DNA of 64,000 nt from Bacteroidota bacterium. Lineage in GTDB: Bacteria; Bacteroidota; Bacteroidia; B-17B0; Aurantibacillaceae. The notes below the pieces were generated by a model, which did no database searches, had not been told where the DNA came from, and worked only from the letters and a program-made list of their open reading frames with translations. Position 1 is the first letter of the stretch. Each line of letters starts with the position of its first letter. Location of the stretch: the NCBI GenBank assembly GCA_029237825.1, contig JAQZBQ010000004.1, forward strand, positions 62,001-126,000, written 5' to 3'. This document shows positions 1 through 64,000 of this stretch, piece by piece. The translations under genes and the position numbers were made by a program.

Positions 1-606
1 GCTATTTGTTCCATGCCCGAAATGAACCATGTCGTTGTGCGTACAATATCCCATGTCAATTTCAGTATGGTTCCATTCCTGTCCATATCCAAATTGCGTG
101 GGCGTATTAACCGCTAATGGTTTAGACATATCCCACAGAAATTTAATCCGCGACTTGCCATTCACATCTTTAAAATCAGGGTGATTGAAATCGGTTCCTG
201 AATCAATAATGCCGATAATTACGCCACTTCCATCATACGGCTGGCTTAATGGGAAAATCCCTGCCTTTATATCTTTGATTCTGTTTCTCACAACGCATGT
301 ATCACCTAATGGTTTCAATTGGTGTTGTATATATTCAATTCTTAAAACGTGTTTTAATTCTGCCAGCGCTTTAATAGTCTGTACCGATGCAGTGACAGAA
401 TAAATGTTACCGTATTGATAATGAACTTTACTGTTTTTTATTCTGAAAAAATTGACTTCTGTATGGGGTTTTACAAGCACGAGCACCTGTATGGTTTCAG
501 AAGGATTTGCATCCTGTATTTTATGGAGAAGTTCAGCGTTGAAACGGGATTGTGCAGTTAAGGTCAGAGTAAAAAAAAAGAGAATAATTGCAAAATGTAG
601 CTTCAT
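1..606 (-). CDS. S8 (subtilisin-like) serine peptidase, 3' part beyond the left edge
   Basis: The 202 residues visible form the N-terminal part of a secreted subtilase. Residues 1-19 are a signal peptide ending LTAQ. Residues about 20-110 look like an I9-type propeptide. The catalytic Asp is D135 in GIIDSGTDF and the catalytic His is H198 in FGHGT, both in family-typical context and spacing. The catalytic Ser and any C-terminal sorting domain lie outside the window. It probably acts in the periplasm or at the cell surface. Substrate is unknown. The start is the only Met before the signal peptide. It diverges from the next gene with only about 49 bases between them. Confidence 0.9.
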   Translation of the reverse strand, partial: MKLHFAIILFFFTLTLTAQSRFNAELLHKIQDANPSETIQVLVLVKPHTEVNFFRIKNSKVHYQYGNIYSVTASVQTIKALAELKHVLRIEYIQHQLKPLGDTCVVRNRIKDIKAGIFPLSQPYDGSGVIIGIIDSGTDFNHPDFKDVNGKSRIKFLWDMSKPLAVNTPTQFGYGQEWNHTEIDMGYCTHNDMVHFGHGTNS

Positions 607-655
607 GCGTGATTTATTATAGCATTAAATTACAAATAATTTAGATATTTACAAG

Positions 656-1306
656 ATGCCATTTCGCACTGTCTTTTACGTGATTATCCTTTTGAAATTC
701 ACCAATTGTCTTTCACAGGATTCGGTTGCATTTACAAAAGACTTACGGTTGTACGAAGGGTTGTATTTAACATATCAGGATTTCAGATACAACTGGCCAA
801 TCCCTAAGGAAAAAATTAATACCCCAATCAACAAAGATCAACTCGATTTTTATTCAAAACTGATCGAACAGGAATTGATTGAATACACAGAGAGGGATGG
901 CACGGTATCAAAAATACAATCTGAAAAAGTGTGGGGTTACTGCCAGAACAATATCATTTTCATAAACCAGGATAAAAATTTTTACCGGATTCCGGTTTTT
1001 GGCGCAATCAGTAATTTTATTGGCACAGCAGAAGTAATAAATTATTCGCCGGGTTATGATCCGTTCATGAATGCCCCCATAAATAGTACGAATTATAAAA
1101 CACGGGAAATACGACAATTCTTGTTTGATTTTTACAGTGGTGAAATTGTTCCGTTTAGTTTAGAAAAAGTGGAAGAGCTTTTGAAGAGGGACGAACCAAT
1201 CTATAAAGAATTTATGTCGTTGAGCAGAAAAAAGCGTAGGGACGCGGTTACAAAATATATCCGTATGTACAACGAAAAACACCTTGTATACTTTCCAAAA
1301 GGATAG
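656..1306 (+). CDS. Hypothetical exported protein, 216 aa
   Basis: I do not recognise a family. Residues 1-20 form a hydrophobic leader (VIILLKFTNCLSQ) consistent with a signal peptide. The rest is soluble-looking, rich in Tyr, Ile and Lys, with no visible catalytic motif. A basic stretch, SRKKRRD, lies near the C-terminus. Start and stop are clean and codon use matches the neighbours, so it is likely real. It is divergent from the subtilase and about 60 bases upstream of another exported hypothetical protein. Function is unknown; a periplasmic location is inferred. Confidence 0.7.
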   Translation: MPFRTVFYVIILLKFTNCLSQDSVAFTKDLRLYEGLYLTYQDFRYNWPIPKEKINTPINKDQLDFYSKLIEQELIEYTERDGTVSKIQSEKVWGYCQNNIIFINQDKNFYRIPVFGAISNFIGTAEVINYSPGYDPFMNAPINSTNYKTREIRQFLFDFYSGEIVPFSLEKVEELLKRDEPIYKEFMSLSRKKRRDAVTKYIRMYNEKHLVYFPKG

Positions 1307-1337
1307 TTGTTGTAACGAAGGCTGCTGTAAATGGATT

Positions 1338-1345
1338 TAATTTTG
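1338..1345 (+). promoter_or_regulatory. Candidate -7 element of the 210-aa gene
   Basis: TAATTTTG matches the Bacteroidota -7 consensus TAnnTTTG exactly and lies 23 bases upstream of the ATG. TTG triplets about 25 bases upstream could be the -33 element, at the long end of accepted spacing. Confidence 0.4.
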
Positions 1346-1368
1346 GGATAAACCAAAATTATCATCAC

Positions 1369-2001
1369 ATGAAAAATCTATTTTTTATTTTACTAATTTG
1401 TTTCGCGTGTTCTATGAACAGTCAGAATTCGAAACAGGATATTTCAAAAGCAAAGGAAATTGTCTGGTACGGTCTAAATTTTTCGAAAGCTAAAATGGTT
1501 GGCCAGTTTGATCAGGCTGTTGGCGCGGGTGCAGCAACCTCTTCAGAGTTAAAGGACAAGTGGATCCCGAGTTGGAATACATTGGTGGTGGCCGAACCCC
1601 AAAACTTTAAAATCAAAGAGGCTCTTAAAAAAGACAATATTTACATTGATTTAAAGCCTGTTGAAAAAATGAATCACGATATTAAATCAGAAGATTTGGT
1701 AAGTATGAACACTTTTGCTTTTGAAGATGCCGCAAAGTCTGTTCAGGACGTTGTAACTATGATGCCGCCGGGAGATAAAACGGAAGGGATTGGTTTGGTA
1801 TTTATTGTTGAAACGTTTGATAAACCAAGGAATGAGGCCTCCGTTTACGCAACTTTGTTCGATATAAAAACTAGAACAGTACTCGCATCCGACAGGATTG
1901 TAGGAACACCAAAAGGAATCGGGTTGCGCAACTTCTGGGCTGGCGCTATCCGTCACATCATTAAACAGATTGACGATACTTACTATAACAACTGGAAATA
2001 A
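1369..2001 (+). CDS. Hypothetical exported protein, 210 aa
   Basis: The N-terminus is a short signal sequence (residues 1-18, LFFILLICFAC then SMNSQ). The Cys at 14 is in a poor lipobox, so either a cleaved secreted protein or a lipoprotein is possible. The mature part has alternating hydrophobic strands, for example GIGLVFIVETFD and ASVYATLFDIKTRTVLASDRI, suggesting a small beta-rich fold of the kind seen in Bacteroidota periplasmic proteins that handle a propagated stress or turnover value, but I cannot name a family. A Rho-independent terminator follows directly, and an upstream TAATTTTG element suggests a single-gene transcript. Confidence 0.7.
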   Translation: MKNLFFILLICFACSMNSQNSKQDISKAKEIVWYGLNFSKAKMVGQFDQAVGAGAATSSELKDKWIPSWNTLVVAEPQNFKIKEALKKDNIYIDLKPVEKMNHDIKSEDLVSMNTFAFEDAAKSVQDVVTMMPPGDKTEGIGLVFIVETFDKPRNEASVYATLFDIKTRTVLASDRIVGTPKGIGLRNFWAGAIRHIIKQIDDTYYNNWK

Positions 2002-2024
2002 ACCCTTTTTTTGACGTTCCGTAG

Positions 2025-2053
2025 GACACTCTTTTTTAAGGGTGTCTTTTTTA
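2025..2053 (+). terminator. Rho-independent terminator
   Basis: Stem GACACTC / GGGTGTC (7 bp with one G-T pair) closes an 8-base AT loop and is followed by seven T. It ends the 210-aa gene transcript just before ettA. Confidence 0.8.
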
Positions 2054-2109
2054 TTTTCCCAAATTTTATTGGGTTTTTATCTTAACTTTATACCTCAATT
2101 TTTTTTATT

Positions 2110-3798
2110 ATGTCAGAAGTAGGAAGACAAATCATTTACAGCATGGTAAATGTATCGAAGATACATCCACCGCAAAAACAAGTATTAAAAGATATTTACA
2201 TTTCGTTTTATTACGGAGCAAAAATAGGTGTATTAGGTTTAAACGGTTCAGGTAAATCGTCCTTATTACGTATCATGGCCGGTATTGATAAGGATTATTT
2301 GGGTGAAATCCATCAATCTCAGGGCTATTCCATCGGTTTATTGGAACAGGAACCAAAACTCGATGAGAACAAAACAGTTATCGAGGTTGTGAGAGAAGGT
2401 GCGCAAAAGCATGTGGATATTTTAAATGAGTACGAAGAAGTGAATAATAAATTCATGGATGAGGAAATTTTAAATGATCCTGATAAAATGGATAAACTTA
2501 TAAACCGGCAGGCGCAATTGCAGGATTTAATAGATCAGCATGATTTATGGAACCTCGATACACGGTTGGAGCTTGCAATGGATGCCTTACGGTGTGCCGA
2601 TAGTGACACTCCTATTAAAATTTTATCAGGTGGTGAGCGCCGCAGGGTTGCTTTGTGTCGTTTACTGTTACAGGAACCGGATATTTTATTACTCGATGAG
2701 CCTACTAACCACCTGGATGCGGAAAGCGTGGATTGGTTGGAACAGCATTTACAGCAATATAAAGGTACCGTGATAGCGGTAACCCACGACCGTTATTTCC
2801 TCGACAATGTTGCGGGTTGGATTCTTGAATTAGATAGAGGAGAAGGGATTCCATGGAAAGGAAATTATTCTTCCTGGCTGGAACAAAAAGGTGCACGTTT
2901 GAAACAGGAAGAAAAAACAGAAAGCAAGCGGCAGAAAACATTAGCAAGAGAATTGGACTGGGTTCGTCAGGGAGTTAAAGGGCGTGGAGTCAAGCAAAAG
3001 GCTCGTTTGAATAATTATGATAAAATGATGAATGAGGACATAAAGGATAAAGAAGAGAAGCTGGAGATCTTCATTCCTAACGGTCCACGTTTAGGTAACG
3101 AAGTTATCGAGGCGATTGATGTTTCCAAAGGTTTTGGTGACAGATTACTTTATGAGCATTTGAATTTTAAATTACCACCAGCAGGTATCGTCGGAATTAT
3201 TGGTCCGAACGGAGCAGGTAAAACGACCTTGTTCCGCATGATCATGGGTGAAGAAAAGCCAACAAGCGGGGAGTTTAAAGTTGGACCAACGGTTAAAATT
3301 TCTTATGTTGATCAAAACCATAAGGAATTAGATCCGAATAAAACGGTATACGACGTTTTAAGTGGCGGTCTTGATAATATTACACTTGGCGGAAAGCCGA
3401 TGAATGCCCGGGCATATATTTCCCGTTTTAATTTCGGAGGTAGCGACCAGGGAAAAAAGGTAAGTGTATTATCGGGTGGCGAGCGTAACCGTTTGCATTT
3501 AGCAATGGCCTTGAAAAATGAAGGAAATGTGCTTTTACTTGATGAGCCTACCAACGATTTGGATGTAAATACATTGCGGGCACTGGAAGAAGGATTGGAG
3601 AATTTTGCCGGTTGCGCGGTAATTATTTCCCACGATCGTTGGTTCCTCGATCGCGTTTGTACGCACATTCTCGCATTTGAAGGTGATAGTTCAGTGTATT
3701 GGTTTGAAGGTGGATATAGTGAGTATGAAGAGAACCGTAAAAAACGTTTAGGTAATGTGGAACCAAAACGGCCTCGGTATAAAAAACTGACAGTATAA
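2110..3798 (+). CDS. ettA: Energy-dependent translational throttle EttA (ABC-F ATPase)
   Basis: This is a cytoplasmic ABC-F protein with two ATPase cassettes and no membrane segment. In the EttA family it binds the ribosomal E site and gates entry into elongation according to ATP level. Cassette 1 has Walker A GLNGSGKSS at 43-51, signature LSGGE at 172-176 and Walker B LLLDEPTNHLD at 193-203. Cassette 2 has GPNGAGKTT at 365-373, LSGGE at 454-458 and LLLDEPTNDLD at 475-485. The interdomain linker is at about 245-325. The length of 562 residues is close to the E. coli protein (555). It is monocistronic, with terminators on both sides. No Shine-Dalgarno is visible; an AT-rich leader precedes the ATG, as is usual in this phylum. 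Confidence 0.95.
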   Translation: MSEVGRQIIYSMVNVSKIHPPQKQVLKDIYISFYYGAKIGVLGLNGSGKSSLLRIMAGIDKDYLGEIHQSQGYSIGLLEQEPKLDENKTVIEVVREGAQKHVDILNEYEEVNNKFMDEEILNDPDKMDKLINRQAQLQDLIDQHDLWNLDTRLELAMDALRCADSDTPIKILSGGERRRVALCRLLLQEPDILLLDEPTNHLDAESVDWLEQHLQQYKGTVIAVTHDRYFLDNVAGWILELDRGEGIPWKGNYSSWLEQKGARLKQEEKTESKRQKTLARELDWVRQGVKGRGVKQKARLNNYDKMMNEDIKDKEEKLEIFIPNGPRLGNEVIEAIDVSKGFGDRLLYEHLNFKLPPAGIVGIIGPNGAGKTTLFRMIMGEEKPTSGEFKVGPTVKISYVDQNHKELDPNKTVYDVLSGGLDNITLGGKPMNARAYISRFNFGGSDQGKKVSVLSGGERNRLHLAMALKNEGNVLLLDEPTNDLDVNTLRALEEGLENFAGCAVIISHDRWFLDRVCTHILAFEGDSSVYWFEGGYSEYEENRKKRLGNVEPKRPRYKKLTV

Positions 3799-3804
3799 TT
3801 TTTG

Positions 3805-3838
3805 AAAGTCCCTGCGAAAGTACAGGGACTTTTTTTTC
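3805..3838 (+). terminator. Rho-independent terminator of ettA
   Basis: A 10-bp perfect stem (AAAGTCCCTG / CAGGGACTTT) around an 8-base loop is followed by a T run. The next gene begins a few bases downstream. Confidence 0.9.
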
Positions 3839-3845
3839 AAGGTAT

Positions 3846-4706
3846 TTGGTACGATTCGTTTTTATAGTTTTTGTTTTACTGGTAGTGGGGTGTAAAAAAG
3901 ATCCGCCTGGATTTACCATTGATAATTTAAATGACGGTAAAATTGGGTGTTTTGGTCATGCCGGAATGGGGTTTTATTCGTCATACCCGGTTAACTCCTG
4001 GCCTGGGTTTGAGTCGTGCCTGGCACGAGGAGCAGATGGCACCGAAATGGATATTCACATGACCAGGGACAGTGTTCTGGTTATTACTCACAGTTCAGAT
4101 TTAAAAGAAACCACTACCTGTTCAGGCGCTATTTCAGATCTTACCTGGGCAGATATCACAGATTGCAATTTAAAATCCATCTTTTTCAAAGACGCCAAAC
4201 TGTTATCACTGGATGAATTTTTACAGAAGCTTGATAACCCCAAGCAGTATATTTTTACATGGGATATAAAGTTTAAAGAATTTAATCAAACGTATTATGG
4301 TGTTTATTCCAGGGCCATTCAAAAAGTGGTCATTAAAAATGATTTGTTCGGACGAGTGTTTATTGAAAATCCCTTTGGTGATTTTTTACATCATTTACAA
4401 ATGAATGGAAATGGAGCAAAATTATTTCTTTTGTCGGATAATTTTGAGGAAGGAATGGAGGAAGTGTTGGATCGGGGGTTATTTGGACTGTCAATGCATT
4501 CAAAACATATTTCTCAGGAGCAGGTTAAGAAGGCTCATTCCCAAGGTATTCGGATAACTATTTACGGTGTGTTAACTGAAAAGGAAAATTACGCAGCCAT
4601 AGAAAAATGTCCGGACTATATACAAACAGATAATATCAATTACCTGGTTAAAGTTTTCGGAAAGTTTAACCGGAACAATGGTTTCGTACATTCCATCACC
4701 AAATAA
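3846..4706 (+). CDS. Glycerophosphodiester phosphodiesterase-family lipoprotein
   Basis: The family hydrolyses glycerophosphodiesters to glycerol 3-phosphate and an alcohol. The N-terminus is a lipoprotein signal (FIVFVLLVVGCKKD, lipobox VVGC, Cys16). The GDPD active-site pattern is recognisable: GHAGMG (about residues 37-42), EMDIHM (Glu and Asp metal ligands, about 75-80) and THSSDL (second His, about 88-93). The usual HRG is HAG here, so the motif Arg is replaced. No ATG lies upstream in frame; the only start that keeps the signal peptide is TTG, immediately after the ettA terminator. It converges on rnc with 6 bases between. The substrate is not predictable, and the altered HRG leaves activity uncertain. 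Confidence 0.8.
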   Translation: MVRFVFIVFVLLVVGCKKDPPGFTIDNLNDGKIGCFGHAGMGFYSSYPVNSWPGFESCLARGADGTEMDIHMTRDSVLVITHSSDLKETTTCSGAISDLTWADITDCNLKSIFFKDAKLLSLDEFLQKLDNPKQYIFTWDIKFKEFNQTYYGVYSRAIQKVVIKNDLFGRVFIENPFGDFLHHLQMNGNGAKLFLLSDNFEEGMEEVLDRGLFGLSMHSKHISQEQVKKAHSQGIRITIYGVLTEKENYAAIEKCPDYIQTDNINYLVKVFGKFNRNNGFVHSITK

Positions 4707-4712
4707 ATGGTT

Positions 4713-5441
4713 CTACTGTTCTTTGGTGATTTTTTCAAGTACAACTTGCGCTACTTTTTGTTCTGCTACTTTTTTCGATTTGTGTTCAAAAACACCTTGT
4801 GGTACACCATCAATGGATAATTGTACCGCAAACACTTTGTCACGGCCATTTTTATGTTCGCTTAGTACGGTATATTCAAACTGTTTCTTTTGACGTTGCA
4901 TGAGGATCTGAAACTGAGATTTGTAATCAGTGTCATTTTGCAACAGATCATTGATATCCAGATGAATTTTAATAATGCGCATCAGAATAAACTTCCGCGT
5001 AACTTCAAACCCTTTATCCATGAATACTGCACCAATAAAGGCTTCAAACACATCGCCATATGCCGATGAACTCACCTTTTCTTTCTTAGTCAGGCGGGAA
5101 CTCAATAAAACATCAAAGCCAAATTTTTTTGAAAGCATATAAAGGTTCTGACCATTCACAATGCGGCTACGCATTTGAGTTAAGAACCCTTCGTCTTTTT
5201 TAGGAAATAATTTAAAAAGGTATTCGGCAACCACTGCGCCTAGAATGGCGTCGCCAAGAAACTCAAGCCGTTCATTACTCTGGAAGTGTTCTGTGATTTC
5301 TTTGGAGGAGCTGCTATGTCTGAATGCTTGTTTATATAATGCAATATTATCAGGATAAAACCCCAGAATGTTTTTGAGTTTTTTTTTAAACTCTTTGTCT
5401 TGTTTGGAAAGGGGTGTTAAAGCCGATAAAAGTTTTATCAA
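4713..5441 (-). CDS. rnc: Ribonuclease III
   Basis: This double-strand-specific endoribonuclease processes rRNA precursors and structured mRNAs in the cytoplasm. The family signature NERLEFLGDAIL is at residues 56-67, with the second acidic metal-binding set in GDVFEAFIGAVF at about 128-139. A double-stranded-RNA-binding domain fills residues about 165-240 (VPQGVFEHKSKKVAEQKVA). The length of 242 residues is normal, with an N-terminal extension of about 25 residues. It lies 9 bases downstream of fabF and is presumably cotranscribed in the order acpP-fabF-rnc, an arrangement known from many bacteria. Confidence 0.96.
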   Translation of the reverse strand: MIKLLSALTPLSKQDKEFKKKLKNILGFYPDNIALYKQAFRHSSSSKEITEHFQSNERLEFLGDAILGAVVAEYLFKLFPKKDEGFLTQMRSRIVNGQNLYMLSKKFGFDVLLSSRLTKKEKVSSSAYGDVFEAFIGAVFMDKGFEVTRKFILMRIIKIHLDINDLLQNDTDYKSQFQILMQRQKKQFEYTVLSEHKNGRDKVFAVQLSIDGVPQGVFEHKSKKVAEQKVAQVVLEKITKEQ

Positions 5442-5450
5442 AGCATTAAA

Positions 5451-6704
5451 TTAAGCGGTGTATTTTTTAACTACCACGGCTGCATTATGTCCGCCAAAAC
5501 CAAATGTGTTGCTAATTGCATAATTGATTGTGCGTTTTTGCGCCTTGTTAAACGTTAGGTTTAATTTAGGATCTAATTCAGGATCGGGATTGACATTGTT
5601 TATTGTGGGAGGAACAATGTCATTTTGAACAGCTAATACCGTGGCCATAGCTTCGATTGCACCGGCAGCGCCTAATAAGTGACCTGTCATTGATTTTGTG
5701 GAACTGATATTCATTTTATAAGCTTGTTCACCAAATACATTGGTAATCGCTTTTAACTCCGCAAGGTCTCCAAGTGGAGTACTCGTTCCATGTGTATTGA
5801 TGTAATCAACTAGTTCGGGACCTATGTTTGCGTCTTTCAGTGCGCGTTGCATTACTAAAGTTGCACCTAAACCTTCGGGATGTGGCGCTGTAATATGATG
5901 CGCATCAGCACTCATTCCGCCACCAATAATTTCTGCATAAATTTTAGCGCCTCTTGCAAGGGCGTGATCTAATTCTTCAAGAATCAAAGCAACACCACCT
6001 TCGCCCAAAACGAAACCATCGCGATCTACATCATAAGGGCGAGACGCCGTTTCAGGGCTTTCATTTCTGGTACTCATGGCCTGGCACGCATTAAATCCAC
6101 CAATACCACTTTCATTAATCGCTGCTTCAGAGCCGCCGGCTACAATGGCAGTGGCTTTACCTAATTTAATATAAGTAAAAGCATCAATTAAGGCTGAAGT
6201 TGAAGAAGCACAGGCGGAAACTGTGGTAAAGTTCGGTCCCCGGAATCCAAAACGCATCGAAATATGTCCTGAACAGATATCGGCTATCATTTTCGGAATG
6301 AAGAATGGGTTGAAACGCGGTGTTCCATCACCTTTGGCATAATTAAACGTTTCAGTTTGGAAAGTGTCTAAACCTCCAATTCCTGAACCCCAAATAACAC
6401 CGATTTCATTTTTGTCAATTCCTTCTGAGTCAAGTCCTGCATCAGCAACGGCTTGTACAGAAGCTGCGATACCGTAATGGGAAAATGCATCTAAACGCTG
6501 AGCTTCTTTTCTGTCAAAATAATCTTCAAGTTTAAAACCCTTCACTTCACAAGCGAAACGGGTTTTAAATTTAGATGCATCAAAACGTGTAATAGGTGCG
6601 GCACCGCTAACGCCGTTAATTAAATTTGTCCAATAATCGTTAACATTACTGCCCAAAGGTGTAACAGCACCAAGTCCCGTAACTACTACGCGCTTAAATT
6701 GCAT
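5451..6704 (-). CDS. fabF: Beta-ketoacyl-ACP synthase II
   Basis: This condensing enzyme elongates acyl-ACP with malonyl-ACP in type II fatty-acid synthesis. The Cys-His-His triad is complete: C164 in VSACASS, H305 in THGTSTPLGD and H342 in TGHLLGAAG. The length of 417 residues is typical for FabF, and the sequence is collinear throughout. It sits 30 bases downstream of acpP and 9 bases upstream of rnc, forming the common acpP-fabF-rnc operon. Confidence 0.97.
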   Translation of the reverse strand: MQFKRVVVTGLGAVTPLGSNVNDYWTNLINGVSGAAPITRFDASKFKTRFACEVKGFKLEDYFDRKEAQRLDAFSHYGIAASVQAVADAGLDSEGIDKNEIGVIWGSGIGGLDTFQTETFNYAKGDGTPRFNPFFIPKMIADICSGHISMRFGFRGPNFTTVSACASSTSALIDAFTYIKLGKATAIVAGGSEAAINESGIGGFNACQAMSTRNESPETASRPYDVDRDGFVLGEGGVALILEELDHALARGAKIYAEIIGGGMSADAHHITAPHPEGLGATLVMQRALKDANIGPELVDYINTHGTSTPLGDLAELKAITNVFGEQAYKMNISSTKSMTGHLLGAAGAIEAMATVLAVQNDIVPPTINNVNPDPELDPKLNLTFNKAQKRTINYAISNTFGFGGHNAAVVVKKYTA

Positions 6705-6734
6705 AAAGAATAATTTTTAAAAAAGGTAAAGTTC

Positions 6735-6974
6735 TTAGTTTTTTGCGTTTGCTTCGATGTAAGAAATAGCATCTCCTACAGTAGCAATTTTTTCTGCCTG
6801 ATCGTCTGGAATAGCAATATTGAATTCTTTTTCAAATTCCATAATTAATTCTACAGTATCTAAAGAATCTGCACCCAAATCATTGGTGAAACTTGCTGTT
6901 GGAGTTACTTCTTTTTCTTCTACACCTAATTTATCAACGATGATAGATTTTACTTTTGATGAAATGTCTGACAT
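6735..6974 (-). CDS. acpP: Acyl carrier protein
   Basis: This small acidic carrier (79 residues) holds growing acyl chains on 4'-phosphopantetheine. The attachment serine is S37 in [10 protein letters not shown], and the recognition helix that follows ([10 protein letters not shown]) is canonical. It is the first gene of the acpP-fabF-rnc operon. A strong bidirectional hairpin upstream isolates it from the preceding minus-strand gene. Confidence 0.97.
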
Positions 6975-7027
6975 TTGTTTTTAGTTTTAAAATTCGGGAC
7001 AAAGATAACGCTATACCACAAATATCA

Positions 7028-7088
7028 AAAAAAAATGCCCTTTAGTAATTGATTGTTATTCAAATAATTACTAAAACTGGGCATTTTT
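7028..7088 (-). terminator. Long terminator hairpin between the His-rich gene and acpP
   Basis: A long inverted repeat: AAAAATGCCC then TTTAGTAATT pair with AATTACTAAA and GGGCATTTTT, with a 3-base bulge and a loop of about 15 bases. A/T tracts on both sides allow termination in either direction. It separates two minus-strand genes. Confidence 0.75.
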
Positions 7089-7118
7089 AATCTATTAAAA
7101 GGCTTTTTTATCAGTAGC

Positions 7119-7415
7119 CTAGGCGGATTTTTTTATGATGCGGTGGTGATGGTGTCTACGCTGAATATGCCTAATATGGCTGGCATCTTTCTCATCCTTG
7201 CTAGCATATTTTTGAACTATCAAAGATGTTACGTAAGCAATTACAGCAAGTGCAATGACTCCAAAAAAGACGTAAAATCCGATAAATCCGTCTTTGGACA
7301 TTTCTGTCATCACGCCATTTACAAATTTACTTTCTGCATGCGCTACTGCGCCTGATAGGGTTAGGATTGTGGTTGTGGCAAGGGTACGTTGTACATTTTT
7401 TTCATTTGTTTCCAT
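7119..7415 (-). CDS. Small His-rich membrane protein, 98 aa
   Basis: I do not recognise a family. Residues 11-27 form a signal-like segment ending AVAHA, so cleavage after residue 27 is plausible. A second hydrophobic segment at about 44-67 (GFYVFFGVIALAVIAYVTSLIV) would anchor it. The remaining C-terminal 30 residues are strongly basic with His at 80, 83 and 88-91 (RRHHHHR), placed on the cytoplasmic side if the first segment is a cleaved signal. It is a single gene with its own terminator. The His cluster could bind metal or nucleic acid, but this is inference. Confidence 0.6.
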   Translation of the reverse strand: METNEKNVQRTLATTTILTLSGAVAHAESKFVNGVMTEMSKDGFIGFYVFFGVIALAVIAYVTSLIVQKYASKDEKDASHIRHIQRRHHHHRIIKKSA

Positions 7416-7544
7416 GATTTAAAGAATTTATGCTCTTTAATTCTAACCAAGTGGAGAATAGAACCAAAAAACGATTAAACAATTGTTTTCGGGGGTTTCT
7501 ATTTTCTTTAACGGGTATAATAGCCAATAGTTTCACGTTATTTA

Positions 7545-7576
7545 TTTGTTTTATAACAAAGAATGTTGTACATTTG
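7545..7576 (+). promoter_or_regulatory. Promoter of the rimP-nusA-infB operon
   Basis: TTTG (-33 element, 7545-7548), a 20-base spacer and TACATTTG (-7 element, 7569-7576) match the Bacteroidota primary-sigma consensus TTTG / TAnnTTTG exactly. The predicted transcript start is near 7582, leaving a leader of about 58 bases before rimP. Confidence 0.75.
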
Positions 7577-7606
7577 TCAACGGAAAATTAGAAAGATAGA
7601 ATGATG

Positions 7607-7630
7607 AGGGACGAATAAGTCCCTTTTTTA
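7607..7630 (+). promoter_or_regulatory. Attenuator-like hairpin in the rimP leader
   Basis: AGGGAC / GTCCCT (6 bp, loop GAATAA) is followed at once by six T. This is the form of an intrinsic terminator, placed between the promoter and the rimP start codon. It would either terminate part of the transcription or be read through under control, for example by NusA, the product of the second gene. The hairpin and T run are seen directly; the regulatory role is inferred by analogy with rimP leaders described in gammaproteobacteria. Confidence 0.6.
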
Positions 7631-7639
7631 TTTGGTAAA

Positions 7640-8104
7640 ATGATTAAGAAACAAACCATAATTAATTTAGTTGAAGAGCATTTAAAAGGTACGGATAAGT
7701 TCCTGGTAGATGTGAAAGTATTGGCCGGGAATAAAATTGAAGTGTATGTGGATTGTCCAACGCATATTTTGATTGCGGATTGTGTGGCTTTAAGCAGACA
7801 CATTGAAGGAAGTCTCGACAGAGAAAAAGAGGATTTTGAATTGCAGGTTTCTTCACCGGGGGCCACTGAATCGTTTAAAGTATTACCTCAGTATCAGAAA
7901 TATGTTGGCACGAAAGTGTGTGCTGTAACTAAAGATGGCACTAAACATGAAGGCTTGTTGGTAAGTGCCGGTGAAAATGAGTTTGTAATTGAGGAAACAA
8001 GAAGAGAAAAGAAAGCTCTTGGGAAAGGCAATCAAACAGTGGTAGAAAACATAACCCTAACATATAATCAAATAAAAGAAACAAAATCAGTATTACCATT
8101 TTAA
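7640..8104 (+). CDS. rimP: Ribosome maturation factor RimP
   Basis: RimP assists maturation of the 30S subunit. The protein has 154 residues with the two-domain layout of the family: an N-terminal alpha/beta domain with the characteristic LQVSSPGATESFK (about residues 71-83) and a C-terminal SH3-like barrel from about residue 86. It is the first gene of rimP-nusA-infB, with 12 bases before nusA. The order is highly conserved across bacteria and confirms the call. Expression is likely governed by the upstream promoter and terminator-like hairpin. Confidence 0.93.
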   Translation: MIKKQTIINLVEEHLKGTDKFLVDVKVLAGNKIEVYVDCPTHILIADCVALSRHIEGSLDREKEDFELQVSSPGATESFKVLPQYQKYVGTKVCAVTKDGTKHEGLLVSAGENEFVIEETRREKKALGKGNQTVVENITLTYNQIKETKSVLPF

Positions 8105-8116
8105 AAAATCAAAACA

Positions 8117-9379
8117 ATGGAAAGTGTAAATTTAATTGAATCATTCTCGTTATTTAAAGAAGACAAGAACATTGATCGCGCAACGTTAATGAGCATCATC
8201 GAAGATGTTTTCCGTACCATGTTAATTAAAAAATACGGGTCGGATAAAAACTTTGATATCATCGTAAACCCTGATAAAGGGGATATTGAAATTTATAAGA
8301 ACAGAACCATTGTTGACGATGAGTTTGCTGAAGATTCTTTTGATTACGATCCGAATAAACATATCAGTTTATCTGAAGCACATAAAATTGAACCTGATTT
8401 TGAAATTGGTGAAGAGGTTACTGAACTTGTAAAGTTGGATGAAATTGGGCGCAGAAATGTGCTATCTGTTCGTCAAAACCTGGTTCAGAAAATTCTTGAA
8501 CTGGAAAAAACAGGTATTTATAATAAATACAAGGAACGAGTAGGCGATATCATTAACGCTGAAGTATACCAGGTATGGAAGAAAGAGATCATGTTACTTG
8601 ATGATGAAGGCAATGAATTATTGCTTCCTAAAACAGAGCAAATTCCATCTGATTTTTTCAAAAAAGGAGATTCAGTAAAAGCGGTTGTGCATAAGGTTGA
8701 ATTAAAAAATGGTACCCCATCGGTAATCATGTCACGTACGGCACCGTCTTTCCTTGAGCGTTTATTCGAGATGGAAGTTCCTGAAGTGTTTGATGGATTA
8801 ATTACAATTAAAAAAATAGTTCGTGAACCAGGAGAAAGGGCAAAAGTTGCCGTTGAATCTTATGATGACCGTATTGATCCGGTTGGAGCTTGTGTGGGCA
8901 TGAAAGGTTCCCGTATTCATGGAATTGTGCGTGAATTAAAAAATGAGAATATTGACGTGATCAACTACACATCTAACGCTCAGTTATTAATTCAGCGTTC
9001 CCTGAGCCCGGCAAAAGTTACTTCAGTAAAATTGAATGAAGACACTAAACGTGCAGAGGTTTTCCTTAAGCCAGACCAGATTTCTTTGGCAATTGGAAAA
9101 GGTGGGTTTAATATCAAGCTTGCTGGTAAATTAACCGGATATGAGATTGATGTGTTCCGTGATAATGAAGATGCAGCGGTTGATATTGAAGACGTTGACT
9201 TGGTAGAATTCTCTGATGAAATTGATGAATCAGTAATCAGTGCTTTACAATCCATTGGTTGCGATACAGCTAAATCTGTATTGGAACTGGATGTTGCTGA
9301 TTTAGTTCGCAGGACCGGTTTAAGTGAAGATGTAATTGAGGATGTAAAACAGGTGTTACAATCAGAGTTCGAAGATTAA
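8117..9379 (+). CDS. nusA: Transcription termination/antitermination protein NusA
   Basis: NusA binds RNA polymerase and modulates pausing, termination and antitermination. The N-terminal polymerase-binding domain covers about residues 1-130. The S1 domain follows at about 135-205, then two KH domains at about 230-345 (GMKGSRIHGIVREL and AIGKGGFNIKLAGKL). The C-terminus is acidic, with one helix-hairpin-helix-like segment. The length of 420 residues suits family members that lack the extra acidic repeats of E. coli NusA (495). It lies between rimP and infB, in the expected order. Confidence 0.96.
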   Translation: MESVNLIESFSLFKEDKNIDRATLMSIIEDVFRTMLIKKYGSDKNFDIIVNPDKGDIEIYKNRTIVDDEFAEDSFDYDPNKHISLSEAHKIEPDFEIGEEVTELVKLDEIGRRNVLSVRQNLVQKILELEKTGIYNKYKERVGDIINAEVYQVWKKEIMLLDDEGNELLLPKTEQIPSDFFKKGDSVKAVVHKVELKNGTPSVIMSRTAPSFLERLFEMEVPEVFDGLITIKKIVREPGERAKVAVESYDDRIDPVGACVGMKGSRIHGIVRELKNENIDVINYTSNAQLLIQRSLSPAKVTSVKLNEDTKRAEVFLKPDQISLAIGKGGFNIKLAGKLTGYEIDVFRDNEDAAVDIEDVDLVEFSDEIDESVISALQSIGCDTAKSVLELDVADLVRRTGLSEDVIEDVKQVLQSEFED

Positions 9380-9454
9380 AAAGAATAAGAATAGGAGTTA
9401 GCTTTCTCTGTTTAAAAAAGTGTTTTGATTACATAAAAAGACGAGGAAATATAT

Positions 9455-12289
9455 ATGTCAGAGGCAAAAACAATGCGATTAAGTAAAGTAGCAAAAGAAT
9501 TCAATTTATCTTTGGGTAAAATCACTGAATTTCTTGCTGCAAAAGGTCGCCCGGTAGAAAATAATCCCAACGCGAAAATTGGTGACGAAGAATATGCTTT
9601 ATTATCAAAGGAATTCTCGGGGGATAAATCTGCTAAAGAAGAAGCTCAACATGTTGGACAAAATCTTAATAAATTAAAGAGGGAGTCTATTATTGTTGAA
9701 GATATTAAAGCGATTAAAGCGAAAGAACAGGAAGATTTGCGCCTGAAAGAAGCTGCCGCCGCAAAAGTGGCTGCTGAAAAGAAAAAGGCTGATGAGGCAA
9801 AAGCCTTAGCTGAAAAAGAAGCTGCAAAGTCACAAGTTCCTGTTGAAGAAGTTTCTGAAAGCCCTTCTGTATTGTCTGGCCCAAAAGTGTTAGGTAAGGT
9901 GGATTTAAGCACTTTAAATCAAAAAACAAAACCGGATAAAAAATCCAAAAAGGAAAAAGAGGAAGAAAAAGCATCGGAAGAAGCCGAAGCAAAATCTGCC
10001 AAAGGCAAAAAGAAAAAAGAAGCAGAGGTTGAAGTTGAGAAGGTAGAGCCTGTAACTCCAGCGGTTGAGGAGGTGCCTGAAAAACACGAAGAACAAAAAG
10101 AAGTTTTCCATGAGACGGTTTACCAAAAACTGGATGGCCCAAAAATCATGGGTAAAATTGAATTACCTGTAGCAAAAGAGGTTAAAAAAGCAGCTCCTGG
10201 TACCGGTGCAGGTTCGTTAGCTGATAAGAAAAAGCGTAAGCGCATCCGCAAAGGCGGAATGAGCCAGGAGGAAATTAAAAAAGTTGGTACGGAGCAGGCT
10301 CAGATAGCGCGTGACCGTGCGAAAGAAAAATATGGCGATCCTAGAGCAAAGAAACCGGCATCGAGGGAAGCAAGACCTGCTTTAACGGATGTTGAAATTC
10401 AGGCACAAATCAAAGAAACCCTTGCACGTTTAAGCAACAAAGGGTCAAAATCCAAAACATCCAAATACCGTCGTGATAAGCGTGAAGATGTGAGGGATAA
10501 AATGGCGGAAGAGCAGGAACAATCTGATCTGGAGAAAAAAACATTGAAAGTAACGGAATTCGTTTCAGCTAATCAGTTAGCGCAAATGATGAACGTTTCT
10601 GTTACTCAGATTATTTCTACTTGTATGAGTTTAGGTTTATTTGTTTCTATCAATCAACGTTTGGATGCTGAAACTCTTGCAATAGTAGCCGAAGAGTTTG
10701 GTTATAAAACAGAATTCGTAAGTGTTGAGGTACAGGAAGCGATTGAAGAACAGGAGGCAGAAGATCCGCAAGACCTGGTGGAACGTCCTCCAATTGTGAC
10801 GATTATGGGTCACGTTGATCATGGTAAAACATCGTTACTGGATTACATTCGTAAATCAAATGTTATTGCCGGTGAGGCTGGCGGAATTACCCAGCATATT
10901 GGAAGTTATAATGTGAAACTGGAAAGTGGAAAATCAATTACCTTCCTCGATACACCAGGTCACGAGGCATTTACTGCGATGCGTGCGCGTGGTGCGAAAG
11001 TTACCGACGTTGTAATTATTGTGGTTGCGGCAGACGATAGCGTGATGCCTCAAACCAAAGAGGCTATCAATCACGCACAGGCAGCAGGTTCACCAATGAT
11101 AATTGCAATCAATAAGATTGATAAGCCAGGTGCAAATCCGGATAAAATACGTGAGGCATTGGCCGCAATGAATATCCTTGTTGAGGAGTGGGGTGGAAAG
11201 GTTCAATGCCAGGAAATATCAGCGAAAATGGGTAAGAACATTGATTTGTTACTCGAAAAAGTTGTACTGGAAGCAGATATTTTAGAGTTAAAAGCTAACC
11301 CAAAAACAAAAGCATCAGGAACCGTAATTGAAGCGAAATTAGATAAGGGCCGTGGTCACGTCGTAGATATCATTGTTCAGAAAGGAACAATGCGTGTTGG
11401 AGACATTTTAGTAGCCGGCTGTTATAGTGGAAGGGTAAAAGCGATGACAAATGAGCATGGCGTGAATGTGAAAGAGGCGGGACCTTCAATGCCGGTGCAG
11501 TTACTGGGCTTAAATGGTGCGCCAACAGCTGGTGATAAATTTAACGTGATGAGTGATGAACGTGAAGCTCGTGAACTTGCTAACAAGAGGTTACAGCTAC
11601 AACGTGAACAAGGTATCCGAACTCAAAAACATATTACGCTTGATGAAATTGGAAGGCGTTTGGCTATTGGTGATTTCAAGGAGTTGAATATCATTGTAAA
11701 AGGTGATGTGGATGGTTCAATTGAAGCCTTGTCTGATTCCTTATTAAAATTGTCAACTGAAAAAGTTCAGGTAAATATTATACATAAATCCGTAGGTGCT
11801 ATTAGCGAAACGGATGTTATGTTAGCAAGTGCCTCTAATGCGATTATTGTAGGTTTCCAGGTTCGCCCATCTGTTCCGGCCCGTAAGCTAGCCGAAACAG
11901 AAGAAATAGACATCCGCTTGTATTCTATTATTTACGATGCGATCAATGAGGTGAAAGCGGCTATGGAGGGTATGTTAGCGCCGGAATTTGAAGAAAAAAT
12001 CGTATGTAACATCGTGGTTCGTGAAGTATTTAACATTACTAAAGTTGGTACCATTGCGGGTGCGTATGTGTTGGATGGGAAAGTTACACGTAACACAAAA
12101 GTTCGCGTGATCCGTGACGGAATTGTAATTCATACCGGTTCTTTAGGATCCTTGAAGCGCTTCAAAGATGATGTGAAAGAAGTGACCGCGAATTATGAAT
12201 GTGGTTTAAACATCGAAGGCTTTAATGATATCAAAGTTGATGATATCATTGAAGGATACGATATGGTTGAGGTGAAAGCGAAACTTTAA
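9455..12289 (+). CDS. infB: Translation initiation factor IF-2
   Basis: This GTPase brings initiator tRNA to the 30S subunit and promotes subunit joining. An IF2N-type domain begins at residue 5. It is followed by a very long, low-complexity Lys/Glu/Ala linker to about residue 365, containing two copies of a GPKxxGKxxL motif and the RKRIRKGG basic patch. A second IF2N domain lies at about 365-425. The G domain starts near 445 with G1 GHVDHGKT at 452-459, then DTPGHE and NKID. Domains II to IV complete the protein. At 944 residues it is a long IF-2, mainly because of the linker, as is common in Bacteroidota. Confidence 0.97.
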
Positions 12290-12384
12290 GAGGGCAGAAA
12301 TTTTGTCTTGTGGGTTTTTTAGAATAAATTCGCGACGAAAAATGGATGAGCTTGTTTGGCTTGAATGTTATGCAAAACGCATCA

Positions 12385-12415
12385 TTGGGAGTGTTTGAAT
12401 TAAAATGTTCTTTTG
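12385..12415 (+). promoter_or_regulatory. Candidate promoter of tRNA-Ala
   Basis: TTG (12385-12387), a 20-base spacer and TTCTTTTG (12408-12415, 7 of 8 to TAnnTTTG) would start transcription at or next to the tRNA 5' end. Readthrough from infB is the alternative. Confidence 0.35.
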
Positions 12416-12420
12416 AAATT

Positions 12421-12497
12421 GGGGGATTAGCTCATTTGGCTAGAGCGCTTCGCTGGCAGTGAAGAGGCGACCGGTTCGAATCCGGTATTCTCCACCA
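12421..12497 (+). tRNA. tRNA-Ala (anticodon GGC)
   Basis: The full cloverleaf is visible. The acceptor GGGGGAT pairs with ATTCTCC (two G-U pairs), followed by discriminator A and an encoded CCA. The D arm is GCTC/GAGC. The anticodon arm CTTCG/TGAAG carries loop CTGGCAG, giving anticodon GGC, which reads GCC and GCU. The T arm is ACCGG/CCGGT with loop TTCGAAT. It is flanked by infB and a strong terminator. Confidence 0.97.
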
Positions 12498-12526
12498 AAA
12501 GTCCCGATTATATCGGGACTTTTTTC
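12498..12526 (+). terminator. Rho-independent terminator of the tRNA
   Basis: AGTCCCGA / TCGGGACT (8 bp) with a 5-base AT loop is preceded by A and followed by a T run. It directly follows the tRNA CCA. Confidence 0.9.
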
Positions 12527-12728
12527 TTTAATTTATTTCGTTACACCCCATATATTCTTACTGAGGAGACATTCTTCGGACAGACGCCTGGTAAAAGATA
12601 TGAGTTGGCTATAATCCAAAAGGATTTAATAAACTGGTCCATTGTAATTATTTAATTTCTTCATATTCTTTGCTAATTTCAAAAGGATGTAATAGCATAG
12701 TAAAGAAAATTATGTAAGTTAGATTAGT

Positions 12729-13325
12729 ATGGCATCCGCTTTAAGAATAATCGCAATCATTCTCCATTTATTTTTTATCTGTTCCGCAAATGCGCAATCA
12801 AAATCATTTGTTTTCAAAGCCCTCGGTTTAAAAGTTGGAAACCTTGAAGCCCGCCACAGTTCTAAAAACGGCTACGATATTTACATGAGCCACAGCGTCA
12901 TCAGTTTTGTAACGATAGATGCAGAAATAAAAACCGAATCTATTTATCAAAACGGTATGCTGATAAAATCTGTGGTTACAAGTACCATCAATGGAAAGCC
13001 GTATTTATCTCAAACTATTTGGAAAAAGAATCACTACTGGATAGAATGCCACGCCCGCAATTATAATTACACCGATACAACCTTAACACATCCTATCAAA
13101 TGGTCGGCAAGTAAGCTGTATTTCGATGTTCCTCCTCCCGGCGCGTCTGTGTATGCCGAAAGTTACGGCGTGATGGGCGTATTGGAGGAAGTTGAAAAGA
13201 ATGCCCTGCAAATGACCACCCCGGAAAGCCGCCAGATATACTATTACGATGAAGGCTTCATACGCCTGAGGAAAATTGAAGTTGTCAATAAAATTAAAAA
13301 CTTCGATATGATTCCAATCGATTAG
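12729..13325 (+). CDS. DUF6134-like exported protein, 198 aa
   Basis: The signal peptide ends at about residue 23 (FFICSANAQ). The mature protein shows the pattern I associate with DUF6134: a short strand pair (FKALGLKVGNLEARHS), the segment AEIKTESIYQNGMLIKSVVTS, and further strands with conserved aromatic residues. That suggests a single beta-rich domain of the kind found in Bacteroidota periplasmic proteins. The family assignment is from memory and function is not known. It stands alone, about 230 bases after the tRNA terminator and 160 bases before uppS; no clear promoter was found upstream. Confidence 0.7.
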   Translation: MASALRIIAIILHLFFICSANAQSKSFVFKALGLKVGNLEARHSSKNGYDIYMSHSVISFVTIDAEIKTESIYQNGMLIKSVVTSTINGKPYLSQTIWKKNHYWIECHARNYNYTDTTLTHPIKWSASKLYFDVPPPGASVYAESYGVMGVLEEVEKNALQMTTPESRQIYYYDEGFIRLRKIEVVNKIKNFDMIPID

Positions 13326-13486
13326 CTTTTAACTGCATCCTATTGGAATTCGGAATTTCTTTAAGTGAGATCGGGCCTCTTTCGGTCACACGTTTCGTAT
13401 TAAAATAATTAACACCTTTTATGACTAAAACAGGCTATTTGTTGCGCTATTTAGTGTAAAAGTGTAAATTCGTGCTTCTTTAAAGG

Positions 13487-14236
13487 ATGAGTCACAAAAA
13501 CAGTATAGACTTGCAAAAAGTTCCACAACACATTGCCATCATCATGGATGGAAATGGTCGTTGGGCAAAACAGCAAGGCGAAAACCGTATTTATGGCCAC
13601 TATGAGGGAGTGAATTCAGTGCGCGATGTAGTAGAAGGCGCAGGTGAGATCGGAGTGAAATACCTTACCTTATATGCCTTCAGTACCGAAAACTGGAATC
13701 GCCCAAAGGAAGAAGTCGATGCTTTAATGGAACTTCTTGTTTCTACTATCAGTGCCGAAACGCCCCAACTAAATAAAAAGAATGTACGCCTTCAGGCTAT
13801 CGGAAATCTCGATAGCTTACCTTCTACATGTTTAGAGGAGTTGAATGAGTCAATTAATCTCACCTCAAAAAATACTGGCATCACGGTGGTGTTGGCTTTG
13901 AGCTATTCGTCTAAATGGGAACTGGTAAATGCGATGAAAAAAATTGCCGGAGAATTATCCGCGGGAAATTTAGAACCGGCGGATATTACCGAACAAACTA
14001 TAGAAAAATACTTATGTACAAAAGATATTCCAGACCCTGAATTGATGATTCGTACAAGCGGCGAACACCGGATCAGTAATTTTTTATTATGGCAATTGGC
14101 TTACGCCGAGTTTTATTTTACAGATAAGCTATGGCCGGCTTTTCGTAAGGAAGATTTGTTTGAAGCAATTTTGAATTTTCAAAACCGTGAGCGTCGTTTC
14201 GGTAAAACCAGCGAACAATTAACTCAAGCAAAATAA
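13487..14236 (+). CDS. uppS: Isoprenyl (undecaprenyl) diphosphate synthase
   Basis: This cis-prenyltransferase condenses isopentenyl diphosphate onto farnesyl diphosphate to make the C55 carrier lipid for peptidoglycan and other envelope polymers. The catalytic Asp is D21 in IIMDGNGRWAKQ. The C-terminal signature RTSGEHRISNFLLWQLAYAEF is shortened here to its recognisable core RTSGE...SNFLLWQ. The length of 249 residues is typical. Its stop codon overlaps the bamA start (TAATG), so the two are translationally coupled. A possible promoter, TTTG with a 23-base spacer and TAAATTCG (13438-13472), lies just upstream. Confidence 0.95.
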   Translation: MSHKNSIDLQKVPQHIAIIMDGNGRWAKQQGENRIYGHYEGVNSVRDVVEGAGEIGVKYLTLYAFSTENWNRPKEEVDALMELLVSTISAETPQLNKKNVRLQAIGNLDSLPSTCLEELNESINLTSKNTGITVVLALSYSSKWELVNAMKKIAGELSAGNLEPADITEQTIEKYLCTKDIPDPELMIRTSGEHRISNFLLWQLAYAEFYFTDKLWPAFRKEDLFEAILNFQNRERRFGKTSEQLTQAK

Positions 14237-16806
14237 TGAGATTTAATAAATATTTTCTTTTTCTTTCAATTCTACTTATTTCAAGGTTCAGTATTGCTCA
14301 AAATGTACCCGTGGAGTTAAATACGTCGGAAGCCTTGGATTGGTCCAAGCCCCGGGAGTTTATTGTTGCCGGAATTGAAGTGGAATGTTCCGAGTACACA
14401 GATAAGAACATCGTTCGTTTGTTGTCCGGTATTTCATACGGCGATAAAATTCAGATTCCGGGAGATAAAATTTCCGAAGCCATTAAAAGTTTATGGAAAC
14501 AGAGTTTATTTGAGGACGTTAAAATTTATCTTGTAAAAACAATTGGTAACGATGCCTTCCTGAAAATCGCGGTTGTAGAAAAGCCTCGTTTATCCAAATT
14601 TTCTTTTAGAGGGAAAGTAAAGAAAAACGATGCTGATGAGATTCGGGGAAAAATCAGATTGGTTCGCGAAAAGGTTGTTACAGATTATTCGCTTGGATAC
14701 ATAAAGAATGTGGTTCGAGATTATTATGTCAATAAAGGCTTTTACCACGCCAAAGTAGATATTACTACAGAGGAAGATAAATCTGCAAAGACACCGCATG
14801 TCATTGTATACATCCATGTAAACAAGGGCAAAAAAGTAAGAATCAAAAATCTAAATATTAATGGTAACACAGTGATTGCCGATTGGAAGCTTCGCCGTAA
14901 AATGAGTGACAGTAAACCATTCAGGTTGTACACATTTTGGAATTCAGGGAAATACCTGGAGGACAATTTAGAAAAAGACATTCCTACCATTGTTGCCAAA
15001 TATAATAGTAAAGGGTACAGAGACGCACGTGTTGTGAAAGACACGGTTTACTTTGTAAAAAAGAATCGCGTAAATATTGATTTAACTATTGAAGAAGGTC
15101 GGAAATATTATTTTGGTAATATTAAATGGTTTGGAAATGCCAAATACAGAAGTGGTCAACTCGACACGATTCTAAATATTAAAAAGGGTGAAGTTTTTGA
15201 TCAATCTTATCTCGATCAAAAACTTTTCATGAACCCAAATGGATACGATATCTCTTCTTTATACATGGATGACGGGTATCTATTCTTTAATGTTTCTCCT
15301 CAGGAAGTCAATATTCATAATGATACCATTGATTTAGACATTCATATGTATGAAGGTAAACAAGCTACAATAAATAAAGTAACTGTAATGGGTAACACCA
15401 AAACGAATGACCACGTTATATACCGTGAAATACGAACAAGGCCAGGGCAGTTGTTCCGTCGTTCAGATATCATTCGTACTCAACGAGAGTTAAGCCAGTT
15501 AGGTTATTTTGATCCCGAAAAACTTGGAGTTACACCTACACCAAATGCCGCCGACGGCACAGTAGATATTGAATATAAAGTGGAGGAAAAGCCTTCCGAT
15601 CAGATTGAGTTGTCTGGCGGTTGGGGCGGTGGTCGCGTTGTAGGGACGCTGGGATTGTCTTTTAATAATTTCTCAATGAAAAATTTATTAAAAGGTTCAG
15701 CGTGGAGTCCTTTACCAACAGGTGACGGGCAAAAATTCAGTATACGGGCACAAACAAACGGAATTTATTACCAATCGTATAATATGTCATTCACAGAGCC
15801 GTGGCTTGGCGGAAAGAAACCAAATTCGTTAAGTATTTCAGGATTCTTTTCTATGTTTAACACAACAGGTGCTAAGAAATTCATAAATGATTCCGAAGGA
15901 AACAAAGTAATTAATCCAAACAGAAGCACTATGAAAATTGTTGGTGGTTCTGTTGGTTTTGGAAAACGTTTAAAAAAACCAGATGACTTTTTCTCAGTAT
16001 ATACGGAGGCAAGCTATAACTATTACGAATTACAAAATTATCCATACTTTATTCTGGCGAATGGTTATGCAAACGATTTTAACGGAAAAATTAATATTAC
16101 CAGAAATAGTATCGATGCACCAATCTTTCCGAAGAACGGTTCTAACTTTTCGTTACTGGGCCAATTCACTCCGCCGTACTCATTATTTAATGGTAAGAAT
16201 TATGAAACCGCGTCGATTTCTGAAAAATATAAATTCATTGAATACCAGAAGTATAAATTTACAGCCGAGTGGTTTACTCAATTAACCAATAAAAAGGCTG
16301 GTGAAGGTAAAGAAGCACGCAACCTGGTTTTAAGAACAAAAATTGGTTATGGTATTTTAGGAATGTATAATAGGAAAGTTGGAGTATCTCCGTTTGAACG
16401 CTATTACATGGGTGGAAGTGGTTTAAGTGGTTACCAGAATTTTGTAGCCCGTGAAATTATTGCACTTAGAGGTTACACTGATAATTCTTTATCAAGTACA
16501 AGTGGTGATCCACTTTGTGCTAGGTACACGATGGAACTTCGTTATCCAATTTCCTTAAATCCGCAAGCTACTATTTTTATTTTAGGATTTGCTGAAGCCG
16601 GGAATACCTGGGCAAAATATAAAGACTTTAATCCTTTTCAGGTGAAGCGTAGCGCAGGTTTTGGCTTAAGGGTGTTTTTACCGATGTTTGGATTATTAGG
16701 GCTTGATTATGGATGGGGCTTTGATAATATTCCTGGTAATTCAGGATCAGGAAATGGTAAAGGTCAATTCCATTTCACGCTCGGTGCGCAGTTAGGTGAA
16801 TTGTAA
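14236..16806 (+). CDS. bamA: Outer-membrane protein assembly factor BamA
   Basis: BamA inserts beta-barrel proteins into the outer membrane. A signal peptide covers residues 1-21 (ending SIAQ). Several POTRA domains follow to about residue 465, recognisable by repeated segments such as VRIKNLNINGNTVI and ATINKVTVMGNTKTNDHVI. The C-terminal Omp85 barrel ends in a strand with QFHFTLGAQLGEL. The length of 856 residues is normal for Bacteroidota BamA. It overlaps uppS by one base and is followed by two Skp-family genes, a usual cluster for envelope biogenesis. Confidence 0.95.
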   Translation: MRFNKYFLFLSILLISRFSIAQNVPVELNTSEALDWSKPREFIVAGIEVECSEYTDKNIVRLLSGISYGDKIQIPGDKISEAIKSLWKQSLFEDVKIYLVKTIGNDAFLKIAVVEKPRLSKFSFRGKVKKNDADEIRGKIRLVREKVVTDYSLGYIKNVVRDYYVNKGFYHAKVDITTEEDKSAKTPHVIVYIHVNKGKKVRIKNLNINGNTVIADWKLRRKMSDSKPFRLYTFWNSGKYLEDNLEKDIPTIVAKYNSKGYRDARVVKDTVYFVKKNRVNIDLTIEEGRKYYFGNIKWFGNAKYRSGQLDTILNIKKGEVFDQSYLDQKLFMNPNGYDISSLYMDDGYLFFNVSPQEVNIHNDTIDLDIHMYEGKQATINKVTVMGNTKTNDHVIYREIRTRPGQLFRRSDIIRTQRELSQLGYFDPEKLGVTPTPNAADGTVDIEYKVEEKPSDQIELSGGWGGGRVVGTLGLSFNNFSMKNLLKGSAWSPLPTGDGQKFSIRAQTNGIYYQSYNMSFTEPWLGGKKPNSLSISGFFSMFNTTGAKKFINDSEGNKVINPNRSTMKIVGGSVGFGKRLKKPDDFFSVYTEASYNYYELQNYPYFILANGYANDFNGKINITRNSIDAPIFPKNGSNFSLLGQFTPPYSLFNGKNYETASISEKYKFIEYQKYKFTAEWFTQLTNKKAGEGKEARNLVLRTKIGYGILGMYNRKVGVSPFERYYMGGSGLSGYQNFVAREIIALRGYTDNSLSSTSGDPLCARYTMELRYPISLNPQATIFILGFAEAGNTWAKYKDFNPFQVKRSAGFGLRVFLPMFGLLGLDYGWGFDNIPGNSGSGNGKGQFHFTLGAQLGEL

Positions 16807-16882
16807 TTCAAAAAAATGTTAATTGCCAAAATAAATGTATCTTGGCACACGTTATGTTGATTCTATTAGAAAAATAAATACT

Positions 16883-17407
16883 ATGAAAAACCTATTCTTA
16901 ACCGTACTGTTTATAGCCTTGTTTTCTACCGTTTCCAACGCTCAGAAAATTGGATATGTTGATACCGAATACATTCTTTCAAATATTCCGGAATATAAAG
17001 CTGCACAGGCTGAAATTGATAAAATATCTGTCGACTGGCAAAAGGAGATTGAAGCCAAATATGCCGAAATCGATAAGCTTTATAAAATTTACCAGGCAGA
17101 GTCTGTTTTACTCACAGACGACATGAAGAAGAAACGTGAAAACGAAATAATAAACAAAGAAAAGGAAGCGAAAGAACTTCAAAAACAAAGGTTTGGTGTG
17201 GATGGTGAGCTTTTTACCAAACGGATGGAACTTGTAAAACCAATTCAGGATAAAGTATATAACGCCGTAAAAACTGTTGCTGAAAAAAGCGGTTTGGCCT
17301 TCATCTTCGATAAATCAGGCCAAGTGTCGCTCTTGTATTCTAACAATAAATATGATAAAAGCGAAGACGTATTAAACCTGTTAGGATATAACAAATCAAA
17401 AAAATAG
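16883..17407 (+). CDS. Skp/OmpH-family periplasmic chaperone
   Basis: The family binds unfolded outer-membrane proteins in the periplasm and delivers them to BamA. The start chosen is the ATG that gives a proper signal peptide (MKNLFLTVLFIALFSTVSNAQ); an upstream ATG at 16835 would add 16 unlikely residues. The mature protein begins KIGYVDTEYIL, the hallmark of the family. A long helical, Lys/Glu-rich coiled coil follows at about 45-115, and it ends with a second core segment (SGLAFIFDKSGQVSLLY). The length is 174 residues. It lies between bamA and a paralogue. Confidence 0.92.
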   Translation: MKNLFLTVLFIALFSTVSNAQKIGYVDTEYILSNIPEYKAAQAEIDKISVDWQKEIEAKYAEIDKLYKIYQAESVLLTDDMKKKRENEIINKEKEAKELQKQRFGVDGELFTKRMELVKPIQDKVYNAVKTVAEKSGLAFIFDKSGQVSLLYSNNKYDKSEDVLNLLGYNKSKK

Positions 17408-17428
17408 AAAACAAACACATAAAAAACG

Positions 17429-18016
17429 ATGAAAAATTTACTTAAAACGGTTGCTATCGTAGCCTTCTCAGTTGGAACAATTACCGTGTCAAAGGCCCAA
17501 AAAATTGCTCACATCAGCCTTGATTCTTTAATTACTATTATGCCGGAAAGTAAGATCGCGCAGGAGGTAGCGCAAAAGTATCTGAAAGATTTAGAAAATC
17601 AGGTTGCTACGATGGATAATGAATTGCAAACGAAATATGCTGATTATATGAAAAATAAAGATACGTATTCAGCACTTGTAGCAAATACAAAAGAAACTGA
17701 ACTACAGGATTTGAATAAGCGAATTGAAGATTTTAAAGCACAGGCTCAACAGGATTATCAGCGTAAATATGGTGAGTTATCTAAACCTATTTACGATAAA
17801 GCCAAAAAGGCTATTGATTTAGTAGCAAAGGAAAGCGGTTATAAATATGTTTTAGATACAAGTACAGGAAACGTTTTGTATTCTGAAACAGCTGACGATA
17901 TTTTACCGGTTGTTAAAAAGAAATTGGATACCATGGAACCAGCACAAATTCCCGGGGCCCAAAATTCACCAAAAACACCCGGCACAAAACCTACCCCGAA
18001 ACCAGCTGGTAAATAG
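17429..18016 (+). CDS. Skp/OmpH-family periplasmic chaperone, second copy
   Basis: This is a paralogue of the preceding gene: signal peptide 1-23 (ending TVSKAQ), core strand KIAHISLDSLI, a coiled-coil arm of about 80 residues, then SGYKYVLDTSTGNVLY. It differs by a Pro/Thr/Lys-rich tail of about 25 residues (TPGTKPTPKPAGK), absent from the first copy. The start lies 21 bases after the first copy. A strong terminator follows, closing the uppS-bamA-skp-skp unit. Confidence 0.92.
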   Translation: MKNLLKTVAIVAFSVGTITVSKAQKIAHISLDSLITIMPESKIAQEVAQKYLKDLENQVATMDNELQTKYADYMKNKDTYSALVANTKETELQDLNKRIEDFKAQAQQDYQRKYGELSKPIYDKAKKAIDLVAKESGYKYVLDTSTGNVLYSETADDILPVVKKKLDTMEPAQIPGAQNSPKTPGTKPTPKPAGK

Positions 18017-18035
18017 TATTTTTAATTGGATTCGT

Positions 18036-18064
18036 AAAACGCCTGCAATTCGCAGGCGTTTTTT
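18036..18064 (+). terminator. Rho-independent terminator of the bamA-skp cluster
   Basis: An 11-bp perfect stem (AAAACGCCTGC / GCAGGCGTTTT) with loop AATTC is followed by T residues. Confidence 0.92.
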
Positions 18065-18183
18065 GCTTTTACACGGCTCACTGTTGATAATCATTTGGTT
18101 TTTAGATAAAAAAAACTGATTAATATATCAACTTTGGTTTATTCATTAAATTGAATGCCTCGTCTTATTTAAATCATTGAGCT

Positions 18184-20325
18184 ATGAAGCATATTAAATT
18201 TCTACTGTCAGTTTTATTGTTGATGTTTGTGAATACACTTGTTTCACAAAATAAAGATATTCAGGAGGAAGCTGCTTATTATTTCGACGTGAAGGATTAT
18301 AAAAAGGCATACGAACTTTATGATAAGCTTTATACACAGGTGCCTAAGAATTTTGAGTACAAGTTCAGGCTCGGCTATTCTGCATTGCATTATCCGGAAA
18401 AGAAGGCGCGTGCAATTGAAATTTTTGAAGACATTAAGCGTACTGATAAATCACCGGTCGCAGATTATTACCTTGCAAAATCTTATCATTTAAATTACCG
18501 GTTTGATGATGCCATCGTTTCTTATGAAGCATTTTTAGCAGCAAAAGCCTCAAAGTCTTCGAAAGAGGATTTAGAATTTATAGATGACGCCAAATTGGGT
18601 ATTGAAAATTGCAAGAACGGCAAAGATTTAATTGCCAGGAAAATTATTGCTGATATTAAAAACATTGGATTTCCTATTAATACCGATGAGGTAGAAGGTG
18701 TTCCTGTAATTTCGGCGGATGAATCTGTAATGATTTTTACATATGTAGGGAAAAAGAGTACAGGCGGTTTATTGGATGATTTTCTTAAGCCGGATCAGCA
18801 GGAAGGTAGCTATCATGAAGATATTTTTATCAGTACAAGAAGTTCTGATTCTTCCTGGAATGCGCCCGTGGGAATTGCTTCACTTAATACTAATGCCAAT
18901 GACGCAGCGGTAGCACTTTCTCCAGATGGTCAAACTTTGTTCTCTTTCGTTAGCGATGTTAAAAATCCAGGTGACTTGTATTTTAGTTCCTTATCAGGGA
19001 ACGACTGGAGTAAACCCGAAAAGTTAAATTCAAATGTTAATTCAGAATTCTGGGAAGGTAGTTGTTCTATTACATCGGATGGCCGTCATTTGTTTTTTGC
19101 ATCAGAAAGACCCGGCGGATTTGGTGGTCGCGATCTTTACATTTCAGAAAAAGTAAATGGCGAATGGGGTCCGGCAGTGAACCTTGGACCTACAATTAAT
19201 ACACAATATAATGAAGATGCGCCTTTTATTCACCCTGATGGCATTACCTTGTTTTTTAGTTCGGAAGGTCATAAGAGCATAGGCGGATATGACATCATGT
19301 ATTCGATTAAAAAAGACAATAACTGGATTGAACCGTTAAGTATGGGAATTCCGTTAAATACAACCGAGGATGATCGGTACTATGTAATTAATGCGAAAGG
19401 TGATGTTGGTTATTTTTCGTCTAACCGCGGTGGAACGGGAGGAAAGGGCCAACAGGACATCTATATGGTTACACCCGGGATTTTAGGGGAAAAGCCCATT
19501 CTTGCTTTATTAAAAGGAAGTGTGTTTGTAAATGATAAGCCATCAGAAGCAAAAATCGAAATTGTAAAAAAGGGAGATGATAAAATAATTGGTCCTTACT
19601 ACGCTAATTCAAAATCCGGAAAATACCTTATGGCAATTTCCCCGGGAAGTGGATATGTCGTAAAAATTTCGGTGGAAGGAATGGAGCATATTGAAGAAGA
19701 AATCGACGTTGAAAAGCTCCAGAAATTTATTGAAATAAAAAAAGATTTCTATCTCTACACTCCGGGATTTGAAAGTAAGAAAAGTCAGATCTCTGTGAAG
19801 ACAATTTTGGACAGTTTAATGGATACAACGACAAATCCTGAATCGTTTAAGAATGATGCCAAACAGGAGGACGTTGCTGTAGCAAAGCCTTCCAAGGATC
19901 CGGTGACACCAATTCAGACCCCAACTTTATCGCCATGTAACAGTACAAGCACTCCGGATTTTTCCGAAGTTAAAGGTAAATCGCTTAACGATGAAGTAGT
20001 GTATCGTAAATTTTTAGAGATCGGCGGATCAATGTGTGCCGAACGTCTTGTTTTCAAAATACAAATTGCAGCGTACAAGCATCCCGAAAATTATAAATAC
20101 AACCATTTAAAACAGTTTGGCGCACCCGAAATCATTAATTATCCGGATGGTATCACTCGCTTTACGCAACTTAGTTTTTCAACGTTGAATGAAGCAGAAA
20201 AGGCGCGTCAGAAAATAATAGCAAAGGGACAAAAGGATGCGTGGATTACAGCTTTTATTGACGGTAAGCGTTACACCCTTGAGGAACTGATCCTTGTTAA
20301 CTTTGTTGGCAAAGCAATTAACTAG
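18184..20325 (+). CDS. TPR / PD40 (WD40-like) repeat protein with SPOR-like C-terminus, 713 aa
   Basis: This exported protein has a signal peptide ending at about 22 (TLVSQ). Residues about 25-150 hold TPR-like helices (YFDVKDYKKAYELYDKLY). Residues about 170-425 carry PD40/Tol-like beta-propeller repeats, with recurring LSPDGQTLFS, TSDGRHLFFASERPGG and HPDGITLFFSSEG. Residues about 430-530 resemble a carboxypeptidase-regulatory-like beta domain. After a Pro/Thr-rich linker, residues 622-705 look SPOR-like (VFKIQIAAYKHPE). In Bacteroidota such combinations occur in envelope or type IX secretion-associated proteins, usually with an OmpA domain, which is lacking here. The exact role is unknown. 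Confidence 0.8.
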   Translation: MKHIKFLLSVLLLMFVNTLVSQNKDIQEEAAYYFDVKDYKKAYELYDKLYTQVPKNFEYKFRLGYSALHYPEKKARAIEIFEDIKRTDKSPVADYYLAKSYHLNYRFDDAIVSYEAFLAAKASKSSKEDLEFIDDAKLGIENCKNGKDLIARKIIADIKNIGFPINTDEVEGVPVISADESVMIFTYVGKKSTGGLLDDFLKPDQQEGSYHEDIFISTRSSDSSWNAPVGIASLNTNANDAAVALSPDGQTLFSFVSDVKNPGDLYFSSLSGNDWSKPEKLNSNVNSEFWEGSCSITSDGRHLFFASERPGGFGGRDLYISEKVNGEWGPAVNLGPTINTQYNEDAPFIHPDGITLFFSSEGHKSIGGYDIMYSIKKDNNWIEPLSMGIPLNTTEDDRYYVINAKGDVGYFSSNRGGTGGKGQQDIYMVTPGILGEKPILALLKGSVFVNDKPSEAKIEIVKKGDDKIIGPYYANSKSGKYLMAISPGSGYVVKISVEGMEHIEEEIDVEKLQKFIEIKKDFYLYTPGFESKKSQISVKTILDSLMDTTTNPESFKNDAKQEDVAVAKPSKDPVTPIQTPTLSPCNSTSTPDFSEVKGKSLNDEVVYRKFLEIGGSMCAERLVFKIQIAAYKHPENYKYNHLKQFGAPEIINYPDGITRFTQLSFSTLNEAEKARQKIIAKGQKDAWITAFIDGKRYTLEELILVNFVGKAIN

Positions 20326-20425
20326 TTACGCCGTATCAGAACTAATTAATGTTAATTTAACCTTCCATTAAGTTAATGAGTTTTAAATCACTCTGTCATT
20401 GCGATTAACTGGTTCTTTTAAAAGT

Positions 20426-20433
20426 TAATTTTG
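20426..20433 (+). promoter_or_regulatory. Candidate -7 element of the 60-aa gene
   Basis: TAATTTTG matches TAnnTTTG exactly, 23 bases upstream of the ATG. A TTG about 24 bases upstream is a weak -33 candidate. Confidence 0.4.
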
Positions 20434-20456
20434 TAGTGTACTATAATTTTTAACTG

Positions 20457-20639
20457 ATGGACGGAATAGATTGGGATGACATAGAAGCTCTTGAAACCAT
20501 TGCAAACCAATGTATATATAAAGGGAAAGAAGTTGAACAGGCAAGGGCCGCATTAAAAGCCATTTATGGCTATAACGTAACTTATCCTGATGAATTGGAC
20601 GACGATTCTCTTGCAGGAGGAAACAAAGAAAAATCTTAA
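20457..20639 (+). CDS. Small acidic protein, 60 aa
   Basis: I do not recognise this protein. It is cytoplasmic-looking, acidic at both ends (MDGIDWDDIEALE; DELDDDSLAGG), with a likely helix pair in the middle (KEVEQARAALKAIYG). It has a candidate TAATTTTG promoter element upstream and a clean terminator immediately downstream, which supports a real transcript. The opposite-strand frame here has no comparable support. It converges on dnaN. Codon use is like its neighbours. Confidence 0.6.
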   Translation: MDGIDWDDIEALETIANQCIYKGKEVEQARAALKAIYGYNVTYPDELDDDSLAGGNKEKS

Positions 20640-20643
20640 AAAT

Positions 20644-20678
20644 AAAAAAAGGTGCTTCAAAATGAAACACCTTTTTTT
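20644..20678. terminator. Bidirectional terminator between the 60-aa gene and dnaN
   Basis: GGTGCTTC / GAAACACC forms a hairpin with one mismatched pair and a small A-rich loop, flanked by seven A and seven T, so it can terminate both converging genes. Confidence 0.85.
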
Positions 20679-20693
20679 ATTTTTAAGTCGATC

Positions 20694-21815
20694 TTAATTA
20701 TTAAGCATTACAGGCATTACGAGCATTAATACATCTTCCGCTGGATTTGCCTTTTGCGTGGGTACAATTATTCCTGCACGGTTTGGTGCACTCATTTCAA
20801 TTGTAATTTCATCGCTTTCTAAATTGGTTAGCATTTCGAGTACAAACTTAGAATTAAATCCAATTTCCATGTCTTCACCTGTATAGGTGCACATCAGTGT
20901 TTCATGTCCTTCATTGGCAAAATCTAAATCTTCGGCAGAGATGGTTAACTGGCTACCGGTAATTTTCAAACGAATTTGGTGAGTTGCTTTATTTGCAAAT
21001 ACACTCACCCGGCGAATGGCACCCAAAAAAGATGTTCTGTCAACCGTTAGTTTATTTGGATTTTGTTTTGGAATGACTGCTTCATAATTTGGGTACTTCC
21101 CATCAATTAAACGGCAAACCAGGTTGATGTTTCCAAAACTAAAATAAGCGTTGGTTTTATTAAACTCAACCTTAACAGCATCATCTATTCCAGACAATAA
21201 ATTCTTCAGCACGTTTAACGGCTTCTTTGGCATAATAAACGAAGCCGATGCGCCCGCTTTTGCGTCATTACGTGTATAACGCACTAATTTGTGAGCGTCA
21301 GTCGCAACAAAAATTGAATTTTCGTCATTAAACTGGCAAAAAACACCGCTCATAACCGGACGAAGGTCATCATTACCAGTTGCGAAAATGGTTTTATTGA
21401 TAGCGTTCCCTAACACATCGCTTTTTATAATTACCGATGTAGCAGATTCTACTTTTGGTAGTTTTGGGTATTCATCACCATTATGGCCTGTGAGTGTATA
21501 ATCACCGGTTTCTGTTTTTAATTTGGCGCTGAATTTTTTTGAATCAATGATGAATGAAATAGGTTGCTCCGGAAGGTTACTAAGGGCTTCTAATAATGTT
21601 TTTGCTGGGATTGCAAGATTTCCACTTTCAGAAGATTCTACTTTTATGCTGGTTGTAATGGTTGTCTCCATGTCACTTGCAAAAAGCGTCAGCATGCCTT
21701 TATTAAGATCAAATAAAAAACAATCCAGGATAGGAATTGTATTGCTGGAATTTAGTACTCCGCTTATTGACTTTAAATGTTTTAATAAGGTAGATGACGA
21801 TACTACAAAGTTCAT
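20694..21815 (-). CDS. dnaN: DNA polymerase III sliding clamp (beta subunit)
   Basis: DnaN is the ring-shaped clamp that tethers DNA polymerase III. The protein has 373 residues and spans three clamp domains of about 120 residues each, beginning MNFVVSSSTLLKHLKSISGVL and ending in the expected hydrophobic strand (VLMLVMPVML). Family landmarks include NTIPILDCFLFD in domain 1 and LRPVMSGVFCQF in domain 2. It is not beside dnaA here; downstream of the gldFG-DUF4340 genes it has its own candidate promoter. Confidence 0.96.
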   Translation of the reverse strand: MNFVVSSSTLLKHLKSISGVLNSSNTIPILDCFLFDLNKGMLTLFASDMETTITTSIKVESSESGNLAIPAKTLLEALSNLPEQPISFIIDSKKFSAKLKTETGDYTLTGHNGDEYPKLPKVESATSVIIKSDVLGNAINKTIFATGNDDLRPVMSGVFCQFNDENSIFVATDAHKLVRYTRNDAKAGASASFIMPKKPLNVLKNLLSGIDDAVKVEFNKTNAYFSFGNINLVCRLIDGKYPNYEAVIPKQNPNKLTVDRTSFLGAIRRVSVFANKATHQIRLKITGSQLTISAEDLDFANEGHETLMCTYTGEDMEIGFNSKFVLEMLTNLESDEITIEMSAPNRAGIIVPTQKANPAEDVLMLVMPVMLNN

Positions 21816-21835
21816 ATGGTTAGGTTTTAATCAAC

Positions 21836-21843
21836 CAAATTTA
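21836..21843 (-). promoter_or_regulatory. Candidate -7 element of dnaN
   Basis: On the minus strand the sequence reads TAAATTTG, an exact match to TAnnTTTG, 20 bases upstream of the dnaN ATG. I see no convincing -33 element at the right distance. Confidence 0.4.
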
Positions 21844-21905
21844 ACTATATGAATCCGCGAATCGCCTTGGTATTTAAGGTATTTATAAACTACTTTTTAA
21901 CATTC

Positions 21906-22928
21906 TTATCCAGGAAGAAAGTAGCGGTATGTCTGTAAAATTTTACCAAACACATAGAATTGTGCTACCCCATAATCTTTGCCATTATTATACCTTATGA
22001 AAAGTTTATCCGGGTCGTATTTATACTCAATCCCATACTGTTCATTTTTTGAAGCTATGGCGTGCTTATGAAAAAATTCACAAACATTCACGCCCTGGTT
22101 CCTGTCTATAATTGTTAGTTTTGCAAAGGGAATAGCACTTTTGGACAGCGAATCAACCAGGTGGTTTTTTTCATCTAGCACCACTTCGCAATTTACGTTT
22201 TGGAAATAAGCAATATACTGTTTCAGTTTATCCTCTTCAAAAGGAAGCGGCTTTCCACTTCCGTTTTTTAAATTAAAACGCTGCATGCTAATTAAATCAA
22301 TTACAAAAGAAGAATCAGGCACTTCAAAAAGTTCCAATTTAATTTCTTTTATTTGGGGCGGGCGGTAGTTAATAACAAGACGATCTCTCCAATCTACATC
22401 ATCAGTCAAATAGCGGGTTGTCAAAAATCCGTCAAAGCCCGGAATATGTGTGATAAAAGGTTCTTCGTAATTTTCATCAGTTTCGGGATTGGTTAACAGC
22501 ATGTATGTTCCGGTGTTATCCTGGGTAGGGTGGCCAACATAATACTGCTTCACTTTTTCTCCTTTACTGTATAACTCCACTTTTGTGGATTTTGCTGCCA
22601 TGATTTTAATTACCGATGTGCGGGCATTCTTAGAGACCGGAGACTTTACTTCCACTGAACTGATCGTGTATAAAAGCAAATCTATTACATCCGGCCTCGC
22701 CCGGTATTTTTTATTCACGATCCATCCATCGCTTTGTTTTTCAACAACTACCTGCTTCCCATTTTTATCAGCTAAAAAAATGCGGTCGATTGATGCCGTA
22801 TCTTTGAATCTAAAATCACTTGCTTCTTTATCAATTGTAGATGTTTTTCCTTTTTTCTGATATGTATAAATGGCAATGGCCGACAGCACGAGCAAAACGA
22901 CAAGAATAATTTTAGTTGAGTTTTTCAT
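21906..22928 (-). CDS. DUF4340 membrane-anchored protein
   Basis: A single N-terminal membrane segment (IILVVLLVLSAIAIYTY, about 8-24) anchors a periplasmic domain of repeated DUF4340 units, with typical strand motifs such as IDRIFLADKNGKQVVVEK, WIVNKKYRARPDVIDLLL and VGHPTQDNTGTYML. The family usually follows gldG-like genes in ABC exporter operons, as here, 8 bases after gldG. Function is unknown; a structural or assembly role with the GldFG transporter is inferred from position. Length is 340 residues. Confidence 0.88.
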   Translation of the reverse strand: MKNSTKIILVVLLVLSAIAIYTYQKKGKTSTIDKEASDFRFKDTASIDRIFLADKNGKQVVVEKQSDGWIVNKKYRARPDVIDLLLYTISSVEVKSPVSKNARTSVIKIMAAKSTKVELYSKGEKVKQYYVGHPTQDNTGTYMLLTNPETDENYEEPFITHIPGFDGFLTTRYLTDDVDWRDRLVINYRPPQIKEIKLELFEVPDSSFVIDLISMQRFNLKNGSGKPLPFEEDKLKQYIAYFQNVNCEVVLDEKNHLVDSLSKSAIPFAKLTIIDRNQGVNVCEFFHKHAIASKNEQYGIEYKYDPDKLFIRYNNGKDYGVAQFYVFGKILQTYRYFLPG

Positions 22929-22936
22929 AATTGGAA

Positions 22937-24643
22937 TTAGTTACTGTATTTTTTCTTGCGGATAAAGTATTGAACAATCCCAAAACAAATGATGATTAAC
23001 AACGGAAGACCCACATTGGTTAATTTCCATTTCGTTACCTGAGTTGAAATTTTTTTCTTATCCAACAAACGCAATTTAACTTCCCGTGACCTGAGATGGA
23101 GCAGGCCTTCGTCGTCCAGTAAATAATTCATGCAATTTAAGAGAAATGTTTTATTGGCGAATTGCTGTTTCGAATACATATCATAGCCCACAGGATATAT
23201 CATGCCTGTAGCACGCTGGTATTCGTTTTTAGCGATATCTCCATCGGCAACCACGATCATTTTTGTTGGAAGGCTTTTGGGTTTAAAATCAAATATACTA
23301 TCTTCTAAAATTGCTCGGGTTACACGGTTTTTGTAGTTGGATTCAAATTCACCTTCCAGGAGACATGCTACGTTTTGGAAAGAGTTGGTGTACTGGCTTT
23401 CCTGAGGTTTTAATTTCACCTGTGCAGCTAAAATCCGAACCGGGGTAGGCTGGGTTTTCGTGTATTTGGAAGTTTGAAGAAGGATTGTTTTTTTGACATT
23501 TCTGGTAAAAACAGTATCAAGGGTTCCAAGATACTCGCTTTTGATTAGGTCGAGGTTTTTTACAATAGGGTGATTGGAAGATGGAAGCAATAAGGGATAA
23601 TAGTGCCAATAAAACGGTTTGAAATCGGGTTGCCCTTGCTTAAAGCCGACATTCACCGGAACTTGTGCAGATTGTAGGTCCTGCACTAATACAGGGTTTA
23701 AGCGTACGCCGTATTTAAAAAGAATATCATCAAGATTTAATTCATTCTTAAATCCCAGGGAATATCCTCTGGTTGTTAATGTGTCACGATTCACGTAAAC
23801 AGGATCAATCAGCCATAGTATTTTTCCTCCATGCATTACAAACTGATCAATAATGAATTTATCTTTTTCATCAAACATTGAATCAGGCTGTGCAATCACA
23901 ATGGCGTCAGCGCCCTTCAACGCATATAGTTTATGATTAATATTTACCCTGGCCACGTTATAATATTCAGCAACCGATCGCATGAAATCCGCGCCGCGAA
24001 TGGTATCTAACTCATCGTGCCCTTCTACAAATAAAACTTCCGGTTTTTTCAATAAGGTAGTTTTTCGAATGGCATTCGTCAAACCATATTCCATTTCCTG
24101 TATGGAATTATTAATGCTTTGTTCTGTTTCAAAACCTAATTGACGTTTATAAATCTGCCACACACTTTCTTTTCCCTTATAGGAAATGATTGCCCCCGGC
24201 CAAATAAAAGTTTCTGAAACTTTTTGTGAACTGCGGTCAACAATTTGCTCAGGCATAATGCCTTTATCATAAAGTTGCTTCTCTATTTTATCCGTTTCTT
24301 CTTTACTGGGATTATCCAGCGGGTTAATAAGTTCATACTCCAGGTTATTATTGGAATAGGCCCTGAACTCATCCAGAAGTTCTTTTGTCTCGTTTTTTAA
24401 ACGTGTAAAATTCGGATTGAAATCGCCCTGTAGGTACACTTTAATGTAAACTACGTCATCAAGGTTCTTTAAAAGCTTTCTAGACGATTCAGAGAGTGTG
24501 TAACGTTTCTCACTGGTTAAATCAAATCGCTTGAAAATGAAACTGCCCACAAAGTTTATCAGAATCACTATGGCGATTACTGCAAGCAACATTGCGATGT
24601 CTTTCCTTTTGCGTATGGTTTTTTTAGAATTCATATCTACCAC
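22937..24643 (-). CDS. gldG: Gliding motility-associated ABC transporter auxiliary protein GldG
   Basis: GldG is the substrate-binding-like component that works with permease GldF and ATPase GldA in gliding Bacteroidota. The N-terminus has one membrane segment (AMLLAVIAIVILINFVGSFIF). A long periplasmic domain of the ABC_transp_aux type follows (FVEGHDELDTIRGADFMRSV, and MHGGKILWLIDPVYVNRDTL as shown in parts). A C-terminal membrane segment and basic tail (LPLLIIICFGIVQYFIRKKK) completes it. The start codon overlaps the end of gldF by seven bases; a Met three residues downstream is an alternative start. Length is 568 residues. Confidence 0.93.
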   Translation of the reverse strand: MVDMNSKKTIRKRKDIAMLLAVIAIVILINFVGSFIFKRFDLTSEKRYTLSESSRKLLKNLDDVVYIKVYLQGDFNPNFTRLKNETKELLDEFRAYSNNNLEYELINPLDNPSKEETDKIEKQLYDKGIMPEQIVDRSSQKVSETFIWPGAIISYKGKESVWQIYKRQLGFETEQSINNSIQEMEYGLTNAIRKTTLLKKPEVLFVEGHDELDTIRGADFMRSVAEYYNVARVNINHKLYALKGADAIVIAQPDSMFDEKDKFIIDQFVMHGGKILWLIDPVYVNRDTLTTRGYSLGFKNELNLDDILFKYGVRLNPVLVQDLQSAQVPVNVGFKQGQPDFKPFYWHYYPLLLPSSNHPIVKNLDLIKSEYLGTLDTVFTRNVKKTILLQTSKYTKTQPTPVRILAAQVKLKPQESQYTNSFQNVACLLEGEFESNYKNRVTRAILEDSIFDFKPKSLPTKMIVVADGDIAKNEYQRATGMIYPVGYDMYSKQQFANKTFLLNCMNYLLDDEGLLHLRSREVKLRLLDKKKISTQVTKWKLTNVGLPLLIIICFGIVQYFIRKKKYSN

Positions 24644-25377
24644 TTCCGGCTTTCCAAAACAAGTTTGGATAATAAGTTAAATACTGCAATAATGCTTACG
24701 AAATATATCACATCACGGGTATCAATTACTCCTCTGCTCATACTCACATAATGGGCATTCATTCCTAATCCTTTTACAAAAGCGTCATACTTTCCAAAAA
24801 CGCCAGCGGTTGAGATAAAATCAAATCCTACGTAAGTGATAAAACAAAGTAGAAGGGCCATGATAAAAGCAATTACCTGATTTTCTGAAATCACAGATGC
24901 AAAGGTGCCGACAGACACAAAACCCGCACCGAGGAATAACAGTCCAACATAAGAACCCCACATTCCCCCTGTGTCAATATTCCCTTTCGGATATCCAAGT
25001 TGATGAACGGAGTAATAGTAAATCAGTGTGGGTAACAGGGAAACAACAACCAGAATAACACCGGCAAAATATTTAGCTAAAACAATCTGGAGTTCCGTCA
25101 AAGGCCTCGTTAAAAGCAATTCAATGGTACCGGTCTTTTTTTCTTCTGAAAAACTGCGCATGGTTATTGCCGGAATTAAAAACAGGTAAACCCACGGCGC
25201 CAAAATAAATAAAGGATCGATATTGGCGAAGCCATTTTCCATAACATTGGATCCGGCGCTTTCGGTCGGGACCAGCCACATAAAAGTACCAATTCCGGTA
25301 ATAAAGACACCGATTGCAATATACCCTATCAGCGAGCTTAAAAAACTTCGTATTTCTTTAATTAATAAGGTAATCAT
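24637..25377 (-). CDS. gldF: Gliding motility-associated ABC transporter permease GldF
   Basis: This ABC-2 type permease has six membrane segments: about 14-33, 55-75, 100-125, 140-165, 168-190 and 220-240. The family marker MRSFSEEKKTGTIELLLTRP is present after the second segment. The length of 246 residues is normal. It overlaps gldG and heads the gldF-gldG-DUF4340 unit. The partner ATPase GldA is not in the window. Whether the cell glides cannot be inferred from these genes alone, as many non-gliding relatives carry them. Confidence 0.92.
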   Translation of the reverse strand: MITLLIKEIRSFLSSLIGYIAIGVFITGIGTFMWLVPTESAGSNVMENGFANIDPLFILAPWVYLFLIPAITMRSFSEEKKTGTIELLLTRPLTELQIVLAKYFAGVILVVVSLLPTLIYYYSVHQLGYPKGNIDTGGMWGSYVGLLFLGAGFVSVGTFASVISENQVIAFIMALLLCFITYVGFDFISTAGVFGKYDAFVKGLGMNAHYVSMSRGVIDTRDVIYFVSIIAVFNLLSKLVLESRKW

Positions 25378-25507
25378 ACAAAATCCAAAAATAACAATAG
25401 ATTTTAAAATATGCTATCTTATGTCTTCTAAAGCTAAAAATTAGCTTAATTTTACATATTGTCTGCTTTGAAACTATTCCTTCAATTGCCGAGAGCTCGA
25501 ACTAATA

Positions 25508-26140
25508 ATGAAAACAGTAGCACGCTTCATCTCCTATATTTGTCACCCGTTGTTTATGGCAACCTACGGTAGCCTGATTGTGTTTTTTGGACTAACCAAC
25601 AGTATTTTTTTTATGTTCACTCCAATCAAAGTTAAACTGGTTTTGGTTTTAACCATTTTTTCGTTCACGTTTTTACTACCGGCATTGAATTTATTGATCC
25701 TGTATAAATTGAATTACGTTTCATCGCTGAAAATTGAAAACAGGAAAGAGCGAACGTTCCCCCTTATCATGACTTCGCTCTGTTACTTTGGGTTATTTTA
25801 TATGATCTATGATTTTAATATCTGGCCGGCAGTTAAAATCTTTATTTTAGGAGGTGGTCTGTGCATCCTATTTACAGCAATCATAAATATGTGGTGGCAA
25901 ATCAGTGCTCACATGATTGGAATCGGTGGCGTTTGTGGGGTATTATTTGCGTTGAGTTATTTCATGAATTTACCTATGTTAAACATCTTATCAAGTTGTC
26001 TTGTTTTAGCTGGCATCATTGGATTTGCCCGGTTACAGTTAGATGCACATACTGCATCACAGGTTTACTCAGGATTTATTTTGGGAAGCCTGATTCAATT
26101 TTCTCTCTTTTTTGTTGCACAATGTTTTACGTTAGTTTAG
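25508..26140 (+). CDS. PAP2-like integral membrane protein with degenerate motifs
   Basis: About six membrane segments are visible over 210 residues. The layout resembles the Bacteroidota branch of the PAP2 phosphatase superfamily: KIENRKERTFPL stands where KxxxxxxRP lies, WWQISAHMIG where PSGH lies, and ARLQLDAHTASQVYSGF where SRxxxxxHxxxD lies. The motif His residues (H of ISAH and of DAHT) and Arg remain, but the final Asp is Gln. Lipid phosphatase activity is therefore doubtful. It stands 130 bases from divergent gldF and 10 bases before the epimerase gene, so is probably cotranscribed with it. Confidence 0.65.
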   Translation: MKTVARFISYICHPLFMATYGSLIVFFGLTNSIFFMFTPIKVKLVLVLTIFSFTFLLPALNLLILYKLNYVSSLKIENRKERTFPLIMTSLCYFGLFYMIYDFNIWPAVKIFILGGGLCILFTAIINMWWQISAHMIGIGGVCGVLFALSYFMNLPMLNILSSCLVLAGIIGFARLQLDAHTASQVYSGFILGSLIQFSLFFVAQCFTLV

Positions 26141-26150
26141 CAGATTAAAC

Positions 26151-27170
26151 ATGAACTTAATTACAGGGGTTACCGGAATTGTTGGAGCGCATGTTGCTCT
26201 CAGGTTGTTGTCAGAGGGTAAACCGGTGGTTGCTATCAAACGAATGTCTAGTGATTTGTCCAAAACAAAATCCATTTTTTCTTGTTACTCAAACCGCGCG
26301 GATGAGCTTTTTTTAAGCATTCAATGGGTAGAAGCCGATTTATGTGATATTTATTCGTTGTTAGATGTACTTGATGGAATTGAATCGGTGTACCATTGTG
26401 CTGGTTTCGTTTCTTTCCACTCAAAACACCATAGCCTTATGCACAAGGTGAATGCTGATGGTACGGCTAACCTTGTGAACGCATGCCTTGAAAAAAAAAT
26501 AAAAGCATTTTGTTATGTAAGTTCAATTGCCACTTTACAAAACCCCGATATCAAAACAAATATTGATGAATCAGTTTATTGGAAGTCGTCTCCTGTGGCG
26601 AGTGACTATGCTATTAGCAAATACAATGGTGAACGAGAGGTGTGGAGAGGTTCGGAAGAAGGCTTAAATGTTGTAATTGTAAATCCGGGGATTGTGTTAA
26701 GCGCTGGTATCTATAACCAAAGCTCCGGAAAATTATTTGGCACCTGTTATAAAGGAAATCCTTTTTATACAAATGGCTCCAGCGCAACCGTGGATGCAAG
26801 AGACGTAGCAGCCTGTATGGTAATGTTAACAGAGAAATCGCATTTTAACCAACGATTTATTTTAATTGAAAATAATTACTCATTCAGGGAAATTTTATCA
26901 TGTATCCACCGAGGTTTTGGAAAAAAGGAACCACATATTGAAGCGGGGAAAATGACATTGTCCGCGGGAAGATTTTTCGATGGTTTAAAAAGTAAATTGA
27001 CCGGACAAGAGCAGTTGATTACAAAGGAGACTGTTATTTCGGCACTCGATAAAAATTTTTATAGCAATAATCGGATTAAGCGCGTTTTGAACTACACTTT
27101 TATTCCGTTGAATGACTCGATAGCGTTCATTTGCCAATCATTTTTAGAAAATCAACGTAAGAAATCATGA
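26151..27170 (+). CDS. NAD(P)-dependent epimerase/dehydratase (extended SDR)
   Basis: This is a Rossmann-fold protein of 339 residues. The nucleotide-binding motif is TGVTGIVGAHV at residues 5-15 (GxxGxxG), and the catalytic pair appears as YAISKYNGE (Tyr and Lys). It belongs to the extended SDR group of sugar-nucleotide epimerases, dihydroflavonol reductases and steroid-dehydrogenase-like proteins; the substrate cannot be read from the sequence. Its stop overlaps the start of the CapA-like gene (ATGA), showing translational coupling. Confidence 0.85.
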   Translation: MNLITGVTGIVGAHVALRLLSEGKPVVAIKRMSSDLSKTKSIFSCYSNRADELFLSIQWVEADLCDIYSLLDVLDGIESVYHCAGFVSFHSKHHSLMHKVNADGTANLVNACLEKKIKAFCYVSSIATLQNPDIKTNIDESVYWKSSPVASDYAISKYNGEREVWRGSEEGLNVVIVNPGIVLSAGIYNQSSGKLFGTCYKGNPFYTNGSSATVDARDVAACMVMLTEKSHFNQRFILIENNYSFREILSCIHRGFGKKEPHIEAGKMTLSAGRFFDGLKSKLTGQEQLITKETVISALDKNFYSNNRIKRVLNYTFIPLNDSIAFICQSFLENQRKKS

Positions 27171-28378
27171 TTAAATTTTTATCGCTTCTCGTTACTTTAT
27201 CTGTAATTGGGTTTATCGCGAGTAATTGTAAAACATCCCAAAGAACAACGGTCCCAAAGAAAGTTGAATTCTGTGAGATTCCAAAGTCGTTTGAGGATGT
27301 AGCAACAATTACCTATCTACCACCAACAGATTCTATATCGGAAGTAACGATTAATCTGGTGGGTGATTTAATGTGCCACTTGCCTCAAACCAATAATGCA
27401 CGTTTAGCCAGTGGCGAGTTTGATTTCAATCCCAGTTTTGATGTGATCCGTCCTTTTTTGCAGGATGCAGATTATACCATCGGAAACCTGGAAACAACAT
27501 TTGCCGGTACCGTTCAGCCATATGCCGGTTATCCAGCATTTAATTCCCCGGATGCGTATTGTACCGCCCTTAAAAATGCAGGATTTGATTTTTTAGTCAC
27601 TGCAAACAACCATAGCATGGATACCAGGGAACATGGACTTTTAAGAACGATTGATGTCATCCGGAAGCACAGCCTTGGGTATACAGGAACTTATCTTAAT
27701 CAACAGGACCGGGATTCAATACGAATAATTGATATCCATGGCGTGAAGCTTGCTATTTTAAATTATACCTATGGTACTAACGGCGCATACCCTTCAAAAG
27801 AACACAAATACATGTTGAATGTAATTGATTCATCAATTGTTGGTGAGGAGATAAAATCTGCCAAGATGAAGGGTGCCGACATGGTGTTGGTGTTCTATCA
27901 TATGGGCCAGGAGAATATTTCCGAGCCAACCCAGCCTCAAAAGGATGCTGTGCGCTATGCGCTTGATGCGGGCGCTTCATTAGTAATTGGTGCACATCCT
28001 CATGTTGTTGGCCCGACAGAAAAAGTATATTCTCATGCCATTCACGATACCGCATTTGTCGCATATAGCCTGGGAAATTTTATCTCAAATCAATATTGGA
28101 GATACACTGATGCTGGTGTGATTTTGAAGGTAACTATAAGCAAAAATCATAGGGATCAAAAAACAAAATTTAAAAGTGCAGGGTTTATTCCTACCTGGGT
28201 GTATCGTGGCGATGGAAAGAAAAAAATGCACATTTTATTTCCATCTGAATGGGCAAATGATTCAACAAAATTACCTGACTTCATCACAAAATCACATGTG
28301 CAAAAAATGAAGGAAGCCTTTGAAGATACCCGCATGATTCTCACAAAAAATAACCCTTCGCTGCAATTAATTCAGTAG
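27167..28378 (+). CDS. CapA-family (PGA_cap) lipoprotein
   Basis: A lipoprotein signal is visible (LLVTLSVIGFIASNC, Cys21). The domain is the calcineurin-like PGA_cap fold, with metal-ligand motifs NLVGDLMCH (about 63-71), IGNLETTFAG (about 105-114), VTANNHSMD (about 144-152) and IGAHPHVVGP (about 275-284). Family members act in poly-gamma-glutamate capsule synthesis in bacilli, but most homologues, including those in Bacteroidota, have no proven role. There are no capB/C genes nearby, so capsule synthesis is not supported. Confidence 0.85.
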   Translation: MIKFLSLLVTLSVIGFIASNCKTSQRTTVPKKVEFCEIPKSFEDVATITYLPPTDSISEVTINLVGDLMCHLPQTNNARLASGEFDFNPSFDVIRPFLQDADYTIGNLETTFAGTVQPYAGYPAFNSPDAYCTALKNAGFDFLVTANNHSMDTREHGLLRTIDVIRKHSLGYTGTYLNQQDRDSIRIIDIHGVKLAILNYTYGTNGAYPSKEHKYMLNVIDSSIVGEEIKSAKMKGADMVLVFYHMGQENISEPTQPQKDAVRYALDAGASLVIGAHPHVVGPTEKVYSHAIHDTAFVAYSLGNFISNQYWRYTDAGVILKVTISKNHRDQKTKFKSAGFIPTWVYRGDGKKKMHILFPSEWANDSTKLPDFITKSHVQKMKEAFEDTRMILTKNNPSLQLIQ

Positions 28379-28421
28379 AGTTTTTGGAATTTAACAAATT
28401 CAAAAAAAGAAGCAAAAAAAT

Positions 28422-28451
28422 TTTGTATAATTGGATAAAGCTGTACCTTAG
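28422..28451 (+). promoter_or_regulatory. Candidate promoter of the deoxynucleoside kinase gene
   Basis: TTTG, an 18-base spacer and TACCTTAG (7 of 8 to TAnnTTTG) lie 37 bases upstream of the ATG. Confidence 0.5.
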
Positions 28452-28488
28452 TATATTATAAACCGAAGATATTTAGAAAGACAGATTT

Positions 28489-29106
28489 ATGCATATAGCA
28501 ATCGCCGGTAATATCGGTTCAGGAAAAACAACATTAACATCATTATTAGCAAAACATTATAAGTGGACACCTCATTACGAAGATGCAGATGATAATCCTT
28601 ATTTAAATGATTTTTATGATGACATGCAACGTTGGTCCTTTAATTTGCAGGTATATTTCTTGAATTCACGTTTCGGTCAGGTGCAGGAAATCCGCCAGGG
28701 GAAACAAAAAGTGGTTCAGGATAGAACAATTTACGAAGACGCCTACATTTTTGCACCAAATTTGCATGCAATGGGTTTGATGACTACCCGGGATTATGAA
28801 AACTACTTCACCTTATTCAAGTTAATGGATAGCCTGGTTAAAGCACCGGATTTAATCATTTATTTGAGAGCGTCTGTACCAACTTTGGTGAAGCAAATCC
28901 AAAAACGCGGTCGTGATTACGAAAATTCAATTCGTCTGGATTACCTAAAGCGTCTGAACGAGCGTTATGAGGCGTGGATCACCACCTACGAAGGCGGAAA
29001 GTTATTAATTGTAGATATTGATGAAATCAACTTTTCAGAAAGTAAAGAAGATCTTGGTAAAGTGATCCGAATGATTGATGCAGAAGTTAACGGTTTATTC
29101 AAATAA
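28489..29106 (+). CDS. Deoxynucleoside kinase (dNK family)
   Basis: This enzyme phosphorylates deoxynucleosides in the nucleotide salvage pathway. The P-loop is GNIGSGKTT at residues 7-15. The dNK substrate region reads EDADDNPYL (about 27-35), followed by the DRTIYED motif (about 82-88) and the LID Arg segment (QKRGRDYE, about 137-144). The length of 205 residues fits bacterial deoxyadenosine/deoxyguanosine kinases; which base is used is not decidable from sequence. The next gene begins 5 bases downstream. Confidence 0.9.
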   Translation: MHIAIAGNIGSGKTTLTSLLAKHYKWTPHYEDADDNPYLNDFYDDMQRWSFNLQVYFLNSRFGQVQEIRQGKQKVVQDRTIYEDAYIFAPNLHAMGLMTTRDYENYFTLFKLMDSLVKAPDLIIYLRASVPTLVKQIQKRGRDYENSIRLDYLKRLNERYEAWITTYEGGKLLIVDIDEINFSESKEDLGKVIRMIDAEVNGLFK

Positions 29107-29111
29107 ATTCA

Positions 29112-29687
29112 GTGGCAGATAATTTACATAGCGAAAAAGAGTTTGTCCATAATCAATATGAACAGATGCTGCTTGCACACCAGAAAGATGAAACGGTTTT
29201 GGTTTCTCACTATGGCGAATTATCTCAAAGCGTAATTTCAAATTTGGAAGGTGATGTTGAAGAAAAAATCACTTCTTTAGACATTGCAAAAGGACCTATC
29301 AAGAAAATATTTTTTATCAGTGTGGAAACACTGCAAAATATGCTGTTACATGGCCAAAAAAATAACCAGGGTGAGCAGCATAATTTTTTCATACTTGTCA
29401 AAAATGGTTCTAATCTAAAAGTGATTTCTTCGAATCTGGTTGCCAATTCTTCGATTCCGGCACTGGAAAAACAAATAAATACCATCAATTCCTTCGACGA
29501 CGAAAAAGCGTTAAAAGCTTATTATCTGGAACATCTGGAAAATAATACCATGAGTGAAAAAGGAGGTGCCGGCTTAGGATTTATAACTATCGGTATGAAA
29601 AGTGGAAATAAACTTAAGGTAGATTTTAAAAAAATCAATGATCAATTTTCATTATTTACGTTAACATCATCCGTTAACCTAAGCTAA
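29112..29687 (+). CDS. SiaB-like (DUF6272) GHKL-fold protein kinase
   Basis: The protein has 191 residues. A GHKL ATPase pattern is visible: an N-box-like ETLQNMLLHG at 72-81 and a Gly-rich box EKGGAGLGF at 149-157. This matches the SiaB family, whose Pseudomonas member phosphorylates the anti-anti-sigma-like protein SiaC and so controls a diguanylate cyclase. The start is GTG, since no ATG precedes the conserved region; it is 5 bases after the kinase gene, so both are cotranscribed. No SiaC-like gene is adjacent. The 3' end overlaps the converging amidohydrolase gene by 9 bases. Confidence 0.8.
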   Translation: MADNLHSEKEFVHNQYEQMLLAHQKDETVLVSHYGELSQSVISNLEGDVEEKITSLDIAKGPIKKIFFISVETLQNMLLHGQKNNQGEQHNFFILVKNGSNLKVISSNLVANSSIPALEKQINTINSFDDEKALKAYYLEHLENNTMSEKGGAGLGFITIGMKSGNKLKVDFKKINDQFSLFTLTSSVNLS

Positions 29688-30839
29688 TTTCTTTACGGAA
29701 TAATTCCCTGAATTTCCCTCAATTAAATTTATCCCGCAAGGGCGATCTGGAATGAGGCTACCAAATCGGTCATCAATTCCCAAAAATTTGGCGCCAGTTG
29801 AAGTAGCGGCTTCTAAAAGTACTTCGAGGGGTACTTGAGCTTGTTGGTTCAAAATGGTATTAATCTCGCTGATGATGGATAGGTTATTATTGCTCGCTAA
29901 ACTGTCAGTGCCCAGGGTTATAGCGCAAGCATTCCTCAGCAACATTGGAACATCCGGTAGCGCGTTTTCAATGTATAAATTTGCGTTCGGGCATAAACAC
30001 CAGTAAAGTTTTGGTTGTAAATTTTTTAAGAATTCTAAATCATTTTGTTTTGTAAATGTGTTGTGTACTAATAAAGTTTTAACATCAGGGTTTAAAATGG
30101 ATGCCAGGGTTTGAAGACTGCTTTTACCGGTAGGATTAAAATGGTCGAGTGCGATTCCAAGCGTGTTATATAACCTCAGGTAGTCGCCATGTTTGTCGCG
30201 AAAAAATTCATTTTCTGCTTCACTTTCCTGATTGTGTATGCTTGTTGGCAGGCTGTTTGCTCTACAATCATTAAGTATCTCTTGTATCAGTTGTACTGAT
30301 GCGCTATAAGGTGCATGCGGTGCAAACGAGGCTACCAGACCAGATGCAGTAAATTTTTGAAGAATTTGGATCCCTTGTTCAAAAACGCTTTTAGCGCGTT
30401 CAGGGTTCAATGCAATCAATTCCACAAAAGTGTGGTAATACAATGATGAGCTGCTCTTAACCGAAGCCGATAACTCTGTATTGCTGATGTCCCCAACCGC
30501 CACAATTCCTTCATCCCACATGATTTTATCCGCCAAATTCATTCTTTCTTTTTGTTCTTCGGAGGAAATAGCGTTACGGTGACGTATCACTGCCAGTCCA
30601 AAATCAACAATCCCCGTTAGACGATCGATCTTGTTTTTTAAATGGCTAAGTTCGAGATGGCAATGTGTATTAATAAAACCGGGACATACAATGCCCTTAT
30701 GGTGTTCAATTAACAGCTCGTCCACCTGATCTTTATTCAGCGTTTCATGAAAGGTCCCATCATTGCTGAGTGCCAAAACCGTGTCGTTTGGCAAATAACC
30801 GCTTCCTGAAAAAATCTGATCTGCTGAAATATAGCGCAT
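29679..30839 (-). CDS. Amidohydrolase (Atz/Trz-like), candidate aminofutalosine deaminase
   Basis: This metal-dependent deaminase of the COG0402 type has all metal and catalytic residues: HxH in NTHCHLELSHL (about 55-65), a His in APHAPYS, HNQESEAENEF (His and Glu), LVHNTFT (His) and GTDSLASN (Asp). The start is placed at the second Met (MRYISADQIF), which fits the family; an ATG 15 bases upstream is possible. Futalosine-pathway genes mqnB, mqnD and mqnC lie within 12 kb, and MqnB-type hydrolases need futalosine, so this may be the deaminase that converts aminofutalosine to futalosine. Guanine deaminase or another base deaminase remains possible. Confidence 0.8.
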   Translation of the reverse strand: MRYISADQIFSGSGYLPNDTVLALSNDGTFHETLNKDQVDELLIEHHKGIVCPGFINTHCHLELSHLKNKIDRLTGIVDFGLAVIRHRNAISSEEQKERMNLADKIMWDEGIVAVGDISNTELSASVKSSSSLYYHTFVELIALNPERAKSVFEQGIQILQKFTASGLVASFAPHAPYSASVQLIQEILNDCRANSLPTSIHNQESEAENEFFRDKHGDYLRLYNTLGIALDHFNPTGKSSLQTLASILNPDVKTLLVHNTFTKQNDLEFLKNLQPKLYWCLCPNANLYIENALPDVPMLLRNACAITLGTDSLASNNNLSIISEINTILNQQAQVPLEVLLEAATSTGAKFLGIDDRFGSLIPDRPCGINLIEGNSGNYSVKKLA

Positions 30840-30986
30840 AACCAAAATTAACATTTATTCTTAGGTTTGGCGGGGCTTACTTATTTTCGTTTTGGAAAGA
30901 GTTTGTGTTTTCAGTAGTCTCAATCCCGTTATGGATCAAATGGCATTATTCATCTAAAATCCTATGCCTTTTTAAGTATTTATAGA

Positions 30987-30994
30987 TAACTTTG
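30987..30994 (+). promoter_or_regulatory. Candidate -7 element of rlmN
   Basis: TAACTTTG matches TAnnTTTG exactly and ends 12 bases before the rlmN ATG, implying a leader of only about 6 bases. No clear -33 element is seen. Confidence 0.4.
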
Positions 30995-31006
30995 CAAAAC
31001 CCATAA

Positions 31007-32068
31007 ATGCCACCAAAAAGAGACATACGCGCTTTAAGTGAAACTGAATTAATTGACCTATTAAAGGAAAAGGGTGAAGCAAAATTTCGGGCTAAACAAA
31101 TCTATGAATGGCTTTGGAAAAAAACCGCTCATAGTTTTGATGACATGTCAAATTTATCCAAGCCATTAAGAGATTGGTTAAAAGAAACCTTTACGATCAA
31201 CGCTGTTGAAATCAGTGATATGCAAGTGAGTTCAGACCGCACAATTAAATGCGCTATGAAACTTTTTGACGGGAACGTTGTGGAAAGCGTTCTAATTCCT
31301 ACCAAAACTCGGATGACGGCGTGTATCTCATCACAGGTTGGCTGCAGTTTAACTTGTAAATTTTGCGCTACTGGTAAATTGAAGCGGTTAAGAAATTTAA
31401 ATGCTGACGAAATTTATGATCAGGTTGCCTTAGTAAAGAATCTTGCGGAAACTAAATACCACCAGGCCTTGACCAACATCGTTTATATGGGCATGGGGGA
31501 ACCATTGCTTAATTATGCGGAGACAATCCGTTCAGTTGATCGGATTACTTCGCCCGATGGATTGGGAATGAGTCCCTCCCGCATTACAGTGAGTACCGCT
31601 GGAATTGCAAAAATGATTATGAAACTTGGAGACGATCAGGTTAAGTTTAACCTCGCCTTATCCTTGCATGCTGCAAATGATGAAAAAAGAAATCACATCA
31701 TGCCTATCAATGAAACAAATTCATTGGACAACCTTGAAGAAGCCCTGAATTATTTTTATGAGAAAACCGGTTCGCGGGTTACATTTGAATACATAGTTTT
31801 TAAAGATTTTAATGATGGTATTCAGGACGCGAGAGAACTTGGTGACTTCTGCAAAAAAACCACAGCTAAAGTAAATATCATAGAATACAATCCTATCGAT
31901 AACGGTGAATTTAAACAAACTACGCCAGAGCGTTTGGATGCTTTTGTAAAGCATTTAGAGGGTCGGGGAATAATTGTAAATGTGAGAAGGAGTCGGGGAA
32001 AAGATATTGACGCCGCATGTGGCCAACTCGTGAATAAAAATAAATCATCTGTCCAGGTATTTAAATAA
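31007..32068 (+). CDS. rlmN: Dual-specificity 23S rRNA/tRNA adenine-C2 methyltransferase RlmN
   Basis: This radical SAM enzyme methylates C2 of A2503 in 23S rRNA and A37 in some tRNAs. The iron-sulphur cluster motif is CSLTCKFC with Cys at 113, 117 and 120. The methyl-carrying Cys is C338 in DAACGQL. An N-terminal accessory domain covers residues about 1-70. The length of 353 residues is normal. It lies 6 bases upstream of lepB and is probably cotranscribed with it. Confidence 0.96.
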   Translation: MPPKRDIRALSETELIDLLKEKGEAKFRAKQIYEWLWKKTAHSFDDMSNLSKPLRDWLKETFTINAVEISDMQVSSDRTIKCAMKLFDGNVVESVLIPTKTRMTACISSQVGCSLTCKFCATGKLKRLRNLNADEIYDQVALVKNLAETKYHQALTNIVYMGMGEPLLNYAETIRSVDRITSPDGLGMSPSRITVSTAGIAKMIMKLGDDQVKFNLALSLHAANDEKRNHIMPINETNSLDNLEEALNYFYEKTGSRVTFEYIVFKDFNDGIQDARELGDFCKKTTAKVNIIEYNPIDNGEFKQTTPERLDAFVKHLEGRGIIVNVRRSRGKDIDAACGQLVNKNKSSVQVFK

Positions 32069-32074
32069 AGCAGC

Positions 32075-33115
32075 TTGAAACGGTTTATTCCATATTCTCA
32101 AACCTTTATAGAGTGGTTTAAAGCAATCGGGATTTCTTTTCTATGTGTGTGGATACTACGCACCTTTTTTTTTGAAATTTCCCCGGTGTCGTCACCGTCG
32201 ATGGAAAAATCGCTGTTAGCGGGAGATTTTATGTTTATCAATAAACTTGCTTATGGGCCGCGTGCCCCTAAAACAATTTTGGGCGTACCGTTTGTTAATC
32301 AAAAATATTACTCCACTTTATTGACGTTACCCTCTTTACGACTATACGGATATTCCAAAGTGGAAAGAAATGATGTGGTGGTTTTTAATTATCCATTAGA
32401 TGAAGAACATCCTGTAGATCACCGCTCCTATTTTGTAAAACGCTGTATTGGGCTTCCGGGAGACAGTATAACCATTTCTGACGGGCGCGTTTACGTTGGC
32501 CATAATTTGATAGATGATGAGCAGATGCTGCAGTTTAATTACCATCTAAAATCCGATAAAACTTTAGACTCAACATTCATTTCACATTTTAACCTATTCG
32601 AGGGAGGTAAAATATCAGACAACAATGATTATTCTTTTACGCTTACACGATCTTTGGTGGATTCTTTAACATCAAAAACCTATATCACCGCTATTGAAAG
32701 AAATAGTGAGAAAAAGGGTATGTGGGATGAATTTGTTTTTCCGTTTAATGCGCATTACAAGTGGAATGTAGATAATTATGGGCCACTTAAAATACCGGCC
32801 AAGGGAGATACCGTTAGATTGGATTCATTAAGTCTTTGTTTTTTCGAACGGATAATTTCCGTGTACGAGAATAATAACTTGGTAATTGAGAACGACAGTA
32901 TTTTTATAAACGGTGATTTTGCACCATATTATGTTATCAAACAAAACTACTATTTTATGGTTGGTGATAATCGGCATAATTCGCAGGATAGCCGCCATTG
33001 GGGTTTTGTGCCAGAAGATCATATCATTGGAAAAGCAACCTACATCATCTTTTCAAATGATAAATTACATGGACAAGGTATTCGGTGGAACCGGTTCTTT
33101 AATAAAATTAAATAA
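32075..33115 (+). CDS. lepB: Signal peptidase I
   Basis: This inner-membrane enzyme removes signal peptides from exported proteins. One N-terminal membrane segment (residues about 14-34) precedes the S26 catalytic residues: Ser42 in SSPSMEKS and Lys122 in YFVKRCIGLPGDSI. Box E is GDNRHNSQDSRHWGFVP near the C-terminus. About 150 residues separate boxes D and E, a longer insert than in E. coli but usual in this phylum. The start is TTG: the first in-frame Met is the one in SPSM, inside the active site, so an ATG start is impossible. The wbqC-like gene follows without a gap. Confidence 0.95.
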   Translation: MKRFIPYSQTFIEWFKAIGISFLCVWILRTFFFEISPVSSPSMEKSLLAGDFMFINKLAYGPRAPKTILGVPFVNQKYYSTLLTLPSLRLYGYSKVERNDVVVFNYPLDEEHPVDHRSYFVKRCIGLPGDSITISDGRVYVGHNLIDDEQMLQFNYHLKSDKTLDSTFISHFNLFEGGKISDNNDYSFTLTRSLVDSLTSKTYITAIERNSEKKGMWDEFVFPFNAHYKWNVDNYGPLKIPAKGDTVRLDSLSLCFFERIISVYENNNLVIENDSIFINGDFAPYYVIKQNYYFMVGDNRHNSQDSRHWGFVPEDHIIGKATYIIFSNDKLHGQGIRWNRFFNKIK

Positions 33116-33718
33116 ATGGATTCTGTTCTTTTATCTACTGCGTATTTACCACCTTTAAGTTACTTTTCTTCGATATTTTCCAACGACATTATTGTTCTGG
33201 AAAAGTTTGAACATTTCGTAAAGCAGTCTTACCGAAACCGTTGCGAAATACTCACTGCAAATGGTAAACTTGCTTTGAGCATTCCGGTATTAAAGCAAAG
33301 TGATAAAGAATTAATTTCAGAAAAAAGAATTTCATATGCTGAAGACTGGCAAAAGCAGCATTGGCGGACTATTACAAGCGCTTATAAAAATTCGCCTTAC
33401 TTCGAGTATTTCGAAGATGAATTCAGGCCGTATTATGAAAACCAGTATGAGTTTTTATTTGAGTTTAATACCAGCCTTTTGCAAACAGTTCTGAATGTAC
33501 TAAGACTGAAGCGGGAGATACGGTTCACAGATCACTATCAAACGGATACAGGTTTCATTTCGGATAAACGAAACCTTTCCGAGATCCGGCAGCCGTTTTT
33601 CAATGGACAATCCTATTACCAGATATTCAGTCCAAAGTCGGGGTTCGTAAATAATTTAAGCTGTATTGACGCTGTGTTTAATATAGGTTTGGAAACATTG
33701 CACCTGAAGAACGCTTAA
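33116..33718 (+). CDS. WbqC-family protein
   Basis: This protein of 200 residues has the WbqC family pattern: an N-terminal LLSTAYLPPLSYFS, then YRNRCEILTANGKLALSIPV, and WQKQHWRTITSAYKNSPYF. Members are found in polysaccharide loci and, in Bacteroidota, next to lepB. The biochemical role is not established. Its ATG directly follows the lepB stop codon, so the two are cotranscribed and probably coupled. Confidence 0.88.
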   Translation: MDSVLLSTAYLPPLSYFSSIFSNDIIVLEKFEHFVKQSYRNRCEILTANGKLALSIPVLKQSDKELISEKRISYAEDWQKQHWRTITSAYKNSPYFEYFEDEFRPYYENQYEFLFEFNTSLLQTVLNVLRLKREIRFTDHYQTDTGFISDKRNLSEIRQPFFNGQSYYQIFSPKSGFVNNLSCIDAVFNIGLETLHLKNA

Positions 33719-33729
33719 GGTCCTTCAGG
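33703..33729. terminator. Possible hairpin between converging genes
   Basis: CCTGAAGAAC and GTCCTTCAGG pair with one mismatch around a 7-base loop, across the end of the wbqC-like gene. There is no adjacent T run, so terminator function is uncertain. Confidence 0.4.
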
Positions 33730-33736
33730 CACTGAG

Positions 33737-34897
33737 TTATATTTTTATTCCCACAACCAATACGTCATCCGTCTGATCGTTATCCTGTTTCCAGTTATTA
33801 AATGCATACTCCAAAAATGCTTCCTGTTCATCCATATTCATGTCCGAAACCGTAAGAAGTAATTCTTTGAAATTGGATTTGTTTAGTTTTTTATTTCGTT
33901 CCCCTCCGAATTGATCGATGAAGCCGTCTGTAAACAAATATAAGCTATCGTTTTCCTGTAATTGGCAGTCTTGTGTTTCGAATTGCTTTTCTACACCTGA
34001 ATAAAATCCAATGGGGTATCGGCTTCCTTTTAGCTCAGTAATGTTATTTCCACGCGAGATCAATACCGATCTGAAGGCACCTGAGAACGAAAGGACGTTA
34101 TTTTTTTTATCAATCCGGATTAATGCTACATCCATTCCGTCGTTAAAAGATGCATCCTCATTTTTATTAATTGTTTTAGCAAGTTCTTCATCAAGGGCTT
34201 TTAATATCTCCGATGGTTCCGAAGCTTTACGGTTAATAAATACTTCTTTGAACATTGAGTTCGCTACCATGCTCATCATCGCGCCAGGAACGCCGTGTCC
34301 GGTGCAGTCTACTACAGCCAGGTATTTATAAGTATTGTCTTCATAAAACCAGTAATAATCCCCGCTAACTATATCTTTTGGTTTATAAAGTAAGAAAGAG
34401 TTTTTGAATGTCTCTCTCAACTGGTCTTGTGTTTTGAGAATGGACTGCTGAATTCGCTGAGCATAATAAATACTGTCGGTTATATCTTTATTTTGTTCAA
34501 GTAATTGCTGGTTCGTTTCAATTAACCGACGTTCATTGGATTTATTATCAGTAATATCATACCCGATTCCGATAAGTTGGTCTTCGTTAAGGTAAGAGAC
34601 ATTCCATCGGATCCATTTTCTGCCGCCCACTGATGTTCTCAGTTCGTGTTCAAAAGTTTGTGTTGAAATTTTCTTGTTACTGAATATTCCGACAATTTTG
34701 TTTTTTACCAGCTCACCTTCCGGTTTTGAGAATCGGGTTGCCGCCCACCAGTTTTGACCCAGCAGTTCTTCTGATTGGTAACCTAATAAGCGCTGCGCAG
34801 ATTTGCTGACATAGTCGATGCTTCCGTCTGTATTTAATACCACGATAAGTGTGTTGAGTTTATCCAGGATTTGATCCTGCACATCAATTGCAAACAT
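33737..34897 (-). CDS. PAS domain-SpoIIE (PP2C-type) serine phosphatase
   Basis: This cytoplasmic signalling protein has 386 residues. A PAS domain occupies about 5-120 (DGSIDYVSKSAQRLLGYQSEELLG, shown in part: SAQRLLGY). A helical linker follows at about 120-165 (SIYYAQRIQQSIL), then a SpoIIE phosphatase domain with Asp-containing motifs GDYYWF, VVDCTGHGVPGAMMSM, DGMDVALI and LFTDGFIDQFGG. Such enzymes dephosphorylate STAS-type antagonists in partner-switch circuits. No STAS gene is adjacent. An exact TATATTTG (35025-35032, minus strand) about 130 bases upstream may belong to its promoter. Confidence 0.88.
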   Translation of the reverse strand: MFAIDVQDQILDKLNTLIVVLNTDGSIDYVSKSAQRLLGYQSEELLGQNWWAATRFSKPEGELVKNKIVGIFSNKKISTQTFEHELRTSVGGRKWIRWNVSYLNEDQLIGIGYDITDNKSNERRLIETNQQLLEQNKDITDSIYYAQRIQQSILKTQDQLRETFKNSFLLYKPKDIVSGDYYWFYEDNTYKYLAVVDCTGHGVPGAMMSMVANSMFKEVFINRKASEPSEILKALDEELAKTINKNEDASFNDGMDVALIRIDKKNNVLSFSGAFRSVLISRGNNITELKGSRYPIGFYSGVEKQFETQDCQLQENDSLYLFTDGFIDQFGGERNKKLNKSNFKELLLTVSDMNMDEQEAFLEYAFNNWKQDNDQTDDVLVVGIKI

Positions 34898-35073
34898 TTG
34901 AAAATTTTTAAGATGGGAAATGTGAAAATTAAAAACCTGTGACTAGCACGCACAGATACGCCACATGGGACTATGACAGTATCGATGGTTGGTTGAAATA
35001 TGTCCAAAAATGTTTTTCACGGAGCAAATATATAAAATATTTAATCGCTCAGATAAATTTCAAAATTTATTTC

Positions 35074-35700
35074 TTAGTGGAGTTTGGAACCGATAAGGCT
35101 TATAAATTCTTTTCGTGTTGGGTCTTTAAGGAATTCTCCTGTGAATGCAGAGGTAGTTGTTGCGCTATTTTGCTTTTGAATACCACGCATTTGCATGCAA
35201 AGGTGGGCGCATTCAATCACTACCGCTACGCCCAATGGGTTTAAGGTGTCCTGAATACAATCTTTGATTTCATTGGTTAACCTTTCCTGAACCTGTAGAC
35301 GCCTTGAAAACGCATCTACTACCCGGGGCAGTTTGCTTAATCCAACGATATACCCGTTGGGGATGTAAGCAATATGTGCTTTACCAAAAAAAGGCAATAA
35401 ATGATGTTCACATAAACTGTATACTTCGATGTCTTTAACAATAACCATCTGACTATAATCTTCTTTAAACATGGCCGATTTCAGGATTTCAGCCGGATTC
35501 AGATCATACCCCTGAGTTAAAAACTGCATGGCTTTCGCAGCTCTCACGGGAGTCTTCAATAAGCCTTCACGCGACGGATTTTCTCCGACATCATCTAAAA
35601 TATTCTTGTACATATCAGATATAGAATCAACTAATTTGTCATTATATTGATCTATCTTTTTATATCCGGAAATGTCGTGCTCAAATTCTTCGTTTAGCAT
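35074..35700 (-). CDS. folE: GTP cyclohydrolase I
   Basis: This enzyme converts GTP to 7,8-dihydroneopterin triphosphate, the first step of folate, biopterin and queuosine synthesis. The zinc-binding Cys and the catalytic His lie in [20 protein letters not shown] (about 95-114, given in part: [10 protein letters not shown]); the second zinc Cys is in [11 protein letters not shown]. The length of 208 residues is normal. It lies 39 bases downstream of a 6-carboxytetrahydropterin synthase-like gene, which would use its product. Confidence 0.96.
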
Positions 35701-35739
35701 GATTTTAAAATTTAAAATTTTGGCTTTTTGTTATGTAAA

Positions 35740-36150
35740 TTATTCGCCAAAATATTCAACATAATTACTGTCGGTTTCATTCAGTTTAATGCAGTGCAAT
35801 GCCGCACCCATCTCTTGGATTTTTGGCGCTAAAATATTCCAGATGAAAATGGCAACGTTTTCGGTGGATGGCATCATAGGCATTCCCTTTACGTCCAAAT
35901 TAAGATTTTTATGATCCAGAATTTCAGTAACGTCGGTGCGTATGAGTGTACTTAATGTTTTTAAATTAACAACGAAGCCAGTATCAGGATTAATTTCTCC
36001 CTTCACCGTCACAAACAATTCATAATTATGGCCGTGCCAGTTTTTGTTAGCACACTTACCAAACGTAGCCTCATTCTGTTCATCACTCCAGCCCGGATTA
36101 AATAATTTATGGGCTGCATTAAAATGTTCTTTGCGGGTAATATAAATCAT
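35740..36150 (-). CDS. queD: 6-pyruvoyl/6-carboxytetrahydropterin synthase (QueD family)
   Basis: The enzyme acts on dihydroneopterin triphosphate in queuosine (or tetrahydropterin) synthesis. Zinc-binding His residues are in FNAAHKL and NWHGHNYEL, and the catalytic Cys lies in FGKCANKNW. The C-terminal Glu of LNETDSNYVEYFG binds the pterin. The length of 136 residues is normal. Adjacent folE supplies its substrate. Assignment to queuosine rather than another pterin route is inferred; queC, queE and queF are not in the window. Confidence 0.9.
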   Translation of the reverse strand: MIYITRKEHFNAAHKLFNPGWSDEQNEATFGKCANKNWHGHNYELFVTVKGEINPDTGFVVNLKTLSTLIRTDVTEILDHKNLNLDVKGMPMMPSTENVAIFIWNILAPKIQEMGAALHCIKLNETDSNYVEYFGE

Positions 36151-36183
36151 AGTAATTTAACGGGATAAAAATACTAATTATAA

Positions 36184-36858
36184 ATGAAGATTCTTATTGT
36201 ATCTGCCACGCATTTTGAGATTAAGCCTCTGCTTGATTTTCTTGGAATTGCGTTGCCAGGCATAGGAATCAATAATGCTAATATAGATTTTGAAGAAAAG
36301 GAAATTCAGGTGTTAATTACTGGTGTTGGCATGGTGAACACTGCGTTAATGTTGGGTCGATTCATGGACAATTCATATGACCTGGCATTAAATTTAGGCA
36401 TTTGTGGAGCATTTGATAAATCATTGAAACTGGGTGAAGTGCTTCGTGTTTCAACTGATATGCTCAGTGAATTGGGTGCCGAAGACAATGACGATTTCTT
36501 ACCCTTTAAATCCCTTGAATTGCCAGGTGAATTCATGTTTTCTGAATCATGCAACTTTCAATCAGAGGTATTTGATGCCTTGAAAGTGGCAGAAGGAATC
36601 ACGGTAAATACGGTGCATGGAAATGATATATCGATTGAGAAAACTAAACGGCTTTTCAACCCTACAGTTGAAAGTATGGAAGGAGCAGCATTCTTTGCTG
36701 CTTGTAAAGGATTTTCAAAAAATTATCTACAAGTTCGTTCCGTATCAAATTATGTCGAAAGGCGTGATAAAAGTAAGTGGGAAATACATCATGCGATTGA
36801 AAACCTGAATAATTTTGCGATTAATTTTATAAATCAAATACCTTCACATTCAGTATGA
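36184..36858 (+). CDS. mqnB: Futalosine hydrolase
   Basis: MqnB cleaves futalosine to hypoxanthine and dehypoxanthinyl futalosine in the alternative menaquinone pathway. The protein belongs to the nucleoside phosphorylase/hydrolase fold: LITGVGMVNTALMLG (about 44-58), NLGICGAFD (about 71-79) and the C-terminal VESMEGAAFFAAC with the ligand-binding Met-Glu. The length of 224 residues is typical. Its stop overlaps the start of mqnD (ATGA), so they form an operon; the pair of pathway genes supports the specific call over a generic MTA/SAH nucleosidase. Confidence 0.92.
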   Translation: MKILIVSATHFEIKPLLDFLGIALPGIGINNANIDFEEKEIQVLITGVGMVNTALMLGRFMDNSYDLALNLGICGAFDKSLKLGEVLRVSTDMLSELGAEDNDDFLPFKSLELPGEFMFSESCNFQSEVFDALKVAEGITVNTVHGNDISIEKTKRLFNPTVESMEGAAFFAACKGFSKNYLQVRSVSNYVERRDKSKWEIHHAIENLNNFAINFINQIPSHSV

Positions 36859-37682
36859 ATTTAACCCTGGGTTTCTCTCCTTGCCCCAACGATTGCTTTA
36901 TTTTTGACGCATTGGTTCACAAAAAAATAGATACGAGAGGTATCAATTTTAATGTAGTCATGGAAGATGTTGAAGCTTTAAACGGCAGGGCATTTAAAGC
37001 CGATCTTGATATTACGAAGTTGAGTTACCATGCTTTTTTATACCTGACACAATTCTATAATTTGCTCAATAGCGGTAGCGCCTTAGGTTTTAATTGTGGC
37101 CCGCTTTTAGTCAAACTCTCCAATAAAAATATAGACAATATTGAGTCGGCTTCTATTGCCATACCCGGGAAGTACACAACGGCAAATTTTTTAATGTCTT
37201 TGGCATATCCTCATGCAAACAACCGGATTGAAGTTTTATTCAGTGACATTGAAGAATTCATACTTTCCGGAAAGGTAGATGCCGGGTTATTAATTCATGA
37301 AAATCGCTTTACATATCAGGAAAAAGGGCTTGAAAAGATAATAGATCTCGGTGAATTTTGGGATGATTTGATTCATGCGCCTATCCCTTTGGGTGGAATT
37401 GCCGTTAAAAAAGGAATAAATAGTGCGCTTCAAAAAACGATTGATTTACTTATTAGGCAAAGTGTGGAATATGCTTTTGCAAATCCTGAAAGCTGCATGC
37501 CTTTTGTACGTGAAAACGCCCAGGAAATGAGTGAAGTCGTAATGAAAAAACACATTGCTTTGTACGTTAATGAGTTTTCAATAGATCTTGGAACGATTGG
37601 AAAAAACGCAATCAGGTTACTTTATGAAAAAGCAGTTGAAAATAAGGTTATCGATGGTTTAGCGCCACTCAATTTTGTTTAA
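36855..37682 (+). CDS. mqnD: 1,4-dihydroxy-6-naphthoate synthase
   Basis: MqnD converts cyclic dehypoxanthinyl futalosine to 1,4-dihydroxy-6-naphthoate, the naphthoquinone precursor. It has a periplasmic-binding-protein-like two-lobe fold but no signal peptide, consistent with a cytoplasmic enzyme. Family landmarks are LGFSPCPNDCFIFDAL near the start, ITKLSYHAFLYL and LGGIAVKKG. The length of 275 residues is normal. It overlaps mqnB by four bases. Confidence 0.93.
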   Translation: MNLTLGFSPCPNDCFIFDALVHKKIDTRGINFNVVMEDVEALNGRAFKADLDITKLSYHAFLYLTQFYNLLNSGSALGFNCGPLLVKLSNKNIDNIESASIAIPGKYTTANFLMSLAYPHANNRIEVLFSDIEEFILSGKVDAGLLIHENRFTYQEKGLEKIIDLGEFWDDLIHAPIPLGGIAVKKGINSALQKTIDLLIRQSVEYAFANPESCMPFVRENAQEMSEVVMKKHIALYVNEFSIDLGTIGKNAIRLLYEKAVENKVIDGLAPLNFV

Positions 37683-37769
37683 AAGTTCCGCCCATCCATG
37701 AAATCCGCATTCCATAAAAAAATTAATATTTTCCAATAATTTCCTTCTATATTTATAAAAAACCGTTTC

Positions 37770-39785
37770 ATGCAAAAAATAAAACTTTTATCAGCGTCAC
37801 TGTTACTTGTGAAGCTGGCATTCTCTCAAACACTTACTCCTGGTATTAACTTATCGTACATCGATTCTACGGTAAACCCCAGAAATGACATTTATAAATT
37901 TGCTAATGGCAAATGGTTAAATAGTCAGCAAATACCTGCCAGTGACGGAAGCTGGGGAAGTTTTAATGAAATTCACGAGCGGAATGTGGCGAATCTTAAA
38001 GCCTTGATGTCGGATATTTCTAAAGATACGAAAGCCTTGCCCGGAACAAACCACCAGAAACTGCGTGATTTTTATTTAACCGCCATTGATTCGGTAAAGG
38101 CAGAAAAGGACGGCATGAAGCCTATCGCTGCTGAACTTGCCGCGATTGATCTGATTAAAACAAAGGACGAATTATTAAAAAGGACTGCCCTATTGAACCG
38201 AAAGGGGGTTCCTGGAATGATCGGGTTCTACGTATATTCCGATTTTAAAAATAGTAATGCGAATACGTGTTACCTAGCGCAAACTGGAATGGGTCTTCCG
38301 GATAAGGACTTTTACTTTGAGCCGCAGTATGAATCGGTGAAGAGTGAATACGCGGAGCATGTTGTGCGCGGTTTTAATTGTTTAGGAAAGTATCCGGAAT
38401 CTGTAGGTGTTTATTCCGTAACAATTATGAAAATTGAAACGGAACTCGCTAAAAATTCCATGAATGCTGTTGAACAACGCGACCCTCAGAAACAATATAA
38501 TCCCTTCACAAAAGCCGAGCTGGCAAAGCTAACTCCTAATATCAACTGGGACGTATATTTTACTGCGCTTGGCATAAAGACACCAGAGCAACTTGTTATA
38601 AATCAACCTAAGTTCTATGAAGGTTTGAATGCTTTGATGAATTCAATATCTATTGACGAATGGAAAATGTTCTTAAAATGGAACTTAATCGAAGCCGCTT
38701 CTCCTTATTTATCAAGTGATTTCGTTAAGGAAGATTTTCGTTTCAACGGAACGGTTTTGTCCGGAAAGAAAGAAATGAAACCGCTTTACAAGAGGGTTCA
38801 GGCTTCAACTGATGATGCCTTGGGAGAAGCCCTTGGGAAATTATACGTGGAAAAATATTTTGATGCAAATTCCAAAAAGCGTGTAAGCGAGATGGTGGAT
38901 AACCTTATTGCAGCCTACCGAGTTCGGATTGATTCCCGCGACTGGATGAGTAAAGAGACAAAAACGCAGGCGCAGCTCAAACTGGATAAGCTTATCAAGA
39001 AATTAGGTTTTCCTGATACGTGGATTGATTATTCCACCTTAACAATCGGTAGAGAATCCTATTGGAAAAACATTACTTCGGCCCGTGAATTTCAATTTAA
39101 GCGCATGATCAATAAAATTGGAAAACCGGTAGACCGAATGGAATGGGGGATGACACCACCGACAGTAAATGCTTATTATAACCCTACGTCAAATGAAATC
39201 GCTTTTCCTGCTGGCATTATGCAGGTACCGTTTTTTGATGTGAACGCGGATGACGCCTTCAATTATGGGGTAATGGGTTCTGTAATCGGACATGAACTGA
39301 CTCACGGATTTGATGACCAAGGTTCGCAGTTTGATGCAGACGGTAATCTTAAAATGTGGTGGACTGAATCAGATTACAAGAATTTTACCGACAAAACCAA
39401 ACTCATTATTGAACAGTTTAATGAATTTGTTGCAATTGATACTTTACGTGTTAATGGTGACTTAACGCAGGGTGAAAATATTGCTGACCTGGGCGGCCTA
39501 ACGATGGCTTATTACGCTTATCAAAAATCATTGAATGGAAAGAAGTCTCCGGTAATGGCTGGATTTACAGGAGAACAACGTTTCTTTTTGGCGTGGGCAC
39601 AAGGATGGAAAACATTAACGCGCGATGCATACTTAAAGCAAATGATAGCCACAAACCCACATTCACCTGGAAATTTCCGCGCAATTGGTCCGTTAAGCAA
39701 CATGCCCGAATTTTATGAAGCTTTTGGTGTGAAAGAAGGAGATGGCATGTACCGTCCTGCTTCAAAGCGTGTAAATATCTGGTAA
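37770..39785 (+). CDS. pepO: M13-family (neprilysin/PepO-like) metallopeptidase
   Basis: This exported zinc endopeptidase has a signal peptide at about 1-19 (ending LAFSQ). The zinc motif HELTH is at residues 508-512 and the third ligand Glu569 lies in ENIADLGG. The NAYYNPTSNEIAFPAGI substrate-binding segment (about 470-486) is canonical, and the C-terminus holds CxxW replaced by the bacterial form RPASKRVNIW. The length of 671 residues is typical. It probably degrades peptides in the periplasm or outside the cell. A strong terminator follows. Confidence 0.94.
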   Translation: MQKIKLLSASLLLVKLAFSQTLTPGINLSYIDSTVNPRNDIYKFANGKWLNSQQIPASDGSWGSFNEIHERNVANLKALMSDISKDTKALPGTNHQKLRDFYLTAIDSVKAEKDGMKPIAAELAAIDLIKTKDELLKRTALLNRKGVPGMIGFYVYSDFKNSNANTCYLAQTGMGLPDKDFYFEPQYESVKSEYAEHVVRGFNCLGKYPESVGVYSVTIMKIETELAKNSMNAVEQRDPQKQYNPFTKAELAKLTPNINWDVYFTALGIKTPEQLVINQPKFYEGLNALMNSISIDEWKMFLKWNLIEAASPYLSSDFVKEDFRFNGTVLSGKKEMKPLYKRVQASTDDALGEALGKLYVEKYFDANSKKRVSEMVDNLIAAYRVRIDSRDWMSKETKTQAQLKLDKLIKKLGFPDTWIDYSTLTIGRESYWKNITSAREFQFKRMINKIGKPVDRMEWGMTPPTVNAYYNPTSNEIAFPAGIMQVPFFDVNADDAFNYGVMGSVIGHELTHGFDDQGSQFDADGNLKMWWTESDYKNFTDKTKLIIEQFNEFVAIDTLRVNGDLTQGENIADLGGLTMAYYAYQKSLNGKKSPVMAGFTGEQRFFLAWAQGWKTLTRDAYLKQMIATNPHSPGNFRAIGPLSNMPEFYEAFGVKEGDGMYRPASKRVNIW

Positions 39786-39803
39786 GCAAACCTTTTTAGT
39801 TTT

Positions 39804-39837
39804 ATAAAGGGCAGGTTATCTGCCCTTTATTGTTTTT
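39804..39837 (+). terminator. Rho-independent terminator of the M13 peptidase gene
   Basis: An 11-bp perfect stem (ATAAAGGGCAG / CTGCCCTTTAT) with loop GTTAT is followed by TGTTTTTT. Confidence 0.92.
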
Positions 39838-39946
39838 TACCTATCTAATGCTAATACTAACCCCCGAGGGTTAATAAGTTTGATGGGTTCTAATCAACGC
39901 TCACTTCATTTTAAATATTTTTAATCTGTTACAAAACAGATTTTCA

Positions 39947-41113
39947 ATGAGCGATATACAGCACTTTTTTAAAACAATAAATTTAGAATCAGATTTATAC
40001 GCCGAAAACCAGCTTGGAAGAAGCGTTATCGCTTATTCCTCAGGTTTGGATTTCCCCGATCTTACAGACATTGATATGGCAATTTTAGGTGTGTGTGAAG
40101 ATAGAAGAGCCGCAGGAAATGAAGGATCAGCACTAGCCCCGGATAAAGTAAGGGAATATCTTTATACATTATACCCGGGCAGTTTTCGCCCACGTATTGC
40201 AGACCTTGGCAACATAGAAAAAGGCCATGATGTGGAGGATACTTACTACGCGCTTAAAACTTCAGTGGATTATCTAATCCGAAACAATGTGATTCCAATC
40301 ATTATCGGAGGAAGCCAGGACCTGACTTACGCACAGTTTTTAGGCTACGAAAAATTGGAACAAACCATAAATGTGGTAGCTGTAGACTCCATGTTTGATC
40401 TTGGAAATCCGGATGATGACACAACGAACATAGCTTATCTAGGAAAGATCATATTGCATCAGCCTAATTTTTTGTTTAATTACAGTAATATTGGATATCA
40501 AACTTACTTGGTTGATCAAACTTCATTAAGCATGATGAACAGGTTGTACTTCGATACATACCGTTTGGGTCAGGTTCGTGATGCCATTGAAGAAGCTGAA
40601 CCAATCATCCGGCATGCGGATATGTTAACTTTTGATATCTCTTCAATTAAACACAGCGATGCTCCGGCTAATCCGCTTGCCTCACCTAATGGGTTTTATT
40701 CAGAAGAAGCTTGCCAGATGATGCGTTATGCTGGTATGAATGATAAATTATCATCAGTAGGCATTTATGAAATCAATCCAGAATTTGACCAGCACGGAAA
40801 AACTGCTAACCTTGGTGCTCAAATGATATGGTGCTTTATGGATGGTTTTTACAATCGAAAAAGTGATTATCCTTCCCGAACCAGTACCGACTACGTAAAG
40901 TTTCATGTAGTGCTGCAGGAAGAAAAGTACGAGATTAATTTTTTCAAGAGTAAGAAAAGCGATCGCTGGTGGATGGAAATTCCTTATCCTCCTACCAATG
41001 GTTTGAAATTTGAAAGACACACCCTATTGCCATGTTCCTACAAAGATTATGAAATGGCTGTGAACAATGAGATACCTGACCGATGGTGGCAAACTTACCA
41101 AAAGCTGGCGTAG
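39947..41113 (+). CDS. Arginase/formimidoylglutamase-family protein with degenerate metal site
   Basis: The fold is that of ureohydrolases (arginase, agmatinase, formimidoylglutamase). The three metal-binding motifs are recognisable but altered: GGDHS reads GGSQD, DAHxD reads DSMFD, and SxDxDxxDP reads TFDISSIKHSD. At least three of six usual ligands are lost (His to Gln, His to Met, Asp to Ser), so dimanganese hydrolase activity is unlikely. The protein is long (388 residues against about 310), with a C-terminal extension of about 80 residues rich in aromatic and charged residues. There is no histidine-degradation gene nearby. Confidence 0.8.
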   Translation: MSDIQHFFKTINLESDLYAENQLGRSVIAYSSGLDFPDLTDIDMAILGVCEDRRAAGNEGSALAPDKVREYLYTLYPGSFRPRIADLGNIEKGHDVEDTYYALKTSVDYLIRNNVIPIIIGGSQDLTYAQFLGYEKLEQTINVVAVDSMFDLGNPDDDTTNIAYLGKIILHQPNFLFNYSNIGYQTYLVDQTSLSMMNRLYFDTYRLGQVRDAIEEAEPIIRHADMLTFDISSIKHSDAPANPLASPNGFYSEEACQMMRYAGMNDKLSSVGIYEINPEFDQHGKTANLGAQMIWCFMDGFYNRKSDYPSRTSTDYVKFHVVLQEEKYEINFFKSKKSDRWWMEIPYPPTNGLKFERHTLLPCSYKDYEMAVNNEIPDRWWQTYQKLA

Positions 41114-41233
41114 GCGATTAAGGTTCATTGACCTGCTGTTTTGGTATTCCCCTTTCTCTATTTTACCTAAATGATGGCTTTTTAAGCCTCTGGAATTCAT
41201 TTATATTGGCTTTCCGTTTATGCAATTATACCG

Positions 41234-41241
41234 TACTTTTG
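41234..41241 (+). promoter_or_regulatory. Candidate -7 element of mqnC
   Basis: TACTTTTG matches TAnnTTTG exactly, 19 bases upstream of the ATG. TTG at 41206-41208 (25-base spacer) or TTTC at 41211 (19-base spacer) may be the -33 element. Confidence 0.5.
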
Positions 41242-41260
41242 TGGAGTAAAAATTAAATTA

Positions 41261-42388
41261 ATGAATGTTCAGTCACTATTAACACGTGCTCAAACGCTCG
41301 AATTTTTATCTATTGAAGAAGGGATTTTTTTGTATGAAAATGCAGCCACTTCTGAATTGATGTTCGTTGCTAATGAGATCAGAAATATAAAAAAGAATAA
41401 CTCTAAAAAAGTTACTTGGCAAATTGATCGCAATTTAAACACAACCAACGTGTGTATTGCTAATTGTAAGTTTTGTAATTTTTACAGGATACCCGGTCAT
41501 AAGGATGCTTATATCACAGATATTGAAACGTATAAAACCAAAATTGAGGAAACAATTAAATATGGTGGCGATCAATTACTGTTGCAAGGTGGTCATCATC
41601 CCGATTTAGGCCTGCGCTTTTATGTAAATCTTTTTAAGGAGTTAAAGTCTTTATTTCCTGATATCAAATTACATTCACTTGGTCCACCGGAAATAGCCCA
41701 TATTACTAAACTTGAGAAATCAACTCATACAGAAGTATTAAAGGCCTTAGTTGATGCAGGACTGGACAGTTTACCAGGAGCCGGTGCAGAAATATTGAAC
41801 GACCGTGTACGTCGACTGATTTCAAAAGGTAAGTGTACCGGAAGGGAATGGCTTAACGTTATGCGTGCCTGTCATCAACTAAACATCACGACATCGGCAA
41901 CCATGATGTTTGGACATGTAGAAACCATTTACGAGCGCTTTGAACATTTGGTATGGATCCGGGAGGTTCAATCCGAAAAACCTGCGCATGCCAAAGGATT
42001 TTTAGCTTTTATTCCTTGGCCGTTCCAGGATGATGGAACTTTATTGAAACGTGTGAAAGGTATTTCTAATAATGTGAGTGCGGATGAATACATTCGTATG
42101 CTTGCATTAAGCCGCATCATGCTTCCCAATATTGAAAATATACAGGCAAGCTGGTTAACAGTGGGCAAACAAACTGCTCAAATTTGTTTGCATGGTGGCG
42201 CCAATGATTTTGGCAGCATCATGATTGAAGAGAATGTTGTGAGTGCCGCAGGTGCTCCTCATCGATTTACATACAAAACCATCCAGGATGCCATCCGTGA
42301 GGCTGGATTTGAACCTCAATTGAGAAATCAACAATACGGCGAACGTGAGTTACCGAAAGAAATCATTGAGCAAAAAGTAAATTATTAA
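41261..42388 (+). CDS. mqnC: Cyclic dehypoxanthinyl futalosine synthase (radical SAM)
   Basis: MqnC cyclises dehypoxanthinyl futalosine in the futalosine menaquinone pathway. The cluster motif has Cys at 65, 69 and 72 (VCIANCKFC), set in DRNLNTTNVC, which distinguishes MqnC from the aminofutalosine synthase MqnE. The C-terminal HGGANDFGSIMIEENVVSAAGA (core: GANDFGSIMIEENVVS) is likewise family-typical. The length is 375 residues. It lies 4 kb from mqnB-mqnD. MqnA and MqnE must be encoded elsewhere. Confidence 0.93.
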   Translation: MNVQSLLTRAQTLEFLSIEEGIFLYENAATSELMFVANEIRNIKKNNSKKVTWQIDRNLNTTNVCIANCKFCNFYRIPGHKDAYITDIETYKTKIEETIKYGGDQLLLQGGHHPDLGLRFYVNLFKELKSLFPDIKLHSLGPPEIAHITKLEKSTHTEVLKALVDAGLDSLPGAGAEILNDRVRRLISKGKCTGREWLNVMRACHQLNITTSATMMFGHVETIYERFEHLVWIREVQSEKPAHAKGFLAFIPWPFQDDGTLLKRVKGISNNVSADEYIRMLALSRIMLPNIENIQASWLTVGKQTAQICLHGGANDFGSIMIEENVVSAAGAPHRFTYKTIQDAIREAGFEPQLRNQQYGERELPKEIIEQKVNY

Positions 42389-42451
42389 TGAGGTGCTTAC
42401 ATGAATTACATGACACCACAAAATGACAATTTAAAATTATAATTTCAACCT

Positions 42452-43135
42452 ATGAATGTGATCATTACGGGTGCGAGCAGAGGTATTGGATTTGAATTGG
42501 TTCAGCAATTTTTAAACACCGGAGATGTTGTGTTTTGCCTTACCAGGAACCTAAAGCCTTTAGGTAGCATCCAGCATGAAAACTTGATTCCAATCGCCAC
42601 TGATCTGACGTCACCTGTAAGTATAAATAAAGCAGTTGAATTGATACAGAGCAAGGTAACAGATATACAATGCGTTGTACATAATGCGGGTGCTTTAATT
42701 AAAAAACCCTTTGAAGACATTTTATACACCGATTTGGAAATGGTATATAAAGTGAATGTGTTTGCGCCCTATTACCTTACTCAACAATTATTACCATTAC
42801 TGGGTAAACAAGAAAGATCTCACATAGTTAACATTAGTAGTATAGGCGGATTTCAAGGCAGCGTTAAATTTCCGGGGTTGTCAGCATATAGTTCATCCAA
42901 AGCGGCAATTGTAGGTGTTACAGAGTGTTTGGCAGAGGAATTAAAGGACAGGAATATTTCAGTAAATTGTTTAGCAATTGGAGCGGTGCAAACGGAAATG
43001 CTGGCCCAGGCCTTTCCAGATTATCAGGCTCCTTTGAAACCAAAACAAATGGCAGAATATATTTATGAGTTTGCGGTGAAGGGACATGTGTTTTATAATG
43101 GAAAAGTTTTACCCGTTTCTTCAAGTACACCCTGA
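42452..43135 (+). CDS. Short-chain dehydrogenase/reductase
   Basis: This classical SDR has 227 residues. The nucleotide-binding motif TGASRGIG is at residues 6-13, NAG (VVHNAGAL) at about 76-83, the catalytic Ser in NISSIGG and the Tyr/Lys pair in YSSSKAA. The substrate is unknown. It ends three bases before the next gene, so it is probably cotranscribed with the Cys-rich protein and the TonB-dependent receptor. Confidence 0.9.
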   Translation: MNVIITGASRGIGFELVQQFLNTGDVVFCLTRNLKPLGSIQHENLIPIATDLTSPVSINKAVELIQSKVTDIQCVVHNAGALIKKPFEDILYTDLEMVYKVNVFAPYYLTQQLLPLLGKQERSHIVNISSIGGFQGSVKFPGLSAYSSSKAAIVGVTECLAEELKDRNISVNCLAIGAVQTEMLAQAFPDYQAPLKPKQMAEYIYEFAVKGHVFYNGKVLPVSSSTP

Positions 43136-43138
43136 TTT

Positions 43139-43603
43139 ATGAAGTTATTTTTTATAATATTTTTATTAGCGCCTCTTCTTTCGGTTTGTCAAACCAAACA
43201 GGTGAAACTTAAAGTGGTTCAGGTAATGCCTTATTGTGGCGGGGCAAAGCCTTCCAAAAACATACAGGATAAAAATGTAGCTGCGCCTTACGCATGTAAA
43301 AAGTTAGTTTTCGTTTCAGATCAGCAAAAAGTAGATTCTTTGGCCACTAATGCTAAAGGTGAACTGTCCATAAAATTGCCGTATGGCGATTATAAGTTTT
43401 TTGAGCCATGGAAATATTACCGTAAAATCCCGGAAGGAATGGCGGAAGACAATCTTCAAATGGACTGTTTAGAGAAAGAGTGGGGAAGCGAAGATTTAAG
43501 AATCATTGTCACAAAAAAAGGCACGCAGATCCAGAATAACCTGAAGTTTCCAAAGTGCCCCCATCAATTTCCTTGTTTAATTAATAAGCACTTACCGCGT
43601 TAA
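43139..43603 (+). CDS. Small Cys-containing exported protein, 154 aa
   Basis: I do not recognise a named family. A signal peptide covers residues 1-17 (FIIFLLAPLLSVCQ). The mature protein begins with a beta strand (QVKLKVVQVMPYCGGAKPS), which resembles the start of carboxypeptidase-regulatory-like domains, and continues with a plausible two-strand segment (GELSIKLPYGDYKFF). Five Cys residues in the mature part (in PYCGG, YACKK, MDCLE, FPKCPH and PCLI) suggest disulphides in the periplasm. It is one base upstream of the TonB-dependent receptor gene, implying coupled expression and a joint role, which is inference. Confidence 0.7.
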   Translation: MKLFFIIFLLAPLLSVCQTKQVKLKVVQVMPYCGGAKPSKNIQDKNVAAPYACKKLVFVSDQQKVDSLATNAKGELSIKLPYGDYKFFEPWKYYRKIPEGMAEDNLQMDCLEKEWGSEDLRIIVTKKGTQIQNNLKFPKCPHQFPCLINKHLPR

Positions 43604-43604
43604 T

Positions 43605-45968
43605 ATGAAATTCGTTTTCACTATAATAGGTTGTTTTGTGTTTCCATTAATATTTGCACAGGAACTCACGCAAACTATCAGGGGAACAGTAATTGATAAA
43701 CAAACGCAAAGCCCTCTTCCTGGCGCTGTGATTAGCATCTTAAATTCGGATCCGTTGAAAGCTACTGCAACAGATGAAAATGGAATATTTCGTTTTGATA
43801 ATGTTGTTTTAGGCAGGAAGCAGTTAAAAATCACATTGATTTCTTATAAAGAAAAATCCCAGATCGTTGTTTTAACTACAGGAAAGGAAACTGTTTTAAA
43901 TATTGAGTTGGAAGAATCAGCTGTACAAACGGAGGAAGTTGTGGTATCTGCCGAAGTTGATAAAACCAAAACCAATAATAAAATGGCTACTGTCAGTTCC
44001 AGGGTATTTAGTACAGAGGAAGCAAACCGTTATGCCGGAAGTCGTGGAGATCCTGCCCGAATGGCAGCCAATTTTGCCGGAGTAAGTGGCGCTAACGACA
44101 GCAGAAATGATATCATCATTCGTGGGAACTCCCCCCTGGGGATATTATGGCGTTTAAATGGATTGGATATTCCCAACCCAAACCATTTTGGCAGTATGGG
44201 ATCTTCGGGCGGGCCAATCAGTATTTTAAATAATAACACCCTTGATAATTCGGATTTTATGACCGGAGCTTTCCCGGCAGATTATGGTAACGCAACTGCG
44301 GGTGTGTTCGACTTAAAGATGCGCAGTGGTAATAATGAAAAGTATGAGTTTCTTGGAATGGTTGGTTTTAACGGCTTTGAATTAGGGGCCGAGGGACCAT
44401 TCAGTAAAAAAAGGAAGAACTCTTCGTTTCTCATCAATTACCGCTATTCTACTTTATCTGTATTTAAATATTTAGGTTTGGATTTCGGAACCGGGAGCGC
44501 AGTTCCCCAATACCAGGATCTGACATTTAAAGTTGACTTGCCAACAAAAAAACTGGGTAAATTTTCGGTTTGTGGTATTGGCGGTTTAAGCTATGCTGAG
44601 CTTTTACAAAGCCAGCAATCCAAGGATAATAACCTTTATGGTTACAGCGGAAGAGATACCTATTTCCGGTCAAATGTCGGGGCAGGTGGGATATCCCATA
44701 CCTATTTGATTAACGGCAGTTCTTACGTTAAAACCAATGTTGGTGTTTCAGGCCAGTATAATGGCATACGTGCCGATCGTGTTGATACCAGTACAAATCC
44801 TGTTACCATCCGTCCCGAATACCGAAATACATCTTATACCACTCGGTATTCAGGGAATTTCACGTACAATAAAAAATTCAATTCGAGAAACTTTGTAAAT
44901 GCTGGTATCTACGCAGATGTGTATAACACGACGTTTGTAGATAGCATTGATAGCAATGGAAGCGGTTTTGTGACTTTAAGAAATTATACCGGACAAACCA
45001 TTTTAAGCAGGGCATTCATTCAATGGAAGCATCATTTTAGCGAAAAGTTCTCGGCTAATACCGGATTTACTTACCAATACCTCCTTCTTAATAATTCTCA
45101 ATCCCCCGAACCACGAATAGGGTTAAAATATGAGTTGAACAAAAAACAGTCGTTTAGTTTTGGAGCAGGTTTGCATAGCCAGGTGCAGCCGTTATATGTG
45201 TATTTTGCCACAGCTAACCTAGGAAACGGGAAGGTTTTAGAAACCAATCGCAATCTGGATTTTACAAAAGCGGCGCACGTTGTTTTGGCATACGATGTAA
45301 ATTTGTTTAATAGCGTAAGGGTAAAAACGGAATTGTATTATCAGTATTTGTATCGCGTACCGGTTAAATCAAAAAAGGATTATTTCAGCACGGTTAACCT
45401 CGGTGCTGATTTCAATAGCCCTAATGTGGATAGTTTAGTAAACAACGGAACCGGAGAAAATTACGGTATTGAACTAACGCTGGAAAAATTTTACAGCAAA
45501 GGCTATTATTTTCTTTTTACCACATCGTTATTTGAGAGTAAATATGTTGGAAGCGACGGTATTTACAGAAACACAGCATTCAATGGGAATTATGTTCTGA
45601 ATGCGTTGGCCGGTAAGGAATTTAAGATCAGGGAAAAGCATATTTTGGCATTGGATGTTAAATGTACGTATGCAGGAGGAAAGCGTTACGTGCCTATTGA
45701 TATTGCTGCGTCCATTGCTTACCAGGATGAAGTAAGAGACGGCACGGTTGCTTACCAGCCTCAATATGATCCCTATTTCCGGATTGATGTGAAGCCTTCT
45801 TATAAATTAAACACGAAGCGCTTTACGCATGAGTTAAGCGTTGATATCCAAAATGTAACCAAGCATAATAATATATTTCAACAGCAATACGATTTAAATA
45901 CGCAGACTATTAAAACGGATTATCAATTAAAGTTTTTTGTGATTCCTCAATACCGCCTTACATTTTAA
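43605..45968 (+). CDS. TonB-dependent receptor with carboxypeptidase-regulatory-like domain
   Basis: This outer-membrane receptor of 787 residues has a signal peptide at 1-18 (ending IFAQ). A carboxypeptidase-regulatory-like domain follows at about 25-105 (GTVIDKQTQSPLPGAVISI, core: SPLPGAVI). The plug domain is at about 115-240, containing IIIRGNSPLGILWRLNGLDIP (core: RGNSPLGI), and a beta barrel extends to the C-terminal strand VIPQYRLTF. It has no obvious SusD partner downstream, so it is not a classical glycan utilisation pair; the ligand is unknown. It begins one base after the Cys-rich gene. Confidence 0.93.
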   Translation: MKFVFTIIGCFVFPLIFAQELTQTIRGTVIDKQTQSPLPGAVISILNSDPLKATATDENGIFRFDNVVLGRKQLKITLISYKEKSQIVVLTTGKETVLNIELEESAVQTEEVVVSAEVDKTKTNNKMATVSSRVFSTEEANRYAGSRGDPARMAANFAGVSGANDSRNDIIIRGNSPLGILWRLNGLDIPNPNHFGSMGSSGGPISILNNNTLDNSDFMTGAFPADYGNATAGVFDLKMRSGNNEKYEFLGMVGFNGFELGAEGPFSKKRKNSSFLINYRYSTLSVFKYLGLDFGTGSAVPQYQDLTFKVDLPTKKLGKFSVCGIGGLSYAELLQSQQSKDNNLYGYSGRDTYFRSNVGAGGISHTYLINGSSYVKTNVGVSGQYNGIRADRVDTSTNPVTIRPEYRNTSYTTRYSGNFTYNKKFNSRNFVNAGIYADVYNTTFVDSIDSNGSGFVTLRNYTGQTILSRAFIQWKHHFSEKFSANTGFTYQYLLLNNSQSPEPRIGLKYELNKKQSFSFGAGLHSQVQPLYVYFATANLGNGKVLETNRNLDFTKAAHVVLAYDVNLFNSVRVKTELYYQYLYRVPVKSKKDYFSTVNLGADFNSPNVDSLVNNGTGENYGIELTLEKFYSKGYYFLFTTSLFESKYVGSDGIYRNTAFNGNYVLNALAGKEFKIREKHILALDVKCTYAGGKRYVPIDIAASIAYQDEVRDGTVAYQPQYDPYFRIDVKPSYKLNTKRFTHELSVDIQNVTKHNNIFQQQYDLNTQTIKTDYQLKFFVIPQYRLTF

Positions 45969-46007
45969 ATTGAATTATAAAGTAGTATTTTTAAAAATAA
46001 AAAGATC

Positions 46008-46325
46008 ATGGTACAATTAAGCACAGATGCAGATTTTGAATATCTGATTCAGACAAATAAAATGGTAGTGGTGAAGTTTTACGCAGACTGGTGCGGCTCA
46101 TGTAAATTATTTTCGCCAAAATTTAAACGTCATTCAAACGACGGTAATAATGCAGATATTTTGTTTTTAGAAGTAAATGCCGAGGAGAACGAAAATGCCA
46201 GACGCGTGGCAGGCGTTGATAATTTACCGTACCTCGCAAGCTTTAAAAATGGAATTTTGTTGGAAGGTTCGGCTACAAGTAAGGAAGAATACCTTCAAAA
46301 AATGATTGATGATTTGAGAAAATAG
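46008..46325 (+). CDS. Thioredoxin
   Basis: This thiol-disulphide reductant has 105 residues, no signal peptide and an active site DWCGSCK (Cys29 and Cys32) instead of the commoner WCGPC. The cis-Pro loop is NLPYLASFKNG. The next gene, of the DUF6952 family, starts 3 bases downstream; the pairing is frequent in Bacteroidota and suggests a linked but unknown role. Confidence 0.93.
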   Translation: MVQLSTDADFEYLIQTNKMVVVKFYADWCGSCKLFSPKFKRHSNDGNNADILFLEVNAEENENARRVAGVDNLPYLASFKNGILLEGSATSKEEYLQKMIDDLRK

Positions 46326-46328
46326 AAC

Positions 46329-46571
46329 ATGAAAATACCGGCTATAAAAAAACTCGTTGAAAACTATTCATTGGTTCAGTTACAGGAAGCTGAGAATGCA
46401 ATGCTTGAAGAAACCAATCCGTCCATTGAAGTGGAAGGAGATGATGAAGGCGAGCGTTTAACCCATATCCTGGCATCGATTTATATTAAGGACAGGATGG
46501 AGCATCATGCAACACCATTTTCCCAGGCGCTTCGTGATTTCAGTCAGCGGGTTCGCAATAGTATCAGTTAA
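46329..46571 (+). CDS. DUF6952-family protein, 80 aa
   Basis: This cytoplasmic protein of 80 residues begins MKIPAIKKLVENYSLVQLQ and contains a central acidic segment (EVEGDDEGERLTHILA). The assignment to DUF6952 rests on memory of the family and on its usual position next to a thioredoxin. Function is unknown. Its stop abuts the 3' end of the converging S41 peptidase gene with no bases between. Confidence 0.78.
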   Translation: MKIPAIKKLVENYSLVQLQEAENAMLEETNPSIEVEGDDEGERLTHILASIYIKDRMEHHATPFSQALRDFSQRVRNSIS

Positions 46572-48008
46572 CTATTTCACAAGGTCAAAAACTTTAATCA
46601 GGTCAATATCAACGCCATTTAAAACATCGTCTGAGGTGTAGTGCGTTTGATAATCCGGCATTAAACCATGGCCTTCATTCTTTACTACAATTTGGTGATA
46701 CAAATGGTACATTGGGATGAACACCTGGATCTTCGATGCTGGAAGATTTATTTTACCACTGATAACGGCGTTACTCCCTGATACATTTCCACCGGTTTCT
46801 TCACCAATTACAATCGCATTTTTTTTGTACTTCAAAAAACTGGCGGTTACAGCACTCATTGAAAACGATCGGCCATTCACCAGTACATAGGTTTGTCCTT
46901 TGAAAGCATATTTTTTCTTGGGAAAAGATATGAAATAATAACGCAGTCGATTAAAATGGAATGTTTTGGGCATGAAGAGGGTAAACACTAATGGTGACAA
47001 CCGGTTCCCTATTCCCATTTTATATTTAGGATTAAACATCATTAAATTTGCTTTCCGATCAAAAGGAAGATACTGTGTTTCATCCAGGAGATAGGATAGC
47101 ATACTTAATCCGTCATTTATCTGTCCCCCGCCGTTATCCCTCAGGTCAATCACTAAATGTTCTATTTTTTTTTCCTGGATATCCCTGAACGATTTTTTAA
47201 AAAACGAGCTCCAGTTTCTGCCTTTAAAGCTATTAATGTCAATTACGCCAACCGACTGATCGTCTTTTAAAACAGAATAATTACACGTTTTCGTTTTAGC
47301 AACACAAATTACGGTGTCTTTTCGTGGCGGAATCAGAGTGTCTTTAAGCGTTGAAATCGCCTCCAGTGTATGGGTTGTAATACGATGGTTTTTATGCTTG
47401 ATCGTGACGGCATAGGTGGGTTTAAATCCGTAACAGAATGAGTAATAATATTTAAACCATTGAAATTTAGAACCCTGTTTTTTGTACGTTGTATTGTATC
47501 CGTCTGAAGTGGACACTGAATAAATTGTGGAGAGTATATTTCTTACAGGCCGGTTATCAATACTTATGATTTCGTCCCCTGGATAAATGGTGGAGTCTTT
47601 GGATAAATTATTTAAAATAAAAAGCCGATTGGTATCTATTACAAAAGTATTAAGCGGTAAGGCAGGACGACTTAGTTTAGCTACTGCTTTAATGTATTTC
47701 TTCGATGCACCAACATCTGTGTGGCCACAACCAATTTTTGCTACAATGCGTTTAATGTAGAACCGCACCTGCATTTCGGTAAGTGGCGTATCAATCAGCG
47801 ATTTCGTATAAAGGACAAACGCGTGGAGAGAATCCTTTGAAATATACCGGAAGGGATCAGGATGAAATTTTATCAGGTATTTCTCAGCATAGTCGATGTC
47901 ACCAAGTATCTCTTTAATAGAATATTTTTTCTGAACATCAAATGGTACCTTTTGTGAATACTGATTCAGGCAGATTAACAAAAATACCAAACATAAGTAC
48001 CTTTTCAT
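46572..48008 (-). CDS. S41-family peptidase (C-terminal processing peptidase-like)
   Basis: The protein has 478 residues with a signal peptide at about 1-19 (ending QYSQK). The peptidase core is seen in HLVIDLRDNGGGQINDG (core: IDLRDNGGG) and in GRSFSMSAVTASFL, where the nucleophile Ser is expected; the following IGEETGGN is a second family marker. A PDZ-like segment around PGDEIISIDNRPV precedes it. It is probably a periplasmic or lipoprotein-type protease. The order S41-gldC-unknown on the minus strand may form a unit. Confidence 0.88.
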   Translation of the reverse strand: MKRYLCLVFLLICLNQYSQKVPFDVQKKYSIKEILGDIDYAEKYLIKFHPDPFRYISKDSLHAFVLYTKSLIDTPLTEMQVRFYIKRIVAKIGCGHTDVGASKKYIKAVAKLSRPALPLNTFVIDTNRLFILNNLSKDSTIYPGDEIISIDNRPVRNILSTIYSVSTSDGYNTTYKKQGSKFQWFKYYYSFCYGFKPTYAVTIKHKNHRITTHTLEAISTLKDTLIPPRKDTVICVAKTKTCNYSVLKDDQSVGVIDINSFKGRNWSSFFKKSFRDIQEKKIEHLVIDLRDNGGGQINDGLSMLSYLLDETQYLPFDRKANLMMFNPKYKMGIGNRLSPLVFTLFMPKTFHFNRLRYYFISFPKKKYAFKGQTYVLVNGRSFSMSAVTASFLKYKKNAIVIGEETGGNVSGSNAVISGKINLPASKIQVFIPMYHLYHQIVVKNEGHGLMPDYQTHYTSDDVLNGVDIDLIKVFDLVK

Positions 48009-48017
48009 TCCGAAATC

Positions 48018-48341
48018 CTATGCTAAAACACCCATTCTCTTTCCTAAGCCACTCATAAAGTCACGAACTTCTTTCACAGTACTTTCATCATTTGTTGCTC
48101 GAAGATAAGTGTCGGTTAAAGTCGTAATGTTTTGGTGAAAGAACTTTTTCATTTCATCCACACTCATGTCTTTTGTCCATAGATCGATGCGCATGGTATT
48201 ATTTTCTTTTTCATCCCATAAAGCAAGCATCATACTTTTACAAACACTGCCTTCGTTTGCTTCCGGTGCTTCCCATTCAATTTTATGCGGTAATTGGTTC
48301 TCGTCAACAGTTATTTTTAATTTAATTTCAGATGTGGTCAT
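48018..48341 (-). CDS. gldC: Gliding motility protein GldC
   Basis: The 107-residue protein matches GldC along its whole length from memory of the family: the segments MRIDLWTKDMSVDEMKKFFHQ (core: RIDLWTKDM) and YLRATNDE are diagnostic. GldC has no signal peptide and no known activity. It is associated with gliding in Flavobacterium but present in non-gliding relatives. It starts 110 bases downstream of an unknown membrane protein and 9 bases before the S41 peptidase gene on the minus strand. Confidence 0.88.
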   Translation of the reverse strand: MTTSEIKLKITVDENQLPHKIEWEAPEANEGSVCKSMMLALWDEKENNTMRIDLWTKDMSVDEMKKFFHQNITTLTDTYLRATNDESTVKEVRDFMSGLGKRMGVLA

Positions 48342-48451
48342 GTTATGTTCTTTTTGAATTTTTCCGGTTAACCCGTTAATTTAATTTTCGGCCAAATTAG
48401 CAAATGTTTAGGATCTCTTTTTAAGAATGCCTGATTTTTAAGTTTTAGTGT

Positions 48452-49138
48452 TTATATCGATTTATTGTAAAGCGGTAAAAGCTGTTTACGAAGTAATTGA
48501 TGATTTTTGATATTTATAATTAATGTACACGCTGCCAGACTAGTACTTGTGGCTAGTAACCCCAAACCTAAATGGGTTTGACGGCTTGCCTGAGCTCTTT
48601 TTTCGCGCGGGTAAGAATTGCGACCGGAAGAATTACTTAGGCCTATCAATGTTGCAGCTATGCCACTTCCCATAAAACCACCGGAGAGTATTAATATTCC
48701 GGTTCTAATCCTCTTTCTTTTTCGGTACACTCGGTACTTATCTTGAACTTCGGTATTTTGTAAATTTTTCAATATTGAGGCAAAGGTTTTTTCACTTATG
48801 GTGATCTTATGGTCGTAAAGCAGCGAATGAAAATTCTTATTAGTTATTGGCTTTAAATGATTATATGGTTTACTGAATTTCCTCTTATTTGAATAAATAG
48901 CGGAGTCGGTAACTAAGGTTATTTCACCTTTTTCGTTTTTATAACTGAACACCTTTATTTGGTGAATAGAAAAAATTCTTTTGGAACCAATTCTGGAATA
49001 TTTAAAATAGTTTCCTTCTTTTTCTAGTAATGAAGCGTGAACAACGCCATTATACGTATTTAAAAGCATTTCCTGACTAAATGCCCTGCTTAAAATTAAG
49101 GTTAGGAAAGAAATACTTTTAAACGCCCTGATTATCAT
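48452..49138 (-). CDS. Hypothetical membrane protein, 228 aa
   Basis: I do not recognise a family. The N-terminus is a signal peptide (ISFLTLILSRAFSQ, about 9-22). The middle is rich in Lys, Tyr and Phe (VVHASLLEKEGNYFKYSRIGSKRIF, core: NYFKYSRIG), of a kind seen in Bacteroidota proteins that read a stored value at the surface. Two hydrophobic segments (about 147-167 and 191-208) flank a short basic loop (NSYPREKRAQASRQ). The tail is basic. Function and partners are unknown. Confidence 0.6.
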   Translation of the reverse strand: MIIRAFKSISFLTLILSRAFSQEMLLNTYNGVVHASLLEKEGNYFKYSRIGSKRIFSIHQIKVFSYKNEKGEITLVTDSAIYSNKRKFSKPYNHLKPITNKNFHSLLYDHKITISEKTFASILKNLQNTEVQDKYRVYRKRKRIRTGILILSGGFMGSGIAATLIGLSNSSGRNSYPREKRAQASRQTHLGLGLLATSTSLAACTLIINIKNHQLLRKQLLPLYNKSI

Positions 49139-49219
49139 TACAAAGTAATTCTGGTTAAATAAAATCCATTAAAATTAATAAAAAAACAGGCAATCAACTT
49201 ATTTAACGCTATAATAGAA

Positions 49220-49227
49220 TACATTTG
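49220..49227 (+). promoter_or_regulatory. Candidate -7 element of the RlmI-like gene
   Basis: TACATTTG matches TAnnTTTG exactly, but ends only 4 bases before the ATG, which would make the transcript nearly leaderless. No clear -33 element is seen. Confidence 0.35.
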
Positions 49228-49231
49228 CACT

Positions 49232-50416
49232 ATGACAGAATACCCAAAAATTACATTGCAAAACGGCAAAGAATTGCCTGTGCTTCGGTTTCATCCATGG
49301 ATATTTTCAGGTGCAATTAAAACTCAGGATCAGGGAATTAACGATGGAGATGTTGTGGAAATTTATTCTGCCAAACAACAGTTCCTTGGAATGGCGCAAT
49401 ATCAAAAAGGCAGTATTACGGCAAGGATTATTTCATTCAGCAAACAGTCTATCAACGTTGATTTTTGGGTAAAGAAAATTGAGAAGGCGGTTGATTACCG
49501 ACGTTTCCTCGGTCTGGCCATGAATCCGCATACCAATGTGTATCGCCTGGTATTTGGTGAAGGTGACGGCTGTCCCGGACTCATTATGGATTATTACAAT
49601 GGCCATGTCGTATTTCAGGCCCATAGCATTGGGATGCATAAATGCAGAACTGATATTACAGCAGCGTTGAAAAGGGTTTATGGTGCTGATCTGAAAAGCG
49701 TTTACGACAAAAGCTCTGAAACCTTGCCAAATAATTACTCAACCGGGTTGAACAATGAATTTTTATTTGGAGCATGCAACGAAGAATTAGTAGTGCTCGA
49801 AAATGATGTCAAGTTTTATATTGACTTTATTAATGGGCAAAAGACGGGATTCTTTATCGATCAACGTGAAAACAGAAGTTTACTGGGAAATTACAGTAAG
49901 GGAAAGCGTGTTTTAAATACGTTTTCGTACACCGGTGGTTTTTCCATGTATGCTGCTAAGCACGGTTGCGAGGTCATTCATTCTGTTGATTCCAGTGCCA
50001 AAGCTATTGAATTATGTAATAAGAATGCAATTTTGAATCATGCAACCAACCATGAGGGTTTCGCTTTAGACACGTTCGACTATTTAAAAGATCATGGCAA
50101 GAATTATGACATCATTATCCTCGACCCTCCTGCTTTTGCAAAGAGCAGGGATGTTTCTCATAATGCAGTAATTGGTTATAAGAGGTTAAACCAAATGGCT
50201 TTACAGAATATAAAGAAAGGCGGGGTTCTATTTACGTTTTCCTGCTCGGGAGTTATTGATAAGAAATTATTTTATAATACGGTTACTGCGGCCGCTATTG
50301 AGTCTCGCCGTAATCTGAAATTGCTGCACACATTATCACAGCCTGCCGATCACGTCATCACACCTAATTTTCCGGAAGGCGAATATTTAAAAGGCCTCGC
50401 ATTTTATGTCGACTAA
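49232..50416 (+). CDS. rlmI: RlmI-like 23S rRNA (cytosine) methyltransferase
   Basis: The class I SAM-dependent methyltransferase has an N-terminal PUA domain (about 1-75, with HPWIFSGAI at about 20-28) and a C-terminal Rossmann domain: VLNTFSYTGGFSMYAAKHG (core: FSYTGGFS), HSVDSSAKAIEL and IILDPPAFAKS (motif IV DPPAF). A KTGFFIDQRENR segment precedes the catalytic domain. The length of 394 residues matches RlmI/RlmK-like enzymes. The precise target nucleotide is inferred from the family, not shown. The next gene starts three bases downstream. Confidence 0.88.
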   Translation: MTEYPKITLQNGKELPVLRFHPWIFSGAIKTQDQGINDGDVVEIYSAKQQFLGMAQYQKGSITARIISFSKQSINVDFWVKKIEKAVDYRRFLGLAMNPHTNVYRLVFGEGDGCPGLIMDYYNGHVVFQAHSIGMHKCRTDITAALKRVYGADLKSVYDKSSETLPNNYSTGLNNEFLFGACNEELVVLENDVKFYIDFINGQKTGFFIDQRENRSLLGNYSKGKRVLNTFSYTGGFSMYAAKHGCEVIHSVDSSAKAIELCNKNAILNHATNHEGFALDTFDYLKDHGKNYDIIILDPPAFAKSRDVSHNAVIGYKRLNQMALQNIKKGGVLFTFSCSGVIDKKLFYNTVTAAAIESRRNLKLLHTLSQPADHVITPNFPEGEYLKGLAFYVD

Positions 50417-50419
50417 CAT

Positions 50420-51082
50420 ATGAGATTGATTTTTTTGACTGTATGGATCCCTTTCTTTTTGATGGGCCAGTCAGAAACGCCGAAGTTTGAAAAGGAGAAA
50501 TTTCTCCATTTTAAAGCTGGGGTAGCAATCAATGAAACGAATGTAAAAATTTTTGATGAGTTAAATTCCATTGGTATAGATAGATTCACGCCACGTCAAA
50601 GTGTGTATTATAATCCATCGTTTTCCATTGAGTTTGAAAGTTATTTTTCAAAGTACGTCGGTTTAAGTCTTGATATAGGTTTTTTGCAGCTTCGCCAGCG
50701 GTATGAGTATTCAAAAGGAATACCGAGCCCCGGAACATACATACCTCAATCGTCTCATCTTCCTAAAATGAACGAACCTTCGGAAGGACTTATTCTTACA
50801 AACATTCCTAACGTAAATTTTGGCCCTTGTTTTTACATTACCGAGCAGACCCGTTTTTATGTTGGCTTGGGTTATTATAAATATTATTACCGTTTCGAAC
50901 CCGTTAGCATCGGAAATTTCGGATTTAATCTTAATAATGAAGGCTTTGCAATCTATTCAAGTTTCGGGCTTTGTCAGGGTTTTGTTGTCCGGGGTACAAG
51001 CTGTTCTATTTCGCTAAAATGTTTCGGTATTCGTAAGAGGTACGATCGTGGGCTTCAGCTCAGTCTCGGGCTGGTATTGTAA
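50420..51082 (+). CDS. Hypothetical outer-membrane beta-barrel protein, 220 aa
   Basis: The signal peptide is residues 1-16 (FFLMGQ). The mature part alternates hydrophobic and aromatic residues (FHFKAGVAINE, SFSIEFESYFSKYVGLSLDIGF, RFYVGLGYYKYYYRF), typical of a porin-like or OmpW-like small barrel, and ends in a strand, LQLSLGLVL. It is only 3 bases after the methyltransferase gene, which suggests cotranscription; a functional link is not apparent. I cannot name a family. Confidence 0.7.
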   Translation: MRLIFLTVWIPFFLMGQSETPKFEKEKFLHFKAGVAINETNVKIFDELNSIGIDRFTPRQSVYYNPSFSIEFESYFSKYVGLSLDIGFLQLRQRYEYSKGIPSPGTYIPQSSHLPKMNEPSEGLILTNIPNVNFGPCFYITEQTRFYVGLGYYKYYYRFEPVSIGNFGFNLNNEGFAIYSSFGLCQGFVVRGTSCSISLKCFGIRKRYDRGLQLSLGLVL

Positions 51083-51172
51083 GGTATTGTAAATTTCAAG
51101 GCATTTACCGTTCAGCCAAATTCTCTCTCCTTTATAAAATTTATTAAGTAAATTCGTGATTCAATTTTTATT

Positions 51173-52123
51173 ATGACACCGATACTTGAAGTAAAGAATA
51201 TTCATAAAAATTATGCTAACCACGTAGCCTTAAAAGATGTAAGTCTGGTAGTGGAGCCACAAAAAATTTTTGGTTTGTTAGGTCCAAACGGCGCAGGAAA
51301 AACTTCGTTGATACGTATTATAAACCAGATAACAGGCCCTGATAAAGGAGAAGTATTGTTTGACGGTGAACACCTGGCGCCCCATCATGTGGATTTTATT
51401 GGTTATTTGCCAGAAGAACGAGGCCTTTACAAAAAAATGGCTGTTGGCGAACAGGCCATGTACCTGGCGCAGTTGAAAGGGTTAAAACGCGGTGACGCGA
51501 AAGTAAAATTGCAGCATTGGTTCAAAAAGTTTGAAATTGAAAACTGGTGGGATAAAAAGATTGAAGAACTTAGTAAAGGGATGCAACAAAAAGTACAATT
51601 TATTGTTACGGTTTTACACGAACCAAAATTACTCATCCTGGATGAACCTTTTAGTGGGTTTGATCCCATTAATGCGCAATTGATAAAAAATGAAATATTT
51701 GAGTTGAGAAGCAAAGGGGCAACTATTATTTTCTCCACTCACAATATGGGAAGTGTTGAAGAATTATGCGATAACATAGCTTTGATAAATAAATCGGAAA
51801 AAATATTAGATGGTTCTGTTAGGGAGATCAGAAAAACATACAAGAGTAATACCTATCGGATCTCGTTCAAAGGGAACCTCATTGGGTTTACAAATTCGCT
51901 ATGGGCAGGGGCTGAGCTTCTTGAAAAGAGTTCCGACGAGGATATCCACACGGTTACAGTGAAAATGCTTCGCCAGAATAAACCAAATGATTTACTTCAG
52001 GCCGTTATTGCTAATTCAGAGATTTTATCATTTAATGAAATTGTGCCATCCATGAATGATATTTTTATATCAGTAGTAGAGAATAAAACAACTTTAAATA
52101 CTCAGAGCTCCTTTACGGAGTAA
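51173..52123 (+). CDS. ABC transporter ATP-binding protein (NatA-like)
   Basis: Cytoplasmic ATPase of 316 residues: Walker A GPNGAGKTS (about 38-46), signature LSKGMQQKVQ (about 132-141) and Walker B LLILDEPFSGFD (about 153-164). The C-terminal 90 residues are of the DUF4162 type. Its permease partner follows 18 bases downstream. By family it energises efflux by an ABC-2 exporter; substrate is unknown. It was considered as GldA, but pairing with its own permease argues against this. Confidence 0.9.
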   Translation: MTPILEVKNIHKNYANHVALKDVSLVVEPQKIFGLLGPNGAGKTSLIRIINQITGPDKGEVLFDGEHLAPHHVDFIGYLPEERGLYKKMAVGEQAMYLAQLKGLKRGDAKVKLQHWFKKFEIENWWDKKIEELSKGMQQKVQFIVTVLHEPKLLILDEPFSGFDPINAQLIKNEIFELRSKGATIIFSTHNMGSVEELCDNIALINKSEKILDGSVREIRKTYKSNTYRISFKGNLIGFTNSLWAGAELLEKSSDEDIHTVTVKMLRQNKPNDLLQAVIANSEILSFNEIVPSMNDIFISVVENKTTLNTQSSFTE

Positions 52124-52141
52124 CATTCAACGAACTTAGAT

Positions 52142-53485
52142 ATGAATAAACTTTTTTTAATTATACAACGGGAATATTTTTCAAGGGTAAAGAAAAAGTC
52201 ATTTTTAGTAATGACGATATTGGGCCCTTTATTAATGGCAGGTATTATGGTTGTACCGGTATGGATGGCCATGCGGGAAAAAACGCAGCATAATATTTTC
52301 GTATTAGACCATAGCGGATTGTTCATTGATCAGATACCAAACACAAAAGAAATAAAGTTTACCTATGGTACGGGAACAATTGACGCAGCAAAGACCAAAC
52401 TAAAGGAAGGCAAATTTGATCTTGTCATGGAAATTGACATTGAAGCAATAAATAATCAAAAAACCACACCTCACCTTTATTACAAAAAGCAGCCCGGGTT
52501 AAGCGTTGAACAATACATCAACAATACCATGGAGAATATTCTCTTTGATTACCGTTTGCAGGGTGATAGCATTGATCTTGGGAAAATAGAGCGGGCAAGG
52601 AGACCGGTTGAAATTGCAACCATTAAGGTAACTGAGGATGGAGAGGATCAGAAAACAAATTCAGAAACCAATATGCTCATTGGATTTTCTCTGGCGATTG
52701 CTATATATATCATGATTTTTTTATATGGCGCACAGGTGATGCGTGGTGTAATTGAAGAAAAAACTAACCGGATCGTTGAGGTGATTGTTTCGTCTGTGAA
52801 ACCGTTTCAGTTAATGCTTGGAAAAATTGTTGGCGTTGCCATGGTAGGATTAACCCAGTTTCTGCTCTGGATTGTTTTAACCGTGTTAATCAGCACTTTC
52901 ATCAACGCCGTTATTCTTAAAGATCAGATTGCTGACCAAATGAAACAACACCAGCAATTAGAGAAAGTAATGAAGAACGATCTTACCGCTAAGCCCGATA
53001 AAATGGAAAAGGTAAAAACACCAAATGAAGCCTTAAGTTTTCTTAATAATCTTGAAAAGATAAACAAAACACAGATAGCCCTTTCGTTTGCTTTTTATTT
53101 CTTATTCGGATACCTGCTGTATGCGGCACTTTTTGCTGCCATTGGGTCGGCGGTTGATAGTGAGGCCGATACCCAGCAATTCATGCTTCCGGTTACGGCA
53201 CCACTCATTCTCAGTTTTGCCATCGCTCAAGGCGTAGCTACTGACCCAGACAGCGGGCTCGCACAATTTTTTTCAATTTTTCCGCTCACTTCGCCCATTG
53301 TAATGATGGTTAGGTTGCCTTTTGGAGTGCCTTTCTGGGAATTATCGTTATCCATGGCATCTTTAATTATCGGATTCTTGTTCTTTACATGGTTAGCAGG
53401 TAAAATATACCGTACCGGCATTTTAATGTATGGTAAAAAGACTACCTGGAAAGAACTTGGAAAATGGCTGTTTTATAAAGGCTAA
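52142..53485 (+). CDS. ABC-2 type transporter permease (NatB-like)
   Basis: The 447-residue protein has an N-terminal membrane segment (about 20-40), a periplasmic domain of about 150 residues and five to six C-terminal segments, including IGFSLAIAIYIMIFLYGAQVM and MVGLTQFLLWIVLTVLISTF. The EEKTNRIVEVIVSSVKPFQLM motif (core: EEKTNRIVEVIVSS) is the ABC-2 family hallmark. A Lys-rich loop (about 255-300) is inserted between the second and third C-terminal segments. It pairs with the preceding ATPase. Confidence 0.9.
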   Translation: MNKLFLIIQREYFSRVKKKSFLVMTILGPLLMAGIMVVPVWMAMREKTQHNIFVLDHSGLFIDQIPNTKEIKFTYGTGTIDAAKTKLKEGKFDLVMEIDIEAINNQKTTPHLYYKKQPGLSVEQYINNTMENILFDYRLQGDSIDLGKIERARRPVEIATIKVTEDGEDQKTNSETNMLIGFSLAIAIYIMIFLYGAQVMRGVIEEKTNRIVEVIVSSVKPFQLMLGKIVGVAMVGLTQFLLWIVLTVLISTFINAVILKDQIADQMKQHQQLEKVMKNDLTAKPDKMEKVKTPNEALSFLNNLEKINKTQIALSFAFYFLFGYLLYAALFAAIGSAVDSEADTQQFMLPVTAPLILSFAIAQGVATDPDSGLAQFFSIFPLTSPIVMMVRLPFGVPFWELSLSMASLIIGFLFFTWLAGKIYRTGILMYGKKTTWKELGKWLFYKG

Positions 53486-53576
53486 AACTCCGGTAGCGAA
53501 ATTCGCTGAATACCACGTTTTGCTCAACTAAAATCATGGCTATTGTTGCAAATTTCCTATATTCGTATGATATATT

Positions 53577-55382
53577 ATGGAAAAAGAGGTATTGCTGGAA
53601 GTTAAAAATTTAGTCACTGAATTTAAATCAGATGGTGAATTTATCAAAGCAGTGGATGATGTGTCTTTCACACTCCATAAAGGAGAAACCATTGGTATCG
53701 TAGGAGAAAGCGGATCCGGTAAATCAGTTACCTCTTTATCCATCATGCAACTTATTCCAAATCCTCCGGGCCGTGTGTTCGGTGGAGATATGCTTTACCA
53801 TTCGAAACATAAGGGTATAGTGAATCTGCGGAATCTCCCTGCGGATGAAATGCGTTCATTCAGGGGCAACGAAATCGCTATGATTTTTCAGGAACCGATG
53901 ACCAGTTTGAATCCTGTATATACCTGTGGTAATCAGGTCATGGAGGCAATACTTTTGCATCAGAAAATATCCCGCAAAGAAGCCCGCAAAAAAACACTGA
54001 ATTTATTTGAACAGGTGCAATTGCCGGACCCTGAAAGGATTTTTAATGTTTATCCACATCAGATATCGGGTGGACAGAAGCAACGCGTCATGATTGCAAT
54101 GGCAATGAGCTGTAATCCACGTGTATTAATTGCCGACGAACCAACTACCGCGCTGGATGTGACTGTACAAAAAACCATTCTTGATCTCATGCTTCAGTTG
54201 CAGAGGGAACACGATATGGGCATCATGTTTATTACACATGACCTTGGTGTAATTGCTGAGCTTGCCGACAAGGTGATGGTAATGTATAAAGGAAAAGTAG
54301 TCGAACAAGGACCTGTGCTCGATATATTCAGTAATCCGAAGCATCCTTATACTAAAAGTTTGTTGGCATGCCGTCCTCCATTAGATAAGCGTTTGATGCG
54401 TTTGCCGGTGTCTGCAGATTTTATGAGTACCGACGAAGAAGGTAATATGCTGGAGATTCCAACTACAGTAAGTGAAGCCATTAATAGTGTCGTAATTTCA
54501 AAGGAGCAGCGAACACGTGAACACAAAGAATTGTATGAACGTTCAAAAATTCTAGAGATTCAGAATCTGAAAACGTATTTCCCGAAAAATAAAACGTTCT
54601 TTGGCCGGACTATTGACTATGTAAAAGCCGTAGATGATGTGACGCTCGATGTTTATGAAGGGGAAACGTTAGGATTAGTTGGTGAAAGTGGCTGCGGGAA
54701 AACAACTTTAGGACGTACAATCCTTCGATTAAATGAACCAACTGAAGGCAAGATTTTCTTTCAAAGAAATGACCTGATGCGTTTAAAGCCCGAAGACATG
54801 AGGCAGCTTAGAAAAGACATGCAGATTATTTTTCAGGACCCTTATTCGTCATTGAATCCACGTATTACCATTGGGGAAGCGTTAATGGAACCAATGCAAG
54901 TACATAACATTTTAGCGAATAATAATCAGCGTAAAGAGAAAGTTTATGAATTACTGAACAAAGTGGGATTAACAGAAAGACAGTACGGCCGTTATCCGCA
55001 TGAATTTAGCGGGGGCCAGCGCCAGCGTGTTTGTATCGCACGCGCTTTATCTCTTAATCCTAAATTTATTATTTGCGATGAAAGTGTGAGTGCGTTGGAC
55101 GTCTCTGTTCAGGCACAGGTGCTTAATCTATTGAATGATTTAAAGCGGGAGTTCAAGTTTACCTACATCTTTATTTCTCATGATTTGTCTGTTGTGAAGT
55201 TTATGAGCGACCGTATGGTTGTGATGAATAAAGGAAAAATTGAGGAAATGGGCGACGCGGATGAAATATACCAAAATCCCAAAAGTCAGTACACTAAAAA
55301 CCTTATCAATTCCATTCCTAAAGGCCAATTAAGCGATATCCGGTCAAGTATTGAAAAAAAGAGGCTGGCTGAGATTGTTTAA
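53577..55382 (+). CDS. Fused tandem oligopeptide/dipeptide-type ABC ATPase
   Basis: The 601-residue protein fuses two ATPase cassettes of the DppD/DppF or OppD/OppF type. Cassette 1: GESGSGKSV (about 42-50), ISGGQKQRV (about 164-172), and Walker B LIADEPTTALD. Cassette 2: GESGCGKTT (about 368-376), FSGGQRQRV (about 482-490), and IICDESVSALD. Each cassette ends in the oligopeptide C-terminal segment with NPKHPYTKSLL and NPKSQYTKNLI. No permease or binding-protein gene is adjacent in the window. It is likely monocistronic. Confidence 0.93.
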   Translation: MEKEVLLEVKNLVTEFKSDGEFIKAVDDVSFTLHKGETIGIVGESGSGKSVTSLSIMQLIPNPPGRVFGGDMLYHSKHKGIVNLRNLPADEMRSFRGNEIAMIFQEPMTSLNPVYTCGNQVMEAILLHQKISRKEARKKTLNLFEQVQLPDPERIFNVYPHQISGGQKQRVMIAMAMSCNPRVLIADEPTTALDVTVQKTILDLMLQLQREHDMGIMFITHDLGVIAELADKVMVMYKGKVVEQGPVLDIFSNPKHPYTKSLLACRPPLDKRLMRLPVSADFMSTDEEGNMLEIPTTVSEAINSVVISKEQRTREHKELYERSKILEIQNLKTYFPKNKTFFGRTIDYVKAVDDVTLDVYEGETLGLVGESGCGKTTLGRTILRLNEPTEGKIFFQRNDLMRLKPEDMRQLRKDMQIIFQDPYSSLNPRITIGEALMEPMQVHNILANNNQRKEKVYELLNKVGLTERQYGRYPHEFSGGQRQRVCIARALSLNPKFIICDESVSALDVSVQAQVLNLLNDLKREFKFTYIFISHDLSVVKFMSDRMVVMNKGKIEEMGDADEIYQNPKSQYTKNLINSIPKGQLSDIRSSIEKKRLAEIV

Positions 55383-55455
55383 TTTATCAAGGTTTAATTA
55401 CATTTTTTTAGCTTTTAGACAAATATATCGGTAACATTTCCTTGGTTAATTCTGT

Positions 55456-55463
55456 TATTTTTG
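55456..55463 (+). promoter_or_regulatory. Candidate -7 element of the DedA gene
   Basis: TATTTTTG matches TAnnTTTG exactly, 10 bases before the ATG. A TTTC 16 bases upstream is a weak -33 candidate. Confidence 0.35.
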
Positions 55464-55473
55464 TTTCAACACT

Positions 55474-56100
55474 ATGTTTGAATTTTTAAAAACATTAACG
55501 GATCCTGAAAGCATAATCCATTACGGTGGACTGTGGTTACTTTTATTTGTTGTTTTTGCAGAAACAGGACTATTGGTTGGTTTCTTTTTGCCGGGTGATT
55601 CGCTGATTTTTATTTCAGGACTGGTTTGTGCTACTAAGCCCGATCTGCTTGATGTTCCGTTTTTAGTGTTACTTCCTGCGCTGATGCTCGCTGCCGTACT
55701 GGGAAATATCTTCGGGTATTGGTTTGGCAGGAAAGCCGGTGCTAATTTGTATTCGCGAAAAGATAGTTTACTTTTTAGGAAAAAGCACCTTATTACAACC
55801 CAGGCCTTTTATGAAAAGCATGGTGGTAAAACATTAATCGTTGGCCGCTTTCTTCCAATCATTCGTACGTTCGCACCCATACTGGCGGGTGTTATTAAAG
55901 TTGATTTTAAAGCCTTTATGCTGTATAATATTGTTGGTGCAGCTGCATGGATTGGCAGCATAGCTACTATCGCTTATTTTTTAGGTATTAAATTTCCCTG
56001 GATTGAAAATTACCTTGGCTATATCGTAATTGGGTTAATTATTGTTACGGCTATACCTGTTATCATTACTTATTTTAAAAGTAAAAAGAGCGTTGCTTAA
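55474..56100 (+). CDS. DedA-family membrane protein
   Basis: The 208-residue inner-membrane protein has about five hydrophobic segments. DedA family markers are visible: FAETGLLVGFFLPGDSLIFI (core: GLLVGFFLPGDS), GYWFGRKAG, and GRFLPIIRTFAPILAGV. The family supports membrane lipid or proton homeostasis and lipid-carrier recycling; the specific substrate is not known. Its stop codon overlaps the stop of the converging DUF7793 gene by four bases. Confidence 0.92.
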   Translation: MFEFLKTLTDPESIIHYGGLWLLLFVVFAETGLLVGFFLPGDSLIFISGLVCATKPDLLDVPFLVLLPALMLAAVLGNIFGYWFGRKAGANLYSRKDSLLFRKKHLITTQAFYEKHGGKTLIVGRFLPIIRTFAPILAGVIKVDFKAFMLYNIVGAAAWIGSIATIAYFLGIKFPWIENYLGYIVIGLIIVTAIPVIITYFKSKKSVA

Positions 56101-56477
56101 TCTTTAAACGACAGGAGCCATTGCCTTGCTTTTTCTTCGCTCGTAAAAATTGTTGTAGGAACCTGTGGCTTATTGATCCGGATAAAAAAATTTGCAATGA
56201 TCTTGGTTACCTCTGAACTGATCACAATCGCACAACGTTTTACTTTCTGGCAACCTTCTTTGGATGCTAAAAATTCCCTTGCTTCCTTGGTTATGTGTTT
56301 TACACCGCCAAGTATTACAATCATAGGGTAGTCATGTTTTCCAAAATACTTTATACGGTTCTCAACTGCTGCTTTCGCTAACTCCAGGTCTACGTATTCG
56401 CATTTAAAAGTGCCAATGAGAATACCATTCACTAACTCCACAGATATGGATTCTTTTATTTTCTCGCTGGTAACCAT
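56097..56477 (-). CDS. DUF7793-like (STAS-like fold) protein, copy 1, 126 aa
   Basis: The protein is small, cytoplasmic and without signal peptide or membrane segment. It matches the pattern I associate with DUF7793: ELVNGILIGTFK near the start, then VILGGVKHITKEAREFLAS and the C-terminal IRINKPQVPTTIFTSEEKARQWL (core: INKPQVPTTIFTSEEKARQW). The fold resembles STAS/SpoIIAA domains of partner-switch circuits. Its paralogue lies 75 bases upstream on the same strand. Function unknown; the family name is from memory. Confidence 0.7.
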   Translation of the reverse strand: MVTSEKIKESISVELVNGILIGTFKCEYVDLELAKAAVENRIKYFGKHDYPMIVILGGVKHITKEAREFLASKEGCQKVKRCAIVISSEVTKIIANFFIRINKPQVPTTIFTSEEKARQWLLSFKD

Positions 56478-56551
56478 GGATAATAAAATTACGAATTTGT
56501 GAGCACGGGGATATTATAGGTTCATTACTATCTGCTATTATAAATTGCAGA

Positions 56552-56959
56552 TTAACTAAACCTCCTTTTAACTGAATGGGATTGTTTGGGTTTATTTTTT
56601 ATCAGCCATTTCATAGCAATTTTTTCATCGGAAAATAATTTAACCGGGATTGGAGGCTTGTTTATGTGTAATATGAAATTGACAATGACATTTGTAAGCA
56701 CCGATTTTGCTAGGATCGCACAAATATTTATTTTCTGGCAACTTTCTGCCGTTGCGAAATAATTCCTGGCTTCTTTTGTTACTTGTTTTACATTGCTGGA
56801 TTTAATTATTGCCGGATAGTCTTTATCGCCGAACTGTTGTAGCCTGTATTGAACAATTGATTTTGCAGCTTCCAAATCAATCGTCTCGCATAAATAGCTG
56901 GCAATTAAAATTCCGTTCACCAATTCTAATGACACGTATGAATTCGCAGCTTTATTCAT
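56552..56959 (-). CDS. DUF7793-like (STAS-like fold) protein, copy 2, 135 aa
   Basis: The paralogue of the preceding gene shares SLELVNGILIASY, NVKQVTKEARNYFATAESCQK (core: KQVTKEARNYFA) and INKPPIPVKLFSDEKIAMKWL (core: INKPPIPVKLF), with a divergent N-terminus and a basic tail (KQSHSVKRRFS). It precedes copy 1 in the direction of transcription. The tandem copies have clearly diverged, which argues against a very recent duplication. Function unknown. Confidence 0.7.
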   Translation of the reverse strand: MNKAANSYVSLELVNGILIASYLCETIDLEAAKSIVQYRLQQFGDKDYPAIIKSSNVKQVTKEARNYFATAESCQKINICAILAKSVLTNVIVNFILHINKPPIPVKLFSDEKIAMKWLIKNKPKQSHSVKRRFS

Positions 56960-57063
56960 TTAAAAATAAATTTAAGCTATTCTTCGTAAAAACACATACC
57001 GTTTAGCAGGTATTTAGTAAATCACATGTATTTAACATTGAGATTGTTGCGGTTATGTGGGCT

Positions 57064-57897
57064 TTATTGAACCTGATCTTTTACAAATGTCTGTATGTTT
57101 TGCCATACAATCTTATTGCTCATGATGGAACTATGATCTTCCTTAACCTCCAAAGCTTTGGTGTGTCCTTTCCATGCTTTGATGAGGCTGTATGCATGAT
57201 GCCTCGGGATAACCTCGTCATTGGTAGCAATGATCGCCATCATCGGTGAATTAATTTTAGTGGCGTATTTATCTGATTCAAAGCGGTGTTTAATTAGCAA
57301 TCCAATGGGCACGAAAGGATATTTTTCATACGCAACTTCTATCATGTTCTCGTAAGGTGTTATTAGCACGGTTGCTTTGGTTTTACGTTGTGAGGAAAGA
57401 TACGTTGCAACGCCGGTGCCGATACTTCGGCCTATTACAACTATCTTTCCCGAGTCAATGTTTAGTTTAGAGCTCATTTGATCATATACTTCCAGGGCAT
57501 CGCTAAACATGGTTTTTTCAGATATGACCCCTTTACTTAATCCAAAACTTCTGTAGTTTACCAATACTAAAATTGAATTTGGAAAGTACGATTTGTATTG
57601 CATTAAGTGAGATACCTCTTCAGCGTTTCCTCCAAAATAAATAACCAATGGTTGTTGTCGGTTCAATGTATCTTTTGAAATGAATACTGAAGTCCTGTTT
57701 CCGTCACTCATCGTAAAAGAAAGTGTATCGAAGTCGGAGTGGGATTTTAGAATGACTCCAACTTGTGAAACTGACAGGGGTTTTGGATGGAATAACAAAT
57801 TATCCTGCCCAAAGTATAATAGTGCGCAAATGCTTGTGTACATCACCAGTACAGCTATGGTAACGATTTTAATTAATCTGTTATATTTTTTGTTCAT
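57064..57897 (-). CDS. Alpha/beta hydrolase, membrane-anchored
   Basis: The 277-residue protein has an N-terminal membrane segment (IVTIAVLVMYTSICALLYFG, about 10-29) and a hydrolase domain outside or inside the membrane. The nucleophile elbow is VIGRSIGTGVATYL with Ser in GRSIG; the acid is in IATNDEVIPRHHA and the His in KEDHSSIM. The family includes FrsA-like and esterase proteins; the substrate is unknown. It lies upstream of no obvious partner. Confidence 0.85.
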   Translation of the reverse strand: MNKKYNRLIKIVTIAVLVMYTSICALLYFGQDNLLFHPKPLSVSQVGVILKSHSDFDTLSFTMSDGNRTSVFISKDTLNRQQPLVIYFGGNAEEVSHLMQYKSYFPNSILVLVNYRSFGLSKGVISEKTMFSDALEVYDQMSSKLNIDSGKIVVIGRSIGTGVATYLSSQRKTKATVLITPYENMIEVAYEKYPFVPIGLLIKHRFESDKYATKINSPMMAIIATNDEVIPRHHAYSLIKAWKGHTKALEVKEDHSSIMSNKIVWQNIQTFVKDQVQ

Positions 57898-57939
57898 TGT
57901 TTATAGTGGTTACGAAGCAAACATCATTATTGAGGTACA

Positions 57940-59067
57940 TCAATTTTCCACATTAAAATAAATTGTGAAGGTTGTCCCCTTATTTTCCAGACTCTCAATT
58001 TCAATTTCCGCCCCCATCGCGTCGATCTGGTCTTTAGTAATGAATAGGCCGATGCCTTCAGCATCAGCATTTCCGTGAAAGGTTTTATACATTCCAAAAA
58101 TCTCATCCCTGTGTCTTTCCAGATTAATACCTCTTCCGTTATCCGTTATTTTAAAGATAAATCTTTTCGGTTCCTTAATGCAGGAAAAATCAATTAAAGG
58201 TGTTTGAGATGGCTGCCTGTATTTTAAGGCATTGGTTAAAAGATTTAATATAATACTCTCGATATATGCTGGATTTGCAACAAACTCAATGTCTTTACTT
58301 ACCGTGTTATTTATAATTGCATTGGTAGATTCAATTTGTATTAACAGTGTTTCTTTTGCTTTTTCTATAAAACTGTAGAGATTAATCTTTTCTGGTTTAA
58401 TTTTAGAAAGGTTTTGAGATCTGGTTATTTCATTCAGATGATTGACTGTTGTTCCGAATCCTTCCGAAATTTTAGAAATATACCCGAACATCTTATTTCT
58501 TTCTTCCTCCGATTTAGCTTTTTCATATAATACGATCGTTGAAGCCAGGTTGTTCGCATATGACTTTAAATTATGAGAAACGATGTTTGAAAAATTTAAT
58601 AACCGATTGTTTTGTTCATTAATTTTCTTTGTCGATGCGATGAGTTCTTTTTCCAAGACTTTTAAAGGTGTTACATCTGCAACATGCACAAAAAAACCGA
58701 GCACCTCTCCGTTGACAATGTCGGGGTAATAGTTCGCCAATGAATGCCGTACGCCCCCTGTTGGCAAAGGGATTTCCCTCTCGAAGGTCTGAGCTTCACC
58801 CTTTAGTGCAGCAGAAATATATGGAAGGTTTTTTTCGTATAACGGACCTAGTAACTCCTTTATAGTCATTTTGTTTACCATATCTTCTTTCTTTTTTCCA
58901 AACCAATCTACATATGCCGAATTAGCAAACCGGCATATTGTGTCTTTATCCCAATAGGCTATCATTGCTGAAATGTGATCGGTTACACGTATGCCTAAAT
59001 GATTCATTTGGGAGTTTTTAGTTTCCATATTTGGATTTTCATTTGTTATACATTTGGAATGTAGCAA
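57940..59067 (-). CDS. PAS-domain sensor histidine kinase
   Basis: The 375-residue soluble kinase has a PAS domain at about 30-135, a coiled segment and a dimerisation domain with the phospho-acceptor His165 in NIVSHNLKSY. The ATPase has an N box at about 270-283 (LLTNALKYR), the G1 box DNGRGI at 309-314 and the G2 box EGIGLFIT at 337-344. No membrane segment or receiver domain is present and no response regulator is adjacent, so it may act with an unlinked partner. The first Met is used; a Met at residue 14 (METKN) is an alternative start. Confidence 0.88.
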   Translation of the reverse strand: MLHSKCITNENPNMETKNSQMNHLGIRVTDHISAMIAYWDKDTICRFANSAYVDWFGKKKEDMVNKMTIKELLGPLYEKNLPYISAALKGEAQTFEREIPLPTGGVRHSLANYYPDIVNGEVLGFFVHVADVTPLKVLEKELIASTKKINEQNNRLLNFSNIVSHNLKSYANNLASTIVLYEKAKSEEERNKMFGYISKISEGFGTTVNHLNEITRSQNLSKIKPEKINLYSFIEKAKETLLIQIESTNAIINNTVSKDIEFVANPAYIESIILNLLTNALKYRQPSQTPLIDFSCIKEPKRFIFKITDNGRGINLERHRDEIFGMYKTFHGNADAEGIGLFITKDQIDAMGAEIEIESLENKGTTFTIYFNVEN

Positions 59068-59244
59068 TACAAAATGTAGTTAAATATAAGATGTTGAATT
59101 GTAGTGTGCATAGAAATCATTTAAAAACACCGTTAATTTTCTCTAATAAGCAGTTTGGTGGAAATTCCAGGTGATTATGGGAAACAGAATCCCATCAGTT
59201 CATCAAGATACACGTGAAGTGACGAATTTCAAATTAACGGAATA

Positions 59245-59275
59245 AAAAAACACCTGCTGTTAATTGCAGGTGTTT
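59245..59275 (-). terminator. Terminator of rny
   Basis: On the minus strand a 10-bp stem AAACACCTGC / GCAGGTGTTT with an 8-base loop is followed by a T run, just after the rny stop codon. Confidence 0.88.
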
Positions 59276-59294
59276 CTTTTCTGTTTCCTATTTT

Positions 59295-60839
59295 TTATTT
59301 TGCGTAAGCTGTTGCCCGAACTTCGCGTATCACCGTAACCTTCACCTGACCCGGATAAGTCATTTCGGTTTGTATCTTCTGCGAAATATCAAAGGCCAAT
59401 TGTTCTGATTTCTTATCGTCCACTTTATCGGCCGATACCAATACACGAACCTCACGGCCGGCCTGGATGGCATAAGTTTTTTCTACCCCATCATAAGCTA
59501 AAGCTAACGCTTCGAGGTCTTTTAGACGCTTCATGTATTGTTCTGCAACTTCACGCCGAGCACCTGGGCGGGCTCCGCTGATTGCGTCACATACCTGTAC
59601 AATTGGAGAGTACAAGGTTGTCATTTCAATTTCATCGTGGTGAGCCCCGATCGCATTACAAACTTCCGGTTTCTCTTTGTACTTCTCTGCCAGCTTCATA
59701 CCCAGAATAGCATGTGGTAGTTCAGGTTCCTCATCTGGCACCTTTCCTATATCATGAAGCAATCCGGCACGTTTTGCGATCTTTGGATTTAACCCCATTT
59801 CACTTGCCATGATCGCGCACAAATTGGCAACTTCTCTGCTGTGTTGTAATAAATTTTGTCCGTAAGATGAGCGGTATTTCATGCGTCCAACCATTCGGAT
59901 CAATTCAGGATGTAAACCATGAATTCCTAAGTCAATACAGGTCCGTTTACCGGTTTCAACTATTTCCTCATCAATCATTTTTTTTGTTTTTTCAACTATC
60001 TCCTCAATTCGCGCCGGGTGTATACGACCATCCGTTACCAGTTGGTGCAGCGATAAACGGCAAATTTCACGACGAATGGAATCAAAACAGGATAAGGTAA
60101 TGGCATCAGGCGTATCATCAACAATTACTTCCACACCAGTAGCAGCCTCCAGGGCACGAATGTTCCGGCCTTCACGTCCAATAATTCTTCCTTTTATCTC
60201 ATCACTCTCAATATGGAAAACCGTGACTGAATTTTCAATAGCTGTTTCAGTGGCTAATCGCTGAATAGACTGGATAATAATCTTTTTTGCTTCCTTGTTC
60301 GCGTTAATCTTAGCCTCATCCATCGTATCTTTAATGTAGGCCATCGCTTCAGTTTTGGCTTCAGCTTTTACGCTTTCAATCAATTGCGATTTCGCTTCAT
60401 CAGCACTCAAACCGGATACTTTCTCCAATAGTTCAACCTGTTTGCGATGTGATTTTTCAATTTCCTCGCTTTTCTTTTTATAAAGGTCAACCTGGGAGTT
60501 CAATTGCGTTTTCTGAACCTCCAATTCTTTATCCTTCTTATTAAGTTCCTCTACTTTTTTAGCGAGCTCTGTTTCTCTTTGCTTAGCTTTATTTTCGAGT
60601 ACTGCCAATTGCTGGTTACGTTCGTTTACCGCTTTGTCATGTTCCGCCTTTAATTGAAGAAATTTTTCTTTAGCCTGGAGAATCTTTTCTTGTTTTAGAG
60701 TTTCGGCTTTTACTTCTGCTTCTTTTATCAGGTTCTGTTTTTCCTGAACACTACTTTTATTGAGCCGGGAATTTGCTATCACAAATCCCGCTACAACTCC
60801 GGCAATTAATGCAACGGCTATAAAAATGGTTGTTAACAT
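59295..60839 (-). CDS. rny: Ribonuclease Y
   Basis: RNase Y is a membrane-anchored endoribonuclease that initiates mRNA decay. The start used is the Met that begins a hydrophobic anchor ([19 protein letters not shown]); a longer frame adds 34 residues overlapping the zapA terminator and is unlikely. A long coiled coil follows at about 30-185, then the KH domain ([11 protein letters not shown], 217-227), and the HD domain with LLHDIGK (HD at 362-363). The length of 514 residues is canonical. It lies downstream of zapA and its hairpin. Confidence 0.95.
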
Positions 60840-60912
60840 AAATTTTTGTTGTCGCACATTGTTTATACTAGTTAAAGATGAACCGGGGCGACTATCCAAT
60901 ACACCTTTAATA

Positions 60913-60954
60913 AAAAAACGCACAAATTCGAATCTCTTCAAAATCTGTGCGTTT
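60913..60954 (-). terminator. Terminator of zapA
   Basis: On the minus strand AAACGCACAGATT pairs with AATTTGTGCGTTT (one G-U pair) around a 13-base loop, followed by a T run. It lies between zapA and rny. Confidence 0.85.
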
Positions 60955-60982
60955 CCATTGGTCTTTTTAAGACTTTAACTGT

Positions 60983-61291
60983 CTAATCCTCTGTTTGTTG
61001 TATATTGTCTTTATGCTGAGCTAACATTTGCTCTACATCTTCCAATACTATTTTTAGAGTGCTTAACTCTTTTTCGGCAAGGCTTTTTTCCTTTGTCAGT
61101 TGACTTACCAACTGTAAAGTAACCATTGCCAGAACATCTTTTCTATCTTTTACCCCGTAATTCCGTTCGAATTCCGAGATTTTCTGATTTATTAATTCAA
61201 CTGCCTGTTTAACGTTGTTTTCATCTTCCCCCTTAACTTTCAGCGTATATAGACCGCCTGCAATTTCTACTTTTACACTTACATCGCTCAT
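60983..61291 (-). CDS. zapA: Cell division protein ZapA
   Basis: ZapA bundles and stabilises FtsZ filaments at the division site. The protein has 102 residues: a globular N-terminal domain (VKVEIAGGLYTLKVKGEDE, core: IAGGLYTLKV) and a long C-terminal coiled coil (SQLTKEKSLAEKELSTLKIVLEDVEQML, core: KSLAEKELSTLK). It is 18 bases downstream of the long coiled-coil gene and upstream of rny, the usual order in Bacteroidota. Confidence 0.9.
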   Translation of the reverse strand: MSDVSVKVEIAGGLYTLKVKGEDENNVKQAVELINQKISEFERNYGVKDRKDVLAMVTLQLVSQLTKEKSLAEKELSTLKIVLEDVEQMLAQHKDNIQQTED

Positions 61292-61308
61292 TAAACCAAG
61301 CTAATTTC

Positions 61309-63576
61309 TTAAGCACTCAACAGAGCTATACATTTATCAATTTCACGCACCAACTCATTAATTTGTTTTTTCATAACCGTTTTCTCTGAAACGTTATTAC
61401 TAGAACTTCCCGCTAAAATAACATTTTTTCTATGATTATCCAATGCTGTTACATCAATATCATGAGAATCAACATGTTGCGAAATGGTCGCGACTGTTTC
61501 ATTCATTTTGAGTAATTGATTGGCCATTTCTTCTTTTTCGTTTAAGAGACTTAAGCGCTCGTCGCTTAATATATCGATTTGTTTAAATAACCGGTCGATA
61601 AATGCATCCTGCTCTTCGGTTTTATGCACTGATTTCAAATCTGAGATTTCTGTCTGATATCCTTCAATTTCACCAGTAAGTTCTGTAACCTGCGCGTTTA
61701 AAAACTCTATGCTTGACTGGTACGATTTCAATTCCGCTTCCAAGTCATTTTTTATTGATATCAATCCGTCGTATTCCTGTTGTAGTACTGCATTTTTTAC
61801 ATTAAATGATTTAGCCAGTTCTAAGTCCGTTCTCACATTATCCAGTTCGGATTTTAGTAAATCCAATTCGGTTTGCAGCGCAATATTATTAGCTGTTAAA
61901 TTTGTGATCTCATAATTTTTAATGTCGAGCGTTTCTTTCAAATCCGCTGCTTTGCCTTCCGCTACCGTTTTTAATTCAGTTAATTCGGCCTGTAAAATCT
62001 GTAGTTCAGCTTCTTTACTTTCTAATTTGTCACTGGTTGCATCAATCTCTGAAATTAAGGAGCTGTTTTCTGCGAGAAGCTTGTTAAACTCAATAACGGA
62101 ACTTTCTTTTTCGGATTTATACGTTTCCGTTAATTCATTAAATTCGGTTTTTAGATGTGACGATGTCTGAATTAAAGCATCTAATTCATTCGTTTTTGAT
62201 TCAACTGTAGTTGTAAGCTCCGAAATGATCTGTTCTTTATCCGAAACACTGCTCTCCAATTCTATTATTTTCGAATTTAATGCGCTAACCTGTTCATCAA
62301 TACTTTTTAGTTGAGAATTTTTGTAAGTTTCAAACTCGGCAGAAAGTGTTGCATATGAATTCACATGTTGTTGAATCTCTTCTTGTTTACGTTCAACTTG
62401 TAAAGCGAGTTCTTCTGTTTTGGTGTTTTGTGAATCGATATGATACACCATTTCACGAATCTTTTCTTTGAAGTGCTCATTCTCAACTACCATTTTACTG
62501 AGATCATCAGACAGTTTGGAATTCTGTGTGTTGGAATGAAGGACGGCATTAGACAATTTTTCCTCATACTCCGCCTTAATACTTTCTAAAAGTGTACCCG
62601 AAGAGCTGGAAGTTTTTAAAAGTTCACTTTCATAAAAAGATCTGAGTTCACTTTCTTTTTCAGCGTAAGATGCGTTGAGGGACTCAATGGTCGAATTTAA
62701 TTCACTTTCATATTCAACCTGTTTCATTTCTAATTGTGAATGAAGTTCAGAGATTTGTGATTCGTATGAACAGGTTAGTTCCGATTTCTCGCTTTGGTAT
62801 GCACCGGATAAAGAAGAGATCTGGTTTTCATAAGAAGATGTAATTTCAGTTTTTTCACATTCCCATTGCGCTACTAAGGCACTTATCCGTGTTTCATAAT
62901 CTGCAGTGAGCCTGGAAACACTTTCTTCACTGGATCCGGATAACGATTGAATGCGTTTTTCAGATTCCTGCTTTAACTCTTCTATCTGAACATTGAACTC
63001 GGATTTCAATTGTTCAATTTGCGCCTCGTATCCTGATACCGTCTCTTTTTGAGTAGCAGTATAGGAAGCGGTAAGTTCATTTATTTTTGCTTCCAGTTCT
63101 GTGCGGATGCCGCTTTGCTGATACGTTGTATTGGATTTTAATTCCGCTAACTCATTTTCGTATGAAGCTTTTAAGTTGGAAATCTCTTCCTGAGAAGAAC
63201 GTTGCATTTCTGCGATCTGTGTTTCATAATCGGCAGAGATATTCGCAAGTTGATTATTCAATTCATCGATCTGATTTAACAACTGTGCTATTTCATCCTG
63301 TTTCTCCTGCAATTGTTCGCGGATACTGTTGCGAAGTTCCTTAAAAGAATTTACCTCGCTTTTGTAATTGGTATTGTCGCGCTCCATCACAACAAGCTTA
63401 GTGTTCAACACGTCAATAGAAACCTGCAAACGCTTGCAGTCTTCATCGCGCTGAATGAGCTGATTGCGATAGTCGCTTAATGAACGTTTAATCTCATTGT
63501 ACTCCTTACGCAGCGCTACATCGCTGTCTAACACGTGTTGTAATTCTGATTTGATGGTTTCTACGTTCATGCTCAA
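61309..63576 (-). CDS. Long coiled-coil protein upstream of zapA, 755 aa
   Basis: This cytoplasmic protein is almost entirely alpha-helical coiled coil, rich in Glu, Ser, Leu and Lys and without a membrane segment, signal peptide or nucleotide-binding motif. Between about residues 115 and 305 it carries imperfect repeats with the recurring pattern YExxIxxL (YETQIAEM, YENELAEL, YEAQIEQL, YETRISAL, YENQISSL, YESQISEL), spaced by about 20-30 residues. The last 20 residues (INELVREIDKCIALLSA) resemble, from memory, the C-terminus of much shorter proteins encoded upstream of zapA in other Bacteroidota. A division-related or scaffold role is inferred from the operon. Confidence 0.82.
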   Translation of the reverse strand: MSMNVETIKSELQHVLDSDVALRKEYNEIKRSLSDYRNQLIQRDEDCKRLQVSIDVLNTKLVVMERDNTNYKSEVNSFKELRNSIREQLQEKQDEIAQLLNQIDELNNQLANISADYETQIAEMQRSSQEEISNLKASYENELAELKSNTTYQQSGIRTELEAKINELTASYTATQKETVSGYEAQIEQLKSEFNVQIEELKQESEKRIQSLSGSSEESVSRLTADYETRISALVAQWECEKTEITSSYENQISSLSGAYQSEKSELTCSYESQISELHSQLEMKQVEYESELNSTIESLNASYAEKESELRSFYESELLKTSSSSGTLLESIKAEYEEKLSNAVLHSNTQNSKLSDDLSKMVVENEHFKEKIREMVYHIDSQNTKTEELALQVERKQEEIQQHVNSYATLSAEFETYKNSQLKSIDEQVSALNSKIIELESSVSDKEQIISELTTTVESKTNELDALIQTSSHLKTEFNELTETYKSEKESSVIEFNKLLAENSSLISEIDATSDKLESKEAELQILQAELTELKTVAEGKAADLKETLDIKNYEITNLTANNIALQTELDLLKSELDNVRTDLELAKSFNVKNAVLQQEYDGLISIKNDLEAELKSYQSSIEFLNAQVTELTGEIEGYQTEISDLKSVHKTEEQDAFIDRLFKQIDILSDERLSLLNEKEEMANQLLKMNETVATISQHVDSHDIDVTALDNHRKNVILAGSSSNNVSEKTVMKKQINELVREIDKCIALLSA

Positions 63577-63635
63577 TAAACAGTTTGTTGTTGGTTAAAA
63601 ATAGACTTTAGACGAACCCATTTCACCAGCAGCTT

Positions 63636-63643
63636 TAACTTTG
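63636..63643 (+). promoter_or_regulatory. Candidate -7 element of the M23 peptidase gene
   Basis: TAACTTTG matches TAnnTTTG exactly, about 50 bases upstream of the ATG. A second candidate, TTG with a 21-base spacer and TAATCTTG (63657-63688), lies closer to the gene. Confidence 0.4.
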
Positions 63644-63693
63644 CATCAACAACTCGTTGTTAATTAACTTCATACAATTTAATCTTGCCGTCA

Positions 63694-64000
63694 TGATAAA
63701 TTTCCGAATGCATTTTTCCATATTATTAAGTGTTTTGGGACTTGGGGTAAGTTCTCAGACTAACGGTCTGGGCTTTATTTATCCTCTTGACCGATCTATT
63801 GCCATCACGGGAAATTATGGCGAAATCAGGCCCAACCATTTTCACGCCGGTTTAGACTTCAGTACAGATCAACGGCTTAACCTTCCTTTAAAATGTGTTG
63901 CAGATGGTTATGTGAGCCGAATTAAAATTAGCAGGGGAGGCTATGGGAAAGTGTTATACGTTACTCATGCAAATGGTTATGTTACGGTATATGCCCATCA
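63694..64000 (+). CDS. M23-family metallopeptidase, 3' part beyond the right edge
   Basis: The 102 complete residues visible begin with a signal peptide (HFSILLSVLGLGVSSQ, about 7-22). They then enter an M23 (LytM/lysostaphin-type) peptidase domain: ITGNYGEIRPNHFHAGLDFS with the zinc ligands His and Asp of HAGLD, and THANGYVTVYAH with the HxH-containing end cut off. The family cleaves peptidoglycan cross-links or acts as a division-associated activator. A Met at residue 6 is an alternative start. The intergenic region with the coiled-coil gene is a 117-base divergent promoter region. Confidence 0.9.

Follow-up and report, generated by a model that had tools for sequence, protein, structure and literature searches.

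The rimP-nusA-infB operon is described as repressed by NusA in Escherichia coli (PMC6511841, PMC2965389), and a leader upstream of these genes, the general rimP-leader of Naville and Gautheret (2010, PMC2965389), is presented in the text of that paper as the most ubiquitous attenuator, a widespread terminator for which control by NusA is proposed. The general rimP-leader is reported there from Firmicutes and Gammaproteobacteria, and the main text of the paper never uses the string “bacteroid”. In Streptococcus agalactiae, a 2015 RNA-seq study describes termination 31 nt past the start site of rimP-nusA-infB, with short and long RNAs arising from one transcription start site, and proposes NusA feedback (PMC4448216). 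A conserved structured 5′ element upstream of rimP was described in 2021 in Flavobacterium psychrophilum and other Flavobacteriaceae, with no mechanism given in the account of it (PMC9723704); the same paper is the source of the TAnnTTTG consensus used here. No paper addressing such a leader across Bacteroidota, or its persistence in the absence of rimP, was found in the open-licence PubMed Central literature.

The locus described here lies in a 64,000-nt stretch of DNA from a member of the Bacteroidota, the whole of which is referred to below as the window. Three genes on the forward strand had been predicted to be rimP, nusA and infB, and NCBIfam searches confirm these identities: rimP at 7640..8104 (NF002531, 156.1 bits, cut-off 123), nusA, the proposed source of the feedback, at 8117..9379 (TIGR01953, 383.3 bits, cut-off 253.4), and infB, encoding IF-2, at 9455..12289 (TIGR00487, 790.9 bits, cut-off 424.4). 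The Bacteroidota promoter that had been claimed upstream of them is present at 7545..7576 (+), where the sequence conforms to the sigma-A type TTTG-N20-TACATTTG, with TTTG at 7545-7548, a spacer of 20 nt, and TACATTTG at 7569-7576. Transcription presumably starts approximately 4-7 nt past the -7 box, at 7580..7583 (+), a placement that we take from general properties of this promoter type. The transcript would begin with an A-rich segment (7584..7605, +) which lacks a C-run able to pair with the G-rich 5′ arm of the predicted hairpin that follows.

This predicted terminator hairpin, GAGGGAC-gaataa-GTCCCTT, spans 7606..7625 (+) on the basis of sequence, folding and conservation in relatives. 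The 5′ arm (G)AGGGAC occupies 7606/7607-7612, the loop GAATAA 7613-7618, and the 3′ arm GTCCC 7619-7623; past the 3′ arm are a T-run at 7624-7629, an A at 7630 and TTT at 7631-7633. The resulting U-tract TTTTTTATTT (7624..7633, +) is the expected 3′ end of a terminated RNA, which would be approximately 45-50 nt in length. The original prediction described AGGGAC/GTCCCT plus six T; this arrangement is present, but the final T of GTCCCT is itself one of the six, so that only five more follow it. Its estimate of about 30 bases between promoter and hairpin agrees with the 29 nt found from the -7 box to the start of the hairpin, and the whole arrangement does lie before the rimP ATG at 7640, with 14 nt separating the scored stem from that codon. 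The folding of 7582-7660 beats 200 of 200 dinucleotide shuffles (z -3.25). A scan of positions 5000-14000 for terminator patterns returned five sites against a shuffle mean of 6.9, which is no excess. As the surrounding 9 kb contains such patterns at chance level, little follows from the pattern by itself; what makes the hairpin meaningful is its conservation in relatives, which is the decisive support for it.

The flanks of the operon contain a few other features. The upstream ORF in the window is divergent from rimP; it encodes 98 aa (7119-7415, -), appears by eye to specify a secreted or membrane-bound product with a His-rich end, and had no match in an NCBIfam search. A long inverted repeat, AAAAATGCCC...GGGCATTTTT, at 7031-7088 is probably the terminator of this ORF. 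On the other side, past infB, a tRNA gene is followed by a terminator with the inverse arms GTCCCGAT/ATCGGGAC (12421-12523).

Leaders were taken as the DNA upstream of RimP matches in relatives, and the 130 nt before each start codon were scored for a hairpin plus T-tract by one fixed rule with a threshold of at least 22. The first set consisted of class-mates of the window together with 80 named contigs, the class being taken from their names (one, L049, is named Chlorobiota); with the incomplete sequence L030 left out, 109 leaders reduced to 99 distinct ones. Of these, 97 scored at least 22, compared with 20/495 shuffles, and the two misses were L015, which has the same stem but scores 20.5, and L061. 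A held-out set came from 100 of 263 RimP-bearing genomes, taken as the best-scoring among the listed matches with handles from G060 onward, and comprised 95 Bacteroidia leaders that differ from the first set, 93 of them also mutually distinct; all 95 reached the threshold (shuffles 15/475). Outside the class, 40 leaders with starts set by rule were drawn from 147 RimP-bearing genomes of the phylum to cover 23 families, and 37 of them reached the threshold (shuffles 11/200), the misses being L251, L258 and L261. The rate at which dinucleotide shuffles score at least 22 is thus 3-6% over all three sets. The original prediction had named the lack of a conserved hairpin in related genomes as evidence that would speak against it; on examination, the hairpin was present in nearly all sampled leaders.

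The same scorer was applied to two control genes. It found 2 hits among the 29 usable of 30 groES loci and 6 among the 25 usable of 30 rplM loci, the latter being above the shuffle rate. Two rplM leaders (L312 and L317) carry a CCCCTT/AAGGGG hairpin followed by a T-tract, which is possibly another attenuator. A covariance model (R1), trained on the 28 leaders of alignment A2 (below), matched 80 of the 100 held-out leaders on the sense strand and failed to detect the other 20. Searched against the window's own genome, R1 gave its best match at the rimP leader (49.7 bits, this leader being one of the training rows), and the next match scored 28.1 bits.

Comparison of the leaders indicates what is held constant in them. 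In 183 of 192 distinct leaders a TAnnTTTG box lies 5′ of the hairpin; this count takes the nearest box, has no shuffle control, and covers the first and held-out sets. In these 183 the distance from the end of the box to the end of the 3′ arm has a median of 48 nt (5-95% range, 39-54), and the median distance from the inferred start to the hairpin is 19 nt, while the distance from the 3′ arm to the ATG varies from 4 to 103 nt across rimP leaders. The tight spacing to the box and variable spacing to the ATG indicate that the hairpin is tied to the start site and not to the start codon.

The sequence of the stem is considerably more variable than its position. Within the window's genus it is mostly GGGAC/GTCCC with TTTTTTATTT, and elsewhere the commonest form is GGGGAC/GTCCCC (84/192 leaders), with GGGGC/GCCCC stems in some leaders. 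The 192 leaders show 51 distinct arm pairs. In 186 of these leaders the 5′ arm contains GGG and the 3′ arm CC. Leaders of other classes have arms unrelated to these, for example GTGGG/CCCAC and GCCCG/CGGGC. As the finder demands pairing, these counts show sequence turnover at a kept position and do not constitute a fresh test of pairing. Pairing was assessed in a sequence-based alignment of 28 rows, 16 of them from the window's genus (A2), in which 91.5% of cells pair in register compared with 31-67% when the arms are slid. Of the eight pairs in A2, three are invariant, two show changes on one side only, and the other three on both. Covariation among Bacteroidota rimP leaders had been put forward as a check on the hairpin. 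In A2 the covariation score is higher than in any of 500 shuffles and the number of pairs changed on both sides is above all but 14 of 500, but the number of pair types is not above the shuffles, 492 of 500 being as high. A MAFFT alignment of 91 held-out stems (A4) had many rows out of register and was excluded from the pair counts.

Past the stem, positions 3-6 counted from the C-run are each occupied by T in 163-185 of 191 leaders. Position 7 is A or G in 89 of 191, and terminators in the window's own genome are interrupted too, so that these interruptions are consistent with intrinsic termination. Family f4 and genus g21 of family f12 retain the stem, but their U-tract is broken, reading TTCATT or similar (L172, L173, L177, L180, L191-L193, and L200), an arrangement that a plain terminator would not favor.

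The letters of the stem are not particular to this leader. No promoter box occurs in the 60 nt upstream of any of the 16 other listed R1 matches in the window's own genome, and 7 of the 16 are within 30 nt past the end of a same-strand ORF; on these grounds a regulon sharing the motif was rejected. Among 11 hand-picked strong matches away from rimP, eight are located within 20 nt past, or overlapping, the end of a same-strand ORF, the remaining three being L353, L356 and L360; a twelfth, L362, is the rimP leader of genome G190 and was left out. In other Bacteroidia, GGG(G)AC/GTCCC(C) stems are seen as 3′ terminators between convergent ORFs (L351, L352, L354, and L357). Because these letters are common to ordinary 3′ terminators they are no proof of a special signal, and the notion that they form a NusA signature was discarded, as they are shared with ordinary gene ends and other classes use other letters.

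Sequences that could compete with the hairpin, or sense a ligand, were also sought. The motif YCCC was found 5′ of the stem in none of 183 leaders, and any 5-nt pairing to the arm core in only 12 of 183. Rfam searches at gathering score returned nothing in the window's leader, and at E<=10 the region 7500-7700 yielded only ten sub-threshold matches, with E-values of 1.8 or more, RF01770 (the rimP leader) not being one of the ten. A riboswitch, T-box or other antiterminator switch was rejected, there being no evident alternative pairing partner or sensor domain in the short segment (median 19 nt) ahead of the hairpin. An ATG ORF starting before the end of the hairpin is present in only 50 of 183 leaders, and by reading, the candidate leader ORF of the window, ATGATGAGGGACGAATAA, is not kept in L003, L005, L015 or L016 of the same genus. 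A leader-peptide (uORF) attenuator was rejected in turn, as no conserved leader ORF is evident.

Some Bacteroidia lack a detectable RimP, and these genomes provide a natural test of which product the leader serves. We examined 23 genomes without a RimP match (the 20 listed out of 32 in one search, plus three from another) and found nusA in 15, of which 13 have usable upstream sequence, L339 and L350 being left out for having too little. The 13 are distributed among the families f16 (five), f45 (four), f62 (two), f25 (one) and f26 (one), all of them in Bacteroidia, and 12 of them are more than 90% complete. None of the 13 (L336-L338 and L340-L349) has a match over cut-off to RimP_N (PF02576), with five weak matches of which the best has an E-value of 0.028, and wherever upstream DNA is covered nusA has no rimP before it. 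A hairpin with a promoter box is nevertheless found before nusA at a score of at least 22 in nine of the 13 (L336, L338, L341, and L343-L348), and a weaker hairpin in two more (L340 and L342); it was not found in L337 or in L349, the latter a 0.5-Mb genome. The distance from box to arm before nusA is 49-50 nt in the five f16 genomes, matching the rimP leaders, and 52 nt in f25, but departs from 48 nt elsewhere, being 25-30 nt in both genomes of f62 and 72-85 nt in three of those from f45. The hairpin lies up to 137 nt from the nusA start codon. A NusA tree built without the long-branch L349 gives four changes for the RimP-less label, three of which are forced by well-supported branches. As the leader is mostly kept before nusA where there is no RimP over cut-off, RimP is unlikely to be the sensor there.

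Taken together, these observations lead us to assign a probability of roughly 70% to the reading that the hairpin serves as intrinsic terminator in a minimal transcription attenuator, most likely one operating by NusA negative feedback. RNA polymerase would start about 5 nt past the -7 box, and within approximately 45-50 nt the hairpin would fold and the U-tract be reached. A fraction of polymerases would stop there and release a short RNA while the rest read into rimP-nusA-infB, the read-through fraction being set by a factor that acts on the paused polymerase. As no competing antiterminator is seen, such a factor is the simplest control of read-through. NusA is a stimulator of intrinsic termination and is made from the operon itself, and would be the likeliest factor, with high NusA leading to more termination and less operon mRNA. 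That polymerases do terminate at the hairpin, that only some of them do so, and that NusA sets the proportion are inferences. Attenuation at the hairpin, as proposed in the original prediction, is strongly supported by comparison of leaders with shuffles, with control genes, and in their geometry. The NusA feedback suggested with it is a hypothesis that we favor over feedback by RimP, since the leader is mostly retained before nusA in genomes that have no RimP over cut-off, but IF-2 or a different product of the operon may be the sensor in place of NusA. We hold at even odds the broader proposal that start-proximal terminator feedback is phylum-wide and tied to nusA rather than to rimP, having survived three or four losses of rimP, and that it needs only a hairpin and U-tract near the promoter and no bound sequence, with NusA measuring its own termination activity.

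One alternative is a constitutive attenuator, which would reduce expression by a set fraction and have no sensing role, or respond only to the general state of RNA polymerase. We regard this as unlikely, though it deserves some weight, as the terminator is the one conserved element and there is no evident sign of a sensor domain, an antiterminator or a conserved leader ORF. A weaker promoter would presumably do equally well for such a purpose, however, and the retention of the terminator throughout the phylum during sequence turnover suggests that termination itself is the regulated step; control by NusA has also been published or proposed in other phyla (PMC2965389, PMC4448216, PMC6511841). 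Quite improbable is an attenuator regulated by RimP binding to the leader. While rimP comes first in those operons seen that contain it, and the text of PMC2965389 names feedback by RimP as a possibility, the leader precedes nusA in 11 of 13 genomes without RimP over cut-off (two of them weakly), and arms that are wholly different between classes leave no fixed sequence for RimP to bind.

The remaining alternatives dispense with attenuation. A 5′ stem acting on mRNA stability or blocking translation initiation, rather than acting on transcription, would suit the placement of the stem 14 nt before the ATG in the window and the lineages that retain a stem with a poor U-tract; it is nonetheless improbable, given a distance to the start codon of 4-103 nt for rimP and up to 137 nt for nusA, the tight distance to the promoter box in rimP leaders, and the conservation of the U-tract in most leaders. 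It is scarcely credible that the hairpin terminates the upstream gene at its 3′ end or is a palindrome that arose by chance, even with similar stems serving as 3′ terminators in Bacteroidia, pattern counts near the window's leader at chance, and a co-directional nearest upstream ORF at 31 of 99 loci. In the window the upstream gene is divergent, as is the nearest upstream ORF at 66 of the 99 loci (none was found at two), which means that in general the hairpin does not belong to the end of a different gene. The promoter box 5′ of the hairpin in 183 of 192 leaders argues against the same reading, and conservation speaks against chance.

If NusA feedback at the terminator is correct, the leader would be a built-in reporter of NusA activity in Bacteroidota, and it is small enough for in vitro testing on a single template. 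The test provided by natural gene loss points to NusA, or another operon product, over RimP as the sensor. With respect to described systems, the original prediction drew a link to the Rfam rimP leader, RF01770, which belongs to the same gene but is a 102-position model with no match at the window's leader. In the window's own genome RF01770 has no match over its 47-bit cut-off, and none of its 23 weak matches (E<=1) is at the leader; membership in that family was ruled out by score. The window's leader instead resembles the shorter general rimP-leader as described in the text of PMC2965389: both have a short G-rich/C-rich terminator hairpin and a T-stretch before rimP-nusA-infB, neither has a visible antiterminator, and the 14 nt that separate the window's hairpin from its gene are within the 4-130 nt given for the general leader. 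The two differ in that the general motif is GGGc(...)gCCC, while the stems found here usually have an extra A-U pair, GGGAC/GTCCC. The original prediction also expected a much shorter RNA. A short RNA is indeed expected, but this is not new, as termination at 31 nt was described from RNA-seq in S. agalactiae, a member of another phylum (PMC4448216); the window's leader is known from sequence and its RNA expected to be 45-50 nt. The F. psychrophilum element, as presented in PMC9723704, concerns the same gene in the same phylum and is likewise a conserved structured 5′ region without an Rfam hit, and although its description comes without sequence or structure, it is likely the same hairpin as that reported here. 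This kind of leader is therefore already known, and what is new is the comparative evidence across Bacteroidota and in genomes without rimP, which broadens the range of one of the most widespread attenuators proposed for bacteria to include an entire phylum.
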